This document shows, piece by piece, positions 1 to 64,000 of a DNA stretch of 64,000 nt. The DNA is taken from the NCBI GenBank assembly GCA_026636295.1, contig CP089454.1:930001-994000 (forward strand). Reading direction: 5' to 3'. The notes beneath the pieces were generated by a model that worked only from the letters and a program-made list of their open reading frames with translations, did no database searches and had not been told where the DNA came from. The translations under genes were made by a program, and so were the position numbers. The DNA is from Medakamo hakoo. Taxonomy: Eukaryota; Chlorophyta; Trebouxiophyceae; Coccomyxaceae. The number at the start of each line of letters is the position of its first letter. Within the stretch, counting starts at the first letter, position 1.

Positions 1-28
1 GACCAAGCCCTCTGCCCTGGCGGCGATC

Positions 29-1435
29 ATGAACGCGCAGCGCGAAGCGGGGCGCGTGCACACACTGTACGCCGAGTGGCGGCCACTCAACAACGCCGCC
101 GACGCGCCGGCGGCGGCCTCGTCCGCAGGCGCCTGGTTTTGGCACTGGGCCGGCGACAAAAAAAGCGCGGCCGCGCTGCCGTCGCCTGCCTGGACGGGGG
201 AAGCGTCTGTGTCTCTGGCGGCCCTGGCGGCGCCGGAGGACGAGGGCGGCGGCGGCGGAGCGAGCGTCGGGCCGGCCAAGGTCGCGCTGCGCCTGGCGAC
301 CAACGTGTGCCCGGGCGAGGGCGGCGGGGCCGGGCGCGCCCCCTGGGCCGGCCCGCCCGCGCCGCACCCGCCCTCGCACGGCGCGGCGTCGACCGCCCCG
401 CCCCGCCCTCCGACCGCCGTCTCGGCGTCCCCCTCCGTCTTGAAGTCCGCGCTCCAGAAAAACGTGCGCCTGGGGCGGGGGGCGGCCGCCGTGCGCCTGG
501 CCCTCCACCTCCTGCGCACCGAGCCGGGCGAGCTGCTGCGCCGGCTGGCGGTCATCATGGTCGAGGACGTGTGCCTCCACCCGTCCCTCCCGCTGTGCGT
601 GTGGGCCATGGCCGCCCACTCCAAGGGCTTCGCCCTGCCGCGCGCCGCCGTCACGGCGCTGCTGCGCGTCGTCTGGCAGCTGGCGGCCTGCAAAGTGCGG
701 GACGACCCGGCGGCCTGGGCGGCCGCGCCGCGCCTGAGCCTGGACGGCTTGTTCGCGGAGGGCGGGCGCGCGGGCGACGCGCCGGCGCCGGCCGCGGCGT
801 CCCTGGCGTCCCAGCTGCCGCCGGAAGCCCGCCTGCTCGTGCGCTCCCTGGCCATCCGCGCCGCGTACGGCGGCATGGCGTGCGACGTCGCCCTGCTCAG
901 AGACGCGGCGGGCGTGTGGGCGGCACGCCTGGCCGGCGCGGCGGGCTTCCCGCCACGCCTGGAGGGCGCCGAGCCGGCGGCCATCCCGGCCGACGACCCG
1001 GGCTTCGCCTGGCTGGCGTACCTGAAAGCGGCGACCGTCTTTACCACGCCGCCCCCGCCGCCCGGCCTGGTCGACGGCCCGGGCGTCGCCTCAGGCCCGC
1101 CGCCCTGCGTCCCCGACGTCCCGCTCTCCGCCATCGACTTCCACGTCTGCGGCATCGCCGACGACGCCATGCTGCTCCCGCCCGTCGCAGCGGCCGCCGC
1201 AGCAGCGGCCGTGCGGGCGGGTGGAGGCGTCGACGGCTCGGAACGGCTGCGCCGGGCCATGTGGCTCTTCCGCTCGTCCATCAACCGGCGCAAGCGCGTC
1301 GTCGACCTGGGCCCGTCCGCGTCCGCGGCCGACAAGGCGGAGAGGGCGGACCTGTTGCCGCTGTGGCGGGTGGCGGCCGGGCCGCTCGACGCCTGGGCGA
1401 CCGACTTTATCAGGCAACGCTTCCCGCCCGGGTAG
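29..1435 (+). CDS. Unrecognised ~468-aa protein, possibly 5'-partial
   Basis: This is an uninterrupted reading frame ending in TAG. The same frame is open leftward to the window edge, so the ATG at 29 may be internal and the true start outside. The N-terminal 120 residues are Ala/Pro/Gly-rich. The conserved-looking core begins near residue 140 with the motif SALQKNVRLG, followed by an amphipathic helical stretch containing RRLAVIMVEDVCLHP. A second block near the C-terminus contains IDFHVCG and MWLFRSSINRRK. The first block vaguely resembles the C-terminal helical region of MgsA/RarA-type AAA proteins (LQK..RR...EDV), but no P-loop is present. I do not assign a function. No signal peptide or membrane segment is evident. 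The gene converges on the sterol dehydrogenase gene, with only 102 bp between stop codons. Confidence 0.6.
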   Translation: MNAQREAGRVHTLYAEWRPLNNAADAPAAASSAGAWFWHWAGDKKSAAALPSPAWTGEASVSLAALAAPEDEGGGGGASVGPAKVALRLATNVCPGEGGGAGRAPWAGPPAPHPPSHGAASTAPPRPPTAVSASPSVLKSALQKNVRLGRGAAAVRLALHLLRTEPGELLRRLAVIMVEDVCLHPSLPLCVWAMAAHSKGFALPRAAVTALLRVVWQLAACKVRDDPAAWAAAPRLSLDGLFAEGGRAGDAPAPAAASLASQLPPEARLLVRSLAIRAAYGGMACDVALLRDAAGVWAARLAGAAGFPPRLEGAEPAAIPADDPGFAWLAYLKAATVFTTPPPPPGLVDGPGVASGPPPCVPDVPLSAIDFHVCGIADDAMLLPPVAAAAAAAAVRAGGGVDGSERLRRAMWLFRSSINRRKRVVDLGPSASAADKAERADLLPLWRVAAGPLDAWATDFIRQRFPPG

Positions 1436-1537
1436 ACATGTTTAGAGAGAAGAAGTGTGTAGAGCCGCCTTGCAATGACATGAAAGCACTCAGTCCCTCC
1501 TTGTGGTGTTGCGTGAGGGGGCGGCGCGCGTCCCTTT

Positions 1538-2830
1538 TCACGCCTTCTTTCCCTTTTTCCCACCACCACCCCGCGCGCCCCGCCCACCACCGTCCGCTCT
1601 CATGTGTGGGAAGAACGCGACCGTCCGCTTCAAACCCTCGTCCACGGACACTAACTTTGAAGGGACGTACCCGAAATCCCGCCCCGCAGCTTTGCAGGAC
1701 AGGCGGCGCGTCGCAGCCGCGATGCGCAGCCGGGCGGGCGTGAAGTCGGAGGGCGGGATGGACACGCCCACCAGTCGCAGCAGGCCGACCACCCAGGCGA
1801 CGAGCGAGGCGATGATGAACAGCGGCAGGAACGGCAGCTTGATGTGCGGGCGGTCGTAGCCCAGGCCCTCAAGCAGGTCGCCCATGAAGCCCCAGAAAGG
1901 GCGCGGGTCGCCGTTGGTGATGAAGTAGGGGCGGCCCGCGGGCGCGGACCTGTGGCCGCGCGCCGCGAGCGCCGCGTCCGCCATCACGTGCGCGGCCGCC
2001 ACGTTGCCCGCGTACGTCCAGTCCATCAAATTGTCGCCTGACCCGATGATGTACTTCATTTTGCCGGCCTTGGCCTTGGAGACGGCCACAGGGACGAGCA
2101 GCGCGTCATGCTCGCCGAAAATGCCAGACGGGCGCAGGGCGGTCACGGCGAGGTGGCCGCCGCCCTTGAGCTTGGCGCCCGCCGCGGCCAGGACCAGGCG
2201 TTCACCCTCAATTTTGGTGGCGGCGTAGTAGTCCATGGGACGGGAGGCGTAGGGGGCGGACTCGTCGACGCCGTCCAGGTCGGACCTGTGTTAAGGTGGG
2301 CGGGCGGGCGTGAGACAGAGGGGCCAGATAAGGATGGGGCGGCGTCCCGCCCCGCCCGCGAGCGGGCGTTGGGGACGGCGGACGGGCACAAACACAACAG
2401 GACATCCCCCCACTCACCCGTCAAAGACGACGGACGCCGAGCTCGTGAACACCAGGCGGGGCACGCCCGCGGCGATGACCGCGTCGATGACGTTGCGGGT
2501 GCCGCCCACGTTGACGGCCGTCATCAGGTCGCGGTTGGCGGCCGACTCGGCGGCGGGCGACGCGGTCGCGCAGTGGAAGACGACGTCCGCGCCCCGCACC
2601 GCGCCGCCGATGGACGCCGGGTCGCGCAGGTCGCCCACGACGTTTTCCACGCGGTCATCGGGGGACGGGCGGACGTCAAAGACGCGGACCGTGCCGTACC
2701 GGCCGTCGGCCAGGAGGGCGTCGACGAGGTGGCGGCCCAAGAAGCCTGCGCCGCCCGTGACGACGGCCGTCCACCCGCCGCCCTTGGATGGGGCGGGCGC
2801 CGCGGCTGCGGTGCGTTTCTTAGGAGCCAT
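1538..2830 (-). CDS. 3beta-hydroxysteroid dehydrogenase / sterol-4alpha-carboxylate 3-dehydrogenase (decarboxylating)
   Basis: Two exons, complement(1538..2285, 2418..2830), encode 386 aa; the intron is 132 bp, phase 2. It is an extended short-chain dehydrogenase. TGGAGFLG near residue 25 is the NAD(P)-binding TGxxGxxG motif, DLRDPAS follows, and YYAATK supplies the catalytic YxxxK just after the splice junction. The family oxidises and decarboxylates 4alpha-carboxysterols during C4 demethylation in the ER. A hydrophobic segment (LPLFIIASLVAWVVGLL) follows the catalytic domain. The C-terminus KGKKA fits a KxKxx ER-retrieval signal. The ATG at 2830 lies in a strong context (A at -3, G at +4) and sits inside the last codons of the upstream PET100-like gene on the same strand. 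The pair may therefore be read from one mRNA. The family assignment is secure; the exact substrate is inferred. Confidence 0.88.
2820..2830 (-). other. 11-nt coding overlap between two genes
   Basis: The TAA stop of the PET100-like frame (2822..2820) lies 6 nt beyond the first base of the downstream gene's ATG codon (2830..2828), in a different frame. The shared bases read ATGGCTCCTAA on the minus strand. This is direct sequence evidence of overlapping coding regions on one strand. Either one bicistronic mRNA serves both frames, or the second gene has its own promoter inside the first. Confidence 0.75.
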
Positions 2831-3289
2831 GCTTGGACGCGTTGTCGCGGGCGATGCCGTGCACGGTTTCAGGCGGTGGCGGGCGGGGGCCTTCGGGCGG
2901 GTACACGACGTACGAGCGCTGTGGGGGGGGGGGGGGGGATGGAGATGGTCAGGGGGCCGGCGCGAGCGCGCGGGTGCGAAGACAAAAAAAAACACCGCCC
3001 TCTCATTCATCCCTCACCTCTTTGATGATCGCGTTCAGCACGTCCGTATTGGTGACGACGGTCCAGGTCAGGACGGCCGGGATGGTGACGTACAGGGCGA
3101 ATTTGAAGGCCTGTTGTAGGGGCGGGGAGGGAAGGGAATTTGTCAGTCGCGAAAAAACAAGCCGATCTGCTGGCCGGGCGTCGGTCCGCCTGGCTGGACG
3201 CCCGGCGCTGCTTCGGCCGGGCTGCGGAGTGGGGTGTGGCCTAGGTCGTCGGCAAGACAACGTACCTCAAAGCTCTTGGCCCGCACCAT
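2820..3289 (-). CDS. PET100-like small membrane protein (cytochrome c oxidase assembly)
   Basis: Three small exons, complement(2820..2918, 3018..3110, 3266..3289), encode 71 aa. All junctions are phase 0 with GT/AG ends, and the introns are 99 and 155 bp. The protein starts MVRAKSFEAFKFALYV. It has a single transmembrane segment (FALYVTIPAVLTWTVV) and then a basic/Pro-rich tail with YVVYPPEGPRPPPPE. Size, the N-terminal F-x-F-x-LY pattern, one helix and a PP motif in the tail match PET100, an inner-mitochondrial-membrane chaperone of complex IV assembly. Such short proteins are hard to place, so another small membrane protein is possible. The start has a weak context (C at -3). No other ATG occurs in the spliced message before the ATG of the downstream sterol dehydrogenase, which overlaps this gene's end. 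Confidence 0.62.
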
Positions 3290-3450
3290 AAGCTGCGGGA
3301 CGGGCGAGAAGCGAGAAAAGAGCGAAACAGACGAGTGCGCGCCTCTCACTCTGTTGTTCGGCCGAAAAGCAATTGCGCGCCGCCGCCGCTTCTCCCCTCT
3401 CGCACCGGGCGCCAAACAGGAGAGCGCGGCCCGACCCTTCCTGCACACTG
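3290..3450. promoter_or_regulatory. Divergent promoter spacer, 161 bp
   Basis: This spacer lies between the start codons of the PET100-like/sterol dehydrogenase unit (leftward) and the TBL2-like gene (rightward). It must hold both 5' leaders and promoters. I see no TATA box. Confidence 0.4.
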
Positions 3451-4870
3451 ATGGCCGCCCAGGCCTGGGCGTCCCTGAGCCCTGCGGCGCGCACGGCCGT
3501 GTGCGGCATTGGTGAGTTTTGGCCGAGCGCACAGTGCGTGCCGCTCGGCCGCGCACAGTCTCGCGCGCCCCAACCTTCCACTCACCTTCTCCATCCCCGA
3601 TCCCCGGACACGTCCAGGCCTCTCCCTCGCACTCTCGGCCGCCCGCATCCTGCTGGCCTTACTGGCCTTCACCCGGTCCCTGGCGCCCGTCAAAGCCGCG
3701 GCCAAAGCGCCGGGACCGCCTGAAAAACAAACACGACGCGTTCCAGCCGCCGACGCGGCGCGCGCCCGCCGGACTCCGGCCACGACGCCCGCTGCGTCGT
3801 CCACGCCGTCCTTGACAAAGGCCACCACGCACCACCCGTCCCCGCTGCACCTGGCCAGCCTGAAAGGCCACGACGCGGGCACCGGCGGCGTGAGTGCTCT
3901 CGCCTGGTCGGCGTGCGGCAGCCGCCTGGCCAGCGCGGGCGCGGACCGCGCCGTTCGCGTGGCGGGCGTCCCGCCTGACCCTGCGACCGCCCGCCCCAGC
4001 GCGCCGGTGAAGCGTGGCCTCACCGCGCCCGCCGTCGGCGTCGCGTTCGTGCCCCAAGCCAGCGCCGCCACGCCCGCTGTCGCCGTCTTGACCCGGGGCG
4101 GCGCCGACGCGCCGGCCCTGGCCGCCCTGGGCCAGAGCAAAACGCCGCTCTGGTCCCTGCCCGCGCCGGGCGACGCGTCTTTCTTGGGCGGCCACCGCGC
4201 GCTGGCCGTGCGCACGGGCGCGGGCGTCCTCGCCATCGCGTCCGAAAAAACGCAGCTGGAGGTGTTCTCGCTGCCGGCGTCGGGCGCGGCGCCGACCCGC
4301 CTGGCATCCATTGACACGGCCGGCGTCCGCACGCACGACCTGGCCGTGTCGGGCAATGGGGCCTGGGTCGCTGCCGCGACCTTCGCGCCCGACGTCCGCC
4401 TGCACGCGGTCGTGCAGGGCGGGCGGGTGGTGCGCGGGCCCGCCTTGTCGGGCCACGCGGGCCAGGTGCTGGCCGTGACGGTCTCCGCCGACGGGTCGGC
4501 CGCCGCCACGTCCTGCCGGGACGGGTCCGTCGCCGCCTGGACGCTGCCGCGCTGGACGCGGCACGACACAGAGGAGACGGGCCCGCCCGCGCAGTTGCGC
4601 TGGCGTGCGCCCGCGCCCGTCCCCGCCGGGTTTGCTTACCGCCGCCTGGCCCTCGACCCATCCGGCGCTGTTTTAGCGGCCGGCACGGACCGCGGCGACA
4701 TCCACTTTTTGGACGCGGCGACGGGCGCCTTGCTGGGCGCCGTCGAACCCGCGCACGCGGGCGCCGTGACCGCGCTGGAGTGGAAGGGCAAGGGCCGGAA
4801 AGCCGTGCTCGCGTCCGCAGGCGAGGACGGCGCTGTCCACCTGTGGTCGGCGCCAGAGAGCATTTTTTAG
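3451..4870 (+). CDS. TBL2-like WD40 protein, membrane anchored
   Basis: Two exons, 3451..3511 and 3618..4870, encode 437 aa; the 106-bp intron is phase 1. The N-terminus carries a hydrophobic segment made across the splice junction (GLSLALSAARILLALLAF), followed by a basic linker. About six WD40 blades follow, starting at SLKGHDAGTGGVSALAWS. The block NGAWVAAATFAPDVRLH...LSGHAGQVLAVTVSADG strongly resembles the same blade in transducin beta-like 2, an ER-anchored WD40 protein linked in animals to PERK and the stress response. The last blade ends GEDGAVHLWSAP. A TGTAA element lies about 43 nt past the stop (4913..4917). It converges with the CBS-domain gene, 111 bp away. The family is clear; its role in an alga is not known to me. 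Confidence 0.8.
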
Positions 4871-4981
4871 GTGGAGAATTTGTGTGTAGGCCGCAGCAGG
4901 AGAGAGAGGATTTGTAAAAACAATGAGACACAATTTGCAACCCACCCCACCCCACCCCCACCCACCCCCCCGGGGGGTTTC

Positions 4982-6332
4982 TCATTCCGCCGCGACCACC
5001 TTTAAAATGTCCGTCAGCGTGATGACGCCCGTCGGCCGGCCATCCCCATCGCACACGTACACCCGGTGCGTGCCCGACTCGGCCAAGCGGCTGATGACTT
5101 CCCCCAACGGCGTGGAGGGAGACACGACCTCCACCCGGAGCGGGTGGGCGCCAGGGCCCGCGTCGGGCGCGCGCACGCCCCACGCCGCCGCGGATTTCGC
5201 GGGGCCGCCGCTCACGGAGACAGCCGTTTTGGCGGCGTGCAGCGGCGCGCGGGCGGGCCGCGTGGACAGGTAGGCGAGCGTGGGTTGGGCCAGCGCCGCC
5301 AAGCCGTCGGGCCGCATGCCGCGCAGGTCGGCCGTGGAGAGCGTGGCGGCGAGCGTCCCCGCGCCCGGCCCCCTTGTTTCCAGCACGGCTGCGGCGGACA
5401 CGACGCCCTCCGACGAGAAGAGGGACGCAAACGCCAGGGCGGTCGGCATGTCCGCCGGCACAGAGACGACGGGCGAGGAGATGAGGCCCGGGACGTCAGA
5501 GACGGGCGTGGAGGACAGGCCGCCGCCGGCCACTCCGTTTCCGCCGTGCTTGGCCAAGAAACGGATGATGTCGCTCTGCGAGACGACCGCGACGACGCGC
5601 ACGTCCGTCGGGTCGGCGCCTGGAGGCAACGGCGCACCTGAAGCGTCTGCAAACGCCGGCTGGGGCTCGCCCGGCAGGCCCGCGCCGGGGCAGGCGCCCA
5701 CGGCCGCGTCCTGGAAGTCATACACTGCCACGCGGTGGCACGGCGCCGCGCCGCCGCCGCCCCGCAACAGCCCGTCCCTCACGACATCCAGCAGCGACAC
5801 CCCCTCCGACGCAGCTAAGACCAGCGATCCGTCATTGGCGCGGCGGGTGTCGCGGACGCGTGTTGTCTCTAAGCGCGCGCCCGCGCGCAGCAAGTTTTCC
5901 GCCCGGCCGCCGGGGGTCGGGTCGTCCATCAGCGACGCCCAGCCGAGCACGGCGCGCAGGACGTCGGAGACGGAGATGAAGCCAACGCAGCGGGAGGAGT
6001 TGGCGGCAAAGACGGGTGCGCTGAGGATGCCGTGCGTGTCTAAAACGCGCAGGACGGCGGACAAGGGCTGGAGGCGGGAGGGAGGGGATGAGGGGTGGGG
6101 AGTGGGAGCAGGATGGCGCGGAGGGACAGGCACACGCACGCAGCCCGTCCGGCGGCCGCAACCCCACCAATTCCCACGCCCTCACTTCACCCACCTGTGC
6201 ATCCGACACGGACACGACCGTGGACGGCGGCCTCGCCGCAAGAAAATCGGCCAGGCTGGTCCGGGCGAGGGCGTGCTGGAGGGTGGAGCCGGACATGGGC
6301 GCGTCGCCATCGTCAGAAGAGGACGACGGCAT
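4982..6332 (-). CDS. CBS-domain protein, AMPK-gamma/SNF4 (PV42)-like
   Basis: Two exons, complement(4982..6067, 6195..6332), encode 407 aa; the 127-bp intron is phase 0. Four CBS motifs are visible. The first is VVSVSDAQPLSAVLRVLD...GFISVSDVLRAVL, which spans the junction. The second ends VVAVVSQSDIIRFLAKH. The third, SSPVVSVPADMPTALAFA, ends at STADLRGM. The fourth, VEVVSPSTPLGEVISRL, ends GVITLTDILKVV. Tandem CBS pairs of this kind bind adenine nucleotides. The layout matches plant PV42/SNF4-type regulatory subunits of SnRK1 and related kinases. The ATG at 6332 was preferred because it gives a compact acidic N-terminus (MPSSSSDDGD). An in-frame ATG 72 nt upstream is possible. Kinase partnership is inferred from family only. 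Confidence 0.8.
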
Positions 6333-6720
6333 GGCGCGGGGACTTTGATTCAACGCACGCAGTCGCTGGGCAGTTGTGAGATCGAGCGAGCACGGCCGCA
6401 GCACCCGGCGGCGCTAGGCGCAATGTGGTTCCGGGAAGGTCAAAACGAAAAATGACACTGACGACGCGGAGTCGCTGCGCAACGAACACTCAAGAGAATC
6501 CCCCGTGCATCCGCGCGCCTTGCGCGGCGCGCACTGGCACGCACACGCACTCCGCCAGTTGCCCGGCCTGGCATAGCTTGAGACGACGTATCAGGCTTCC
6601 TGATCCGGGCGTGGGTGGGCGCGCAAACTCAGGAACCGCTCCAGGCCGGGCGCTCCCCGCGCACCGCGCCCGCTTTCCAACCCACCACTCCAGTGCCCCA
6701 CTCCCAAAAAAAAAAAAACC
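6333..6720. other. Divergent intergenic region
   Basis: 388 bp separate the CBS gene (leftward) from the DNA polymerase gene (rightward). The right end carries an A-run (12 A) immediately before the polymerase ATG. No open frame with recognisable homology and no RNA gene is seen. It presumably holds two promoters. Confidence 0.5.
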
Positions 6721-9700
6721 ATGCCCCTCGTCGCCCACCTCCTCCTGGACGGCAGCCGCCTGCCCGGCCCGGCCGGCTCGCTGGCCCTAGGGCCCGCGGC
6801 CCAGTCCCCGACCTGGCTGACGCGGGACTTGCTGCTGGGCGCGGTGCCGGCCGGGACGAGCCCTGCCACGCTCCGCGCGCTGGCCGCCGCGCTCCCGGCC
6901 GACCGGCTTGTGGCCTTGGCCGCGGGAGGGTCGGCCAAGGGCGCGTACGTGACGGCGGGGGAAGGCGCCGGCCTGACGATCGCCAGCCCTGAAGGCCCGT
7001 CCGGCCCCGCGTCCACGGCGACGCTGCCGCCGGGCGGGGCCGGCCGCGCGCCGTCCGGCTCCGTCCTCACATTTCCCGGCGGCCGGTTTGGCGTGCGCTT
7101 GGAGGCCATGACCCGGGAGGCGTGGGCGGCGGCGCAAGCGCCTCATGTTGCGCCCGCGGTGCCGCCGGCTCGACCACCGGCGCCGCCGCCCGCGCGCCGC
7201 CGGCACACGGCGCCCGACCACACAGCGTTTGTCAAAACACTCGCGGCCGCGCACAAGCCGGGCGGTCCGCTCTCCTCCCTGCGCGTCGCCGTGTTGAACG
7301 TGGCGCACGGTAAAAAGGGGGCGGAAGTGGCGGCGGGCCTGGGCGCGGCGGTCGCGTGGCTGGCCGACGACGACCCGCTGGACGGCGGGTGGCCGGCCTC
7401 GCAACGGGCGATGGTGAGCGGCCGCGGCGGCGGCGAACCGCCCTCGCCGCCGCCCGCCCCGCCCTTCACGCACGTCGTCATCGACGCCCTGGACTCTGGC
7501 TTCCTATCCACCTTTACTAAGAACCGGCTGCGGGCGGCGGGCTTGCTGCCGCCGCCGGGCACGGCCGCTGGTGCGTCGTGGGCCCCCCCGCCCGGCACGC
7601 CGCCCGTGCTGCCCTTCTCCTGGCTGACCGACTGCAACAAAGCCCGCGCCGTCGTGGATGCGGCGCCTGTGTCCGCTGCATTCGTTGCCGCCATCTTGCA
7701 AGCCGAGGCGGACGCGGCGGCGGACGCGGCGGAGCGCAAGGCCGCGGCCGAGGCGGGCGCGCGGAAGCGGGCGGCGGCAGCAGAGGCGCGGGCCACGCCG
7801 CGCGCGAAACGCGGGGCGCGCGCCCACGCCGGGTACGGCAACAAACCCACGCCTGCCGCCGCTGCTGCAGCTGCTGCGGCTGCTGCGGCTGCTGCGGCTG
7901 CTGCGGCTACTGCGGCTACTGCGACTGCTGCGCCCGTTCCCATCGTCCCCATCTGGCCGCCCAAGGGCGAGGACGACGACGGCGAGGCATCGGGCGGCGA
8001 CGCGGGCGGGGGCGGTGGTGGCTGCCCACCACCCCACCCACCCGCACTGCCACCCACCCAGCAGATCGCGCCCGAAGACGCGTGCGCCATGGTCGCCGCC
8101 GCTGCGACGGCGTACGCCGCCTACGCGCCCGGCCACACCAGTGCTCCCTCTCCGACCACCCCACCCCGTTTCAAGTGGACGGGCGGCGACTCTGGCCACA
8201 CCTGGGGCGCCGGCGACGTGTGGGTCGAACCCTTCACCGCGGCCGGCATCAAAGACACGCTGGACAAGCTGTACAAGTTCTGGGCGCCCTGGCGGTCGAA
8301 AGTCAAGGCCAAGTCCGCGGAAGCGGCGGCGGCCGGCGCGGTGCTGAGCCCGGGCACGGCTGCGGAGGCGGCGGACGAAGGGACGGAGAGTGAAGGGTCG
8401 GGCTCGGACGACGACGGCGGCGGCGCGGCCGCTGCTGCTGCGACCGCGTCCGCCCGCCGCCGCGCCATCAACACCGTCTGCGCCCACCCGGCCTGCGCCC
8501 TGCGCCCCTACTGCATCGTCGACATGCTGACCCGCGCCGAAGCCCTGTACACAAAACAGGGCGCGGACTTTTTTCGCGGGCGCAACCTGCGCCACGGGAT
8601 CGAGGCCGTCGCGTCCTGGACGCGGCCCCTCAACACGCTGGACGACGTCAAGGGCCTGCACCGCCCCGGCCTGCCCGACGCCAAGCTGGGCGTGAAGACC
8701 GTGGAAAAGGTGTGGGAGGTCCTGGCGACGGGCAAGCTGGACCGCCTGAACGCGGCGCTGGCCGACCCGGCCACGGTCGCGCGCAAGGCCCTGGCCAAAA
8801 TCTGGGGCGTCGGCGAAACGACGGCCGGCCGGTGGGTGGCGGCGGGCATCACGAGCGTGGCCGACCTGCGCGCTGAGGTGTCCAAGCCGGGCGGCGGCCG
8901 GGTCGGCGCCCTGACCATCAACCAGGCGCTCGGCCTGAAACACTACGACGACTTTTGCGCCCGCATCCCGGCGGACGAAGTGCGCGCGGTCCTGGCCGCC
9001 GCGCGCGCCGCGGCGTTTGACGCGCTGGGCTGCGACGCCGACGGCTACCCGCTCGACGGGTCGCCCGGCCGCCGGTCCCCCGGCGCTGTGCCCGCCCACG
9101 TCCGCGCGTGCGGGTCCTGGCTGCGCGCGAACGCGGCGGCCGACATCCCGGCCGCCGCCGCTGGCCTGGCGGCCGCGCGCCAGGCGACGTACGGGGACAT
9201 CGACCTGCTGATCGCGCCGCCGCCGCCGCCGCCGCCGCAGACGGCGCGACGCGCGACGGACGGCGAGCCTTCGACGGGCGCCCCCGTCCACCGGGACGAG
9301 CGCACCGACTCGGACGACGGTGAGTCGTCTAAAAAGACGAAACGCACGACGTCGCGTGGCGCGTCCACGGCCGGCGCCGCGTCCGCCCAGGCGGCCATGG
9401 ACCGGGCGCTGCTCATGGAAGGCACGCGGTCCGCGACGGAGGCCAACCACGCGCTGCTGCGGGCGGTGCTGGAAGGCATTGCGGCCCGCGGCTTTGAGGT
9501 CGAGGCCGCCAACAGCGAGGCTTGGTACGCGCCGACGCCGCGCCGCCTGGCCCACAAAGTCGACCGCGCCACGCTGGCCGACGAGGGCGAGGGTGCGCCC
9601 CTGCTGTCCCCGCCGCCGGGGGCCAGGTCGGGCGGCGCGGACGCGGCGGGCGCGCCCGGGTCGTGGATGGGCGCCGTGCGCCTGCCGCCCGGGCACCCGG

Positions 9701-10146
9701 CCCTGCACGGCGACGCCCCCCCGCGCTGGCGCCGCCTGGACGTCAAAGTGTACTCCCGCGTCTCCCTGCCCACAGCCGTCTGTTACTTCACCGGCGACGG
9801 CTCGTTCAACCGGGCGCTGCGGTACTGGGCGAAAGACTCGTCCGCGGCGCGCGAGTCCGCCCGGCGCTGGTGCGCGCAGCAGGCGCCTGGCAGCCACGGC
9901 GCCCGGTCCGCCACGGGCTGGCACCTGTCCGACACGCACATGTTCCCGATCGACCTGTCCGCCGACCGCAACGCGACGCGCAAGCCCGTCGGGCCGTCCG
10001 CCGCGCTGACGTGCGAGACGGACATCTTTGAGTTCCTGGGGCTGGCGATGGTGCCGCCGTTCGCCCGCACCTTCACGGCCCGCCGGCCCAAGGCGGCCGG
10101 CGGCGGTGGCGGCGGGCCGGACGGCTACGTCCCACCCAAGTGGTGA
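6721..10146 (+). CDS. POLL: Family X DNA polymerase, DNA polymerase lambda-like, with BRCT region
   Basis: Single exon, 1141 aa, about twice the length of typical Pol lambda. Residues about 185-320 look like a BRCT domain (FTHVVIDAL...LPFSWLTDCNKA). The 8-kDa lyase-type domain follows from about 580; LGVKTVEKVWEVLATGKL matches the Pol beta helix-hairpin region and keeps the presumed Schiff-base lysine (K663). The fingers motif GLKHYDDFCARIPADEV is present. All three catalytic aspartates can be placed: D826 and D828 in GDIDLLI, and D1007 in RRLDVKVY. The sugar-discrimination motif YFTGDGSFNRA and the C-terminal DIFEFLGLAMVPP also match. Unusual points are about 17 extra residues between GSW and GDID in the nucleotide-binding loop, a long acidic/Ser insert after it, and a poly-Ala run near residue 380. 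Family X enzymes fill gaps in base excision and end-joining repair in the nucleus. Confidence 0.92.
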   Translation: MPLVAHLLLDGSRLPGPAGSLALGPAAQSPTWLTRDLLLGAVPAGTSPATLRALAAALPADRLVALAAGGSAKGAYVTAGEGAGLTIASPEGPSGPASTATLPPGGAGRAPSGSVLTFPGGRFGVRLEAMTREAWAAAQAPHVAPAVPPARPPAPPPARRRHTAPDHTAFVKTLAAAHKPGGPLSSLRVAVLNVAHGKKGAEVAAGLGAAVAWLADDDPLDGGWPASQRAMVSGRGGGEPPSPPPAPPFTHVVIDALDSGFLSTFTKNRLRAAGLLPPPGTAAGASWAPPPGTPPVLPFSWLTDCNKARAVVDAAPVSAAFVAAILQAEADAAADAAERKAAAEAGARKRAAAAEARATPRAKRGARAHAGYGNKPTPAAAAAAAAAAAAAAAAAATAATATAAPVPIVPIWPPKGEDDDGEASGGDAGGGGGGCPPPHPPALPPTQQIAPEDACAMVAAAATAYAAYAPGHTSAPSPTTPPRFKWTGGDSGHTWGAGDVWVEPFTAAGIKDTLDKLYKFWAPWRSKVKAKSAEAAAAGAVLSPGTAAEAADEGTESEGSGSDDDGGGAAAAAATASARRRAINTVCAHPACALRPYCIVDMLTRAEALYTKQGADFFRGRNLRHGIEAVASWTRPLNTLDDVKGLHRPGLPDAKLGVKTVEKVWEVLATGKLDRLNAALADPATVARKALAKIWGVGETTAGRWVAAGITSVADLRAEVSKPGGGRVGALTINQALGLKHYDDFCARIPADEVRAVLAAARAAAFDALGCDADGYPLDGSPGRRSPGAVPAHVRACGSWLRANAAADIPAAAAGLAAARQATYGDIDLLIAPPPPPPPQTARRATDGEPSTGAPVHRDERTDSDDGESSKKTKRTTSRGASTAGAASAQAAMDRALLMEGTRSATEANHALLRAVLEGIAARGFEVEAANSEAWYAPTPRRLAHKVDRATLADEGEGAPLLSPPPGARSGGADAAGAPGSWMGAVRLPPGHPALHGDAPPRWRRLDVKVYSRVSLPTAVCYFTGDGSFNRALRYWAKDSSAARESARRWCAQQAPGSHGARSATGWHLSDTHMFPIDLSADRNATRKPVGPSAALTCETDIFEFLGLAMVPPFARTFTARRPKAAGGGGGGPDGYVPPKW

Positions 10147-10330
10147 GTGAGGCGGAGGGGAGGAGAGGGAGCCGGCCTGGGCCCCCCTGTCTTGCTTGCT
10201 TTAGAGCGCGCATCCTTCTTGCTTCTTTTTCAGTCTTTACAGAAAAACAAACACATGCTTCCTGGGCGCGGGTTTTTTTAGGGGGGCGTCCATGCAAAAA
10301 GAAACAAAACAAAAAAACACACAACCCGCT

Positions 10331-12703
10331 TCAGGCCTCCTCGCCCGCCCACTCCGCCTCCTCCTCTTCCTCGCCCTCGCCGCTCCACACGCGGATGCTC
10401 CTGTCATCCGACGCGGAGACGAAGAGCCCCGGATCCGTGGGGTGCCACGCCACCGCGTTGACGGTGCCGGCGTGGCCGGGCAGGGACGCGAGCGCCTCGC
10501 CCGTGCCGCGGTGGAAGACGTAGACGCGGCCGTCCTCCGCGCCCGCCAGCACGAAGCGCCGGTCCGCGCCGCCAAACGTGGACCGGACGACGAAGCGGCC
10601 CGGGGACGGGGTGGGGCCCGTGTACGCCATGGACGCCCGGGCGGGCGGCGGGCGCAGGGAGGAGGGCGGCGGGCGGCCCCGGGGCGCGGCACCGCCGCCA
10701 CGCCCGGCAGCCGCCGCCGCCGCCGCGGCAACGCCGTCCAACGCGTCGCCCACGTCCCACTCGTGCAGGGTCTGGTTCGCCAGATTGAGCAGCAGGGCCC
10801 GGCCGTCGGGCGCCAGGGACAAGGAAATGATGGCTTCCGCCTCCGTGACGAGCGGGGCGCCGCCGCCGACTGTCCCGGCAGCGGTGGTGGGCGGCGCGGG
10901 CTCGCCAGGCGCGGCGGCCGCACCACCACCGCGCGACGGCGGCGGCGGCACCCGCGGCGGGCGCAAGTCCAGAGCCCCAGCGGGCGGAGGCGGAAACGCG
11001 CGGAACGCCAGCGGCGGCGGGGGAGGCGGCGGGCGGGGCGGGGGAGGTGGCAGGCCGGGCGCGGGCACGGCGTCGGCCGGCCCGCCCTCGCCCGCGCCGC
11101 TGCTGCCGCCGCCCGGCAGCAAGACTTCCGCCCCGCCCGCGCCCAGGTCCCACACCCGCACCCGGCGCTCCGACGACGACGTCAACAGGAAACGCCCGCC
11201 CGGGACGACAGCCAAGTCCGCGACGCGCGGCGACCGCCAGTGGAGCAGGGACGCGCCGGTCTCGCCGTCGCACACGTGGACCGTGCGGTCGTGGCCCGCC
11301 GTGACCAGGCGCGGCGGCGCCAGGCCCTCCGCCGCCGGCAGCCAGGCGACGGCCGTCACGAGCGCCGTGTGGTGGGTCAGCGTGGCCCGGCACTCCCCCG
11401 AGCCCACGTCCCACAGCCGGACTGAGCCGTCGGGGCCCGCGCTGGCGAGGGTGGCGTCGTCGGGCGAGAAGGCCAACACGGCGACGGGGCCGGTGTGGCC
11501 GCGCAGGGTGGCGCGTTTAGTCAGGCGAGGCGGAGGCGGAGGCGGAGGAGGAGCGCCGTGGGCGGCGGACCCGTTGGCGGCCGCGGAGCCGTTGGCGGCG
11601 GCGGAGCCGTTGGCGGCGGCGGGCCCGTTGGGCGCCGGGCGCGCCTGCCCCGCCCCGCGCGCGGCCACCTCCCACAGAATGGCCGCGCCGTCCGCGCCGC
11701 CGCTGGCCATGAAGCGCCCGTCGTGCGAGAAGGCGACGTGCCAGACTTCATCTTCATGGTCCGTCAGCACCTGGATGGTGGTCGACGGAATGCCGCCGCG
11801 CGGCGGCACGAAATCCCGGAGCAGCGAGCGCCGCGCGGGCGGCGGGCCGTTGAAGAAACGCGCGGCCGCCAGCTGGGCGTCCAGGGCCTGTTCGATCAAA
11901 ACCTCCAGGCGGTGCGGCGGCAGTAGGGCTCCCGGCGGGGCGGTGGCTTCGAGCGCGGCCAAGGCGGCGGCGCGGGAGCCGGCCTCGGGCCCCAGCCAGC
12001 CGGCTTCCGACCGCAGGGCGGGGCCGCCCGGCGGCGCGACGAGGCAGGCGGAGAGCGCGCGCAGCGCGGCCGCGTCGGGGGCCAGCGCCGCCAAGCGCCC
12101 GCGTAGGGTTTTGAGGGCGGCGGCCACGTCGCCCGCGTCCAGGGCCTCTAAAAACGCCTCGCGCAGGATGATGTAGGAGGCGGCCCGGCCGCGGGCGCCG
12201 GTCGCCAGGCCCAGGGCGGGGAGGGCGGCCAGCGCGGCCTCCCACTCTCCCGCTTCGACCGCCGCGCGCAGCGCGGCCGCGGCAGGGCCTTCCGCCGCCA
12301 CGCCCGCGGCCGTGGCCAGGGCTTGCGCGACGTCGCCGTGCCCCAACCCAACTAAGGCCTGTTGCAGCAGGCGCACGTACTCGGACCGGCGGATGAGGCC
12401 GCGCGGGCCGACCGTGGGCGTGGCGGCGGCGGCGGTCGGTGGATGACCACTGGCGCCGGCGGCGGCTCCAGTGCTGCCGGCCGCCGCGCCGGGCGGCGAC
12501 GGCGTCGACGGCTCGTCCTGGGCGGCCATGGCGCCAACTGCAGCTGCTGCCCCGTCCAGGGAGGGCCGGGCCCGCTTGGGCGGCCGGGAGGCCGGCGGTC
12601 GCGGCGGCGGGTGGTTGTGGCGGTGGGTGGTGGGGTCGGCGGTCGAAAGCGGCGACGGCAGGGGTGGAGGTGGTTGACTCGACCGTGTGCGGCGGCCGGG
12701 CAT
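10331..12703 (-). CDS. WDR26: WDR26/GID7-like LisH-CTLH-WD40 protein (GID/CTLH E3 ligase)
   Basis: Single exon, 790 aa. The N-terminus is Pro-rich with a basic patch (RPPKRARP) suggesting nuclear entry. A LisH-type helix starts at RRSEYVRLLQQALVGLG. The CTLH region follows (VEAGEWEAALAALPALG...LREAFLEALDAGDVAAALKTL). Seven WD blades follow, from TIQVLTDHEDEVWHVAFSHDG to HAGTVNAVAWHPTDP...SASDDRSIRVW. This order is diagnostic of WDR26/Gid7, a scaffold of the CTLH/GID ubiquitin ligase. The asparagine/alanine repeat NGSAAANGSAAANGSAA and Pro-rich loops inflate the propeller. I chose the ATG at 12703; another in-frame ATG (MAAQDEP) lies about 170 nt downstream. A TGTAA element lies about 95 nt past the stop. 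ARMC8, another subunit of the same complex, lies 4.6 kb to the right. Confidence 0.87.
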   Translation of the reverse strand: MPGRRTRSSQPPPPLPSPLSTADPTTHRHNHPPPRPPASRPPKRARPSLDGAAAAVGAMAAQDEPSTPSPPGAAAGSTGAAAGASGHPPTAAAATPTVGPRGLIRRSEYVRLLQQALVGLGHGDVAQALATAAGVAAEGPAAAALRAAVEAGEWEAALAALPALGLATGARGRAASYIILREAFLEALDAGDVAAALKTLRGRLAALAPDAAALRALSACLVAPPGGPALRSEAGWLGPEAGSRAAALAALEATAPPGALLPPHRLEVLIEQALDAQLAAARFFNGPPPARRSLLRDFVPPRGGIPSTTIQVLTDHEDEVWHVAFSHDGRFMASGGADGAAILWEVAARGAGQARPAPNGPAAANGSAAANGSAAANGSAAHGAPPPPPPPPRLTKRATLRGHTGPVAVLAFSPDDATLASAGPDGSVRLWDVGSGECRATLTHHTALVTAVAWLPAAEGLAPPRLVTAGHDRTVHVCDGETGASLLHWRSPRVADLAVVPGGRFLLTSSSERRVRVWDLGAGGAEVLLPGGGSSGAGEGGPADAVPAPGLPPPPPRPPPPPPPLAFRAFPPPPAGALDLRPPRVPPPPSRGGGAAAAPGEPAPPTTAAGTVGGGAPLVTEAEAIISLSLAPDGRALLLNLANQTLHEWDVGDALDGVAAAAAAAAGRGGGAAPRGRPPPSSLRPPPARASMAYTGPTPSPGRFVVRSTFGGADRRFVLAGAEDGRVYVFHRGTGEALASLPGHAGTVNAVAWHPTDPGLFVSASDDRSIRVWSGEGEEEEEAEWAGEEA

Positions 12704-13374
12704 GCGCAGGTGGGGTGGGGTGTGCGACCTCACAGCCACTCCTCAGCCATGCACAGTCTCACAGACGTGGCGGGCGGAGGGTCGGAGAGGGAGGGGGCGG
12801 TGCCCGGCGCGGCGCACTGTTTTGTTTTCGCGGGAGGGACCGTGCGCGAGCAATGGGGCCGGCGTCGAGCGAGCTCGTGCGGACGCCTCGTGCCGGGGTG
12901 AGGTGCTGCAGCCGACCCGGTCTGTGGGTTGCCAGGACCGTTGGGCGCCTCCTCCGAGAGGCGGGGTGGGGTGCTGGTGGCGTCGCGCGGCGACGCGAGA
13001 GACGGGGAGAGAGCAGGGTGGGCGAGCGAGGAGCGAAACCAGCGAGTGAGAGCGCCGACCCTGGGGCGAGGTGTGTGCGTGTGCGCGACTAGGACGGGAA
13101 ATTTTTTTCGTTTGCAAGGGGGACGAATCAATGGGGAAAAAAGTGGTGCGTATCTGAGCTTCGTTACGGTTTCATGTTGTTCTTCTCAAAGGAGGGGACG
13201 GGGGGGGACAGGGCTGGAACGAATCAAAAAAGGGACGGCGACGGGGCGGGGGGCGGCACAGGGCTTTGTGCGCTGGAAAAGGTCCAAAAAAGAAACGACG
13301 GCCACTCCACCGCACACTGTTTCCTAAAAAACCAAACTCTCGGAGTGAGTGCGTGGTGTGTCACCCACGCACAC
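12704..13374. other. Intergenic region upstream of WDR26, downstream of bZIP
   Basis: 671 bp with no supportable gene. It should contain the WDR26 promoter and leader and the 3' UTR of the bZIP gene. Only a few A/T- and G-rich runs stand out, such as those near 13100-13210. No RNA gene is recognised. Confidence 0.5.
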
Positions 13375-14482
13375 TCACTCCTCCGCCTGCGCGACTTCGG
13401 CCGCCGCGACGTCGGCCAAGTGCTGCATGAGCTGAGCCGGGCCGGAGACGGACTTGAAGAGGCCGGTCGTGGGTGGCGGGCCCGGGCCGCCGCGCGCGAC
13501 GGCGGCGGCCGCGGCTGCAGCGGCGGCCGCAGCCGCGGCCGCCGTCGTGGAGTGGTGGTGGTGGTGGTGCGCGACGGCTACGGCGGCGGCGGCGGCGGCG
13601 GCCGGGTGGTGCGCGGCGGCGGCGGCCGCGGCGGCGTGCTGGCGAGCGGCCCACCCCGCCTGCGCGGCTTGCGCGGCCTGGGCCGCCGCACTGAAGTACG
13701 CGGCCATGCCCGCTAAGTGGCTGGGGTCGTTACCGGGCGCGCCGCCGCCGCCGTCAAAGGGTGGGAGGGGGGGCAGGGGCGCACGCGGCGGGAGGGGAGG
13801 GAGGGCCAGCGGGCCGGGCGGGCCGGGCGGAGAGGGCGCGGCGGCGGTGGTGGCGGGCGATGCCGCGCCACCGGTGGCGCCGCGCTGCGGGGTGAGCACA
13901 GCCGCCGCGACCGGTTCCGGCGGGCTCCCGCCTTGCGCCACCGCCGCCGCCCGGGCCGCAATGTCCGTCGCCGTCGCGAGCTGGCCGCGCAGCAGGGCGA
14001 CCTCGGTCGCGCTCGCGGCCGCGGCCGACCGCGCCGCGTCCCTGTCCGCCACCGCCGCCCGCAGCTCCGCTTCTAGAGTTTCGACGCGGGCGGTCAGGGA
14101 CGCGACCGTGTCGGCGGTGCGCTGGCGGATGCGGCGCGCCGACTCCCGGTTGGACAGGCGGCTGGTGTGGGTGGAGTGGAGTGTGGGTGGTGCAGGTGAG
14201 GGCGGGCGGTGGGAGTGCGCGCGCGCGCGCCCGCTGCCTCCCCTCCCTCCGCTTGCCCGATCCGCCAATCTGCTGCCTCACGCACCGGCGTTCCCGCTTA
14301 TCGAGGGGGTGGTCATGCATGCCGACCTCAAGAGCGGGTGCTGGGCCTGGCGGCGGCGCGGACGCGGCGGGCGCAAGGTCGGCAGCGCCGATTGCCGACG
14401 GCGCGGCGACGGCCGCGCACTCCGCGACAGCGGGCAGCGTGGCCGCTTCCGGCGTCGTGGGCGTCGGCAACCCTCCTTCCAT
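13375..14482 (-). CDS. bZIP transcription factor
   Basis: Two exons, complement(13375..14161, 14286..14482), encode 327 aa; the 124-bp intron is phase 2 and cuts the basic region. The joined basic region reads DKRERRRLSNRESARRIRQR, a plant-type N-x7-R DNA-binding helix. A zipper-like heptad stretch follows (VASLTARVETLEAELRAAV...EVALLRGQLATA). Downstream are Pro-rich, poly-His and poly-Ala tracts and a C-terminal helix LMQHLADVAAAEVAQAEE. It is a nuclear dimeric transcription factor of the group S/G-like plant style. The target is unknown. The intron inside the basic domain supports the splice model, because neither exon alone gives a complete domain. The low-complexity C-terminus may act as an activation region. 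Confidence 0.88.
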
Positions 14483-14830
14483 GGCTAAAAGCGATTGTCT
14501 TTGAGATGGGGGAGGAGCGAAGGTGGGCAGGGGCCTCAGGGCCCTGTTTCGTCGTTTTTCTTTTTCGCGGCTAGCGCGCTCGCCGCGGTTTTTTTCCAGT
14601 CTGCAGCGCGCAACCTCTCCACTCCGTCTCTCCGGTCGACACGCGAGTGTTCGGTTTTTTTGAGGAAACGCACTTGAGAGGAACAGCGCCCACACTGGCT
14701 TACAGAAGCTGCCCCGTCCCCCCTCGGGCTCGCCCTCCTCGGAGCGGGCGATAAAGGAGCTGGTCTTTCCACACACACACACACACACCACCACCACCAC
14801 CACCACCACCACCCGCGACCCCTGTCCCCC
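14483..14830. other. Intergenic region between TIM17 and bZIP
   Basis: 348 bp holding the 3' UTR of TIM17 and the promoter of bZIP, both on the minus strand. A TGTAA on the minus strand (14704..14700) lies 127 nt past the TIM17 stop. A CA/CCA simple repeat occupies 14770-14813. Confidence 0.5.
14770..14813. repeat. Compound CA then CCA microsatellite
   Basis: About nine CA units run directly into about eight CCA units, just past the TIM17 stop codon, so it is transcribed in the TIM17 3' UTR as GGT/GT. Confidence 0.95.
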
Positions 14831-16059
14831 CTAACGGAACCCGCCCTCGCCGCCGCCGCCGCCCTGCAGCTCGGCCGGCATGGGCGGCGGCGCGAACCGG
14901 TCGCTGCCCAGGTCGCCGGACGCAGGCGCCGGCGCGGCGTCGCCGCCCCCGCCCCCGCCGCCGCCAAACCACCCAGAAAACCAGCCGCCACCGCCGCCCC
15001 CACTCCCGCCGTCTCCACCGCTCGTTGACGCGACCGCCTCCGCACCGATGTCCATGCCACCACCACCCAGCACAGGCGCGGGCGCGGGCGCGGGCGCGGG
15101 CGCCACCGGCGGCACGTCCAGCATCGGCGGCGCGGGCGGCGGGGCGGTCATGCGCGTCAGCAGGATGCCCAGCCCCTCAATCATGGCCAGCAGCACGCCG
15201 CCGAAGGCGGCCGACTTAGCCGCGGACCGGGCGCCCGTGCGCAGTTGGAGGAAGCCGCCCGTCAAGGCGCCGGCCGCGATGGAGTTCCAGGGGTCCTCCT
15301 GTTGGTCGGGTTGGGGGAGGGGGGGAGGGGACGTGAGAAAAAAAAAACAGTGGGTGGGCGGAGGAGACAGGCGTGTTGCTGTCCCAAGAAAAAAAACGCG
15401 CCTTTCGCCGCACGGCCACGAGCGTGCAGTCAAACGTGGAAAAGAGGCCGCCCCACACGGCAAAGGAGCCGCCGATGCGCGGGGCTTCCCGGCGGACAGA
15501 CTGTTTTTGAGTGCGTTTTTGTGCGTGGGTGGGTGGGTGAGAGCGGGTTGCATGTGGGAGGCAGGACCGCCGCCCGCCCGCCCGCCCGCCCATCCTCCAC
15601 TCACCTCAAACCCGCCGCGGAAGCGGGCGCCGCCCGGACTGTTCTTCATGCCCTTGAGCATGTGCCAGATGCCGCCGCCGACGGCGCCCATGCCTGGCAG
15701 AGTTTGGTTTGTGATGGGAGGGGGGGAGAGGTGTGGCGTGAGAGACAAGGGAGCGACCGGCGCGCCAGCGCTCTCTCGCTGTCTTTTGTCTTGGGGACGC
15801 CCGGCCCGCGTGCAGGGCGACCCGCCAGCCCTGGTCCATGCCACGGGGTGACACCAGGCTCGCAGCCTTCAGTAGCAGCGGTGGGAAGGGCTGGCGCCCC
15901 GACCATCGCCCCGCGGCGCCGTGCTCTCCGCCTGGGCCGCCGCATTCGCACACACGCACCAAACGCGCCGCCCACGTCGTCCAAGATGCGATCGGGGCAT
16001 GGCTCGCGCTTATGATCGACGGACGGTCCGCCCTGTGGACCAGGTGGTGGGGCCGCCAT
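14831..16059 (-). CDS. TIM17: Mitochondrial import translocase subunit TIM17
   Basis: Four exons, complement(14831..15298, 15402..15500, 15605..15693, 15960..16059), encode 251 aa. The core is typical Tim17: [60 protein letters not shown] and [20 protein letters not shown], with four membrane helices. It forms the TIM23 channel of the inner mitochondrial membrane. After about residue 150 a Gly/Pro/Ala-rich tail of some 100 residues follows, including FSGWFGG. Plant TIM17 proteins also have C-terminal extensions. Introns 1 and 2 are GT-AG. Intron 3 (15299..15401) appears to use a GC donor (AAG|GCGCGT), because this alone keeps the conserved VRRKEDPWN junction. The next in-frame GT donor would delete VRRK. 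Confidence 0.9.
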
Positions 16060-16246
16060 TGCGTGGGTGGGCGTGCCGCAGAGGAAAAAGGTCGACACGC
16101 AGGAAAAATGAGAGTGGGGGCGCGTGCGCACACAGCGCGCGCGCCAACCTAGCCGGTGGACGGAGGAGGGAAACCCACGACGGTGGCCGCACGCACGGAT
16201 GAAGCGTCCTGTCCATCTAAAGAGACAGAGAGAGAGCATTACACAC

Positions 16247-17107
16247 TCATCCCGCCGCCGTCGGCGCCTCCCATCGGAAAAGCCGGGCCGCGTTGCCCCC
16301 CTCGACAGCCGCCCGCACGCCGTCCGGCCGGCCTTCAAACAGCGGGTCCAGCGCACTCCACGCCGCGCCGTACGAACACGCGTCCGTCACCCACGGCCAG
16401 TCCGTCCCGGCCAAGACACGTTCGGGTCCAAACGCTTTCAATGCCGCCGCGCCGGGCCCTGACACGACGGCGGAAAAGGGCGGGCCGTCCCCACCCGCAT
16501 CCATGCGAAACAGCGCAGAGACTTTGACGTGCGTGTTTGGGAGGCGGGCGAGGTCCAGGAGAGCGGCCAGGTCCGCGCCCTCGCGGGCAAAGCCCAGGTG
16601 GTCCAGGATGAGCGGCACGGACGGGTGGGCGGACGCCAGGGCCGCCACAGACCGTGCGAGCGGGGCGAGGCCTTTGAAAGCCATCACGCACACAGGCACG
16701 CCCGCGCCCGCCGCCACGTCCATCAGGGCGTGCCCGGTGCCGTCGTCCATGCGCTCCGGATCCGCCCACAGGTACGGGTTGAAGCGCAGGGCTTTGAAGC
16801 CGGGCGTGGCCAGGGCGGCGGCCGCGGCCGCGGCTGGAGACGGGCCGCGCAGGTCGGCCAGCGCGCACCAGACCAGGCGCCCCCCGGCCGCCGCGATCGC
16901 GCCCGCGCAAAAGGAGTGGTCGGATCCGTAGCACGCGGGTTGGACGACGCAGGCGCCTGCCACGCCCGCGCCGTCCAGGGCAGCCAGGAGGTGCGCCAGG
17001 TCGCCGGCGGGCAGTGGTCGGCCGCCTTGTCCCAGCATGGGTGCGGCGTGCGGGTGGGCGGCGTCGTCGGCCGGCGCCCACAGGTGGACGTGCGAATCAA
17101 AGCGCAT
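16247..17107 (-). CDS. Amidohydrolase-2 family metal-dependent hydrolase (TIM barrel)
   Basis: Single exon, 286 aa from the ATG at 17107. The frame is open upstream to a further ATG at 17227, whose extra 40 residues are Arg/Ser-rich and could be an organellar targeting sequence. DSHVHLW gives the N-terminal HxH metal site, FKALRFNPYLW the strand-2 region, PLILDHLGF a histidine ligand and LAGTDWPW the metal-binding Asp. These are hallmarks of the PF04909-type amidohydrolases (2-pyrone-4,6-dicarboxylate lactonase, sulfomuconolactonase, fuconolactone hydrolase relatives). The substrate cannot be told from sequence. The gene lies between TIM17 and the divergently transcribed ARMC8 gene. A TGTAA lies 3 nt after the stop. 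Confidence 0.8.
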   Translation of the reverse strand: MRFDSHVHLWAPADDAAHPHAAPMLGQGGRPLPAGDLAHLLAALDGAGVAGACVVQPACYGSDHSFCAGAIAAAGGRLVWCALADLRGPSPAAAAAAALATPGFKALRFNPYLWADPERMDDGTGHALMDVAAGAGVPVCVMAFKGLAPLARSVAALASAHPSVPLILDHLGFAREGADLAALLDLARLPNTHVKVSALFRMDAGGDGPPFSAVVSGPGAAALKAFGPERVLAGTDWPWVTDACSYGAAWSALDPLFEGRPDGVRAAVEGGNAARLFRWEAPTAAG

Positions 17108-17294
17108 GGCCGCGACACGTTGTATTTCGAGGCACTCTTGCCTCCTGTTGGAGCTGCTGGAGCGGCGGGAGGCGGGCGGTGGCGGCCCGGGCCTCGTACT
17201 TCTACTAAGGAGGCGTGGACGCATCACCTGTTTCGTGTTTCACAAGTGGGAGAGGGCCATACCAGAGTTCTTGTGCGGGAAAAAAAGCCGTGCG
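17108..17294. promoter_or_regulatory. Divergent promoter spacer, 187 bp
   Basis: This spacer lies between the amidohydrolase and ARMC8 start codons. If the amidohydrolase begins at its upstream ATG (17227) the spacer shrinks to 67 bp. No TATA box is evident. Confidence 0.35.
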
Positions 17295-20200
17295 ATGGTC
17301 TCCTCGCCCGGCGCCGCCCGCTCACCCGCGGGCGCGGCGGCCCTGTCCGTCACGCCCGACGAGACCGAGATCGTCCGCCTGCTGCGCGCGCCCGACTGGA
17401 CGGCCCGCCTGCGGGCCGTGAAGACGCTGAAGAACGACTGCATCGGCAACCGCGCTCGCAAAGCCCGGTTCCTGGCCGCGGGCGCGGCGCCCGCCCTGGT
17501 GGCGGCGTTGAGGGAAGCCCTGGCCACGAGCGCCGCCGCCACGCCAGCCACGAGTGGGGAGCCGGCCACCGCCATGGACACGGACGCGCCTGCCGCCGAC
17601 TCTATCGCCATCCAGGCCGCGGCCGCGGTCTCCTCGCTGGCGTACGGCACCGCCGACGGCGCGGACGCGGTGCGCGCGGCGGGCGGTGTGCCTGCCCTAC
17701 TGGAAGCCCTGGCCTCCGGGCATGCGCGCGTGGCGGAGGCGGGCGTCCGGTCGCTGCGCCTGCTGCACGAGGTGAGGAGAGAGGGGGCGGGGCCATTTGC
17801 GTGCGCCGCGCGAAAGGGGGGCCCGCCCTTTTTCCTCCCTCCCTCACTCACGCCCCCGTCTCTCCGTCAACATCGTCAACAGTCCCCACTCGCCCCCGCC
17901 GCCGTCGCGGCCCCACTCCCACCCGCTGCCTTACGCCAGCTCGTCCGCCTGCTGGGCTCGGCCGCGCCGGGAGCGGCGGCCGTGGCGGCGTCGGTGCTGG
18001 GGCGGGCGTGCGCGGGCGTGGCCGGAGGAGGTGAGGGTGGCAGTGGTGACGCCTCCGACGCCGCGCCCGCCGCCGCGACCGCCACGTGCGTTGCCGTCTC
18101 GGCCGAAGGCGGCGGTGAGGCCTTGGTCCGCCTGCTGGTGAATGAGGGCGCGCCGTCGTCCACGGCCGCTGCGACGCCGCCCGCGCCTGCCGCCGCGGCC
18201 GCCGCCGCGGCCGCCGCCGCGGCCGCCCTCCGCCAGCTTGTCCGGGCCGTCCCGGCCGAAGCGGCCCGCCTGGCGTCCAACCCGGCGGCCGTCGCGGCCC
18301 TTACGCGCCTCCTGCGGTCGGACGTGGGTGGCGACGCTGGCGCGGCGCCGGCGACGGGCGCGTCCGCCGCCGCGCCGACGACCGGGCCGCGCCGCGCCGC
18401 CCCGGCCGCGCGCCTGGCCGCGGCGGCGTGCCTCGCGTCCGCCGCGCCCGCCATGGCGGACCCGGCCGCCGCGTCGGCCGCGCGCACGACCGCCCTCCCC
18501 GCCCTCGTCCGCCTGCTGCGCGACGGCGACGTCGGCCACGACGCGGCGGGCGTCCTGGCTGACCTGCTGGCGGGCGAGGACGAGGGCAGCGAGCAGCGCG
18601 GCCCGCCCGCGCCCACCGCCGCCGCGGCCGACGCCGTCGCCGACCCGTGCGCGCCGTCGTCCCCGCCGCCCGGCCCTCCTGCGGGAGGCAGCCTGCGCGC
18701 GCGGGCCGCGGACGCGGGCGCCGTCGACGCGCTGTGCGACCTGGTGGCGGGGCGGGGTGGGGGTGGGGGTGGGGGCGGGGGGGCGTCCGCCGCCACCTCG
18801 ACGACGTCCGGCCCCCGCCCATCCCCGTCCTACGGCGCCCTCCGCGCCCTGGCGTCCTTGTGCGGCCCGTCCGAAGCCGCGCGGTCCGCCCTGGCCGCCC
18901 ACGCCGGCGCCCTGCCCGCCGTGGTGGCGTCCCTGGACTCGCCCACCCCGGCAGTCCGGGCGGCGGCGTGCGCGTGCGTGCGCGCCGCCACCCGCTCCGC
19001 GCGCGCGCTCCGCGTCGGCCTCGCCGACGCCGCGCCCGGCCTCGCCGCGCCCTTGGTCCGCCTGCTCGCCGACCCGGACCAGGGCGTGCGGGCGGCCGCG
19101 TCGGCGGCCCTGTGCAACGTCGTCCTGGACTTTTCGCCGGCCAAGGCCGCCTTGCTGGACGCGGGCGCGCTCCCCGCCCTCGGCCGCCTGGCGTCCTCGG
19201 CCGCGCCGGCCGAGCGGCTGAACGCGGCGTGGGCCCTGCAAAACCTGGCGTACCACGCGACGCAGGGCCTGCGCCCGCGCCTGCTGGCCGAGCTGCCGTG
19301 GCCCACGGCGGCCGCCCTGGCGGGCGACCCGGACGACGGCCGGGTGCGCGTGCGGGCCCTGAACCTCATCCAGAACTTGTTCGCGCACGCGTCGCCCGCG
19401 GACGCGGCGGCGGCGGCCGCCTGGGGCGGGGCCGCCCTGTTTGAGGAGCTGGGGTGGCGGCTGCGCGAGGCGGCGGCCGTGCTGCGGGACGGCGCCGGCG
19501 CTAGCCGGTCGCCGTCGGCCATGGCGGTCGAGGGCGGCGACTCTCCGCCGCCGCCGCTCCCGCCTGGTGGCGGTGCGCCCGCCACGGCCGCCCCTGGCGC
19601 GCCCGCCTTCCGCCGGGCCTTGGCGGCCGAGCTGGCGGCCCTGCCGGCCGGCCGCCGGGTGGACGACGGCAGTGAAGAAGCCCGCCGCGGCGACGACGAC
19701 GACGACGACGGGGAGCGCGAGCGCACGACGCCCGCCGGCGGGTCGGCGGCCGCGCGCCCGGCCTCGGCCGGCGCGGGCGGGGCGCCCTCCCGCCCGGGCG
19801 CCGCCGCCGCCGGCCCGGCCGCGTCCACCGAACTGCGCCACGCCATCTACGCCCTGTCCAACGCGGCCGCGACGGGCGGGGAAGCCGAACGGAGCGCCGC
19901 CCTGGCGGCGGTGACGGGCGGCGGGCCGGCGCCCACGCCCGCTGTCGCGGTCCTCGGCCCGCTGCTGCGGTCCCACCCCGACGCCGCCGTCCGCCTGGCC
20001 GTCGCCTGGCTGGCCGTCAACCTGGCCGCGCCCGTGCCGGCTGGGCCGAGCCGGCGGGACCGGACGACGCGTGGGGCGGCTGGGGGTGGTGGCGGGCCGG
20101 CGGGCGCGGCGGCCGCCGACGCGGCGGCTGCGGCCGCGCGCGCGCGCGCCCTGTCCGCCGCCGTCCCCGCCGCGGCCGCGCCCCGGTCCGGGTCCGCCCG

Positions 20201-20363
20201 CCCGGACGGCACGGTCACGCTGGCTTCTGTCCTGCAAGGCGTGCACCGGGATGACGACGCGGGCGATGTGAGGGCGCGCGCGCTGGCGGCGGTGGACCGG
20301 CTCGGGGCGATGGAAGACAGCCTGGCCGCGGCGGAGGGCGGCAGCAGGCGCGGGGGCGGGTGA
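17295..20363 (+). CDS. ARMC8: ARMC8/GID5-like armadillo-repeat protein (GID/CTLH E3 ligase)
   Basis: Two exons, 17295..17771 and 17883..20363, encode 985 aa. The N-terminus DETEIVRLLRAPDWTARLRA, then KTLKNDCIGNRARKARFL, corresponds to the conserved ARMC8 start (KxIKNxxIGNxxxK). Armadillo-type repeats follow throughout, for example VRLLADPDQGVRAAASAALC and RVRALNLIQNLFAHASP. The C-terminus TVTLASVLQGVHRDDDAGDV and VDRLGAMEDSL matches the ARMC8 end. The length exceeds the usual 650-670 aa because of Ala/Gly-rich inserts. ARMC8 links substrate receptors to the CTLH/GID ubiquitin ligase. The 111-bp intron has GT/AG ends, keeps the frame and has no stop, so its retention would add 37 residues. It is convergent with the MORN gene, 79 bp away. 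Confidence 0.82.
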   Translation: MVSSPGAARSPAGAAALSVTPDETEIVRLLRAPDWTARLRAVKTLKNDCIGNRARKARFLAAGAAPALVAALREALATSAAATPATSGEPATAMDTDAPAADSIAIQAAAAVSSLAYGTADGADAVRAAGGVPALLEALASGHARVAEAGVRSLRLLHEVRREGAGPFACAARKGGPPFFLPPSLTPPSLRQHRQQSPLAPAAVAAPLPPAALRQLVRLLGSAAPGAAAVAASVLGRACAGVAGGGEGGSGDASDAAPAAATATCVAVSAEGGGEALVRLLVNEGAPSSTAAATPPAPAAAAAAAAAAAAALRQLVRAVPAEAARLASNPAAVAALTRLLRSDVGGDAGAAPATGASAAAPTTGPRRAAPAARLAAAACLASAAPAMADPAAASAARTTALPALVRLLRDGDVGHDAAGVLADLLAGEDEGSEQRGPPAPTAAAADAVADPCAPSSPPPGPPAGGSLRARAADAGAVDALCDLVAGRGGGGGGGGGASAATSTTSGPRPSPSYGALRALASLCGPSEAARSALAAHAGALPAVVASLDSPTPAVRAAACACVRAATRSARALRVGLADAAPGLAAPLVRLLADPDQGVRAAASAALCNVVLDFSPAKAALLDAGALPALGRLASSAAPAERLNAAWALQNLAYHATQGLRPRLLAELPWPTAAALAGDPDDGRVRVRALNLIQNLFAHASPADAAAAAAWGGAALFEELGWRLREAAAVLRDGAGASRSPSAMAVEGGDSPPPPLPPGGGAPATAAPGAPAFRRALAAELAALPAGRRVDDGSEEARRGDDDDDDGERERTTPAGGSAAARPASAGAGGAPSRPGAAAAGPAASTELRHAIYALSNAAATGGEAERSAALAAVTGGGPAPTPAVAVLGPLLRSHPDAAVRLAVAWLAVNLAAPVPAGPSRRDRTTRGAAGGGGGPAGAAAADAAAAAARARALSAAVPAAAAPRSGSARPDGTVTLASVLQGVHRDDDAGDVRARALAAVDRLGAMEDSLAAAEGGSRRGGG

Positions 20364-20442
20364 GGAGAGGGAGCGCGCGCGCAGCAGTAGGGGCGCAGTG
20401 TGTGTGTGTGTGAGTGTTTCCTCCCCGCTTGTCTTACAGGTC

Positions 20443-22497
20443 CTAACGCGATTCAGCGGCGCGGGCGACGGCGGCGTCGCGGGCGGTGCGGGCGGCGGAC
20501 GCGGACGCGTGCGCGCTGCGGACGGACGACGCCAGGCGCGCCTGGAACGCGCCCGCGGCGTCGCGCAGGCCCGCGGCCGCCGCCGCGGCGTCGGCCGCCA
20601 CGGCCGCCGCGGCTTCGGCCGCGGCCAGGGCTTGGGGCGGCGGCGGCGGCAGGTGGGCGGTCGACGCCCCCCCGCCCGCCGAGCACGGCAGGACGTGCGC
20701 AGCCTCGCCGCCGACCCACTCCCCCGCCCACGCCCCGCCGCTCGGCGCTCGCATCGCGACGCCCCACCCGTGCCGCGCGCCGGCCGCCCAGCCGCCCGCG
20801 TGCGTCGTCCCGCCGGCGGCCGTCAGGACGCCCAGGCCGTGCGGCCGCCCGCCCCGAAACTCGCCCGCGAACGTCGAGCCGTCCGGCCAGGCGTACACGC
20901 CGGCACCCTCAAACGCGCCGGCCCGGAAACCGCCGGCGTACGACGCGGCGGCCGTGGTCGCGCCCGGCCCCGTGCCGTGCGTGATGGGCGGCCCCGTGCA
21001 GATGCCCGGGCCGGACGGGACGCCGCCGTCCCACTCGCCCTCATGGACGCCGCCGCACGCCGCGCGAAAGACGCCGGGACCCGAGCGCAGCCCGCCGGCA
21101 AAGCCGCCGGCGTACGTGCCGTGGCCGGGCGCGGCCTCCACGCCCGTGCCGTCGCGCCGCCCGCCGCGCCAGGCGCCCGAGTACGACGCGCCGCCGTGGG
21201 CACTGGCGTAGACGGCGTGACCGCACACCGTGCCGCCGGCCCATTCTCCGGCAACGGTGCCGCCGCACGCCAGGACGGCGACGCCCAAGCCGTGCGGGGC
21301 GGGGCCGTGCAGGGCGACCAAGCGCCGAGCCTCGCCCCTGTAGGAGGCGGCGGCGGCGGGCACGGCGCGTGGGGGCGGGGACGGGGCGGCGGCGGCAGCG
21401 GCGGCGCACACGGCCGCGGCGCCGTCCAGCGGCGGCGCGTCGCCCGACGGGGTGGGCGACCGGGCGCGCGCGGACCGGGCGGGAGGCGGAGGCGCGCGCC
21501 AGAAGGGCTGGTCGGACGCCGTGGGCGTGCCCAGCGGCGGGGGCGTGGACACGCGCGCGGCCAGCGGCTGGTGGTGGCCAGCGGCAGCGGTGGTGGTGGG
21601 TGGCGGCGTGGGCGCGACCGCCGCTGCGGCACGTCCGGGCCCCAAGCTCGACGGCGGGCGGGGTGGCCGCCCACCACCGCCGGACGAGGGCCGCCGCGGC
21701 CGGGGGGACGGCGACGCGCCGCCGCCCGGGCTGCCCAGGCCGGCCATGGCTGCGACGAGCGAAGACACGGGCGGCGAGGGCGCCGCGGCGGGCGTGAGCG
21801 AGGACACGGGCGGCGAGGGAACCGCGGCGGGCGTGTGGAAGGCCGGCGACGGCGGCACCGCCGCCATCACCGACGCGGGAGTGTGGAAGGCGACGGCCGG
21901 CTCCAGGCGGGCGGCAGACGGGGTGTGAGCGGGCGTGGAGGCGGCGGACGGCGGGCGGGTCGTCGCCGCCGCCGGGACGGGCGGCGCGTTCTCTCCGCGC
22001 GGCGACGCAGCAGCGGGCGCGACCGCCAGGGCCCGGGTCGCGGCGGCGACAGCGCGACGCGCCGCATCCAGCGCGGGCGACGGTGGAGCAGGGCTGCCCG
22101 CACGCGCGCCCGTGAAGAATTTCCCGGCCTTGGCCGCCGCGTCGGCCGCGCCTGCCCAGGCGGCCGCGGCTGTGGCGAGGCGCGCCCGTGGCGAGTGACC
22201 GCCGACGCGCTCGGCGAGCGCCTGCGCCTCGGTCAGCAGGGCGTTGCCCGCAGTCACGCGCGCGGCCAGGGCGTCTCCACCTGACGGCCGCCCTTCCACA
22301 GACGCGCGGCGGACGAGGCGCTGGACGTCGGCGGCAGTGGCGAGCAAGACGCGGGCCGCCGCATGCGCGGCTGCCGCAGCCGCAGCTTCGGGCGTGGGCG
22401 GCGCGGGCCGCTTTTTGGACGCTGCACCGCCCGGCGGTGGGGGTGTCACGGCCTGAGGGCCTTGGCCCGCCGGTCGCAGAGGCGAGGCAGCGTCCAT
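20443..22497 (-). CDS. MORN-repeat protein
   Basis: Single exon, 684 aa. The first 360 residues are low-complexity (Ala/Pro-rich), with a short tandem repeat of SPAFHTPA- and PSPPVSSL-type units. From about residue 370 there are some eight MORN-type repeats, for example YSGAWRGGRRDGTGV, YAGGFAGGLRSGPGV, HEGEWDGGVPSGPGI and FAGEFRGGRPHGLGV. The C-terminus is an Ala-rich helix. MORN repeats often bind membranes or scaffold proteins and occur in plant phosphatidylinositol-phosphate kinases and ARC3. No kinase or FtsZ-like domain is present here, so the function is unknown. A TGTAA lies 7 nt after the stop. The ATG at 22497 is the first in frame. Confidence 0.8.
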   Translation of the reverse strand: MDAASPLRPAGQGPQAVTPPPPGGAASKKRPAPPTPEAAAAAAAHAAARVLLATAADVQRLVRRASVEGRPSGGDALAARVTAGNALLTEAQALAERVGGHSPRARLATAAAAWAGAADAAAKAGKFFTGARAGSPAPPSPALDAARRAVAAATRALAVAPAAASPRGENAPPVPAAATTRPPSAASTPAHTPSAARLEPAVAFHTPASVMAAVPPSPAFHTPAAVPSPPVSSLTPAAAPSPPVSSLVAAMAGLGSPGGGASPSPRPRRPSSGGGGRPPRPPSSLGPGRAAAAVAPTPPPTTTAAAGHHQPLAARVSTPPPLGTPTASDQPFWRAPPPPARSARARSPTPSGDAPPLDGAAAVCAAAAAAAPSPPPRAVPAAAASYRGEARRLVALHGPAPHGLGVAVLACGGTVAGEWAGGTVCGHAVYASAHGGASYSGAWRGGRRDGTGVEAAPGHGTYAGGFAGGLRSGPGVFRAACGGVHEGEWDGGVPSGPGICTGPPITHGTGPGATTAAASYAGGFRAGAFEGAGVYAWPDGSTFAGEFRGGRPHGLGVLTAAGGTTHAGGWAAGARHGWGVAMRAPSGGAWAGEWVGGEAAHVLPCSAGGGASTAHLPPPPPQALAAAEAAAAVAADAAAAAAGLRDAAGAFQARLASSVRSAHASASAARTARDAAVARAAESR

Positions 22498-22654
22498 GGG
22501 GCGTGGTTATTCTTTTGCCGTGTGGCGTGCGCGGGAAGGAGAAACGCAAAGTGACGCGCCGCGACAGGTGCAAACCCCTCCAGCAAAAAAATGGGTGTTT
22601 TGAGGGGGGCAGAGCGCGGGCGGCCGCGACGCCGCCTCACGCCCACCCAGCCCA

Positions 22655-23499
22655 TCACGCACCCCCCGCCTCCACAGCGGGCGTCGGCGGGGACTCGACG
22701 GCCTTGACGACCGCCGCCGCCAAGGCCGCGGACGACTGCGGGTTTTGGCCGGTGAGGAGCCGGCCGTCGGCCACGACGTGGGGCGCCCAGTCCGGGCCGG
22801 CGGCGTAGGACGCGCCCGCGGCCTTCAGCCGGGCTTCCAGCGTCTTGCCCGGCCCGCCGACCGCGTCCGTCTTGCCGACGGCCGCTTCTTCGGCGTCGGA
22901 AAAGCCCGTCAGGCGGCGGCCGCGGACAAGGCGGGCGGCGCAGGCGTCGCTGCTGAGCAGGGCGACGACGCCGTGGCAGACGGCGGCCACGACCTTGCCC
23001 GCGGCGTCGGCTTGGACCAACAGCGCGCCGACGGCCGGGTCGGTGGCCAAGTCCGCGACGGCGCCGTGGCCGCCCGCAACGAAGACGGCGTCGTAACCGG
23101 CGCCGTCGAGCTCCGCGACCTTGGCAGAGGCCGCGAGCGCCTCAGCTTCGTCCTCGTCAAAGCGGCGGGCGGCGGCCGTGTAAAAGTCGCCCGACCGGGA
23201 CGCGGCGTCGACGGGGATGGGCCCGCCCGCGGGCGAGGCCAAGTCGACGGTCCAGCCGGCCTGCGTGTGTGGGTGGGAGGGTGGGTGGGTGTGCGTGTGT
23301 GGGAGGGGCGTATGTTTCGAGGACGGACGCAACGCAACGAGGGTTGTGGGTGGGTTTTTCCTCGCGCGCGCTTCCGGGAGAGCATTCGCACCTGCTTGAA
23401 AGCGTAGAACGGCGCGGCCACTTCCTCCAACCAGACGCCGGTGTCGACGCCGGGTCCAAATTGGTCGGCCGACGTGCACACAATGAGAGCGCGGGGCAT
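22655..23499 (-). CDS. DJ-1/PfpI superfamily, Hsp31/glyoxalase III-like
   Basis: Two exons, complement(22655..23260, 23392..23499), encode 237 aa; the 131-bp intron is phase 0. The start MPRALIVCTSADQFGPG and VWLEEVAAPFYAFKQ (with the acidic residue that pairs with the nucleophile) precede AGWTVDLASPAGGPIPVD. VFVAGGHGAVADL is the GGHG turn. VAAVCHGVVALL is the nucleophile elbow with the catalytic cysteine. RLTGFSDAEE and GRLLTGQNPQSS complete the Hsp31-type signature. Family members hydrate methylglyoxal to lactate without glutathione or act as protein deglycases and holdases. Location is probably cytosolic, as no targeting sequence is seen. Confidence 0.87.
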
Positions 23500-23600
23500 G
23501 GTGCGGGTTTGAGGATTTGGCGCGGAAAAAAAAAAGCGCGTGTGTGTCTGGCTCAGTCGTCAACCCACTCGCCTCTGCATCCATCCTGCCGTCTACAGCG

Positions 23601-25121
23601 CTACAGCAGCAACCCCACCCGCCTCAACCCGCCCACGCTCCCCACCGCCCTCGCCGCAAAAAACACGCACAGGCACCACCACACCAACCCCAACTGAGCC
23701 GGCACAGGCGCGCGCGCAATGACGGCCGCCCTCCAAACCAACACGGCCGCGAACGCGCCCGCCATCGAAGCCACAACCACGCGCGGCGCGCCCGCCGCGA
23801 CCAGCACGCCCGTCGCCGCGACGTCGGCCGCGCACGCCAGGGTTGCGAGGCCCGCCTGGGGGGCCAGCGACCGCATCAGCGGCCACAGCGCCGCGTCAGG
23901 CGAGAACAGGGACCCGCCGAACGCGGCGGCCGACGCCGCGGCGAGGCCGCCGACCACGCCCAGCGCGCCGCCCAGGCGGACGAGGACGATTCTCGCCAGG
24001 GCCGCCGCTTCCCGGGCCGACCGCGCGGCGGGAATGAAGGCAAGCGCGCCGGCCTCCAGAGGGGTCAGGGCGAACGCCGCCAGGTTCCAAAACGCCCACA
24101 CGGGCTGGTGGGCCGCGACCGCGTCGGTGGGGAGGCCAGCCGCCGCGCCCTGGATAGTCCAATACGCAAGCATTTTTAGGAGGTAGACGGTCATGATGGG
24201 CAGGACGGTCGCGGCCAGGATGGACGCTGGCGACGGACGCGGCGCGTGCGTGCTCTTTCCATCATCATCCAGCGGGCGGAAGGTCGCGGCCGCGCCCGCG
24301 AGCGTCGGCCGCCCTGCACCTGGCCGCGCACCGAAGCAGACGGCCGCCAAAAGGCCGGCCGTGCCCAGGGCTTGCGCTGCCACGGTCGCGACGGCGGCGC
24401 CCGTCAACCCCAGGCCCGCCCGTCCCACGAGCAGCGCGTCGCCCACCACATTGAAAACGACCTGCGCGCCCGTCCAGACCAGCGGCGTCCGCGTGTCCCG
24501 CCGGCCCAACAAAATCGCCTGGCACACGGACGCCACCAGCACCAGCGGGATGCCGCCCGCGCGGACGCGGCAGTAGTCCAGGCCGGCGTCGATGAGCGCC
24601 GGGTTGGCGGCCGCGCCCGTCGCCATCAGGAAAGTGCGCCCACCGACAAGCGTCGCCAGCCCGGCCGCCAGGCCGACGGCCGTCGCCAGCGCGAGCCCCG
24701 CGCTGGCCAGGGCGTCCGCGCCCCGTCCGTCACCCGCGTTCAGGCGCGCCGACACCTCGCGCAGCACTGCCGCGTTCAAGCCCGATAACGAATATGACCA
24801 GAAAGTGAATACCTGGACGTTGGGCCCGAGCGCGGCGAGCGCGAGCGTGGTGGCACACCGGCCGACGAACAGGACGTCGACGGCGGAAAGCAAGGGGTCG
24901 GCGAGCGGGATGGCGGCGGTGGGGGCCATGAACCGGGCGATACGGCGCGTGGCGTCGGCCTCCCAGGCGGCCGTGTCGGCGCCGGGCGGGGGGAGGGGCG
25001 GGAGGGGCGTCGTGGTCGAGGCCGACGCGCGCGGTCGCGGCGCCGCCGGCCTGGTCGGCAGGCGACGCGCCCTCTGCACGTGCGCCACACGCGGCCGACA
25101 GGCGACGCCCGCGGACCTCAT
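23601..25121 (-). CDS. MATE-family transporter, plastid type
   Basis: Single exon, 506 aa. The first about 50 residues (MRSAGVACRPRVAHVQRARR, then Pro/Arg/Ser-rich) resemble a chloroplast transit peptide. About twelve hydrophobic segments follow in two related halves. The family block ADPLLSAVDVLFVGR opens the first bundle, and QAILLGRRDTRTPLVW resembles the QGxxRGxxDTxTPL motif typical of the EDS5/plastid branch of plant MATE proteins. Members export organic compounds in exchange for cations or protons; EDS5 moves isochorismate out of chloroplasts. The substrate here is unknown. The downstream DJ-1-like gene starts 101 nt after this stop on the same strand. Confidence 0.86.
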   Translation of the reverse strand: MRSAGVACRPRVAHVQRARRLPTRPAAPRPRASASTTTPLPPLPPPGADTAAWEADATRRIARFMAPTAAIPLADPLLSAVDVLFVGRCATTLALAALGPNVQVFTFWSYSLSGLNAAVLREVSARLNAGDGRGADALASAGLALATAVGLAAGLATLVGGRTFLMATGAAANPALIDAGLDYCRVRAGGIPLVLVASVCQAILLGRRDTRTPLVWTGAQVVFNVVGDALLVGRAGLGLTGAAVATVAAQALGTAGLLAAVCFGARPGAGRPTLAGAAATFRPLDDDGKSTHAPRPSPASILAATVLPIMTVYLLKMLAYWTIQGAAAGLPTDAVAAHQPVWAFWNLAAFALTPLEAGALAFIPAARSAREAAALARIVLVRLGGALGVVGGLAAASAAAFGGSLFSPDAALWPLMRSLAPQAGLATLACAADVAATGVLVAAGAPRVVVASMAGAFAAVLVWRAAVIARAPVPAQLGLVWWCLCVFFAARAVGSVGGLRRVGLLL

Positions 25122-25952
25122 GGCGGGCGTTGGGAGCACGGCGTCCGCCGTGTGGCGCGGGACGGCCGAAACAACACAAAAGCTCTTGTGAGGGGCATGC
25201 GCTGCGCGCTCCGACCATCGACACCCGACCTCATTATGTACTAAAAACAAAACAGGCGTGGAGTTGGAGCACTTTTTTGGGTTTGTTGCACGTCTTTCAT
25301 AAACCCCACACTTCCTTCATACACACACGGCAGGAACGCCCAGAAACGAAGAAGGAAACACTTTGTTTTTCGTTCGTCGGCTTTTTTTCTTTTGGCTCGG
25401 GAAGGAAAGAAAAGGGAAGAGTGTGGGAAACTCAAGCTACTCAAGCGGGCAGGGGGGGAGGGGGGATGTCAAAAGCTCTGTCTTTTCTCTCTCTCTCACT
25501 CTCTCCACCGGGAGGAATCCAGAGAGAGGGGAGTGAGGGGGGCGCGGCGCGCCGCGCTCGCCTCTCTCTGGTGTGGGGTGAGCGGGAAAAGTACGGAGAA
25601 GGGTAGGATCGAAGCAGAGGAGTGTTTTCGTTGTCACGGCCGCGCAGCTATAACTGCGCCGACGCCGCTTTACGGGACTCCGGAATACGTCGTGCGGGGG
25701 GGATGGAAGAAAATAAACACAGAAAAAAACCGGGTGGGGTGGGGGGATGGGGGATGAGGTCGGTCGGAAAAAGGGGAGGAGATGGAGCAGGGACGGCGCG
25801 GTCTCGCCTGCCTCGCACCATCTCGCTCGTCTTTTTCTTTCTTTCTTTCTTTCTTTTCATCGACGCAGCCTTGGCCGGCATCACATCGGACAAGGCTGCT
25901 ACGACAAGAAATGAATGGAAGGGTGGAGGAGAAAAAAATGTTATTCGTCGTT
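25122..25952. other. Intergenic region between OPR-RAP and MATE genes
   Basis: 831 bp without a supportable gene. It holds the OPR-RAP 3' UTR and the MATE promoter. Notable simple-sequence stretches are a pyrimidine run with CT repeats around 25480-25510 and a (CTTT)n run near 25835-25860. No RNA gene is recognised. Confidence 0.5.
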
Positions 25953-28665
25953 TCAGCGCGGCGCGCCGCCGCCCCACCCGCCGGGCGGGCCGGGCGGGGG
26001 CAGGCCTTCCGCCGCGGCTGCCGCCGCGGCGGCAGCAGCGGCCACTTCTAACGCGGCCTGCCAGTCCAGGTCGTCGCCGGCGCCGCCGTCCGACAGGCCG
26101 AGGTGGTCGTGGTGGTGGTGGTGGTGGTGGTGGTGCGGATGGAACGCGCCGCCGGAGCCGCTGCCGCTGCCGCCGCCGCCGCCGCCTAGCACCGCCGCCC
26201 GGCCGGCGCCGGTGCCGGCGCCGCCGTACCCGCCGTGGTGGCTGCTGCCGCCCGAGCCCACGGACCCGCTGTGGTGGCGGTGGTGGTGGCGGGCGGGCGG
26301 CGGCGCGTGCGCGTGCGCCGCGTGCGGGTCGGCCGCGGCGGCGCCGGGCACGCCGGCCGCGGCGCCGCCAGCCTCGTCCTCTAACTCGGACGCGGGTGGC
26401 AGGCGGGAGGACACGCCCGCGCCCGCGGGGGACAGGACGTGGGCCAGGTACGCTTCCCGCACACCCGCCAGCGTGGACGCGGCGGGCGTGGAGGAGGAGG
26501 TGGAGCCAGGCGCGCCGGCAGCGGGCGGGGGAGCCAGCAGCGCGGCCAGGTCGGTCGACCCGCCGCAGCCGCCGCCCACCGCGTCCAGGGCCGCCCATTC
26601 GTAGTACGGCACCGCGCGCACGTCATACCCGCACGCCGCCATAGCGGCCCGGCGCGCGATGGTCCGCCCCAGCGGCCGGCGGGACGCGGCCGCGTGCGCG
26701 CCCGGGCCGTCCAAGTCGAGGTAGATTATGGACGGAGGAGGCGCGCCGCCCGCGGCGCTCGAGGCCGGCGACCCGCCCGGCGGGCTGCCTCCCCCTCCTC
26801 CGCCGCGCATGACCGCGATGTCGAAGCGGAACAGGCCGCACGGCGTCACGCCGTCCCGGGTGTGGGCCAGGTCCATGGCGGCGAGCGTGGACGAGACGGC
26901 CGAGACGAGGGCGGCGGCGCCCGCGCCGGCCGGGCCAGGCGCGCCATCCGGCATCCGCCGGGGCATCGACTCCACGGCCGCCCGCCACGCGCGGGCGCCC
27001 AGGTCGGCCAGCGGGGTGGGAAAGCCGGAGGCCAAGGCGGCGGACGGCGTGGCGCCGGGTCCGTCCGTCGCGAGGGCGGTGGCGGTGAGGGCGGCGGCCG
27101 ACGCGGCCGCGGCCGCGGCCGCGCGCGCGGCCGTCACGGACGCGCCGCTGCCCGCCGCCCCGCCGCTCCCCGACCCAGAGCCGTCCTCCAAGCCCGCCGC
27201 CACCTGGGCGCCCGCCGCCGCCGCAGCCAGGGCCGCCGTGTCGTCCGCCGGGTCGCCGGGCAGGCCGCACCGCCCGCCCAGCATGAGGAAGGCGCCGTAC
27301 AGCAGGACGAGGTCGCCGTCGTCGAACGACGCGGGCGGGACGGCGGCCAGGCGGGCCAGGAGCGCGGCCCAGCCGGCGGCGGGCAGGCCGCCCAGCAGGG
27401 CGGCGGACCAGACCAGGGACGCCAGGTCGCCCAGGCGGTACCGGCCCCAGCAGCGCAGGACGTGGCCGGCCGCCGCGCGGGGGAGCGCCCCCCCCGCCGG
27501 CGCGTGCGCCAGCCGCCCGTACGCGGACAGCGCGTTGGCCACGTCAGCGGGGGCGAAGGCGTCGATGCGCGCGGCGGCCGCGGCCGCCGCCGCGTCCAGC
27601 AGGCCCGCGCCCGGCCAGTGCTCCAGGGCGGCCAGCGCCCACAGCGTGTTGGCCAGCTCTTGGGGCGTGAACGCGGACAGCGAGGCGCGCACGTGCGCAG
27701 TCACAGGCGCGAGCGCGGCGCCGCCCGGGTTGTAGCCCAGCTTGGCCAGGGCCCACAGCGAGTTGGACACGGCCTGGGGCCGGAACAGGTGGACGCGGGA
27801 GGCGGCCTGGGAGGCCAGCGCGTCCAGCGCGGCCGGGCCCGGGTCGTGGCCGAGCGTCGCGCACGCCCACAGCGTGTTTGCGACCTCCTGCGGCTTGAAC
27901 CTGCCCGCCGTCGCGGCGGCCTGGGCGGCCGCCGCCGCCATGAGCGGCCCGCCCGGGTGGTGCCGCATCGTCGCAAACGCCCACAGCGAGTTGGAGATGT
28001 CCTGCGGGACGGAGGACCCCATGTCCGCCGTCATCTGGGCCGCGGCCGCGTCGAGCGTCGGGCGGGGCGGCACGTACCCGAGCTTGGCGAGCGCCCACAG
28101 CGTGTTGGAGGTGGCCTGCGGGCGGAAGGACGTCATGGTGGCGGCGGCGTGGCGGGCGATGCGTTCCAGCAAGTCGTCGGCGGGCAGGTAGCCGAGCGTG
28201 GCAAAGGCTTTGATTTTGGAGGGGGGGTGGGATAGAGTGGGGGGGGTGAGCGTGAGAGAGAGGCGGTCTCTCTCTCCGACCATCCTCACCCGCGTCCGTC
28301 CGCGCCGCGCGCGCTCCCCCGGCACAAGACCGCGGCCCACGCCGCCCACCCGCCACCCACACAACAACGCACCCCACAACGTGTTGGACACGGCCTGCGC
28401 CCCAAACCGGGGCAGCAGCCGCGACGCGGCCGCCACCAGGCGCTGGAACGGGTCCGATGCAAACAGCTGGGCCGGGCCCGACGCGCCGAGCGGGGGTTGC
28501 AGCTTGGCCAGGCGGTGGAGCGCGGTCGCGACGTTGACCTCGTCAAAGACGTGGACGGAGGAGGCGATGACGTCCAGGACCTGCAGTGCGGGAAGCAAGA
28601 CGGACATGAGGGCGGGCGGTATTGAGGAGGTTTCTTTTTTTTGGTCTTGGCGCCCGCGCGGCCCT

Positions 28666-28743
<78 letters not shown>

Positions 28744-29438
28744 TCCACCAACCAACCCACCTGGTAAAAATGCGTCGCGCTCGCCAGCTTTTTGGTGATG
28801 ATCTTGTTGTAGTTGACCTCGCCGCCGGGCGGACCGCCCGGCCCACCGCCCAGCCCGCCAGCGCCGCGGAAGCCGCCGTGGTGGCCGCCGCGGCCACGGC
28901 CCGCGCCCGGCAAGACGCCGCCGCCCGGGCCCGCCCCACCGCCCGGGCGCAGGTAATGCCCGCCGCCGCCGCCGCCGCCGCTGCCGCTGGCGGATGAGGA
29001 GCCGTCGGCGCGTGAGCCGGACGTGCTGGGGCCCAGGCCAGGGATGTACCGGCCGCTGGGCTGCTGCCAGGGCGGGGGAGGGGGCGGCGCGCCGCGGACC
29101 GACAACCCGCCCACGCCCGCAATGAGGGAGGCCAGGTCCGGTTCGCCGCCGCCGCCGCCGCCGCCGCCGCCGGAGGAGGAGGAAGGCTGGTGCAGGGCTG
29201 CTGCGGCCGCGGCGGCGGCGGCTGCAGCGGCGGCGGCTTCGTACGCCACCCAGTCTTCCGGGGTCGCCCGGCCGGCGGGCGGAGGCGGAGGTGGCCGCTC
29301 TTGGGTCGCTCTTGGGCCGTCGGGCGCGGCGCCATCGCCGCGCAGAGGCGGACCGCTCGGCCCGCCGCCCGCGCCACCGTCCACGCCTGGCGCCCGCCAC
29401 ACGCCCGAATAAAGGTTAGGGTCGTCCCACCCCGACAT
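25953..29438 (-). CDS. OPR/FASTK-like repeat protein with RAP domain (organellar RNA binding)
   Basis: Three exons, complement(25953..28207, 28373..28580, 28761..29438), encode 1046 aa; the introns are 165 and 180 bp (phases 1 and 0). The N-terminus is Gly/Pro-rich with a long poly-Ala run. At least seven 35-38-residue repeats follow, of the form PQxxxNTLWALAKLGYxP, for example RPQATSNTLWALAKLGYVPP, VPQDISNSLWAFATMRHHP and TPQELANTLWALAALEHWP. The splice junction of intron 2 falls inside the repeat motif NTLWAFATLGY, which supports the model. The RAP domain follows (SIIYLDLDGPG...PLGRTIARRAAMAACGYDV, then PYYEWAAL). The tail is His/Gly-rich. Such octotricopeptide/RAP proteins bind and process plastid or mitochondrial RNA in green algae. 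A targeting sequence is not obvious at this start. Confidence 0.85.
28669..28740. repeat. (AC)36 microsatellite inside an intron
   Basis: 72 bp of perfect AC dinucleotide lie in the first intron of the OPR-RAP gene. On the transcribed strand this is (GT)36, starting about 20 nt after the 5' splice site. Confidence 0.99.
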
Positions 29439-29950
29439 GGGGAGGGGGCCACGCGCGCGGGCGGGCCCGGCGCGAGCCTTTTGTAAAAATTTGTTCGCCC
29501 GCGCGTCAAAAGGTCGCTCGCTTCGCTCGCCGGCGCCGCGGGCGGCGCCGCCACACGAGGTCGGTCACGCCGAAAACTGCACGAACGACAGCTCAACGGC
29601 GCACCTAAGTGGATGAAAGCGGAGAAGGGGTGGGCACCGCAACACGGTGCGCACGGCCCTGTGAAAACAACGCCCACGCGGAAAAGCCGGAGTGACCCCG
29701 ACCTTACAAGAGAGTGATATCATTCACCTCCCCTCCATCCCAGTCACGGCCTCCCAGCCAACACGCCCTCACACGGCGGCGCGCCTGGCGCCCTGTGCGA
29801 CAAGGCTTACGACACATCGCGGTCCTCGGGCTGTCCAGGAGCGGTGTTTTTGTGTGTGGGGTGCCGCCGCGAGAGGACGAAAAACAGGCAGGGCGCCCCC
29901 AGGTTGGGCCCTTCTCCTACACACCGGCGGCGCCGACGCGTGCACCAGGC
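29439..29950. other. Divergent intergenic region
   Basis: 512 bp separate the OPR-RAP gene (leftward) from the L-2-hydroxyglutarate dehydrogenase gene (rightward). A frame continuous with the latter is open from 29714, but its sequence does not look like protein. I see no RNA gene. Promoters of both genes are expected here. Confidence 0.5.
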
Positions 29951-31411
29951 ATGCTGCGAGGCGCCGCGGCCGCCGCCGCCGCGGCTGCCGCCCACCGGTC
30001 TCACACATCGCGCAGGCGAGGCCTGGCAACTCTGTCGGCCGACGCCGTCGTCATCGGAGCCGGCGTCGTCGGCCTCGCGGCCGCCAGGGCGCTCGCCCGC
30101 CGTGGACGAGACGTGCTGGTGCTCGACGCCCGCCCCGACTACGGCCAGGGCACCAGCTCCCGGTCGTCCGAAGTCATTCACGCAGGTGCGGTGGTGTCCT
30201 GCCTACGCCGTGCCTTTGAGGTGGGAGGTGCAGGAGGCTGCGCAATGGAGACCCGAAAGCAGCACGGAGGCATGCGATTCGCACCCGTGGCCGCGGTGCC
30301 CCAACCCTCTCGACCCACCCATCCCATCACCCGCACACCCACGCCCGCCCCAGGCCTCTACTACCCGCCGGCCTCCCTGAAAGCCCGTTTCTGCGTCGCC
30401 GGCGCAGCTGCCCTGTACGCCTACTGTTCAGCCAGGGCCGTCCCGCACGCGCGCCCGGGCAAGCTGGTCGTCGCCGTCGAGGCGGGCGAACTGCCCTGCC
30501 TCGACGCACTAGAGGAAAACGCGCGCGCGGCAGGCGAGCGCGGCCTCGCCCGCCTCTCGCCCCGCGCGGCCCTGTCCTTGGAGCCCGCCCTCGCCCCGTC
30601 CCTGGCCGGCGCGCTGTTGTCGCCCCACACAGGCATCGTCGACTCCCACGCCCTCATGACGGCGCTCCTGGCCGACGTCGAAGCCGCGGGCGGCGTGTTC
30701 TCGCCGCGCACACCGGTCGTGGCGGGCCAGGTCGACGGCGGTGGAGGCGCCCGCCTCGAGGTCCTGACCCCCGCACCCACTACCATCACGGCACGGTCCG
30801 TCGTGGTTGCGGCTGGGCTGGGCACGCACCGGCTCATGGAGCGGTTTGAAGGCCTGGACGCGGGGTTCGTCCTCCCACCCCTGCACGCCGCGAAAGGCTC
30901 GTATTTCCGCCTCGCGTCCGGCCCCCCGCCACCCTTCTCCCGCCTGGTCTACCCGCTCCCGCCGTCGGCCGGGGGTGGGTTGGGCGTCCACCTGACGCTC
31001 GACCTGGCCGGCGCTGCCCGTTTCGGTCCCGACGTGGAATGGATGGAGGCGGGCGGCGGCGGCGGGGGTGGGCCCGACACCCTGCTCGGCCCGCCGGGCA
31101 CCGCCGACCCGGCGCCCTCACCCGGCCGGGCCGCCGCGTTCGCCTCCGCCATCCGGCGTTGGTGGCCCGGCTTACCACCCGACGCGTCCCTGATCCCAGA
31201 CTACGCGGGCGTCCGGCCCAAAGTGTCCGGCCCGGGCGACCCTCCCGGAGATTTTGTGATCGAGCGCGCTGGGCCGGGCGTCGTCGCCCTGGCGGGAATC
31301 GAGTCGCCCGGCTTGACGGCGTCCTTGCTCTTGGGCGAGGCCGCGGCGGCGAGCGCGTGCGGGGATGATGGCTGGAGGAAGGGCGGGGGTGAGCTGGACG
31401 TGCTGCTTTAG
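29951..31411 (+). CDS. L2HGDH: L-2-hydroxyglutarate dehydrogenase (FAD-dependent, mitochondrial)
   Basis: Two exons, 29951..30185 and 30354..31411, encode 430 aa; the 168-bp intron is phase 1. The N-terminus (MLRG, poly-Ala, HRSHTSRRRGLATLS) is a plausible mitochondrial presequence. ADAVVIGAGVVGLAAARALA is the FAD-binding GxGxxG fold. SSRSSEVIHAGLYYPPASLK spans the splice junction and matches the conserved flavin-contact segment of L2HGDH. Later motifs include SPHTGIVDSHALMTALL, AKGSYFRL and PGVVALAGIESPGLTASL. The enzyme oxidises L-2-hydroxyglutarate to 2-oxoglutarate, repairing a metabolite made by malate dehydrogenase side activity. Start choice rests on the presequence and the poor quality of the upstream extension. 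Confidence 0.9.
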   Translation: MLRGAAAAAAAAAAHRSHTSRRRGLATLSADAVVIGAGVVGLAAARALARRGRDVLVLDARPDYGQGTSSRSSEVIHAGAVVSCLRRAFEVGGAGGCAMETRKQHGGMRFAPVAAVPQPSRPTHPITRTPTPAPGLYYPPASLKARFCVAGAAALYAYCSARAVPHARPGKLVVAVEAGELPCLDALEENARAAGERGLARLSPRAALSLEPALAPSLAGALLSPHTGIVDSHALMTALLADVEAAGGVFSPRTPVVAGQVDGGGGARLEVLTPAPTTITARSVVVAAGLGTHRLMERFEGLDAGFVLPPLHAAKGSYFRLASGPPPPFSRLVYPLPPSAGGGLGVHLTLDLAGAARFGPDVEWMEAGGGGGGGPDTLLGPPGTADPAPSPGRAAAFASAIRRWWPGLPPDASLIPDYAGVRPKVSGPGDPPGDFVIERAGPGVVALAGIESPGLTASLLLGEAAAASACGDDGWRKGGGELDVLL

Positions 31412-31463
31412 TTTTTGTTGTTTTCGTTTTTTTCGTTTCTAGGTTTTGTGTTTTTTTTCTGAT

Positions 31464-32150
31464 CTACAACACGCCTCCCACGACCGCGGCGACGACGACG
31501 ACCACCGCCAGCGCCGGAGGCGTCAGGAACGCGTGGACCCACCTCCCTCGCCGCACGGCTGCCGCAACCGCGGCTGCAGACTGCCGCACGTCTTCCAGGC
31601 TGCCGTCGTTGTCAATCACAAACTCACACCTCGCCCGCTTCCAGTCAGACGGGGCCTGTGCGGCCAGGCGCGCGTCGGCCGCGGCGCGCTCCAACCCATC
31701 CCGCCGCATCAGCCGCTCCCGCCGCACCTCCACCGGCGCGTCCACCAGGACACGCGGCCGTGCGGCCCTCCACGCCCCCGTTTCGAACAACAGCGGCATG
31801 TCCACGACGACAACCAGCGTGCAGGTAAGCCACGCAGTGAGGAGGCGGGCGAGGAGGGCTAGAGTGATGGGGAGGTGGGTGGCCGCGTTCAGGGCGCGGC
31901 GGGCGGCCGGGTCGCTGAAGGCCAGCGCGCCGAGCGCCGCCCGGTCCAGGGGCGAGCCAGGCGTGCCGGGGTCGACCGTCACGCCCCGGCCAAACGCCCG
32001 GACGACGCGCCGGTACCCCCACCGGCCGGGTTCGGCCGACGCGTGCGCGAGCGCGTCGCAGTCCACGACAGCCAGGCCGCTGGATGCCAGCGTGCCGGCG
32101 ACCGTGGACTTGCCGGCGGCGATGCCGCCCGTCAAGCCGACGATGCGCAT
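31464..32150 (-). CDS. COAE: Dephospho-CoA kinase
   Basis: Single exon, 228 aa. MRIVGLTGGIAAGKSTVAG supplies the start and the P-loop. LAVVDCDALAHA is the acceptor-substrate region, RALNAATHLPI the lid helix, VVVVDMPLLFETGAW the conserved D-x-P-L-L-F-E motif, and VEVRRERLMRRDGL the C-terminal arginine helix. The protein phosphorylates dephospho-CoA on the ribose 3'-OH, the last step of CoA synthesis. The C-terminus ends with a hydrophobic segment (LAVVVVVAAVVGGVL), so it is probably tail-anchored, as in several eukaryotic enzymes. It converges on L2HGDH with 52 bp between stops and is divergent from the MRS2-like gene. Confidence 0.92.
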   Translation of the reverse strand: MRIVGLTGGIAAGKSTVAGTLASSGLAVVDCDALAHASAEPGRWGYRRVVRAFGRGVTVDPGTPGSPLDRAALGALAFSDPAARRALNAATHLPITLALLARLLTAWLTCTLVVVVDMPLLFETGAWRAARPRVLVDAPVEVRRERLMRRDGLERAAADARLAAQAPSDWKRARCEFVIDNDGSLEDVRQSAAAVAAAVRRGRWVHAFLTPPALAVVVVVAAVVGGVL

Positions 32151-32262
32151 GAGGGCTCTTCCCGACCCCCCGGCGGTCGTGTGCGCGAGAAGAGAAAAGG
32201 AACAAGTGAAGGCATGCGTTCGGTCGCTCGCTTCATTCTTTCGTCCGTCCCTCCCTCCTCTC
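32151..32262. promoter_or_regulatory. Divergent promoter spacer, 112 bp
   Basis: This is the shortest start-to-start spacer in the window, between dephospho-CoA kinase and the MRS2-like gene. Both leaders and promoters must be very compact or overlap the opposite gene. Confidence 0.4.
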
Positions 32263-33324
32263 ATGGGCGCGTGCGCGTCCCGCCCGCGCCGCCGTCACCC
32301 ACCGCAATGGCTGCCTGCTGAGGTTGAGTCCCAGACCAAGGGCGTGGATGAACCACGTCCGGGCAAGGACGCCGCGTGCGGCGTTCCGAGCCCTCACCAC
32401 CCGTCGTCCGCCGACACCCGTCCCCCAGCCCCCCCGCCCCTCTGCTTCTTGTCCCTCGACGCCAAGGGCGCGGCCAGCCCCGCCACCGCCGTCTCGCCCG
32501 CCCACCTGGCGTCCCTGGCCTCTATCCCCGAACGGGACGTCCGCATCCTTTTACCGCCCTCCCCGCCGCTGACCACGCCGACGGGCGCGCCGCTGGCCGG
32601 GCCCGCGCTCGTCGCAAAGCGGGGCGACGCCTGGGCCGTCGCCCTGGAAGGCGTCCGCGCCATCGCCCTGCCGGACCGCGTCCTGCTGCTGGCGTGCCCT
32701 GCCAGGCTGGGCGGCCTGGACGACGGCGGCGGCCGGCCGCCCGAGCCGGGCGACGAGGCGGTGGCCGAGCTGGGCGAGCGCGTGGCGGCCGCCGGGCGCG
32801 GGGCCGGGCGCGGGGTGGGGCGGCCGGCCACCGCCTCGTCGCCACTGCAAGCCACCGCACTGGACTGGGCGTGCGAGGCCGTGCTGGCTGGGCTGGAAGC
32901 CCGGTCGTCTGTGCTGGCGGCCGATGCGGCGGCGGCGTGCGATTCGCTGGTCGACGCCGCGGCCGGGCGGACACGCGCGGGTGGGTGGCTGTGTTGTGGG
33001 TGCGGCGCGCCGCCCGCCACGCCCGGCGCCGGGCGGGGCGCTGCCACGTCCGCCGCGGCTTTGCGCTTGCGCCAGGTGAAAGGCGAGGTCGCCGACTTGG
33101 AAGCCGCCGCCCGGCGGGTGGAGGCGGCGCTAACGACAGCTGTCGGGCGGGCGCGGCGGCGGGGCGGGAGGCACGACGAGGCCGCACAGATTTTGGCGGC
33201 GGCCGCGTTGCGGGCTGGGTGGGCGGCAGGGGTGGGGGCGCGGCACGCATCCTCCGCTCGAGACGCCGAGTCTGCCGCCCGCCTGGCCCTCAAACGGCGG
33301 GCCCTGGCGTGCGGCGGCGTGTAG
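32263..33324 (+). CDS. MRS2/CorA-like N-terminal domain protein without membrane segment
   Basis: Single exon, 353 aa. The start MGACASRPRR fits an N-myristoylation signal (Gly2, Ser6) with an adjacent cysteine for palmitoylation. The body resembles the matrix/cytosolic domain of plant MRS2/MGT magnesium channels. IPERDVRILLPP matches the RDLRxLDP start, GVRAIALPDRVLLLACP the NLEHIKAIIT-VLLLD block, PLQATALDWACEAVLAGLEAR the LPFEFRALEAALE helix, and LRLRQVKGEVADLEAAARRV the long stalk helix. The protein then stops: there are no transmembrane helices and no GMN pore motif, and the next gene starts 40 bp away on the other strand. It cannot be a channel by itself. It may be a regulatory or decayed derivative. 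Homology is moderate. Confidence 0.6.
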   Translation: MGACASRPRRRHPPQWLPAEVESQTKGVDEPRPGKDAACGVPSPHHPSSADTRPPAPPPLCFLSLDAKGAASPATAVSPAHLASLASIPERDVRILLPPSPPLTTPTGAPLAGPALVAKRGDAWAVALEGVRAIALPDRVLLLACPARLGGLDDGGGRPPEPGDEAVAELGERVAAAGRGAGRGVGRPATASSPLQATALDWACEAVLAGLEARSSVLAADAAAACDSLVDAAAGRTRAGGWLCCGCGAPPATPGAGRGAATSAAALRLRQVKGEVADLEAAARRVEAALTTAVGRARRRGGRHDEAAQILAAAALRAGWAAGVGARHASSARDAESAARLALKRRALACGGV

Positions 33325-33364
33325 AAAACAATACGTTGCAGCTGACAGACACCCACACCCCGCC

Positions 33365-34746
33365 TCACGCCGCGACCGCCGCCCGGCGCCGGGCCTCCGC
33401 CGCCGCCAGCGCCCGCCCCGCCCGGCTGCCCCCACCCGGCCGGCCCAGCGCCCCGCTGATCCAGGCGCCCGCCTCCGCGACCGCCCGGGCGTCGACCCCC
33501 GTCTCCACGCCCAGGCCGTCCATGAGATAAACAACGTCCTCCGTCGCGACGTTGCCCGCCGCGCCGGGGGCGAAGGGGCACCCGCCCAGCCCGGCGACGG
33601 CCGTGTCGTGGACGGTGATGCCGGCGGACAGGGCCGCCAGCACGTTGGCCACGCCCTGGCCGTACGTGTCGTGGCAGTGCGAGGCGAGGGCGGACAGGGG
33701 GACGCCGCCGTCGTGCTCGCAGCTCTGGAACATGGCGACGATGGACCGGGCCGTGCCGACGCCGATGGTGTCGCCCATGGACACTTCGAAGCAACCCAGG
33801 TCGTGGAACAGGCGGGCGGCGACGGCGGCGGCGGCGGCCGGGGCGACGGCGCCCGAGTACGGGCAGCCGACCACGCACGAGACGTAGCCGCGCACCCGCA
33901 CGCCGGCCTCCTTCGCGGCCGCCGCCACGTCCGCGTACCGCGCCAGCGTCTCGTCAATGGACGCGTTCAGGTTGGCTTTGCTGAACGCTTCAGTCGCGGA
34001 CGCAAAGATGGCGACCTCGTCCGCACCCGCCGCCACGGCGCGCTCAAAGCCTTTGAGGTTGGGCGTGAGCACTGGGTAGCGCACGCCCTTGGCCCGCACC
34101 ATGCCGGCCATGACGCCCGCCGCGTCCGCCATTTGGGGCACGGCTTTGGGCGACACAAAAGCCGTGGCTTCGACGACGGGCACGCCCGCGGACGCCAAGC
34201 GGTGGATGAGCTCGATCTTTGTGTCGGTCGTGACCTGCAGTGTGGATGTGATGGGATGGAGGGTGCGCGTGTCGGGTCGGGGTGGAGACGCGCGTCGCTG
34301 TCGGAAAAAAAAACCCGGCTCCCCTCCCCTTCCTCACCGGCGTCGCCTCGTTTTGCAGGCCGTCCCGGGGGCCCACGTCCACGATGGTCACAGACGGAGG
34401 CAGCGGGCGGCCCAGGAGGTCCGGCGTCTGTTTTGTTTTGTGGGGAGAGGGGAGCGCGTGAGGAATTGGTGCTCGTGGCCAACTCGGCTTGTCGCGTGGC
34501 TAGCCTCATGCACCGCCGGCTCAATGCCAGGCGGAAATCGCCAGGCGTTTGTAACGCGCGGACATGGCGAAAAAGCCGGGTCAGGCGGCAAAATGCGTGC
34601 GCTCGGAAGGACGGAAAAGGAGCGCGCACCGTCAGCTCGTGCTTGGCACGCGACCAGGCCGCAGCGGTGGCGCCGGCCGCCTTGGCGCCGCCGCTGCCAC
34701 GGGCGGCCAGCGCGGCGGCCGCGGCGGCCAGGCTGCGGGCCAACAT
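33365..34746 (-). CDS. HMGCL: Hydroxymethylglutaryl-CoA lyase (mitochondrial)
   Basis: Three exons, complement(33365..34234, 34338..34427, 34630..34746), encode 358 aa; both introns (103 and 202 bp) are phase 0. The N-terminus (MLARSLAAAAAALAARGS) is a likely mitochondrial presequence. TIVDVGPRDGLQNEATP carries the catalytic Arg-Asp, VEATAFVSPKAVPQMAD and YVSCVVGCPYSG follow, and SHCHDTYGQGVANVLAAL has the metal-binding histidines. GLGGCPFAPGAAGNVATEDV contains the catalytic cysteine loop. The enzyme splits HMG-CoA to acetyl-CoA and acetoacetate in leucine breakdown. All catalytic residues of the family are visible. Confidence 0.94.
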
Positions 34747-35584
34747 TTGGGAGGTGTGGGTGGGTGGGAGTGGGCGGGGAGAGGCGCGCGCGCACTCCGC
34801 CACGGCCCGCAACTGACGTGTGAGGGAGAGGTCGCGCCGCCAGGAGGGAGACGAAACCTTGCCGGTTTTTTTTTAAGACGGCGGCCCGCGGTAGCGAGCG
34901 AGGGACGGGACGGGCCCAACCCCACGCCCGCCACGCGCGCGCGCCGGCACACTCGGCGAATGAGTTTTTTTACAAACACGACCGGAGTGTGATGGATGAT
35001 GACCCGCGGGGTTTTACTTTTCCTTCCCATCCGCCCATGCCAACGCGGGCGGAAGGAAAAACGAAGGCAACCCCTGTGCTCCCGGCTCGGCGCGTCCCCG
35101 CGTGTATGGACGTATAAGATGGGAAAGGGGGGGGCAAAGGGGGAGGGGAACGCGCACAGAGCGGCCGGGGAAGCAACCCGTCCCGTTGAAACGCTTCGCT
35201 GGGGCGAAACGATAAAAAAAGATGGGGGCCAACCGCCGCCGTCCCGCGGTTGCCTGCCAGGGGGTGTGCCCCCCTCGCACAGCAGACCCGCTTCGAAAGT
35301 CTTGGGTTGGAAGAAAAAACTGAAAAGGCGCCAAAAAACTCGAGCCCGCACACCACCACCCTTGGCTCGCAACCACCAGAAAAAACTCTCTCTCTCTCTC
35401 AAACTTTTCGCGGCGTCCGCACCCCCACAGGAACGTACGCGGTCTTTGCTTCTCATCAGACTCTCACGCACACACTCACTCACGCTCTCGCTTGGACATT
35501 GTCGCTTTCCCCCCCACAACACCAGCAAAAAAAAGCCAAAAAAACACGCACCCACCACCCACGCCCAACGAAGAAAAAAAAACC
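34747..35584. other. Intergenic region upstream of HMG-CoA lyase
   Basis: 838 bp between the HMG-CoA lyase start and the stop of the decarboxylase fusion, both on the minus strand. It is richer in A/T runs than the coding DNA, including poly-A tracts near 35570-35585. No supportable ORF or RNA gene is seen. It holds the decarboxylase 3' UTR and the lyase promoter. Confidence 0.5.
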
Positions 35585-38500
35585 TCACGCCGCTTCCGAC
35601 CACGCGTACACCACCGCCGGCCGCGTCGCGTCGAAACCATTGAACGCGGACGCACCCGCCAGGGTGTACGCCCCCATGGCCGGGAAGGCCACCCAGTCGC
35701 CCGGCTGGAGGGGGGGGAAGGGGTAGTCGGAGAGCACGGTGTCGAGGCCGTCGCAGGTCGGGCCAAAGAGCGTCGACCGCACGTGGCCCGCGGGCACGTG
35801 CGCGCAGCAGCCCAGCCCGCACGAGTTGTGGGCGTCGGACGAGGACCGGGGCACGGTGGTGGGCCGGGCGGGCGCGGGCGGAGCCGTCGCCGCGTCGGCT
35901 TCGACCAGCACCGGCGGCTCGCCGCAGCAGACGGGCGAGGGCGGGTCGGGTTCGGGGCCGGCCGCGCCCGCCCCGGCCGCACGCCCGCCGCACCCGCCGC
36001 CGCCCGTCGGCCCCACGCCCGCCAGGGGGCGAGCAGACAGCGTGGCGTGGTCGTACAACACCGAGTTCATGGAGCCGTACAGGCCGTCCGTGATCCAGTA
36101 GGCGCGCGTGGGCGCGCCGCACGACGCGGCCCCGTCGCGCACGCCGTACACCAGGCACGCGAGCGTGGCGGCGCCCTCGGCGAAGTACCGCCCGGGCTCC
36201 GCGATGACGCGCACGTCGGGCGTGGGGCGGCCGGCCGCGTCCAGGCCGCCCCCCGGCGGGAAGTGGGCGTCCAGCGCGGCGTTGACCGCGTCGGGGACGG
36301 CGCCCAGGTCCAGGCCGGCCGGGTAGCGGGCCGGCTCGGCCCCGGCCGGCGCGGGCGTCGGCGCGAGGAAGCCGCCGCCGATGTCCAGGATCGTCATGGC
36401 GTGCCCCGCCGCCGCGCCCACTTCAAAGGCGTCGCGGGCCAGGGCGATGGCCGACGCGAACGCGTCCGGGTTGGAAGCGCCCGACCCGACGTGGAAGGAG
36501 ACGCCGACGACGGCGACGCCCAGCTCCGCGGCGCGGGCCAACAGCGCCGGCGCGTCGTCCGGGTCGGCGCCGTACTTGTTGCCCAGCTGGCAGCGAGCGG
36601 CCGGGTCGTCGGCGCGCAAGCGAAGCAGCGCGCGCGAGGACGGGTGGAGCGTCGCCAGCTTGGCGAGCTCGGCCGCCGTGTCGAAGGTCGTCAGGTCGAC
36701 GCCGACCGCGGCCGCGTGGCGCACGTCCGACGGCCGCTTGCACGCGTTGGCGTACACGATGCGGGAGGGCGGCACGCCCAGGGCCAGGACCAGGTCGACT
36801 TCTGCGGCGGACGCGCAGTCAAAGCCGGCGCCCAGGGCCGCGAGCGTCGCGACGAGCGCGGGGTCGGGGTTGCACTTGACGGCGTAAAACGGCGCGACGC
36901 GCGGCAGGCGGGCCGCCCAGGCCGCGTGCGCGCGCGCGACCGCGCCCAAGTCCAGCAGGTAGACGTTGTCCTCCAGGCCGTGCGCGTTGATGGCGGCCGC
37001 CAAGGCCGCGTCGACGGCGGCCGCGTCGCCGGTCGGCAGCGCGACCGCGCGCGCGGCCGCCAGGACGGCCGGCAGCGGCGCGGGCGCGGCGGGCCGGGCC
37101 CGGCGGGCGGCAGCGGACGCGGGGCGCGGCGGGGCCGGCGTCGCGGGCGCCAGCAGCGCGGACAGGGCGGCCGACGGGCAGGCCGCGCCCGCCTCGGCGA
37201 GGAGGGCGGGGGAGAGGGAGGGCATGGACGGCGCGCGGCGCGGCGGGAGGCCGGGCGGGAGCGGGACGCCCGCGCCCGCCAGGGGCGGCAGGGGCGACGG
37301 CGCGCGCGTCGACCCGCCGCCCAGCGACACGGGTGGCAGCGGGGACGGCGCCCGGGCGGGCGGCGCGGCCAGGGCGGCCGGAGGCACGGGCGAGGGCGGG
37401 CGCGCGGGCGGCGGCGCCGCCGCGGCGGCCGCCTCGGCCAGCGCGCCGCCGTCGTCCGACCCACTCTTGCCCAGCTCCGCGCACGACACCGCCAGGGAGG
37501 ACGTGGCCGAGAACAGGGAGGGCGACAAGCGGAGCGGGCCGCGCGGGGAGGGCGGGCCGGAGGAGGGGCCGGACGCGGTGGCGGGGGAGCCAGGAGCGGG
37601 CGCGGCGGCGGCGGCGGCGGCGGCGGCCGCGGCCGCGGCCGCTGCAGCCTTGGCGGCCGGCGCCGCGCCGCCCGGCCCGCCGCCCTTCTTCCCGTCCGCG
37701 ACCAGGCAGTAAAAGGCGGTGCGGCCCCGCCCCCCAAAGTCCTGCGCCGCCGCGCCGTGGAAGGCGTACCCCGCCGGGAAGCACAGCGACGACAGCAGCC
37801 AGGGGCAGAACGCGACGTCGGCGTCGACGGACATGGCGACGGACATGCGGGCGGGCGCGAAGATGGCGGCCACGTGCGCGACGACGGCGGAGGGGCACAG
37901 GCCCTCGGCCGCGTACCCGCACAGCTCCACGGACGCGTACGAGCAGTCGGGCTCGGGCGTGACGTGGATGGTCGAGAACGCGGGGCCTTCGATGCCATTC
38001 ATCGAGTAGCCGCACGGGTCGAAGACGAAGTCGTCGACGTCGGCGCCGGGCAGCAGGGCCCGGACGCCGGTGGCGGCGGTGACGGCGGCGGCGCCCGCAA
38101 AGTCCGGGCGGCGCGCGAACTGGGCCGCCCGCCCCGGGTCAAGGCCGGTCATGCAGACCTCGAGCGTGTAGGTCGGGCCGCGCGCGCACGGGGGCAGGGG
38201 CGCGTCCAGGGCGGACGCCGCGCCGTCCGGCCCGTCTTCGGCGGCGAGGGCTGCCGACGCGGCCCGGCCCGGAGAGGCGGGCGTCGAGGACGCGACGGTC
38301 GCGGCGGCGGTGCCGCCGCCCGCAGGGGTGGGCGGGGCCGACGGCGCCGGGCGGGGCGCGGGCGGCGGCGAGGCCGGCCGGCCTCCCTCCCCCAGGCCCG
38401 CCGCCGCCAGCTGGCACGCGGCCGCCGCGACGACGTCCTCCACCGGCGCGGGGAAGGCGCGCCCGGCGCCGGCGCCCGCCGCCACCGCCGCCGCCGCGGC

Positions 38501-39507
38501 CGAGTCGTCGGCGATGAAGACGTGCCACTGGAGGCCGGACAGCGCGTCGCCCAGCACGTACGCGGCGCCGCCGCCGCCCAGGTGGCCAAAGTGCTGCCTG
38601 AGCGTGGCCGCCTCCGCGCCAAAGTCGTGGTGCGGGGCGGGCTGGGCGGACGGGAAGAGGAAGGAGGCGCGCGAGTACTTGACGCGGCAGGGCGCGAGGC
38701 CGACGGTCGCCGCGGCGGCCAGCATGCCCGGGACGGCCGCCAGCAGCCGGGTCGTCCCGCACGTCTTCAGGACGAGGCGCGTCGGGTAGACGAAGAGGGA
38801 GGATTCCGAGAGCACGTACGCGTCCAGGTGGGCGTTGGACCGGGAGGAGACGATGCAGCAGGCGGCCTGGGGTAGTGGGGGAGGGAGAGGGAGGGGAAAG
38901 GGAGGGGGCGTGAGGGGTGGTGGTGGTGGGAAGGTGGTGGGAACGCGACGAGAGAGGGATGCGGGCGCGCCTGGGCACGCCGCGCGCGGGCGGAAAAAGA
39001 GGCCCGGCGGGCACGGCGTGCGCGTCCGTTCCTGGGCCTCCCACCCACGGCCGTGGCACGCCCGCCCCTCTACGGAAGGGGGGCGGCGATGGCAGCGGGC
39101 AGGTGGAGGCGCGGGCGCAGGGCGGCGGCGGCGGCGGGGAGAGGGCCCCCACAGCCGCGCCGTCAGCGCCGCTGGCCAAGGCGTCGGCACCCGCACGGGC
39201 GCAAAAACGCTGGCGCCTTGCCTCCCACCGCCTCCGCCAGTCGCCCACCCCACCCAGGCCGGGACTTGAGGGCGTCAGGCCATCGCAGGCAAGGGCCACG
39301 CGACAGCGGAAAGCAGCGCACGCGCGCAGTTTGCACTCCCAAAAACTCCCGCACCTGCTCCATCAGGTCGTCCAGCACGGACCGCGGCAGCGTGCGCAGC
39401 CCGGCGGGTGGCGCGCCAGGCCCGCCCGGCGCCGCGTAAAAGTCGACTTCCAGCCGCTTCTCGCTGCCTTCGAAGGCGGGCGGCGACAGGTGGGCGGCGT
39501 CAGCCAT
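35585..39507 (-). CDS. Bifunctional S-adenosylmethionine decarboxylase / ornithine decarboxylase
   Basis: Two exons, complement(35585..38866, 39355..39507), encode 1144 aa; the 488-bp intron is phase 0. Residues 1-440 are a complete eukaryotic AdoMet decarboxylase. FEGSEKRLEV carries both N-terminal acidic residues. The intron splits just before AACCIVSSRSN. YVLSESSLFV is the self-cleavage site (E72/S73, giving the pyruvoyl group). KTCGTT and a plant-type GYSMNGIEGPAFSTIHVTPE with the processing histidine follow. After a 200-residue Ala/Pro linker, residues about 655-1144 are ornithine decarboxylase: FYAVKCNPDP with the PLP lysine K715, SFHVGSGA, DIGGGF, EPGRYF and GPTCDGLD with the catalytic cysteine, and MGAYT. 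One chain would thus make putrescine and decarboxylated AdoMet for spermidine synthesis. No frame break lies between the halves. Location is probably cytosolic. Confidence 0.93.
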
Positions 39508-40583
39508 GGTGTGGTGTTGCTAGGAAAAGGGAGGAGGAGGAAGACGGCGCGGAAGCGAGAGAGCCTCGACAAACCGCGCGGTGGGCTCCGCTGAAACGCG
39601 TCGCCAGAAAAGGGAGGAGACTGGAGGGTCACACCAGTCACAACCGCTCGGCTTGGCGGGCGTTAGGAAGGCGCTTTGTTAGCCTGTTGGGAGGGGGGCG
39701 GGAGAGGCCGTGAGCGGTCTCGATCGACGGCGCGGGCGCGACACGACGTCGGTTCGTTTGGCCGAGCGTGGGAGGCGCGGCAGGCTCACCGCCTGCGCCT
39801 CGTCACACCCCGGGCGTGGAATGCGGGTGCCATCACGCGCCGTGCGCGGAGGAGGAGGCAGGAGGAGGGATGTACGGGGCGTGGCAGGGCGGCGGCGGAG
39901 GCGGGGCTGCCTGCAGCGTGGCGCCCGCACCACGCGCCCACGCCCGCGCCGCTTTCAGGCAAACCACTCCACACGTCGCCGGACGTGTCGGCCCGCCGCG
40001 GCGCCGCCTGACGTCCGCGACGTTGCCTGCCGCGTCCTTGCAGGGCGCTCCCCGTGGCACGCGCGCGCCCACCCAAAACACACGCGCGCGCGCTGGAACA
40101 CGGCGCCAGTGCTCACACCTTTCCGGTGGCGGGGTTCCGCCACTTCAGCGCTGGAGCCCACGCGAGGTCTGGCGGCGGGGCAGCGGCAGGCATAGACTGC
40201 CAGGGGTTTCCAAGGGATGGAGGGGGCTTCCCTTGCGAGGAGAGCCGGGAGTGGGGAGGGCGGCCGGGGATCGCGGCCGCGCCTGGGTGGGGGGCTGTGT
40301 GTGCGCGAGAGTGGGGGAGAAATGGAAGAGTGAGGTGGTGGTGGGCGTCGCGAGCCCCGGCGCGTCTTTCGTTTTGCTGGTTGCTGCCTACGGGGAAAAA
40401 AATTTTACACGCGCGCGCGCGCCCGGCGCACGCACACTGTCGCGCGCACGCGTGCGCCCACGCCTTCTCCTCCATCCAATTCGAGAAATAATTCCAGCTG
40501 GGGAGGGGGGGGGCCGGCCCCACCACCCACCACCCCTGCACGCACAGGTTGCCAGCGTGCTCTCCACCCCCCCTCTCCCTCCC
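39508..40583. other. Longest intergenic region, upstream of the decarboxylase fusion
   Basis: 1076 bp between the decarboxylase start and the F-box stop (both minus strand). It should contain the promoter and leader of the decarboxylase gene. No ATG occurs on the minus strand in the first ~320 nt upstream of its start. A TGTAA on the minus strand near 40404 may serve the F-box gene. An open plus-strand frame crosses the region, but its composition is not protein-like. No RNA gene is recognised. Confidence 0.5.
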
Positions 40584-41410
40584 TCACACCGCCGCCAGCT
40601 GGCCCGCCGGCAGCGCCGGCAGCGCCACAAACACCGCGCCGGGCGCCAGGCGTGTGTACGTCGGCCCGCGCGACGGCGACCCCCCGCGCACGAGGCACCG
40701 CAGCAGCTTGCTGTGGAACTCATACAGGCGCTTCCAGTTGGGGCGCGGCCCGCCCGCCCGAGCGCCCCCGCCGCCCGCGGGCAGGCGGGCGGCGGGGAAC
40801 GACCTGGAGACGAGGCGCTTCCAGCAGACGGCGTCCTCGACGACAGACCTGTTGGGGTGGGGGGAGGGATGAGAGGCGGGCGGGCGGGTGAGGCACGCGC
40901 CGGGCTCGCTCCTCTCGGGGTGAGAGGGTCACGCGCCGCCGCCGCCGCTGCGTCGACGTCGGGCGCCCCTCGAGCGCGTGGTGTGTGCTCCTCCTTTTTT
41001 CGGGGCGCCCCGCGACACGCATCCCATGAGACGCCGCTCCCTCGCAGGGACGACGCCCATGCTTTGGGTATTTCTGGAGCGGCAACACATAGAGAAGTGC
41101 GGCCCGCATGGCCCGTGGGCGGCGTCCCGAAAAAAAAGGCGCCGGGGCAAACAAAAAACGCCGCCCCCGCATGTGACTCGCCGACCAAACGAAAAAACGT
41201 TGCTCACCTCGTCGCCGTGCACACGCTCTCGAACGCGGCCATGTCCCGGGCCGTGCCGGACGCAGCCAGCTCCGCGCCGATGAGGCGGAGGATGTCCAGC
41301 GGCACGTCGTCGAAGCACGCCGTCGGCGGCGGGAGGGGCGGGCGCTGGAGCGTCGGGTGCAGGATGAGGGCGGACGCGGGCGGCGGGGGCGGGGGCGCCA
41401 TGGTCGGCAT
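40584..41410 (-). CDS. Small F-box protein
   Basis: Two exons, complement(40584..40848, 41208..41410), encode 155 aa; the 359-bp intron is phase 2. The F-box starts at FDDVPLDILRLIGAELAAS, continues AFESVCTATR and, across the junction, SVVEDAVCWKRLVSRSFP. NWKRLYEFHSKLLRCLV follows, and the protein ends soon after, with no recognisable substrate-binding repeats. F-box proteins bind SKP1 and bring targets to SCF ubiquitin ligases. With so short a tail it may bind its target through the C-terminal 60 residues or lack one. Two nearby ATGs (41410, 41401) could both start it. Confidence 0.72.
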
Positions 41411-41680
41411 GGTTGTGACGGCGGGGCTGTTGGAGGCTTCGGGGTGGGGCTGGCCAGTGCGAGTCTGAGGTCTCCCGGCTGGGCGTCGGGGAGTGGCTGC
41501 AGCCCAGGCCGGGCGGGGTGTGCAAAGGATGGAGGTGTGGGAGAGGGAAGGCGAGTGGGTGGGGGGGGGGGGGGGGAGGGCCTGGGCGCCGAGTGAGTGG
41601 CGCCGCTCACTGTTCTCTTGTTTTTTGTCCCGTGCCACGGGCGCCCTGGGAGGCCCAGGACCCGCGTCCCACGCGCGCGG
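41411..41680. promoter_or_regulatory. Divergent promoter spacer with a 16-G run
   Basis: 270 bp between the F-box and LYR-motif start codons. A perfect G16 tract lies at 41561-41576. Confidence 0.35.
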
Positions 41681-42082
41681 ATGGCTGTTGCACCGTCACC
41701 ACCGTCGCCTGCGGCTGTGCGAGGGCTGTACAGGGCCCTGCTCAGGACCGCGGCCCGGTCGGCGGAGGACGCCGCGTCCCTGCGCGCCGAAGCGCGCGCC
41801 CGCCTGCGGTCTGCGCGCTCGGCCGACCCGGCCACGGCTGCCGCCCTGTTCGCCGAGGGCGAGGCGCGCGTGTACGATGCGCGCCACCACGGCATTCCGT
41901 ACGCTCGCCTGGCGCACGCGGACCAGCACAGCCGGCGGGCGCTGTTGGAGGCGAAAGAGGTGCAGCCCAGCGCCAGCGACCCGGCCGCGGCGGCGGAGCG
42001 GGCGGCCGCCGCGGCCGCCAACCCGGCCGTGCGCGCCGCGCTCGCCGCCGCGGCAGAGCGCCTGCGTAAAAAAAGAGGCTAG
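41681..42082 (+). CDS. LYR-motif (complex 1 LYR) protein
   Basis: Single exon, 133 aa. AVRGLYRALLRTAAR near residue 11 is the LYR tripeptide in its helical setting. A second helix has SAEDAASLRAEARARLRSAR, and FAEGEARVYDARHHGIPYARLAHA matches the later helices of LYRM-type proteins. LYR proteins are small mitochondrial matrix factors that bind acyl carrier protein and serve Fe-S cluster delivery or respiratory-complex assembly. I cannot name which member this is. The C-terminus is Ala-rich and ends KKRG. Confidence 0.72.
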   Translation: MAVAPSPPSPAAVRGLYRALLRTAARSAEDAASLRAEARARLRSARSADPATAAALFAEGEARVYDARHHGIPYARLAHADQHSRRALLEAKEVQPSASDPAAAAERAAAAAANPAVRAALAAAAERLRKKRG

Positions 42083-42178
42083 GGGCGTGTAGAAAGAAAG
42101 GGAAAAGGCTAGCGAAAAAAGCAAGGAAAAACGACAAAGACCACCCCACCCCAGGCGCACGCCCCTCTGCCCCCCTCT

Positions 42179-42201
42179 CCCCCCCCCCCCCCCCCCCCCC
42201 C
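42179..42201. repeat. Homopolymer run of 23 C
   Basis: A perfect C23 tract lies in the 232-bp convergent gap between the LYR-motif and universal-stress genes. It is likely length-variable. Confidence 0.95.
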
Positions 42202-42314
42202 TCTGCGGGAACCTCCATTGTGTCCCCGCGCGGCGGCCCAGGCTCTCCCGCATCCCTCCCTCCCTCTCCGCAGGGAGGGGAGACACCACCCCTCCCCCTC
42301 TCCCCCTCCCTCCC

Positions 42315-43079
42315 CTACTTGACGATCATGACAGGCACGGGCGAGTGGTGCGTGCAGTAATTGGACACACTCCCCAAAAACAGTTCCGACAGCTTGGACT
42401 TGGAGTGCGACGCCATCACCAGCGCCGCCGCGCCCAGGCTGCTGGCTTTGGTGCAGACCACATTGCCCACGGAGTCCGCGTCCACCTCCGATTTGATGAT
42501 GTGGACGACGGGGTCTGGGCGGAGCGGGGCCAGACGGGGCAGGAAACGGGCGGCGATGAACGCTTCCGCGTTTTTGATGAGCTGTTCGTACGCGACGGGG
42601 TCTTGTTCGGGCAAGAAGTCAACGGGCGGGGCGCCGTGCAAGGCCACCGTGTTGACGCGGGGGATGACGTGGGCGAGGTGGAGTTCGTCGCCGTCCCTGA
42701 GTGCGTGGATGGTGGTGGGTGGGTGGAGCGGTGGGAGGTCGCGCAGGCGACAAAGCCAAAAGGAAACAACGAGGCGCGACACGGCTGGCCGCGTCCTTTC
42801 GTGCGACGCAACCCCGCAACCGCTGGGAGGCCCGCTCTTTCGCACAAGCCGCCGAGCGGCCTTGAGCGTGCGCGCACGCTGTTCTCAGGCCGTTTCATCA
42901 TGGCCCCAAAAACGAAAACGAATGCTCCCGCGCTCCTGCAGTCGCGCGACTGCAGCGCACCTGTACACATTCTCCAGCGCCCACGTCAGGGCGTGCTCGG
43001 ATTCGGGTGAGTCGTCGACGGCAATGAGTAAGCGGCGGCGCCGGGTGGGCGGCGGGGCCGGGGCTCCTCCGTCGGCCAT
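42315..43079 (-). CDS. Universal stress protein (USP-A domain)
   Basis: Two exons, complement(42315..42696, 42961..43079), encode 166 aa; the 264-bp intron is phase 2. RRRLLIAVDDSPESEHALTW is strand 1 with the DxS nucleotide contact. After the junction, DGDELHLAHVIPRV continues the fold. ALVMASHSKSKLSELFLGSV precedes SNYCTHHSPVPVMIVK. The usual G2xG9xG(S/T) ATP loop is altered to SHSK...GS, as in plant PHOS32/34-type proteins, so ATP binding is uncertain. A single domain with no membrane or targeting segment suggests a cytosolic stress protein. Confidence 0.9.
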
Positions 43080-43276
43080 GATGATTGTTGCTCGTGTTTT
43101 TTTGGTGGAGTGAGGCCCCAGCGTTTTTCGGTGCCTCGTCTCACTGTCTCCATTTTTTTTTCCGACAGCCACGCCCGCCACGCACCCGCGGTCTGTTGGC
43201 CATGCACTGCCCACGGTCCTGACCTCTGAACGCGTCGCTTTGCGGCGGCGTTGAGCAGTAAAAGGGCGCGTCAGCA
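43080..43276. promoter_or_regulatory. Divergent promoter spacer, 197 bp
   Basis: This spacer lies between the universal-stress and methyltransferase start codons. No clear core-promoter element is seen. Confidence 0.35.
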
Positions 43277-44152
43277 ATGCCGCGCCGGCCTCGTCGCCAA
43301 CCCCGCCCTCGGCCCGTCCGCCTGGCCGTCACTCTGAGTGGCTTTGAAGACGGCGCCCGCTACACCGACCGCCCGCTGCTCGCCTCGGACAGGTGGGCCA
43401 TGCAAGCCGCGGACAGCGCCACCATTCGGCTCGCGGCCGAGGGAGGGCGGGCAGCCTGCCTGACGCTCGCCCAACACCCGCGCCTGCTTGCGCCGGGCAA
43501 GGCGAGCGTCGGGGCGGTCCTATGGGATGGCGCGCTCGCCCTGGCTGCCGCGCTCGTCGCGGCCGAGCGCCCGCCAGGCCGGCTGCTTGAGTTCGGCGCG
43601 GGCGCGGGGGGCCTTCCCTCGCTCGTCGCGGCCTCCCTCGGCTGGGCTGCGACCGCGACCGACCGCGCGCCGGTGCTGCCGCTCCTGGCGGCAAACGTGG
43701 CGGCCAACGGCGGGCGCGTCGCCGTCGCCGAACTGGACTGGTCGGCGCCGGGCGCGGCCCGGGCCGCCGCGACGCTGGCGGGCGGCGCGAGCCTGCTGCT
43801 GGCGGCGGACTGCGTGTACGTGGACCCCGGCGACCCCCGCCACACCCCGGACGCGGCTGCGTTCGTGGCCGCCCTGGCCGCCGCCGCGGGCGCGTCGACT
43901 CCGCACCCGCCCGCCTGGGTCAGCGTCGAGCCCCGGTCTGCGGCCGCGCTGGACGCCTTCCTGGCCGCGGCGGGCCGGGCGTTCCGGCGTGTGACGCGGG
44001 CGCCGCCGCCGACCATCCTTCGCGGCGAGGAGGGCGGAGGCGAGGAGGGCGGAGGCGAGGAGGGCGGGGGCGGGGGCGAGGAGTGCGGGGGCGAGGAGTG
44101 CGGCGGCGGGTGGGCGCTCGACCACGTCCACATCTACGTCCTGGAGCTGTGA
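43277..44152 (+). CDS. Family 16 (METTL21-like) methyltransferase
   Basis: Single exon, 291 aa. After a basic N-terminus, VGAVLWDGALALAAAL corresponds to the family's G-x-x-x-W-x-A region. RLLEFGAGAGGLPSLVAAS is SAM-binding motif I. ATATDRAPVLPLLAANVAAN is the acidic post-I strand. LLLAADCVYVDPG carries the D-x-x-Y motif typical of seven-beta-strand lysine methyltransferases. These enzymes methylate lysines of chaperones or translation factors. Near the C-terminus a GEEGGG-type repeat, encoded by a 12-bp minisatellite at about 44030-44110, interrupts the last strands. The substrate is not predictable. Confidence 0.8.
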   Translation: MPRRPRRQPRPRPVRLAVTLSGFEDGARYTDRPLLASDRWAMQAADSATIRLAAEGGRAACLTLAQHPRLLAPGKASVGAVLWDGALALAAALVAAERPPGRLLEFGAGAGGLPSLVAASLGWAATATDRAPVLPLLAANVAANGGRVAVAELDWSAPGAARAAATLAGGASLLLAADCVYVDPGDPRHTPDAAAFVAALAAAAGASTPHPPAWVSVEPRSAAALDAFLAAAGRAFRRVTRAPPPTILRGEEGGGEEGGGEEGGGGGEECGGEECGGGWALDHVHIYVLEL

Positions 44153-44210
44153 GCTGTGTAGCGATCACCACACCGCCCTTTCTTGCCGTCCGCGTCTTGT
44201 CCGCTGCCTT

Positions 44211-44211
<1 letters not shown>

Positions 44212-44275
<64 letters not shown>
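44212..44275. repeat. (CA)32 microsatellite
   Basis: 64 bp of perfect CA repeat lie about 60 nt past the methyltransferase stop, in the 192-bp convergent gap before the ERD2-like gene's 3' end. Confidence 0.99.
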
Positions 44276-44276
<1 letters not shown>

Positions 44277-44344
44277 CCTCAGGCGGGCACCATACCTCCA
44301 CCCCCCCCCCCAAAAAAAAACTCATCCCCGTCCCTCCGTCCCCT

Positions 44345-46009
44345 TCAAACAATCCCCGCCGCCAAGTGGACGACGCCCGTGCCTTCCACATACGACTTCA
44401 GGTAGTAGAAGCTGTTGGAATGGAGGGGGTGGTGGTGGGGCGTGTCAGTGTTCTGTGTTTTTTTTTTTGGGCGCGCGCGCACAAAGGTGTCCCCACTCTC
44501 CCCCCCTCTCCGCCGTCCCACGCACCAGAAGTCCGCGAGGATGAAGGTCTGGACGACCTCCGACAGCAGGACCATGACCGGCCACAGGCCGGACCCAATG
44601 GCCTGCAGCAGGAAGGACCGCCCGTCCACGATCTGGAGCAGCCAGTGCGCGCACGAGATGAAGCGCGAGAGGCCGAGCGCGGCGACGTAGTGCGCCGTGA
44701 ACTTTTCCACTACCTTGGCCTTTTGCATGGCGCGCAGCTGGGGCAGGACGGACACGGCCTCCATGTAGACGCACGCCGCCCAGGCGACGCGGAAGGGGAG
44801 GGGGTGGTGCGTGCCCGGGTGGGCGAACAGGGCGACGAGCATGCACGGGGCGGCCTGTGTGGGGTGGGGTGGGATGGGGTGGGGTGGCAGGATGGCGCGC
44901 TTGTGGGGTGAGGGGCAAGGAGGGGCGGCGGCGGCGGCGGCGGCGGCGGCGGCCGCGACTATTTTTCCGCCCCCGCCCGCCCTCGGCGCACGCAAAACGC
45001 ACCACCCAGTACCAGGCCAGGGAGTCCTGCTCCGCCTGGAACGTGCCCGCGCACGGGCCCGTCAGCTGCCAGATGACCCAGCCCGTCGCGCACAGCGTGG
45101 CAAAGTCCAGGGCGGTGTGGATGTCGTACTCCATCATGAAGGAGCAGGCGAGGCGGGTGGCCAGGAAGGCGGCGGTGAGGTACTGGGACTGGAGGGAGAG
45201 GCCTGGGGGCGGGGTGTGGTGGGGCGGGAGGAAAAAGAGAGCGTGAGACGAAAGGATCCCGCCCCCCCAGCAGCACAGAGCACGGGACGCGGGGCGGGGA
45301 CGGAAAACAAAACCACACAACGCACCGCCCGAGTTGCGCTTGCGGACCAGCTTGTACGCCAGGACGGCGATGCCCACAAAGTGGACGGCTTCGGCCATGA
45401 CGAACAGGTTGTCGTGGTCTTCCACGACCAGCCAGAGCAGGCCGAGGAGCTGTGTGTGTGTGGAGGGGCGTGTGTCGCGTGTGGAGGGTCGCGTGTGCAG
45501 GTTGAGAGTGGTGGTGTCCCCGGGGAGTGGACGCGCTCGCAGCGCCAGGGAGCGCGCGGCGGGGAAAAGGGCCCGGCGCGACGCCGCCGTGCGAGGGCAC
45601 CCTGTCCCTCTCCCACCCGGTCCGAGTGTGCAAGGATCCGTGCGTCAGGCTGGGATGTGGCAGGGCGCGCCGCCCCGCCGCCGTCCCTCCGCGCGGCGGC
45701 GCCAACTCGGCGCGACCGCCATTGAAAAAACGGGGAAGGCGGGCCTCGCGAGCGCGCGCGCCGCGACGGCGTGCCCGCCGCCCCTCTCACACCACCCTCC
45801 TCAACACCCCATGCAGTGCGTACCACGGTCGCGGCCACACCCGCCAGAATGGATTTCTCCTTGGGGCTGCGCGTCTTCACCCAGTCGGCCGTCTTGAGCA
45901 GTGGGTCCTTGACGCGCTTGGCCGCCTCGTCCAGGCCGCCGGGCCGGGCCGAGCCGGACGGGCCCGGGGCGCGGAGCTCGTCCACGCCGCCGCCGTATCC
46001 TTGATACAT
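44345..46009 (-). CDS. ERD2-like protein (KDEL-receptor family, plant ERP type)
   Basis: Five exons, complement(44345..44411, 44526..44854, 45003..45202, 45326..45449, 45824..46009), encode 301 aa; introns are 114-374 bp, and every junction keeps frame. The N-terminal tail ends with WVKTRSPKEKSILAGVAATV. DHDNLFVMAEAVHFVGIAVL, GLSLQSQYLTAAFLATRL, CSFMMEYDIHTALDFATL, VYMEAVSVLPQLRAMQK, ALGLSRFISCAHWLLQIVD and SEVVQTFILADF follow, making seven membrane helices. These are the signature blocks of ERD2/KDEL receptors. The long N-terminus and the DHDNLFV motif place it with plant ERD2-like proteins, whose ligand binding is less certain than that of true HDEL receptors. It acts in the Golgi/ER membrane. 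Confidence 0.9.
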
Positions 46010-46151
46010 GGCAGGGGGGGTGTTTTCGTTCCCAAGCCGCCGCGGCGCTTTTTTTTCCTCGAGGAGTGATTTTTTGAGTGAGCGAGGCGGGCGACGCCGA
46101 TGCTCCGGTTCACACGGCTGAACGCATTCAGTGGTGGGCCCGAAACAAGGG
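46010..46151. promoter_or_regulatory. Divergent promoter spacer, 142 bp, with a short upstream ORF
   Basis: This spacer lies between the ERD2-like and mTERF-like starts. An out-of-frame ATG at 46100 opens a 38-codon frame that overlaps the mTERF-like start. It would reduce initiation if it is in the leader. Confidence 0.35.
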
Positions 46152-46790
46152 ATGCGGCCCGCCGCCGCCGGCCGCCCACCCCCGCGGCGACGCCTGGCCT
46201 GCCGCGCGGCCGGCGATGACGAAGCCCTGGCACGCGTGGCCACGCTGTCAGGCCTGCCCGCGTCCCGCGTCTCGTCGCTGCCGCCCGCGCTGCGCGGCCG
46301 CCTGGCCGCCAACCCGGCCGGCGTGGCAGGCTCCATCCTCAGCTTGAAGGCCGCCCTGCCGGGCGCGGACGTGGCCGAGCTCATCAGTCGCGCGCCTGGA
46401 CTGCTGGACCCAGCGGCGTGCGCGGCGGCCGTCGCGGCCATTCCCTCGGCAAGGCAACTGCTGGTGGCAGATGGTGGCGGCCCGTCAGAAAACGTCGACG
46501 CCCTGATCGCGGCCCAGCCGCTGCTCCTGACGGCTGATTTAGACGAAGTCGTCGACGAGATCAGGAGGTAAGAGAGCGAAAGAGAGAGTGTGTTGTGTGT
46601 GCGGCGTCCTCCTCTCTCCAGGCGGGCTGCGCACCAAAAAAGAAACCTTGCCTCTCCACCCCCCGCCCCATCCAGGTTGCTGCCCGGTTCCCACCCAGGA
46701 GACGTCCTGCGCCGCCACCCACAGCTCCTGTTGAAATTGCAGAGAGGTTCCGCATCCCTGGGCCCCGGAGCCGAAGAATGCAGCGTGTAA
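46152..46790 (+). CDS. Short mTERF-like organellar protein
   Basis: Two exons, 46152..46567 and 46676..46790, encode 176 aa; the 108-bp intron is phase 2. The start MRPAAAGRPPPRRRLACRAA looks like an organelle transit peptide. Two to three helical repeats follow with mTERF spacing: LRGRLAANPAGVAGSILSLK, VAELISRAPGLLD, VDALIAAQPLLLTADLDEVV and VLRRHPQLLLKLQRG. mTERF proteins bind organellar DNA or RNA and act in transcription or splicing. This one is much shorter than usual (300-600 aa), so it may be a minimal member. The stop codon itself forms TGTAA. Only 25 bp separate it from the stop of the Gemin5-like gene. Confidence 0.68.
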
Positions 46791-46815
46791 AGAAACTAGG
46801 ACGACACATTCTCTT

Positions 46816-49800
46816 TCAACCTGCGCCCCCCGCCCCAGAGGAAACAGCCGCGTCGGCCGCTCGCTCCTCTTCCCCTGCATCCAGCCACGCCGCCGCCGCG
46901 CGCGCGCCTTCTCCCGCGCCCGCTGCACGCGCAGCAGCAGCGCTTGACACCCCCACCCGCACCGGGTGGCCGCGCGGCAGTCGAGCGGCCGCCAAAGCGG
47001 CCGCGTCGGCTGGGCGCCCGCCGCGCGCGAGCGCGCGGACGGCTGCAGGAACGTCTCCCGCCGCGGCCAGGTAGACTGCCGCGCCCGCCGCGTCGCCTGC
47101 CGCGGCCAGTGACGCGGCATATGCGCGTGCGGCGGCCACCCAGGCGCCTCGTCCTGCGGCTGCGGCCAAGGCGACGGCGTGGGCGTCGAGCGTGGCCGGG
47201 GTGGCGAGCAGCGTGCGCGCCGCGCCGGCCGCGTCGCCCGCCCAGAGCCGCAAAGCCGCCGCCCGGCGGGTGGAGGTCGCGGCGGCAGCTGGGTTGGAAG
47301 CATCCACACTCGCCGCTTCTTCCTCGTCAGCTGCTGCAGAGGACAAAGCGGCTGCGCCGGACGAGGTGTGGGCGTGCACGCCCAGCCGGCCGGTGGGGTG
47401 TGGGTGGTGGTGGTGGGTTGGGCCGCCGCCCGCCCATCCATCCACTCCCCACGCCTCCGCCAGGGCCGCCAGTTCGGCGGCGTCGGCGGCCGGGTCGGGT
47501 GGTGGCAAGGGTGGCGCCAACGGTGCGGGTCCCAGGGTAAAGGCCGCCGTGGCCGCCGCGGCCGCGGCGGCGCGGCGGGAGGGAGCGGTGGCAGTGGCGG
47601 TCGGCGGTGGTGGCGGCGCGAGCTGTTGCGCTTCGCCCGCCGCCGCCACGGCCCACAGCCGCACGCTGTGGTCGTCCGATGCAGAAAGCAGGGCGGCATC
47701 ACCGGTCAACCAGGCCAGGCCGCGGACGGGCCCACCGTGGCGGGCCAAGGCGTGCGTGGGCTGGACGGCCCACCCGGCCGTGGCCTGCACGACGCGCGCG
47801 ACGAGCAGGCTTCCATCCGCCCTCCCCGCCGCCAGGCGGAGGAGGGCGTCGCCGCCATGGCCACTCCAAGCCACTGCCGTCAGTGCCCTGCCATCGCCTC
47901 TCAAGACAGCGGCGGGCTCCGCGGACGGCGGGTGGGCAGCCAGGGCGCCGTCCTCTCCCACGCTCGCGAGCCACGGCCGGGATGGCAGGGCGGCGCCGAC
48001 ACCACCGCCTCCATCCCGCCACGCGACCGCCGTCACGCCCGCGCCGTGCGGCGTGCCCGCGTCTGGTCCCGTCCAGAGGTGGGGGCGTGACCCCACCGTC
48101 TGCGTCGATACGTGGACGCCTCCCGCCCGGCCGCCCAGGGCGACGGCGACGACGGGCGCGCGGGCGCCCTGCCACGCGACGACGGCCAGGCAGGCGGGCG
48201 CGTCGCCGCCGCTGTCGGCGCGCAGGGCGGCCCAGGCAGGGCCGCCCTCCTCTCCCGGGAAGTCAGACGGGCGGGCGGTGGGCGCAGCCTGCGCGCTCCT
48301 CCCGCCCTTGCCGCCGGCGGACGCCGCGGCGGCCGCCGCCGCGCCGATCGCGTCCCCGCCCCACCGCTCCAGGCGGCCGTCCGCGTGCAGGGCCAGCAGG
48401 GACGGCGGGCCGGGCGTGGCGGGGAGCCAGGCCACGGCCGCGACGGGGGCGGCGGCGGCGGCGGCTCCACTCCCGCCAGGGCTCAAGCGCACGCATGACC
48501 CCGAGCCCGGGTCCAGCAGGCCGACGCCGCCGTCGGACCCGCCGACGGCCAGGATTGGGTGGGGCGGCGCGCCCGGTCCGCCGCCGCCCTCCCACCAGGA
48601 GACGGCCGTCGGGTGGGCCGGCACGCCCCGCCACAGGGGGCCCGCCGACCCCGGCGGGGGCGTCCCGCCGCCCGCGCTCAGCGCCCACACCCGCACGGAC
48701 CCGTCACCCACCGCGACGGCCGCGGTGGCTGTGCGCCGCGCCAGGGCCAGTGAGAACGCGTGGCCGCCCAGGCCCGGCAGGGAGGCCGACGGGCGCAGCG
48801 GCGGCCCACCTTTCCGCCGGTCAGGCGCGGTCCGCCAGACGCGCAGCGTGCGGTCCATGGACGCGGACGCCAGGGCGCAGGGCGCGGCGCGGGCGGGGCA
48901 CGGCGCCAGGCCGAACACCACGCGCGTGTGGCCGGCCGGGAGGAGGGTGGGCGGAGGCGGGCTCCCGTCCACCACGTCACCCGCCGGCCAGGCCGCCAGG
49001 CCGCCGCCCGGGCCCGCGCTCGCGACCAGCCACCAGGTGGTGGGCGAGGAAGCAATCCACGTGACGGCCGTCCACTGGCGACGGGCGGCGGGCGTGGCCG
49101 GGCCGGCCTGTGGCGTGAGGGTGGTCGGCCCAGGCGACCCGTCTCCGCCCACCGCCCCCACCAGGACGCGCCCATCCCCGCCACCGGACGCCAGGACGGA
49201 TGCAGGCGTACCAGGACGCGCCCAGGCCAGGCCCTGGACGGGGCTGCCAGGCGCGTGCGACCACAGCCTTGAAGGCGCGGCCGCTGCTTCACCCTCCAGG
49301 CGCACCAGCCACACGCTGCCGTCGCCGCAGCCGACCGCCAGGCGGGCCGCGCCGCCAGCGTTGTCGGCCGCCAGTGCCGTCACACCGCCGCCCGGTCCTT
49401 TCTCCCACCCAGGCACGGGCGCCGGGCGCGAGGAGGACGGCGCAGAAGAGGATGGACGCAGGGCCGCGGGCCGCCAGGTCGCCAGGCCGCCGTCGCTGAA
49501 GCCGACGGCCAGGCGGAGCGTGTCTCCGCCGCCCACCCAGGCCAGGGCGCTCGGTTCGGACTTCAGCTTGGTCGCGGACGCGGCGCACCGCCGGGCGTGC
49601 GCGTTCCACAGGCGCAGGGCGCGGTCGGTGCCGGCCGACGCGACGAGGAGCGGGGGGGGTGCGTCGGCCGCCGAGGTGGTGGCGGCGCCGTCATCACCCG
49701 GCACGCAGGCCACAGCAGTGACACGCCCAGCGTGCGCGCCCAGGATGGCCTGGCGCGCCGTGGTCGACGGCGTGTGTGGCCCACCGCCGTTGGTGGCCGG

Positions 49801-50086
49801 GTCGGCTGGACCGCTGCTGCCGCCCCCGCCGCCGGGCCACACCAGCAGCACGGACTGGTGCGCCGCCACGGCTAAGGCCGTGCCGCACGGCGCCCAGCTC
49901 AGCACGTGGGCGGCGTGCCTGTGTGAAAGGGGGTGGGTGGGTGGGGACGGGCGTGAGTTTTTTTCATGCCGCGGCGCTAGCCAATGCGTCTTTGTTTTTT
50001 TGCCGTCCACAAACGCACCAGTTGGGCGATGGCGCCAGGACGACGTCGCCGCCTGGGGAGGCCGGGCCACGTGGCGGGTCAGCCAT
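46816..50086 (-). CDS. Gemin5-like WD40/TPR protein
   Basis: Two exons, complement(46816..49918, 50019..50086), encode 1056 aa; the 100-bp intron is phase 2. Exon 1 gives MADPPRGPASPGGDVVLAPS then PNW, and the splice completes the Trp. The SPNW motif near the start is a Gemin5 hallmark. Some twelve to fourteen WD-type blades follow, in line with the double propeller of Gemin5, which reads the snRNA Sm site and cap. The C-terminal region has tetratricopeptide-like helices (AVYLAAAGDVPAAVRALARG and the segment ADAAALAAARLPRGHP), as in the Gemin5 dimerisation module. Many blades are degenerate and Ala/Gly-rich. The role would be snRNP assembly in the cytoplasm. The assignment rests on the N-terminal motif and overall architecture. 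Confidence 0.72.
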
Positions 50087-50323
50087 GGTGGGGCGAGGCG
50101 TGCGCCCTCCCCCCTCCGAGTGAAAAGCGGAGGGGAGCCGGCCCTTGCGCCTGGCGACGCTGGACTGCACGCCCAGGCTCAGGCCCGGCTCTCTTTTCCT
50201 CTTCTCTCTTTCCGACTCGGCGTTGTTTTTGATTGCACACGGGGACTCTCTTCACTCACTCTCTCCGCGCCCATGGAAGGAAAAAGAAAAAACACCGCAC
50301 CCGCCTCCACCTCCTCCCTCCTC

Positions 50324-52605
50324 TCATGCCGCGGCCGCCGCGCTCCCGGCCGCGAGGCTGACCTTTTGGCCCGCGCGCGCGTCGCGCGCCTTTGTCCGGC
50401 TGCTCGCCTCCAGTTCCGCCAGGTACTCGCCGCTGACGTCGCCCGTCACGTACTGGCCGTTGAAGCACGCCGCATCCCACTGCTGGATGGCCGGGTTCAG
50501 GGACGAGCCGACGCCCAGCAGGTCGTCGACGGTCTGGTACAGCAGGCCGTCCGCGCCCAGCACGGCCCGGATCTCTTCCTCGGACAGGTCCGACGCGACA
50601 AACTCCCGGCGGGACGGCATGTCCACGCCGTACACGTTGGGGAAGCGCACGGGCGGGGAGGCGGACGCCAGGTACACCTTGGCCGCGCCCGCGGCCCGCA
50701 CCATGTCCACGATCTGACTCATCGTCGTGCCGCGCACGATGGAGTCGTCGACCAGCAGCACGTTGCGCCCCTTGAAGACGGCGGGCATGGCGTTGAGCTT
50801 GCGCCGCACGGACAGCTCGCGCGTGCGCTGGTCGGGCATGATGAAGGTGCGGCCGACGTACCGGTTTTTGACCAGGCCCTCCCGGTACGGCAGGCCCAAG
50901 TCGGCGGAAATCTGGATGGCGGCGGGCCGGGACCCGTCGGGGACGGGCACGACGCAGTCGACGTCCCACCCCCTCGCCTTGATGGCGGCCGCCAGGCGCG
51001 TCCCCAGGCCCAGCTGGAAAGAGTAGACCGGGATGTCGTTGAGCACGGAGTCCGGGCGGGCCAGGTAGATGTACTCAAAGATGCACGGGCAGGCGGACCC
51101 GCCCGCCCCGGCCGGCGGCGCGCACTGGTGGGACGTCAGCGCGCCCGTCGCTTCGTCGATGACCACCATCTCGCCCGGGCGGACGTCGCGGACGCGCTCA
51201 AAGCCGATGGGCCCGAACGCGCAGTCTTCAGACGCCACGCACCATTCCTCGCCGGCCGACCCGTCGACGGCACGGCGGCGGCCCAGGACGAGCGGGCGGA
51301 TGCCGTACGGGTCGCGAAACGCGACGAGGCCGACGCCCTTGACCAGGCACACGCACGAGTACGCGCCCTTCAGCAGGGCCATGGCGGCCGCGCCCGCCTC
51401 CAGCACAAAGTCCAGCTTGCGGGTGTTGGGGTCGACGTCGGGGCTCTCGGCCACGCACCGCTGGTGGGCCCGGTGGATTTCGTCGGCCAGGATGTTGAGC
51501 AGGACCTCCGAGTCCGACTGCGTGCGCAGGTGGCGGTTGAAGAAGGAGCGCGACCCCTCCAGCAGGCCGCGCAGCTCTTCGGCGTTGGTCAGGTTGCCGT
51601 TGTGGATGAGGTAGATGCCGAGCGGGGAGTTGACGAAGAAGGGCTGGGCCTCGGACGCGGAGGCCGTGCCCGCGGTCGGGTAGCGCACGTGGCCGAGGCC
51701 GACGGGGCCGGACAGGGACCGGATGGTGGCGGCGTCCTTGAAGACGTCGGCGACGAGGCCGTTGGCCTTGTGCTCGTGGAATTTGGGGCCGTCGGCGGTG
51801 ACCATGCCGGCGCTGGTGTGGAGGGGTGTGTGGGGGGGGAGAGACGGGGGGGGGGGGGGGGGGTGGGCGGGGGGGGGCGGGCGGGGGCCGCGTCGTGTGT
51901 GTTCCGCCCCACCCCCGCTCCCATGCTCCCGCCTGCGCCCCCCGCTCCCCCCGTCTTCCCTCTTACCTGTCCTGGCCGCGGTGTTGGAGCATCAGCAGGC
52001 CTTCGTACAGCTCCGGCGCGACGTCTCCGGACGACCGGTGGATGCCGATGATGCCGCACTTGCGGGCGACGGACCGGCGCCTGCGCGTGTTTTTTTTTAC
52101 GGGGGAGGAGGTGGTGGGTTGAGCGCGCGCGCAGGGAAGAAGAGGCGTCGCAATTCACCGCCGCGAGCTAAGCCAACGCCTTAATTGTCCACCCACGCCC
52201 TCCCCAGACCAAGCGCGCATGCCGCTCGCATCGATGGCAGTGGGCGCAGGGCCGTGCGCCTCCATCCACGCATCGGACGGAGCCGCGCAGAGGCAAAGCC
52301 GTCGTTTGCCCTCTTGCGCGCGCGCGCTCGCAGCCGGCACTCGCCCCTCCGCCACCCACCAACTCCTCAACTCACCCGGGCAGGGGCGTCCGGATGCGGG
52401 CCCGCATGCCAGACGCGGGCGCGGGCGCGGGACGCGACGACGTAGCAGGAAGCGGCGCGGGAGCCGGCACGCGCGCCGCCGCCGCCGCCGACGCGACGAC
52501 GGGGCGGGCGGCACAAGGCCGCGCCGCCGGCGCCGGCGCCACGCTGCGGGCGGAGGACGCTCCAGCCCGGCCGGCCGACAGGCGAGAGGCACAGGACATT
52601 GGCAT
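50324..52605 (-). CDS. PURF: Amidophosphoribosyltransferase (PurF), probably plastid-targeted
   Basis: Three exons, complement(50324..51812, 51967..52080, 52376..52605), encode 610 aa; both introns (154 and 295 bp) are phase 2. Exon 1 encodes a Ser/Ala/Arg-rich, acid-poor N-terminus (MPMSCASRLSAGRAGASSAR) typical of chloroplast transit peptides. VARKCGIIGIH supplies the nucleophile cysteine exposed after propeptide removal. MLQHRGQDSAGMV spans intron 2. GHVRYPTAGTAS, IHNGNLTN and QSDSEVLLNIL complete the glutaminase domain. CIFEYIYLARPDS and the PRPP loop VLLVDDSIVRGTT mark the transferase domain, and CFNGQYVTGD lies near the end. It makes phosphoribosylamine, the first committed step of purine synthesis. 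The G17 run at 51847-51863 forms a C-rich tract before the intron 2 acceptor. Confidence 0.95.
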
Positions 52606-52991
52606 GAGACTGCGCTTTTTATTCCGCGGCTTGTGCAGTGTGCCTGGGAAAGAGAGGCCGGCGGGGCCCCGTCGATGCGGCGAGACCGGACCGTTGAGTG
52701 GGAACGAGACTGAACAACTCTCTCCTTCCACCCATCCAGGCTTTGATTTACACCACTTTTACCGTCCTCACCCACACACGCACGGATTGTGTCACTCTCT
52801 CTCTCTCTCTCTCTCTCACTCGCACATTGGAATCACGAAGGGGGGGGGGGCACGCACACACATGGGTCCTATACCGTGTTTAGTCTCCCTCACCTCCCCC
52901 CCTTTTTTGTCCGTTTGGTGTGCCCTCTCCATCCCCCCTCTCCACCCCTCCCCCCCAACCTCTCTCTCCATCCGAAAAAAAGCAAAAAGAA
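52606..52991. other. Intergenic region between ACC and PurF
   Basis: 386 bp holding the acetyl-CoA carboxylase 3' UTR and the PurF promoter. It has a CT-repeat stretch near 52795-52820 and a G-run near 52840. No gene is seen. Confidence 0.5.
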
Positions 52992-55900
52992 TCACCGGCG
53001 CCGGACCGCCAGCGCCTCCACCGCCGACCGCACGCCCGCATCACCCGCCACCAGCTTCTCCAGGGCGGCCACCAGGCCGTCCCGGCCTTCCGCCGACTCG
53101 GCCAGCGCGGACACCGCGCGCGCGGCCGCGGCCGAGCGCAGGGCCTTTAGTTCGGCCGCGACGGTGGCCGCGCCCGCCCCGGACGCCGCCCACGCCAGGA
53201 AGGCGCGGTCGTCCGCCCAGTCGGCCGCCGACCCGCCGTCGGCGGACTCAAACCAGGCTTTGATCAGGCCGCGCGCCGCGTCCAGGCCCAGGCCGGCATC
53301 CGCGGCGGCGACGTGCTTCGCGAGCTCGTCCTCAGCCAGGCGGCGGCGCAGGCGGCGCGCGAGGAACGAGCGCGCGCCGGCCCACGGCACGACGCCCGCC
53401 AGCACGCCCTTGGCCGCCATGCGGGCGGGCGTGTCGTGCATGTCCGCAAACGCGACGGCGGCCTGGCGGTACGCGGGCAGCAGGGCCGCCTCCCGTTCGG
53501 CGACGGCGGCCGCGGCTGCGGCCGCGCCCGGCCCGCCCGCCGCGGCCGCGCGCCGCCCGGCCGCAATCTCCGGGTCCAGGCGCTGCATGGCCGCCAGCAG
53601 GTCCGGCGTCCGGAACTTGATTTCCACGAGGCCTTCGGGTTCCAGCACGCCGCCGCGCGCGGCCGGGTCCGCGTACATTTCCACGCGGCCGGCGTTGATC
53701 TGGGCGTCGATGACGACCCATGCGCCGCCGCGCAGCTCCGCCCCCGGCGGCAGGTAGACGAAGACGGGCTGGCGGTACGTGCGGAGCTGGTCGACGATGA
53801 GCGAGCCGGCCTGCAGGACGCCCTCGAACAGGTCGCGCTGCCCGCCGGAGAAGCCGCGCCAGTTGGCCAGGATGACGAGGGGCAGGCCCTCCGCGTCAAA
53901 CTCTTCCATCGCGTGCGCGGTCTTGAGCGCCGAGTCGGGGAACCACACCTGGCCCGCCTGCGGGACGGTGCGTTCGGACGAGTCGGGCGCGCCCGGGTCG
54001 GCCGGGATGTTGAGCATGACGGTGGAGGACTCGACGGCGATGACGCCGACGGGCAGGCCGCCCAGGCGGGCGCGGCCCGTGACGACGGTGCGGGCCCAGC
54101 CCGCCTGGACCTCCGTCCACGACCCGCGGTCAAAGAGCCCGGCCTGCCACCCGTCGGCCGGGGCGGGCGGGCCGCCGTCGCCGTCGCCGACAACCGGCGG
54201 GGCGGGCCGGCCAGCGATCGCCGCCCGCGGGTCCAGCTTCTCGCCCGGGCCGGGCGCGTAGGTGACGGGCCGGTCGACGGGGTCGGCCGACGCGAGGAGC
54301 GGCGGCACGCCGCCGATCGTCGGCGGCACGTACGACAGCCACGCCAGCGCGGCCGCAATGCCTTGCAAGTCGTCGTCGACGACGGCGTGCGAGACGCCGT
54401 TGACGCCCATGACGCGGGGCCCGCCCAGCTGCATGTGGGAGGAGTAGACGTCCCGGCCCAGGACCTTGTTGAGGGCGGCGTAGCCGGTCAGGATGATGGG
54501 CTGGTCGGAGCGCTGGATGCACCGCCGGCCGAGGCGGGCCAGGTAGGCGCCAATGCCGACGGTGCGGCCCGACACCAGCGTGAGCGTGAAGCCCTCCCGG
54601 AAGGCGCGGCAGTAGGCGGACGCGATGGCGCCCGACCCCGACAAGTTCTCGACGCCCAGGCCGTCCTCGCACCCGATCACGTCGGTCAGGCGCCAGCGGC
54701 GCGATGCGCCGGCCGGGCCGTCCACGGGTTCCGCGCGGACGGCGCCGGGCGAGCGGGCCGTGATGGACTTGTAGTCCTCGTCCGCCAGGAACAGGTAGGC
54801 CGGCCCCTTGGACGGGTCGCCCGGCACGGCCCACTCGACCTGGAGGCAGGCCTTGACTTCGGCTGCCAGCCCCACGCGCGCGCCGCTGTTTGCGGCCAGG
54901 TAGACGAGCGGCAGCCGCTCCGCCAGGGCCAGCTCCGTCGCGGCGCGGAAGGCCGTGTCTTCGCGCGGGCCGAACGCGCCGGAGTTGAAGGTGATGTCGT
55001 TGGCGACGGCGACCAGGCGCCGGCCGGCGGGGCACTCGGGCGTGCGCAGCGTCAGCACCCAGGCCACGACGCCGCAGTCGTTGGCGCCGACGGCCCGGGC
55101 GACGGGCACCATGGGGGGCGTGGCGGTGAAGGACGCGGCGTGCGCCGGGTCGACGACCATTTCCACGGCGTCCACCAGGCGCGTGGTCGGCGGCGGGCCG
55201 CCGGGCTCGCGCGCGGCCGCGCGCGCGGCCCACGCGCCGCGCAGCGCGTTTTCAAAGACGGACGGGAAGTCGTAGCAGTAGGTCGTCCGGTGGCGGCGGG
55301 CGGCCAGGCGCTTTTGTTGGAGGCCGGCCAGCGGCGGGTAGCCGGTGAGCAGGGGCGTGCCGGCGAGCGGGCCGCCGGCCGCGTCGCCGGGCGCGGGCGC
55401 GTAGACGGGCACGCCCGGCGGGAGCGGCGGCGCGGCCGCCCCCCCGGCGGCGGCGCCGTCGCCGCCCGACGACGCGGCTTCGCGGTACACCTCCACGTTG
55501 TCCTCGCCCGTCTCGTGGCCGGTCGGGGACGCGACCACGACGCGCCACGCGCCACCGCCGTCGGCCGTGCGCAGGCGGACCTCCCACTGGGCCAGGCCGA
55601 CGCGGCGGACGGCGGGGCCGTGCGCGGCCAGCAGGCCCGCGGCCGCGCCCTTGAGCGCCGCCGCCACGCGGGCGCCCGCCGCCGCGTCGGACGCGGGCGC
55701 GCCCAGGGGCAGGGGCGGCAGGACCGTCAGGTAGACGTGCGCCCAGTCGACGCCCGCGCCGGCGGCGGAGGAGCCGCCGGCGCCGCCGGCGCCCGCGCCG
55801 CCCTTGGCGGGCGCGAGCGCGGCGCGCTCCACTTCGGCCAGGGCCTCTGCGAACGCGGCGCCGACTTCTTCAAAGGCGGCGGCGGCCACGGCCGCGGCGT

Positions 55901-58900
55901 CGCCCTTGTAGGTCGCGGCCAGCAGCGCGGGGCGCCCCAGCTGGCGGACGGCGCCGCGCACAAACACGCGGCGCAGGGCCAGCGACCGCGCGTCGCGGCG
56001 CTCCGTGACCGAGTATGTGTGCGCCTGGCGGTTGCGGGACGGCGCGTACGCGATGCGCGGGCCGAGGGGGGCGAGGCGGGCCAGCTCCAGCAGGTGGGCG
56101 GTGGGAGGTTCGACGGCAGACAGGAGCGGGTCGGGCCAGAAGCCCAGGCGCGGCGCGGCGCCGCCGTCCGCCCCACCGCCCGGCAGGGCCCGGCGCCACA
56201 GGCCGACGCGCAGCGGCGCGACGGCCAGGCCGACCTTGGTCAGCACAGACACGGCCTCATACCCGGCCGCCAGCAGGCGCGGTTCCACGTCCTTGACGGC
56301 CGCGATGACGGCCGCGACGGCCGGGCGCGGGTCGGCGCCCATCCACGGGTCGGCCGCGCCCGGGCCCCACCCCGCGGCGTTGAAGGCGGCGGCCGCCGCG
56401 CCGGCTTCGGCGGCGTGCGCGGCGGCGGAGGGGGCCAGGCGCAGGGCGGCGTCGCCGCCGCGGGTCAGGACGACGTGCAGCGTGCCGCGACCGGCGCCGG
56501 GCCCGCCCAGGCCCGACGCGTCGACCGCCGCGTCGGCGGCCGCGACGGCCGCAACCAGCTGGTCAAGGCCGCCCACGACAGCGGCGGCGGACACGGCCGA
56601 CCGGGCGGCGGGCGTGGCTTCCAGGGCCGGGTGTTCGGCCACCCAGGCCGCGGCCAGGGGGGCGGCGGCAGGGGGTGGGGAGGTGGGCGCGGACGACCCG
56701 CCGGCGCCGGCTTCGGCGGCCGTAGGCTCGTCCAGCCCGGCCGCCGGCGCGCCGCCCGAGTTGGACGGGGAGGGGCCCGCGCCGCCCACGACGAAGGGGT
56801 CTTGCAGCAGGAAGGGGTGGTAGACGCGTTTGACGTACGTGGTCAGGGCGCGCAACGCCAGCGTCGCGTCGCGCGAGTCCAGGAGCGAGGCGAGCGCGTC
56901 CTCGACCGCGGCCGGCGCTTCGACCAGGAGGCGCACTTTTGCGTCGAGCGCCGTTGCGGCCAGGGACGGGCAGGCGGCGGTCGAGCCGGGCGTGGTGGGA
57001 GGGGCGGCCGCGGCGGCCAGGGCGGCCAGCGCAGTGACGGGCCCGGAGGAGCCGGCGGCGGCGGCGGAGGAGCCGGCGGACGAGGCGCCGCCGCCCGCGG
57101 CCATCAGGCCGGTGTACAAGCCTTCGACGACGGTCGTGCGGCGTTGCAGCATGTCCAGGTCCAGCGCGCCGTCGTCCTCTTCGACGGCGGCGCCGCCTTC
57201 CTTGGACCCGTCTTGCAGCAGGTCCAGCCCAGACAGGCGGGCGCCCGCAAACATGTCGAGCCCCGACAGCGCGCGCGCGACGACGGCTTGCAGCTCGGCC
57301 AGGAGCGAGTGTTCGAGCAGCTGCTGCGCGCGCGCGGCCGCTTCGCCGCCCGCGGGGCCGAGGGCGGCCATGCGGCGCAGGAGCGGGCGGTAGGCTTGCG
57401 GCGCCGGGAGGACGAGCGCGCCCATCAGCAGCGACGCCAACCGCACTTTGGCGGCCAGGCCCTGGTGGGCGACGACGATGTCGACGACCGCGCCCAGGTT
57501 GCCCGCAAACACTCCGCGCAGCGAGTCGATCACCTCCTGGTCCGTCATGGTGGGCGGGCCGCCCGGAGCGGCGGCGGCAGCGGCGCCGTCGGCGGTGGGA
57601 GCGGCGGGCGCGGCGGGCGCGGCGGCTTCAGCGGCAGACGCGGGCGCGTCGGACTCGGCCTTGGCGCCGTCCTTGCCGCCGGCTTTGCCGCCGCCCGCGC
57701 GCGGGCCCGCAAACCGTTCCTCGACCGCCAAAAAGTCTTCAAACAGCTCCGTCACCACGGACCGGGCGTACGCTTCCTTGCCCGCGGCGTGCGCTTCCGC
57801 GACGCGGACCAGCGGCTCCGCGGCCGTGGTGATGGCGGCCGCGTCGGCCGGGGTGGGCGCGGCCGCGACGGCGTCGGCGATGGCGGCCAGCAGCGGGCGG
57901 GCGGGGAAGGCGGGCGCGGCCTGGTCGGAGCCGCCGCCGCCGGCGACTGGGCTCGCCGGGTAGCCTTCGTCCGACCCGTCCGGGCCGCCACCGCACGCCA
58001 TCAGGTCGGCTTCGTGCGCGCCCGCAATGGCTTCCAGGCGGGCCGCCAGCTCGCCCGGGATGCGGGTCTGCTGCACCGCGAAGACTTCCGTCCACTGCAG
58101 GAGCGCGAGCGCCGGGTCGTCCAGGCACGCCAGCAGGTCCGACACCACCGCCTCCGGCGGGTGCTCGTAGCCGGCCATCACCATTTTCGCGGCTTCGCGC
58201 GCGGCCTTGAACCGGTGGTCCACGCCCTGGGAGTGGACCAGGGGCGGGCCGCAGTCCGGGAAGCCGCCGGTGTAGGGCTGGGCTTTCGGGATGGCCGACG
58301 CGTCGGCGAGGTCGAGCCGCGCGATCAGGTCGCCGGCCGACAGGACGCCGCCCTCGGGCAGGACGTGGTGCAGCACGCCCGCCGCGCCGGGGGTGAGCGG
58401 CATGAGCATCTTCATGACCTCGATTTCCGCGTACGGCGTGTCGGGCGCCACGGCCGCCCCGTCGTCGACCAGGTAGCGGACGAGCTTGCCGGGGGACGGC
58501 GCGGCCAGCCGCGACGGGTCGGCCTCCGTCTCCAGCAGGCACGTCAGCGAGTCGATGGTCAGCCGCGTCCCGCCCGCTTCCTCCTCGGCGTGGACGACGT
58601 GGGCCTGGCCGTCCACCTGGATGTGCAGGCCGCCGTCGTTCAGGCGGCGGGCGACGACGTCGACGGACGAGGCGGCGGGGGCGGCCGACCCCCCGTCGGC
58701 CGACGCGCCGCCGCCCGCGCCCCCGCCCAGCGACACGCGGAAGGATTGCGGGCCGCGGCGGACGACGGCCGGCGCGTACTTCATGCCGTCCAACACAAAC
58801 TCCGTGCCAAACTGGGTCAGGGTCAGGCGCGCGGGCGGGAGCTGGCCCTTCTCCAGGAAGGACAGGTACTCGGACGACCGGGCGGCCGCCGCGTCGAGCG

Positions 58901-61851
58901 CGCGCAGCAGCGCGCCCGCAATCACGGCCAGCCACCACGCCGGCTTCTCCGCCGTCACGTGCGCGGCGATGCGCGCGTCCAGCCAGCCCGTGTGCACCTC
59001 GTTCGCCACAAAGGCCCGGTCCTGGATCATCTCGACGGCGTAGTCGACGATGTTGCGGATCTCGCCCCGGATCTTGACTTCCTTGAGCGCGACGACCATC
59101 GCGCGAATCGCGGCCTCCCGGCTCTCGCCCTTGGCGAACAGGTGCCCAAACTGGGAGTCGGAGAACTCGTGGATGCCGCCGCCCGACTTGACGGAGAAGT
59201 AGCCCCACACGTCCGGGCTCGTGCGGAAGGACAGCTCGTCGATGGCGCCGCACGTGGGCTTGAAGCCGGCGTTGGCGTCCTCGGACGTCACGCGCACCGC
59301 GACGACGTGGCCGGACGGCTTGACCTGGGGGACGGCCTCGAAGTCGATGGGGGACGAGCCGGCCGGGTCCTGGCCGTGCAGCCGCCGGATGTCCGGGATG
59401 CGGTGGAGCGGGACGCCCATGCCGACCAGCAGCTGGACGGACGGGATGTTGACGCCGGAAATCCATTCGGTGACCGGGTGTTCCACCTGGAGGCGCGGGT
59501 TGAGCTCCAGGAAATAAAACTCGCCGCTCTCCAGGGCGTACAGGTACTCGACCGTCGCGGCGCCCACGTACCCGACGGCGCGGGCCAGGGCGCGGGCGCA
59601 CGCCTCCATTTTCGCCAGTTTTTCGGGGGGCGCCTTGGTGACGGGCCCTTCCTCCACGATCTTCTGGTGGCGGCGCTGGACGGAGCAGTCGCGGGAGAAG
59701 ACGGACGTGACGCCGCCGTGCGCGTCGCAGACCAGCTGGACTTCCAGGTGGCGGGAGGTCGGGGCCAGCTTCATGGCGAAGATGGGCGAGCCGGGCACCT
59801 CGCCCTGGACGGCGCGGAACGCGGCCTTGACGTCCGCCTCGCCCGCCACCTTGCGGATGCCCTTGCCGCCGCCGCCCCACGACGCCTTGAGCATGACGGG
59901 GTAGCCGATGGCCGCGCACGCCGCGGCCGCCTGGTCCGCGGTGTGGATGCAGGCCTTGTCGTAGACGTCGGCGGGGATGACGCCGCCGCACGACGCAAAG
60001 TCGACGGCCACGCCCGTCCCGGACCAGGGGATGGTGGGCACGCCGGCCGCCTGGGCCAGGATGGTCGACCCGATCTTGTCGCCCAGGGCCGCCATGGCGG
60101 CCGCGCCGGGGCCCAGGAACCGGATGCCGGCCGCGGTCTCGGCCAGGGCCGTGGGCAGCTCGGGCTTCTCCGACGCGTGGCCCCACCCGGGCCAGACCGC
60201 GTCCACGTTGGCCCGGTCCGCCACCTGGACGATGAGCGGCACGTTGGCGTAGTTGTTGTTGTTGGAGCCGCCCGGCACCTCCACAAACTGGTCGGCCATG
60301 CGCACGTGCTCCGCGTCCGCCGCCAAGTCCTCGGGCGTGGCCATCGCGACGATCGCGACCGCGCGGTCGTTGCCAAACGTCTTGTACGCCCAGGACCGGA
60401 TGGACCGCATGAACTTGACGGCGGCCAGGCCGTTGTTGGCGACGAGGACGCTGTGCGGTGTTTGGGGGGGACGGGTGGGGTGGGGTGAGGGGAGGGGAGG
60501 GGGTTGGCGTGGGTGTGCGGGGACGTGTGGGCGTCAGTGTGTTGGAGGAAGGTGGTTGGACCGCCGACAGCGCACGGCGCGCGCCCGCGCCCGCGCCCCT
60601 CTCCCCCCTCCCCACCCATCCCCCCTCAAACAACCCTCTCACCTGTGGATGGCCTTGTCGCCGCCCAGCTCCCTGACTTTGGCTTCAACCTGGGAGTTGA
60701 GGGATGGGACGCGCTTGGGGACGCCCATCTTCAGCGGGTTGGAGCCTTGCCTGTTTGTTTGTTGGATGGGATGGGATGGGATGGTCCAGAGGGGGAGGGG
60801 GGGGGGGGCAGGGGACAGGGGTGTGAGTGGTTTTCTGCACACTAAACGGCGCCGCCGACACCGAAGGACGGCGGCGGCAATGCCCGCTCCACGCCAGGGA
60901 GGTGGTGCCATGGGCCCTATGCCCAGTCAGATTGGCCGGCGCGTGTCGTGGCGCCGCCGCGGCGGGCGGCGGGCGGGTGCAGAAGCCGCGCGCGCTCAGC
61001 CCATCTTTTTCGTTTCGGCTTGGGGAGGCTCGACCATCCAACACCGGGCGGAAAAAGTGGCGGCGGCGGCGGGTTTTCGCCCCTCCCGAAACGGCTGCGA
61101 CGCCCGCGGGAGGCCACGCGATCGTGTGCGGCCCGCCTGAGGGCGGCCGCGGGCGCCGGCCCTCCCCCAGGCGGAGTGGGAGGCGGGCCAGAGGTCGAGC
61201 GGGTTGGTGGAAAAAACTCCCTCCCACACGGGGCGGGCAGTCCAAGGAAACGCGCGCGCCAGGGCCGTGGCCCTGGTCGCGCCCGCTCGTTCTATGCACA
61301 CATGCATGGAACCAGCCCCAGTGCGCCCTCCCAGCCGGGCGGTGCATCGAGGGACGGTCGTGGAGGGCGGGCCGGCCCGGCGCAAAGGCGCGTGAATGGC
61401 AGGCACCGCGCCGCAACGTGGCTCTTCGCCAAGACGGCGCGGGCCGGGCCACACGCCCGCTGCGCCAATCCCATTCCTCTCTAGGTCGCAGGCCCAAACA
61501 CCCAAGTGTCGTCCAGGGTGGGCAGGAAGAGGAGGGGAGCCTCCCCCGCCGCCGCCGCGGCCTCTCCAGTGACGGCCGGTCGCGCACCGCGCACTCGCGG
61601 CCACGATTCAGCACCCCAGCTCCCTTTCGCGGTTCGCGCCGCGCCCGCTTCCCCCCCACCCCACCCCTTCCTTCCACGACGCACCGCGACAGGTCGCTCA
61701 GGCTGTTGGTCCGCTTGGTCATGGACGGCAGGCGGCCCTCCAGGAAAGACCCGCCGCGCGGCAGGCCGCCGGCCGAGGAGGGCGGCGCGGGCGGCGCCGC
61801 GCCGTTGGGCGCGGGCGAGCCCGCGTTGGCAAACGGCGTCGGCTGCTGCAT
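52992..61851 (-). CDS. ACC1: Homomeric (multidomain) acetyl-CoA carboxylase
   Basis: Three exons, complement(52992..60450, 60643..60750, 61685..61851), encode 2577 aa. Exon 3 alone is 7459 nt; the introns are 192 and 934 bp, both phase 2. The splice-joined segment GGDKAIHSVLVANNGLAAVK is the conserved start of the biotin carboxylase domain. PGGSNNNNYANVPLI, KASWGGGGKGIRKV (ATP loop) and EVQLVCDAHG follow. The biotin lysine is K772 in EIEVMKMLMPL. A long central region precedes the carboxyltransferase halves (VANDITFNSGAFG, LGRDVYSSHMQLGG, GWARTVVTGRARLGG, LANWRGFSGGQRDLF). It carboxylates acetyl-CoA to malonyl-CoA. No transit peptide is apparent (MQQPTPFANAG), so a cytosolic enzyme supplying elongation and secondary pathways is likely. 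It is somewhat longer than the plant/yeast enzymes (about 2250 aa) because of Ala/Gly loops. Confidence 0.96.
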
Positions 61852-62264
61852 TGGTGCGTGCAGGCGGGCGGGCCGCGTGTGCGCGCGCGCAGTGGGGAGG
61901 TGTGTGGTGGTGTGGTGTGGTGTGCGTGTGTCAGCGGCGCGAGAGGGAGCAGAGTCGCTTCTCCCCGCCGGCGAAAGAAAAAAGGGAGTGAAGGAGCGAG
62001 AGCGCGCTAGCGCTGCCTGCAACCCACACCCCCTTCTGCGTCTCTCACTCCGGCTCAGTCATCCATCCTCTCCGTTTCTTTTGTTATTTTTCTTACACAG
62101 GCGAAGCATTTTCACACACACACGCACGCACACACGCCTCCTTCATGCGTGCATCGATGCTCGAAACGAGAGAGAGAAAGAGAAAAAAGGCTCTCCCATT
62201 CGGAGGGAGAAGAGGAAAAAAAAAACTGCTGCGACCCACCCACCTCCCCACTCCCACTCATTTT
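61852..62264. other. Intergenic region upstream of ACC
   Basis: 413 bp between the carboxylase start and the stop of the unknown coiled-coil gene, both on the minus strand. Short GT-rich (61890-61930) and CA-rich (62115-62140) stretches occur. No gene is seen. It holds the ACC promoter. Confidence 0.5.
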
Positions 62265-63008
62265 TCACGCTTCCGTGCCCTGCATGCGCCGGGCTGCCAG
62301 CGTCAGTAAATCCACGAGCGCGGCAGCGGCGTTGCCGCCGTTGACGGCCAGGGCGGCCGCCGCCACGGCTTCGGCCTGGACCAGCTCCGTCGGCGACGCG
62401 CCGGCGGTGCCGTGCGCGCCGCCGCCACCGCACGCGCCGCCGCAGGCGGCCGCGCCCGGGCACGTGCCAGCAGTCCCAGGAGGCGGGGCCAGGCCTAGAG
62501 CGCCTTTGTGTGGGGCCAGGGCCGCCAGGGCGGCGCCCAGGGAACGGGCGTCCGCCGCCGCGGCAGCGGCAACAGACGCGGCGACAGCCAAGTCCGTGCG
62601 CAGGGCCGCGTTGCGGGCGCGCAGCACGGCGACTTCGGCCTCGCTGACGGGCCCGCCGAACGGGCTGGGCGCGCCGTCGTCGGCGTCCTCCGCGTCGACG
62701 GACGCCGGCCAGGAACCCGGCGTGGGTTGGTGGTGGTGGTGGTCGCGGGCGTGTGGCCCGCCGCCGCCCCCACTCCCCAGCCGCTGCTGCCCTTCTTCCC
62801 AAGGCGACGCGCTCGTGCCGGGATCGGCGGAGCCCGTGGCCGCCGTGGGCAGCGTGGACGTGGGCGCGGCCGCGCCGTCCAGGGAGGGACGGGCGGGCCA
62901 GGCGTCCGGGCCTGGTGGCGGCGAGGCGGAGAGGGGCCCGGCCGGGCCGCCGCGGGCTGCGGCGGCGGCCGTCGTGGGTGGGATGGAAGGGAGGCCGGGC
63001 GCGTCCAT
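62265..63008 (-). CDS. Hypothetical protein with short coiled coil
   Basis: Single exon, 247 aa from the ATG at 63008. The frame stays open upstream, so an earlier start or exon cannot be excluded. The N-terminal 120 residues are Pro/Ser/Gly-rich. EAEVAVLRARNAALRTDLAV begins a predicted coiled coil of about 45 residues. A small Cys/Gly-rich patch (CPGAAACGGACGGGG) and a C-terminal helix with ALVDLLTLAARRM follow. I do not recognise the family. The coiled-coil onset and helical C-terminus argue for a real protein, but composition bias keeps confidence modest. Confidence 0.5.
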   Translation of the reverse strand: MDAPGLPSIPPTTAAAAARGGPAGPLSASPPPGPDAWPARPSLDGAAAPTSTLPTAATGSADPGTSASPWEEGQQRLGSGGGGGPHARDHHHHQPTPGSWPASVDAEDADDGAPSPFGGPVSEAEVAVLRARNAALRTDLAVAASVAAAAAADARSLGAALAALAPHKGALGLAPPPGTAGTCPGAAACGGACGGGGAHGTAGASPTELVQAEAVAAAALAVNGGNAAAALVDLLTLAARRMQGTEA

Positions 63009-63788
63009 GGTCGTGCTCAGCGCTCTTGCAGAGGTGGGGTGCGTCGGCGGTGCTGTTGGAGGCGTGGTTGTGGCGGGACGACGCTGTGTGAGAAAAAAAA
63101 AAGTGCGGCTAGAGCGAGCGCGGCGAGCGGCGCGGCGGCGCGCGGCGCGCCAAGGTCTGCCCCCAGGGGCTCGCGCCACGGCCTGCCGCGCCCTCTGGGC
63201 TTGCCACGCCCTCCACCCAGGCGCGTCAAAAACGCCAGGCTTCAGCTCTGCGAGGCCGCGGAGGCCGTCGTCTGGCAGGTGCCGTGCCGCCGCGTCGAAA
63301 TGCCTTTTTCTCGGAGAGAGCGAAGAGGAATGGCAGTGGCGGCGAGGGGGAGAGGCGCACGGCGGGGGCGCGCATGACGCCCCACAGTCGCCGCCTCGCG
63401 TGCTGCGTGTGCACCACAGAGAGCAAGCCTGCCTATCGAAGGCGAAGAATGCAACGCCCCGGGCCCTGGCCTGGCCTGGGCCCGGCGAAACGGGGGGGGC
63501 CTTGGCGGCGCATGGCTGGGCGCGCCGCGCCGCACTCGCTCTTCCCGCCCTCACGTCGCCGCTGTCTCGCTTTGCCGGTCCACTGACGCTCCGTGCACCA
63601 AGCCCTGCGCACCTAGTAGAGCCTCCGTGGGGTGTGGGAGCGGGTGAGTGAGGAAGCCCACGTCCTGCTTGCTCCTTAAGAAGAAAACGAGGGAGAGAGC
63701 AAGCTCCGCCGCAATAGCTCTCTGCGACTGCCGAGCACTCGCCGCGGCCTCACTCCCCCCTTTCCCTTTTATTTCCGTCCGCCTGACG
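63009..63788. other. Divergent intergenic region
   Basis: 780 bp separate the unknown coiled-coil gene (leftward) from the deneddylase gene (rightward). It has an A-run near 63095 and otherwise GC-rich sequence. No supportable gene or RNA is seen. Promoters of both neighbours are expected. Confidence 0.5.
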
Positions 63789-64000
63789 ATGCCCGCCCTC
63801 CTCACCTGGGGCGACGTCACCCTCCGCGACACTGATGTCGCTCTCTTAGAGCCTGGGCAATGGTTGAACGACCAGGTGCGTGGTGTCGGTGAGCGCGGCG
63901 CGTTTTTTTTGCCTCTATTGTCCTTGCCTCCAAACTCAACTCCCCCCTGCCTCCCACTCCACTCCACAGCTCCTCGACTTTTACGCGGAAGCTCTCCGCC
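63789..64000 (+). CDS. SENP8: SENP8/DEN1-type Ulp1 cysteine protease (deneddylase), 3'-partial
   Basis: Exon 1 is 63789..63875 (29 codons), then a 94-bp phase-0 intron, then exon 2 from 63970, which runs off the window. The start MPALLTWGDVTLRDTDVALL, then LEPGQWLND and, after the junction, QLLDFYAEAL aligns with the N-terminus of SENP8/NEDP1 (Y-x-D-x-L-L-R-x-x-D-V-x-L-L, then P-x-W-L-N-D). That enzyme processes the ubiquitin-like protein NEDD8/RUB1 and removes it from cullins. The catalytic His-Asp-Cys residues lie outside the window. Identification rests on 40 residues. Confidence 0.78.
   Translation, partial: MPALLTWGDVTLRDTDVALLEPGQWLNDQVRGVGERGAFFLPLLSLPPNSTPPCLPLHSTAPRLLRGSSP

Follow-up and report, generated by a model that had tools for sequence, protein, structure and literature searches.

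A predicted gene fusion of AdoMet decarboxylase and ornithine decarboxylase in the green alga Medakamo hakoo

The AdoMet decarboxylase (AdoMetDC) of plants is an unfused enzyme, and ornithine decarboxylase (ODC) works as a dimer in which the subunits share their sites. In the fusion of these two enzymes from Plasmodium, AdoMetDC comes first. Micromonas is a green alga of the class Mamiellophyceae, for which Green et al. 2011 (Mol Microbiol 81:1109) reportedly describe an AdoMetDC-ODC fusion in their abstract. Published descriptions place both Plasmodium decarboxylases on one ORF (PMC5004602, PMC3912857), and extra inserts and a hinge of this enzyme are named in titles cited by PMC3912857 and in a table footnote there that names a hinge-ODC construct. 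For 11 algal species, ODC and SAMDC accessions are given in Table 2 of PMC6356823. The same accession, XP_003057072.1, stands in both columns for Micromonas pusilla, SAMDC is marked as absent from Chlorella variabilis, and the two accessions differ in nine of the 11 species, including Bathycoccus, Chlamydomonas and Volvox. This table was the only record of a green-algal AdoMetDC-ODC fusion in the literature searched, and none was found in the available text of PMC12803844, PMC10407285, PMC8503589 and PMC3476827.

A fusion of this kind is predicted here for Medakamo hakoo, from a stretch of 64,000 nucleotides of contig CP089454.1 (the window). In the openly licensed literature searched, no report of an AdoMetDC-ODC fusion in Medakamo was found, and the word "polyamine" is absent from the main text of the genome paper (PMC9871001). 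Compared with the Plasmodium AdoMetDC/ODC as described in print, the Medakamo protein likewise carries both decarboxylases on one ORF. It differs from that description in its Ala/Pro-rich linker and inserts, in an AdoMetDC half whose closest solved structure is a plant enzyme, and in being accompanied by a second, free ODC in the genome. With Micromonas, known here from the shared accession alone, it has in common the same enzyme pair in a green alga; unlike Micromonas of the Mamiellophyceae, Medakamo belongs to another class, the Trebouxiophyceae. The earlier note on this DNA regarded the fusion as best known from Plasmodium and relatives. The Plasmodium precedent stands, but the green-algal one, Micromonas XP_003057072.1 (PMC6356823, Table 2), had been missed. 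The AdoMetDC-ODC fusion is not new to green algae, and Medakamo provides a further example in what is probably another class.

The predicted gene runs on the minus strand from an ATG at 39507 to a stop at 35585, with two exons encoding 1144 residues. Its parts, in window positions, are as follows.

39355..39507, minus strand: exon 1, 153 nt, residues 1-51, the start of AdoMetDC with E13 and E16 (translation, alignment and residue mapping)
38867..39354, minus strand: intron, 488 bp, GT...AG, phase 0, with donor GTGCGG and acceptor CCACTACCCCAG
35585..38866, minus strand: exon 2, 3282 nt, residues 52-1144 and the stop
38393..38866, minus strand: first part of AdoMetDC in exon 2, residues 52-209, with the cleavage site and C87 (PF01536 stretch 11-175)
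38801..38806, minus strand: putative AdoMetDC self-cleavage site E72-S73 with the pyruvoyl-forming serine, equivalent to human E67-S68 (alignment to solved AdoMetDC chains)
38180..38392, minus strand: Ala/Pro-rich insert within AdoMetDC, residues 210-280, unaligned and flanked by homologous stretches
37685..38179, minus strand: second part of AdoMetDC, residues 281-445, with S339, H352 and E356 (alignment and mapping)
36968..37684, minus strand: Ala/Pro linker, residues 446-684, with an Ala run and the in-frame Met599
36014..36967, minus strand: PLP-binding barrel domain of ODC, residues 685-1002, with K715, H843, E941 and D990 (PF02784 at 692-947)
35786..36013, minus strand: Gly/Pro/Ala-rich insert within ODC, residues 1003-1078, unaligned and flanked by homologous stretches
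35588..35785, minus strand: C-terminal sheet of ODC, residues 1079-1144, with C1089, D1090 and Y1118 (PF00278 at 1079-1116)

Translation and residue mapping bore out the coordinates, the two-exon structure, the 3282-nt second exon, K715 and the GPTCDGLD motif of the earlier note, all of which were correct. One alignment with human AdoMetDC, starting from residue 6 of the human protein, covered exon 1 and continued across the splice junction. Against the NCBIfam AdoMetDC equivalog TIGR00535 (cut-off 233.15), exon 2 alone scored 225.2 bits, slightly below the cut-off, and the AdoMetDC part with exon 1 scored 258.5 bits, above it. The first intron of lysA in the same genome, which was placed by homology, displayed the junctions CAG/GTG...CAG/GC, the same form as in the fusion-gene intron. 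The junction-spanning alignment, the effect of exon 1 on the NCBIfam score and the similar lysA junctions thus indicate that the predicted intron model is sound.

The Pfam family SAM_decarbox (PF01536) matched the 1144-residue protein in two stretches, with an E-value of 3.5e-87 and 293.1 bits (cut-off 22.2). By the curated profile cut-offs, the AdoMetDC half is predicted to be a class 2 (eukaryotic) AdoMetDC. In alignments to solved structures, its residues E13, E16, E72-S73, C87, S339, H352 and E356 corresponded to human E8, E11, E67-S68, C82, S229, H243 and E247, respectively; the roles of the catalytic residues of AdoMetDC and ODC are general knowledge. Among the solved structures, the closest relative of this half was the plant entry 1mhm, which we take to be potato AdoMetDC (194.9 bits, E-value 2.1e-56, 47% identity across the aligned fragments), while the best human entry scored 121.5 bits. 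In plant AdoMetDC, three residues presumably fill the putrescine site, and their equivalents here are R18, K114 and S397. Of these, R18 is kept, K114 is a conservative replacement (for R) and S397 differs (for H). The description of this half as plant-type therefore holds overall, with 1mhm as the best solved match, but not in detail, with one of the three putrescine-site residues kept, one conservatively replaced and one changed.

A regulatory uORF of the plant type was searched for with seven short patterns in all six frames of the window. Six patterns had no match and DVRP had four, none of them upstream of the fusion gene; the patterns were modelled on the plant peptide, and a divergent or spliced uORF could escape them. 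Inspection by eye of the frames listed for the 2.5 kb that precede the start codon revealed no small uORF of the plant type.

In the ODC half, Orn_Arg_deC_N (PF02784) matched residues 692-947 with an E-value of 2.2e-67 and 227.5 bits (Pfam cut-off 23.4). Orn_DAP_Arg_deC (PF00278) matched residues 1079-1116 with an E-value of 2.7e-13 and 50.4 bits (cut-off 23), covering only the last 38 of its 95 profile positions (58-95). Residues K715, D734, E740, R800, H843, S846 and E941 corresponded to human K69, D88, E94, R154, H197, S200 and E274, and R944, Y981, D990, C1089, D1090 and Y1118 to human R277, Y323, D332, C360, D361 and Y389. The best solved matches were human ODC (313 bits), the viral arginine decarboxylase A207R (238 bits) and a lysine/ornithine decarboxylase (173 bits), and the best DAPDC reached 77 bits. 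This half is predicted to be an ODC of the alanine-racemase fold, with ODC and not DAPDC or ADC as its nearest kin. The low-complexity inserts (residues 210-280 and 1003-1078) are located between conserved stretches and leave the mapped catalytic residues untouched. The earlier note had called the catalytic motifs of both enzymes complete, and every mapped residue was indeed present.

The two halves are separated by 239 residues, counted from the last AdoMetDC motif to NVYLLD. The last ~35 of these look like the usual ODC lead-in, so the previous estimate of about 200 residues was a fair one. The linker DNA is of low complexity with a G+C content of 87%. An open frame here is weak evidence by itself, because a stop-free frame was kept in 53% of 2000 linker shuffles and the antisense strand over the same place carries an ORF of 1127 residues. 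The codon bias was more informative. The 94 A/T bases of the linker were distributed as 39/47/8 on codon positions 1/2/3 (chi-square p = 1.3e-6), which matches the pattern of the catalytic parts. There were four 30-codon sliding windows in which position 3 was not the poorest in A/T, two at residues 211-255 in the AdoMetDC insert and two at residues 451-495 in the linker. All four are Ala/Pro stretches with few A/T bases at position 2. By translation, Pfam and codon bias, AdoMetDC comes first and ODC follows in one continuous reading frame. The fusion in one frame proposed in the earlier note was upheld, as both families occur in one 1144-residue protein far beyond chance and the codon bias continues in frame. 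At the level of the predicted protein, the observation is confirmed and the join looks real.

The linker DNA had 79 matches in the genome when 40 of the 49 candidates were scored, namely one full-length copy and 78 partial ones, the longest covering 265 of 717 bases. Two separate genes might have been joined by an assembly error at this place, since a low-complexity sequence with 87% G+C is a setting where assemblies can fail, and the 78 additional partial matches point in the same direction. However, frame and codon bias are continuous on both sides of the linker, the full-length linker occurs as a single copy, no second AdoMetDC was found, and the genome paper gives a long-read coverage of 246.8x (PMC9871001). 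An assembly artefact is unlikely, and we consider a false join of two separate genes extremely improbable.

Within the 717-nt linker, no stop occurs in any of the three sense frames, which likewise speaks more strongly for the join than the open frame by itself. Counted from the first base of the linker, frame 0 is open up to the ODC stop at 2097 nt, and frames 1 and 2 meet their first stops at 991 and 863 nt, so that all three lie past the end of the linker. A transcript running from AdoMetDC into the linker therefore cannot terminate translation there. This bears on the idea that the working enzymes are separate despite the fused gene, either because an internal promoter or a start at Met599 gives additional ODC on its own, or because the linker is cut after translation. 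An in-frame ATG is indeed present in the linker (residue 599, window position 37225), and long Ala/Pro linkers are in general exposed and easily cleaved. But no sequence feature demands separate enzymes. Because none of the sense frames is closed by a stop between AdoMetDC and ODC, a separate mRNA for AdoMetDC with its end in the linker would have no stop codon. Separate working enzymes seem improbable, and one gene very probably encodes one bifunctional AdoMetDC-ODC enzyme.

The genome searched comprised 15,638,232 bases in 16 contigs, and the G+C content of the window was about 74% (mean of 32 rows). The published genome has 18 contigs, two of them organellar, with 15,811,321 bases in total and 72.7% G+C (PMC9871001). 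The fusion was the only AdoMetDC match in the genome (the search detected the fusion gene and none of the 14 prokaryotic controls). Besides the fusion, PF02784 matched at two other places, a free ODC on contig C9 and a lysA-like gene on contig C5. Thus, AdoMetDC was found in the genome only in the fused form, whereas ODC occurs there both fused and free. As no other AdoMetDC was found, the fusion gene should be functional if the alga makes decarboxylated AdoMet. The free ODC had eukaryotic ODCs as its best solved matches, kept the conserved K, H, E, C and D columns, and was 54% identical to the fused ODC over the aligned parts. In a tree of seven ODC rows, the fork uniting the two algal ODCs had a support of 83/87, short of the starred level, and the composition of the fused row was unusual. 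With 54% identity and a grouping at only 83/87 in this seven-row tree, the putative free ODC is not a recent copy of the fused one.

None of the three PF02784 places of the genome looked like a separate arginine decarboxylase of this fold, although introns may hide weak matches. Agmatine deiminase (PF04371) had no match in the genome, with five of 14 control genomes matched, and ODC antizyme (PF02100) had none either, with a profile that also matched 0 of 14 controls. Two aminopropyltransferases were detected as scanned fragments. The one on C5 was closest to the solved spermidine synthases 1 and 2, which we take to be plant enzymes, and the one on C12 was closest to thermospermine synthase. 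Both fragments scored below the whole-protein cut-offs of the NCBIfam spermidine synthase equivalogs. Most likely, the fusion enzyme would supply spermidine and thermospermine synthases.

From its motifs, the AdoMetDC part would fold and cleave itself between E72 and S73, producing the pyruvoyl cofactor. The cleavage would separate a small beta chain from a large alpha chain, which would keep the ODC and decarboxylate AdoMet. The C-terminal ODC part would bind PLP on K715, pair with a second copy and decarboxylate ornithine. The long flexible linker may allow both parts to fold and dimerise independently. A single protein would then provide both substrates of spermidine synthase, putrescine and decarboxylated AdoMet, with the two enzymes in a fixed ratio. 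Channelling between the halves is not expected, because the two reactions have no common intermediate. For the alga, the fusion more likely serves co-regulation through equal dose than channelling, and its expected effect would be dose matching and joint turnover. Substrate channelling has been discussed as an advantage of the Plasmodium arrangement (PMC3912857). The title of Wrenger 2001, as cited in PMC3912857 and PMC5004602, speaks of balanced synthesis by the Plasmodium enzyme without domain-domain interaction, which disfavours a tight coupling. The proposed coupling of putrescine and decarboxylated AdoMet supply was weakened by the free ODC on C9: with a second ODC in the genome, the putrescine supply would not be wholly tied to the fusion.

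Fused relatives were searched for in viral, prokaryotic and plasmid collections. In viral contigs, none of the pattern matches was confirmed as such, neither for the exon 2 protein (0 of 6) nor for the AdoMetDC (0 of 14) and ODC (0 of 14) alignments. In contigs of prokaryotic genomes, one of 20 pattern matches of the AdoMetDC alignment was confirmed. This contig (L009) encodes an unfused AdoMetDC without a credible adjacent ODC (best ODC match with an E-value of 0.20), and it looks like a eukaryotic contig inside a bacterial MAG. Among plasmids, 25 of 72,556 records matched, none over 80% of the query, and the 10 matches listed were to the ODC part only. A fused relative was not to be expected in collections of prokaryotic, viral and plasmid DNA, and its absence from them says little.

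Two green algae of different classes, counting Micromonas by its entry in PMC6356823, have the fusion. It might therefore be an old chlorophyte trait, shared with Micromonas by common descent and lost elsewhere, and not an independent event. This would require several losses or splits, as Table 2 of PMC6356823 lists separate accessions for Bathycoccus, Chlamydomonas and Volvox and marks SAMDC as absent from Chlorella variabilis, and we consider common descent doubtful. Equally tentative is the view that the AdoMetDC-ODC fusion arose independently a third time, in the trebouxiophyte lineage, by capture of one of two ODC copies. In this case, the fused copy would make the putrescine needed for spermidine and thermospermine, in a fixed ratio to decarboxylated AdoMet, and other needs for putrescine would fall to the free copy.

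With Medakamo, a trebouxiophyte alga probably joins the few lineages in which an AdoMetDC-ODC fusion is recorded, which supports the view that this arrangement is not peculiar to parasites. A repeated origin of the pair, if true, would suggest selection for matching both supplies. As the alga also has a free ODC, it is a natural test case for the contribution of the fused form. Other fusions of polyamine enzymes described in PMC12803844, PMC6356823 and PMC10407285 include AdoMetDC-aminopropyltransferase proteins of bacteria and diatoms and the bacterial SpeD1-SpeD2, but their partners differ from those in Medakamo. In SpeD1-SpeD2 the second decarboxylase is of the pyruvoyl type, whereas that of the Medakamo fusion is of the PLP type.

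The frames around the fusion gene look like ordinary genes. A Pfam family was matched at an E-value of 1e-5 by 17 of the 20 neighbouring frames scanned, which were 19 of the 21 periodic frames and the frame at 34632-36158. The neighbours include a MatE transporter, an HMGL-like protein, a universal stress protein, an ER retention receptor and a multi-domain acetyl-CoA carboxylase.

The genome containing the fusion also encoded an unfused ODC, and a lysA-like match and a spermidine synthase match were located on another of its contigs, C5.

G000:C9:494645-498355, match at 1501-2211 (locus L005): second, unfused ODC gene
G000:C5:1053689-1054321 and 1058659-1059207 (loci L006 and L007), opposite strands: lysA-like match and spermidine synthase match

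The catalytic columns were conserved in the free ODC, which had eukaryotic ODCs as its best solved-structure matches and displayed 54% identity to the fused ODC across the aligned parts. On C5, about 4.3 kb separated the lysA-like match from the spermidine synthase match.

A class 2 AdoMetDC was detected on a contig assigned to a Verrucomicrobiaceae MAG.

JAIYDP010000003.1:43139-59960 (L009): class 2 AdoMetDC in several pieces

These pieces lay in differing frames in an intron-like pattern, and the contig is probably a eukaryotic contaminant of the MAG.

Three other long frames were identified in the window.

35492-38875, plus strand: 1127-residue ORF antisense to the AdoMetDC-ODC fusion
52995-60533, minus strand: multi-domain acetyl-CoA carboxylase (eukaryotic type), single unbroken 2513-residue frame
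25956-29564, minus strand: 1203-residue frame with a FAST kinase-like subdomain 1 match

The antisense ORF is probably a shadow of the G+C-rich third codon positions of the fusion; ORF length is poor gene evidence in the Medakamo hakoo genome. The FAST kinase-like frame may encode an organelle RNA-binding protein.
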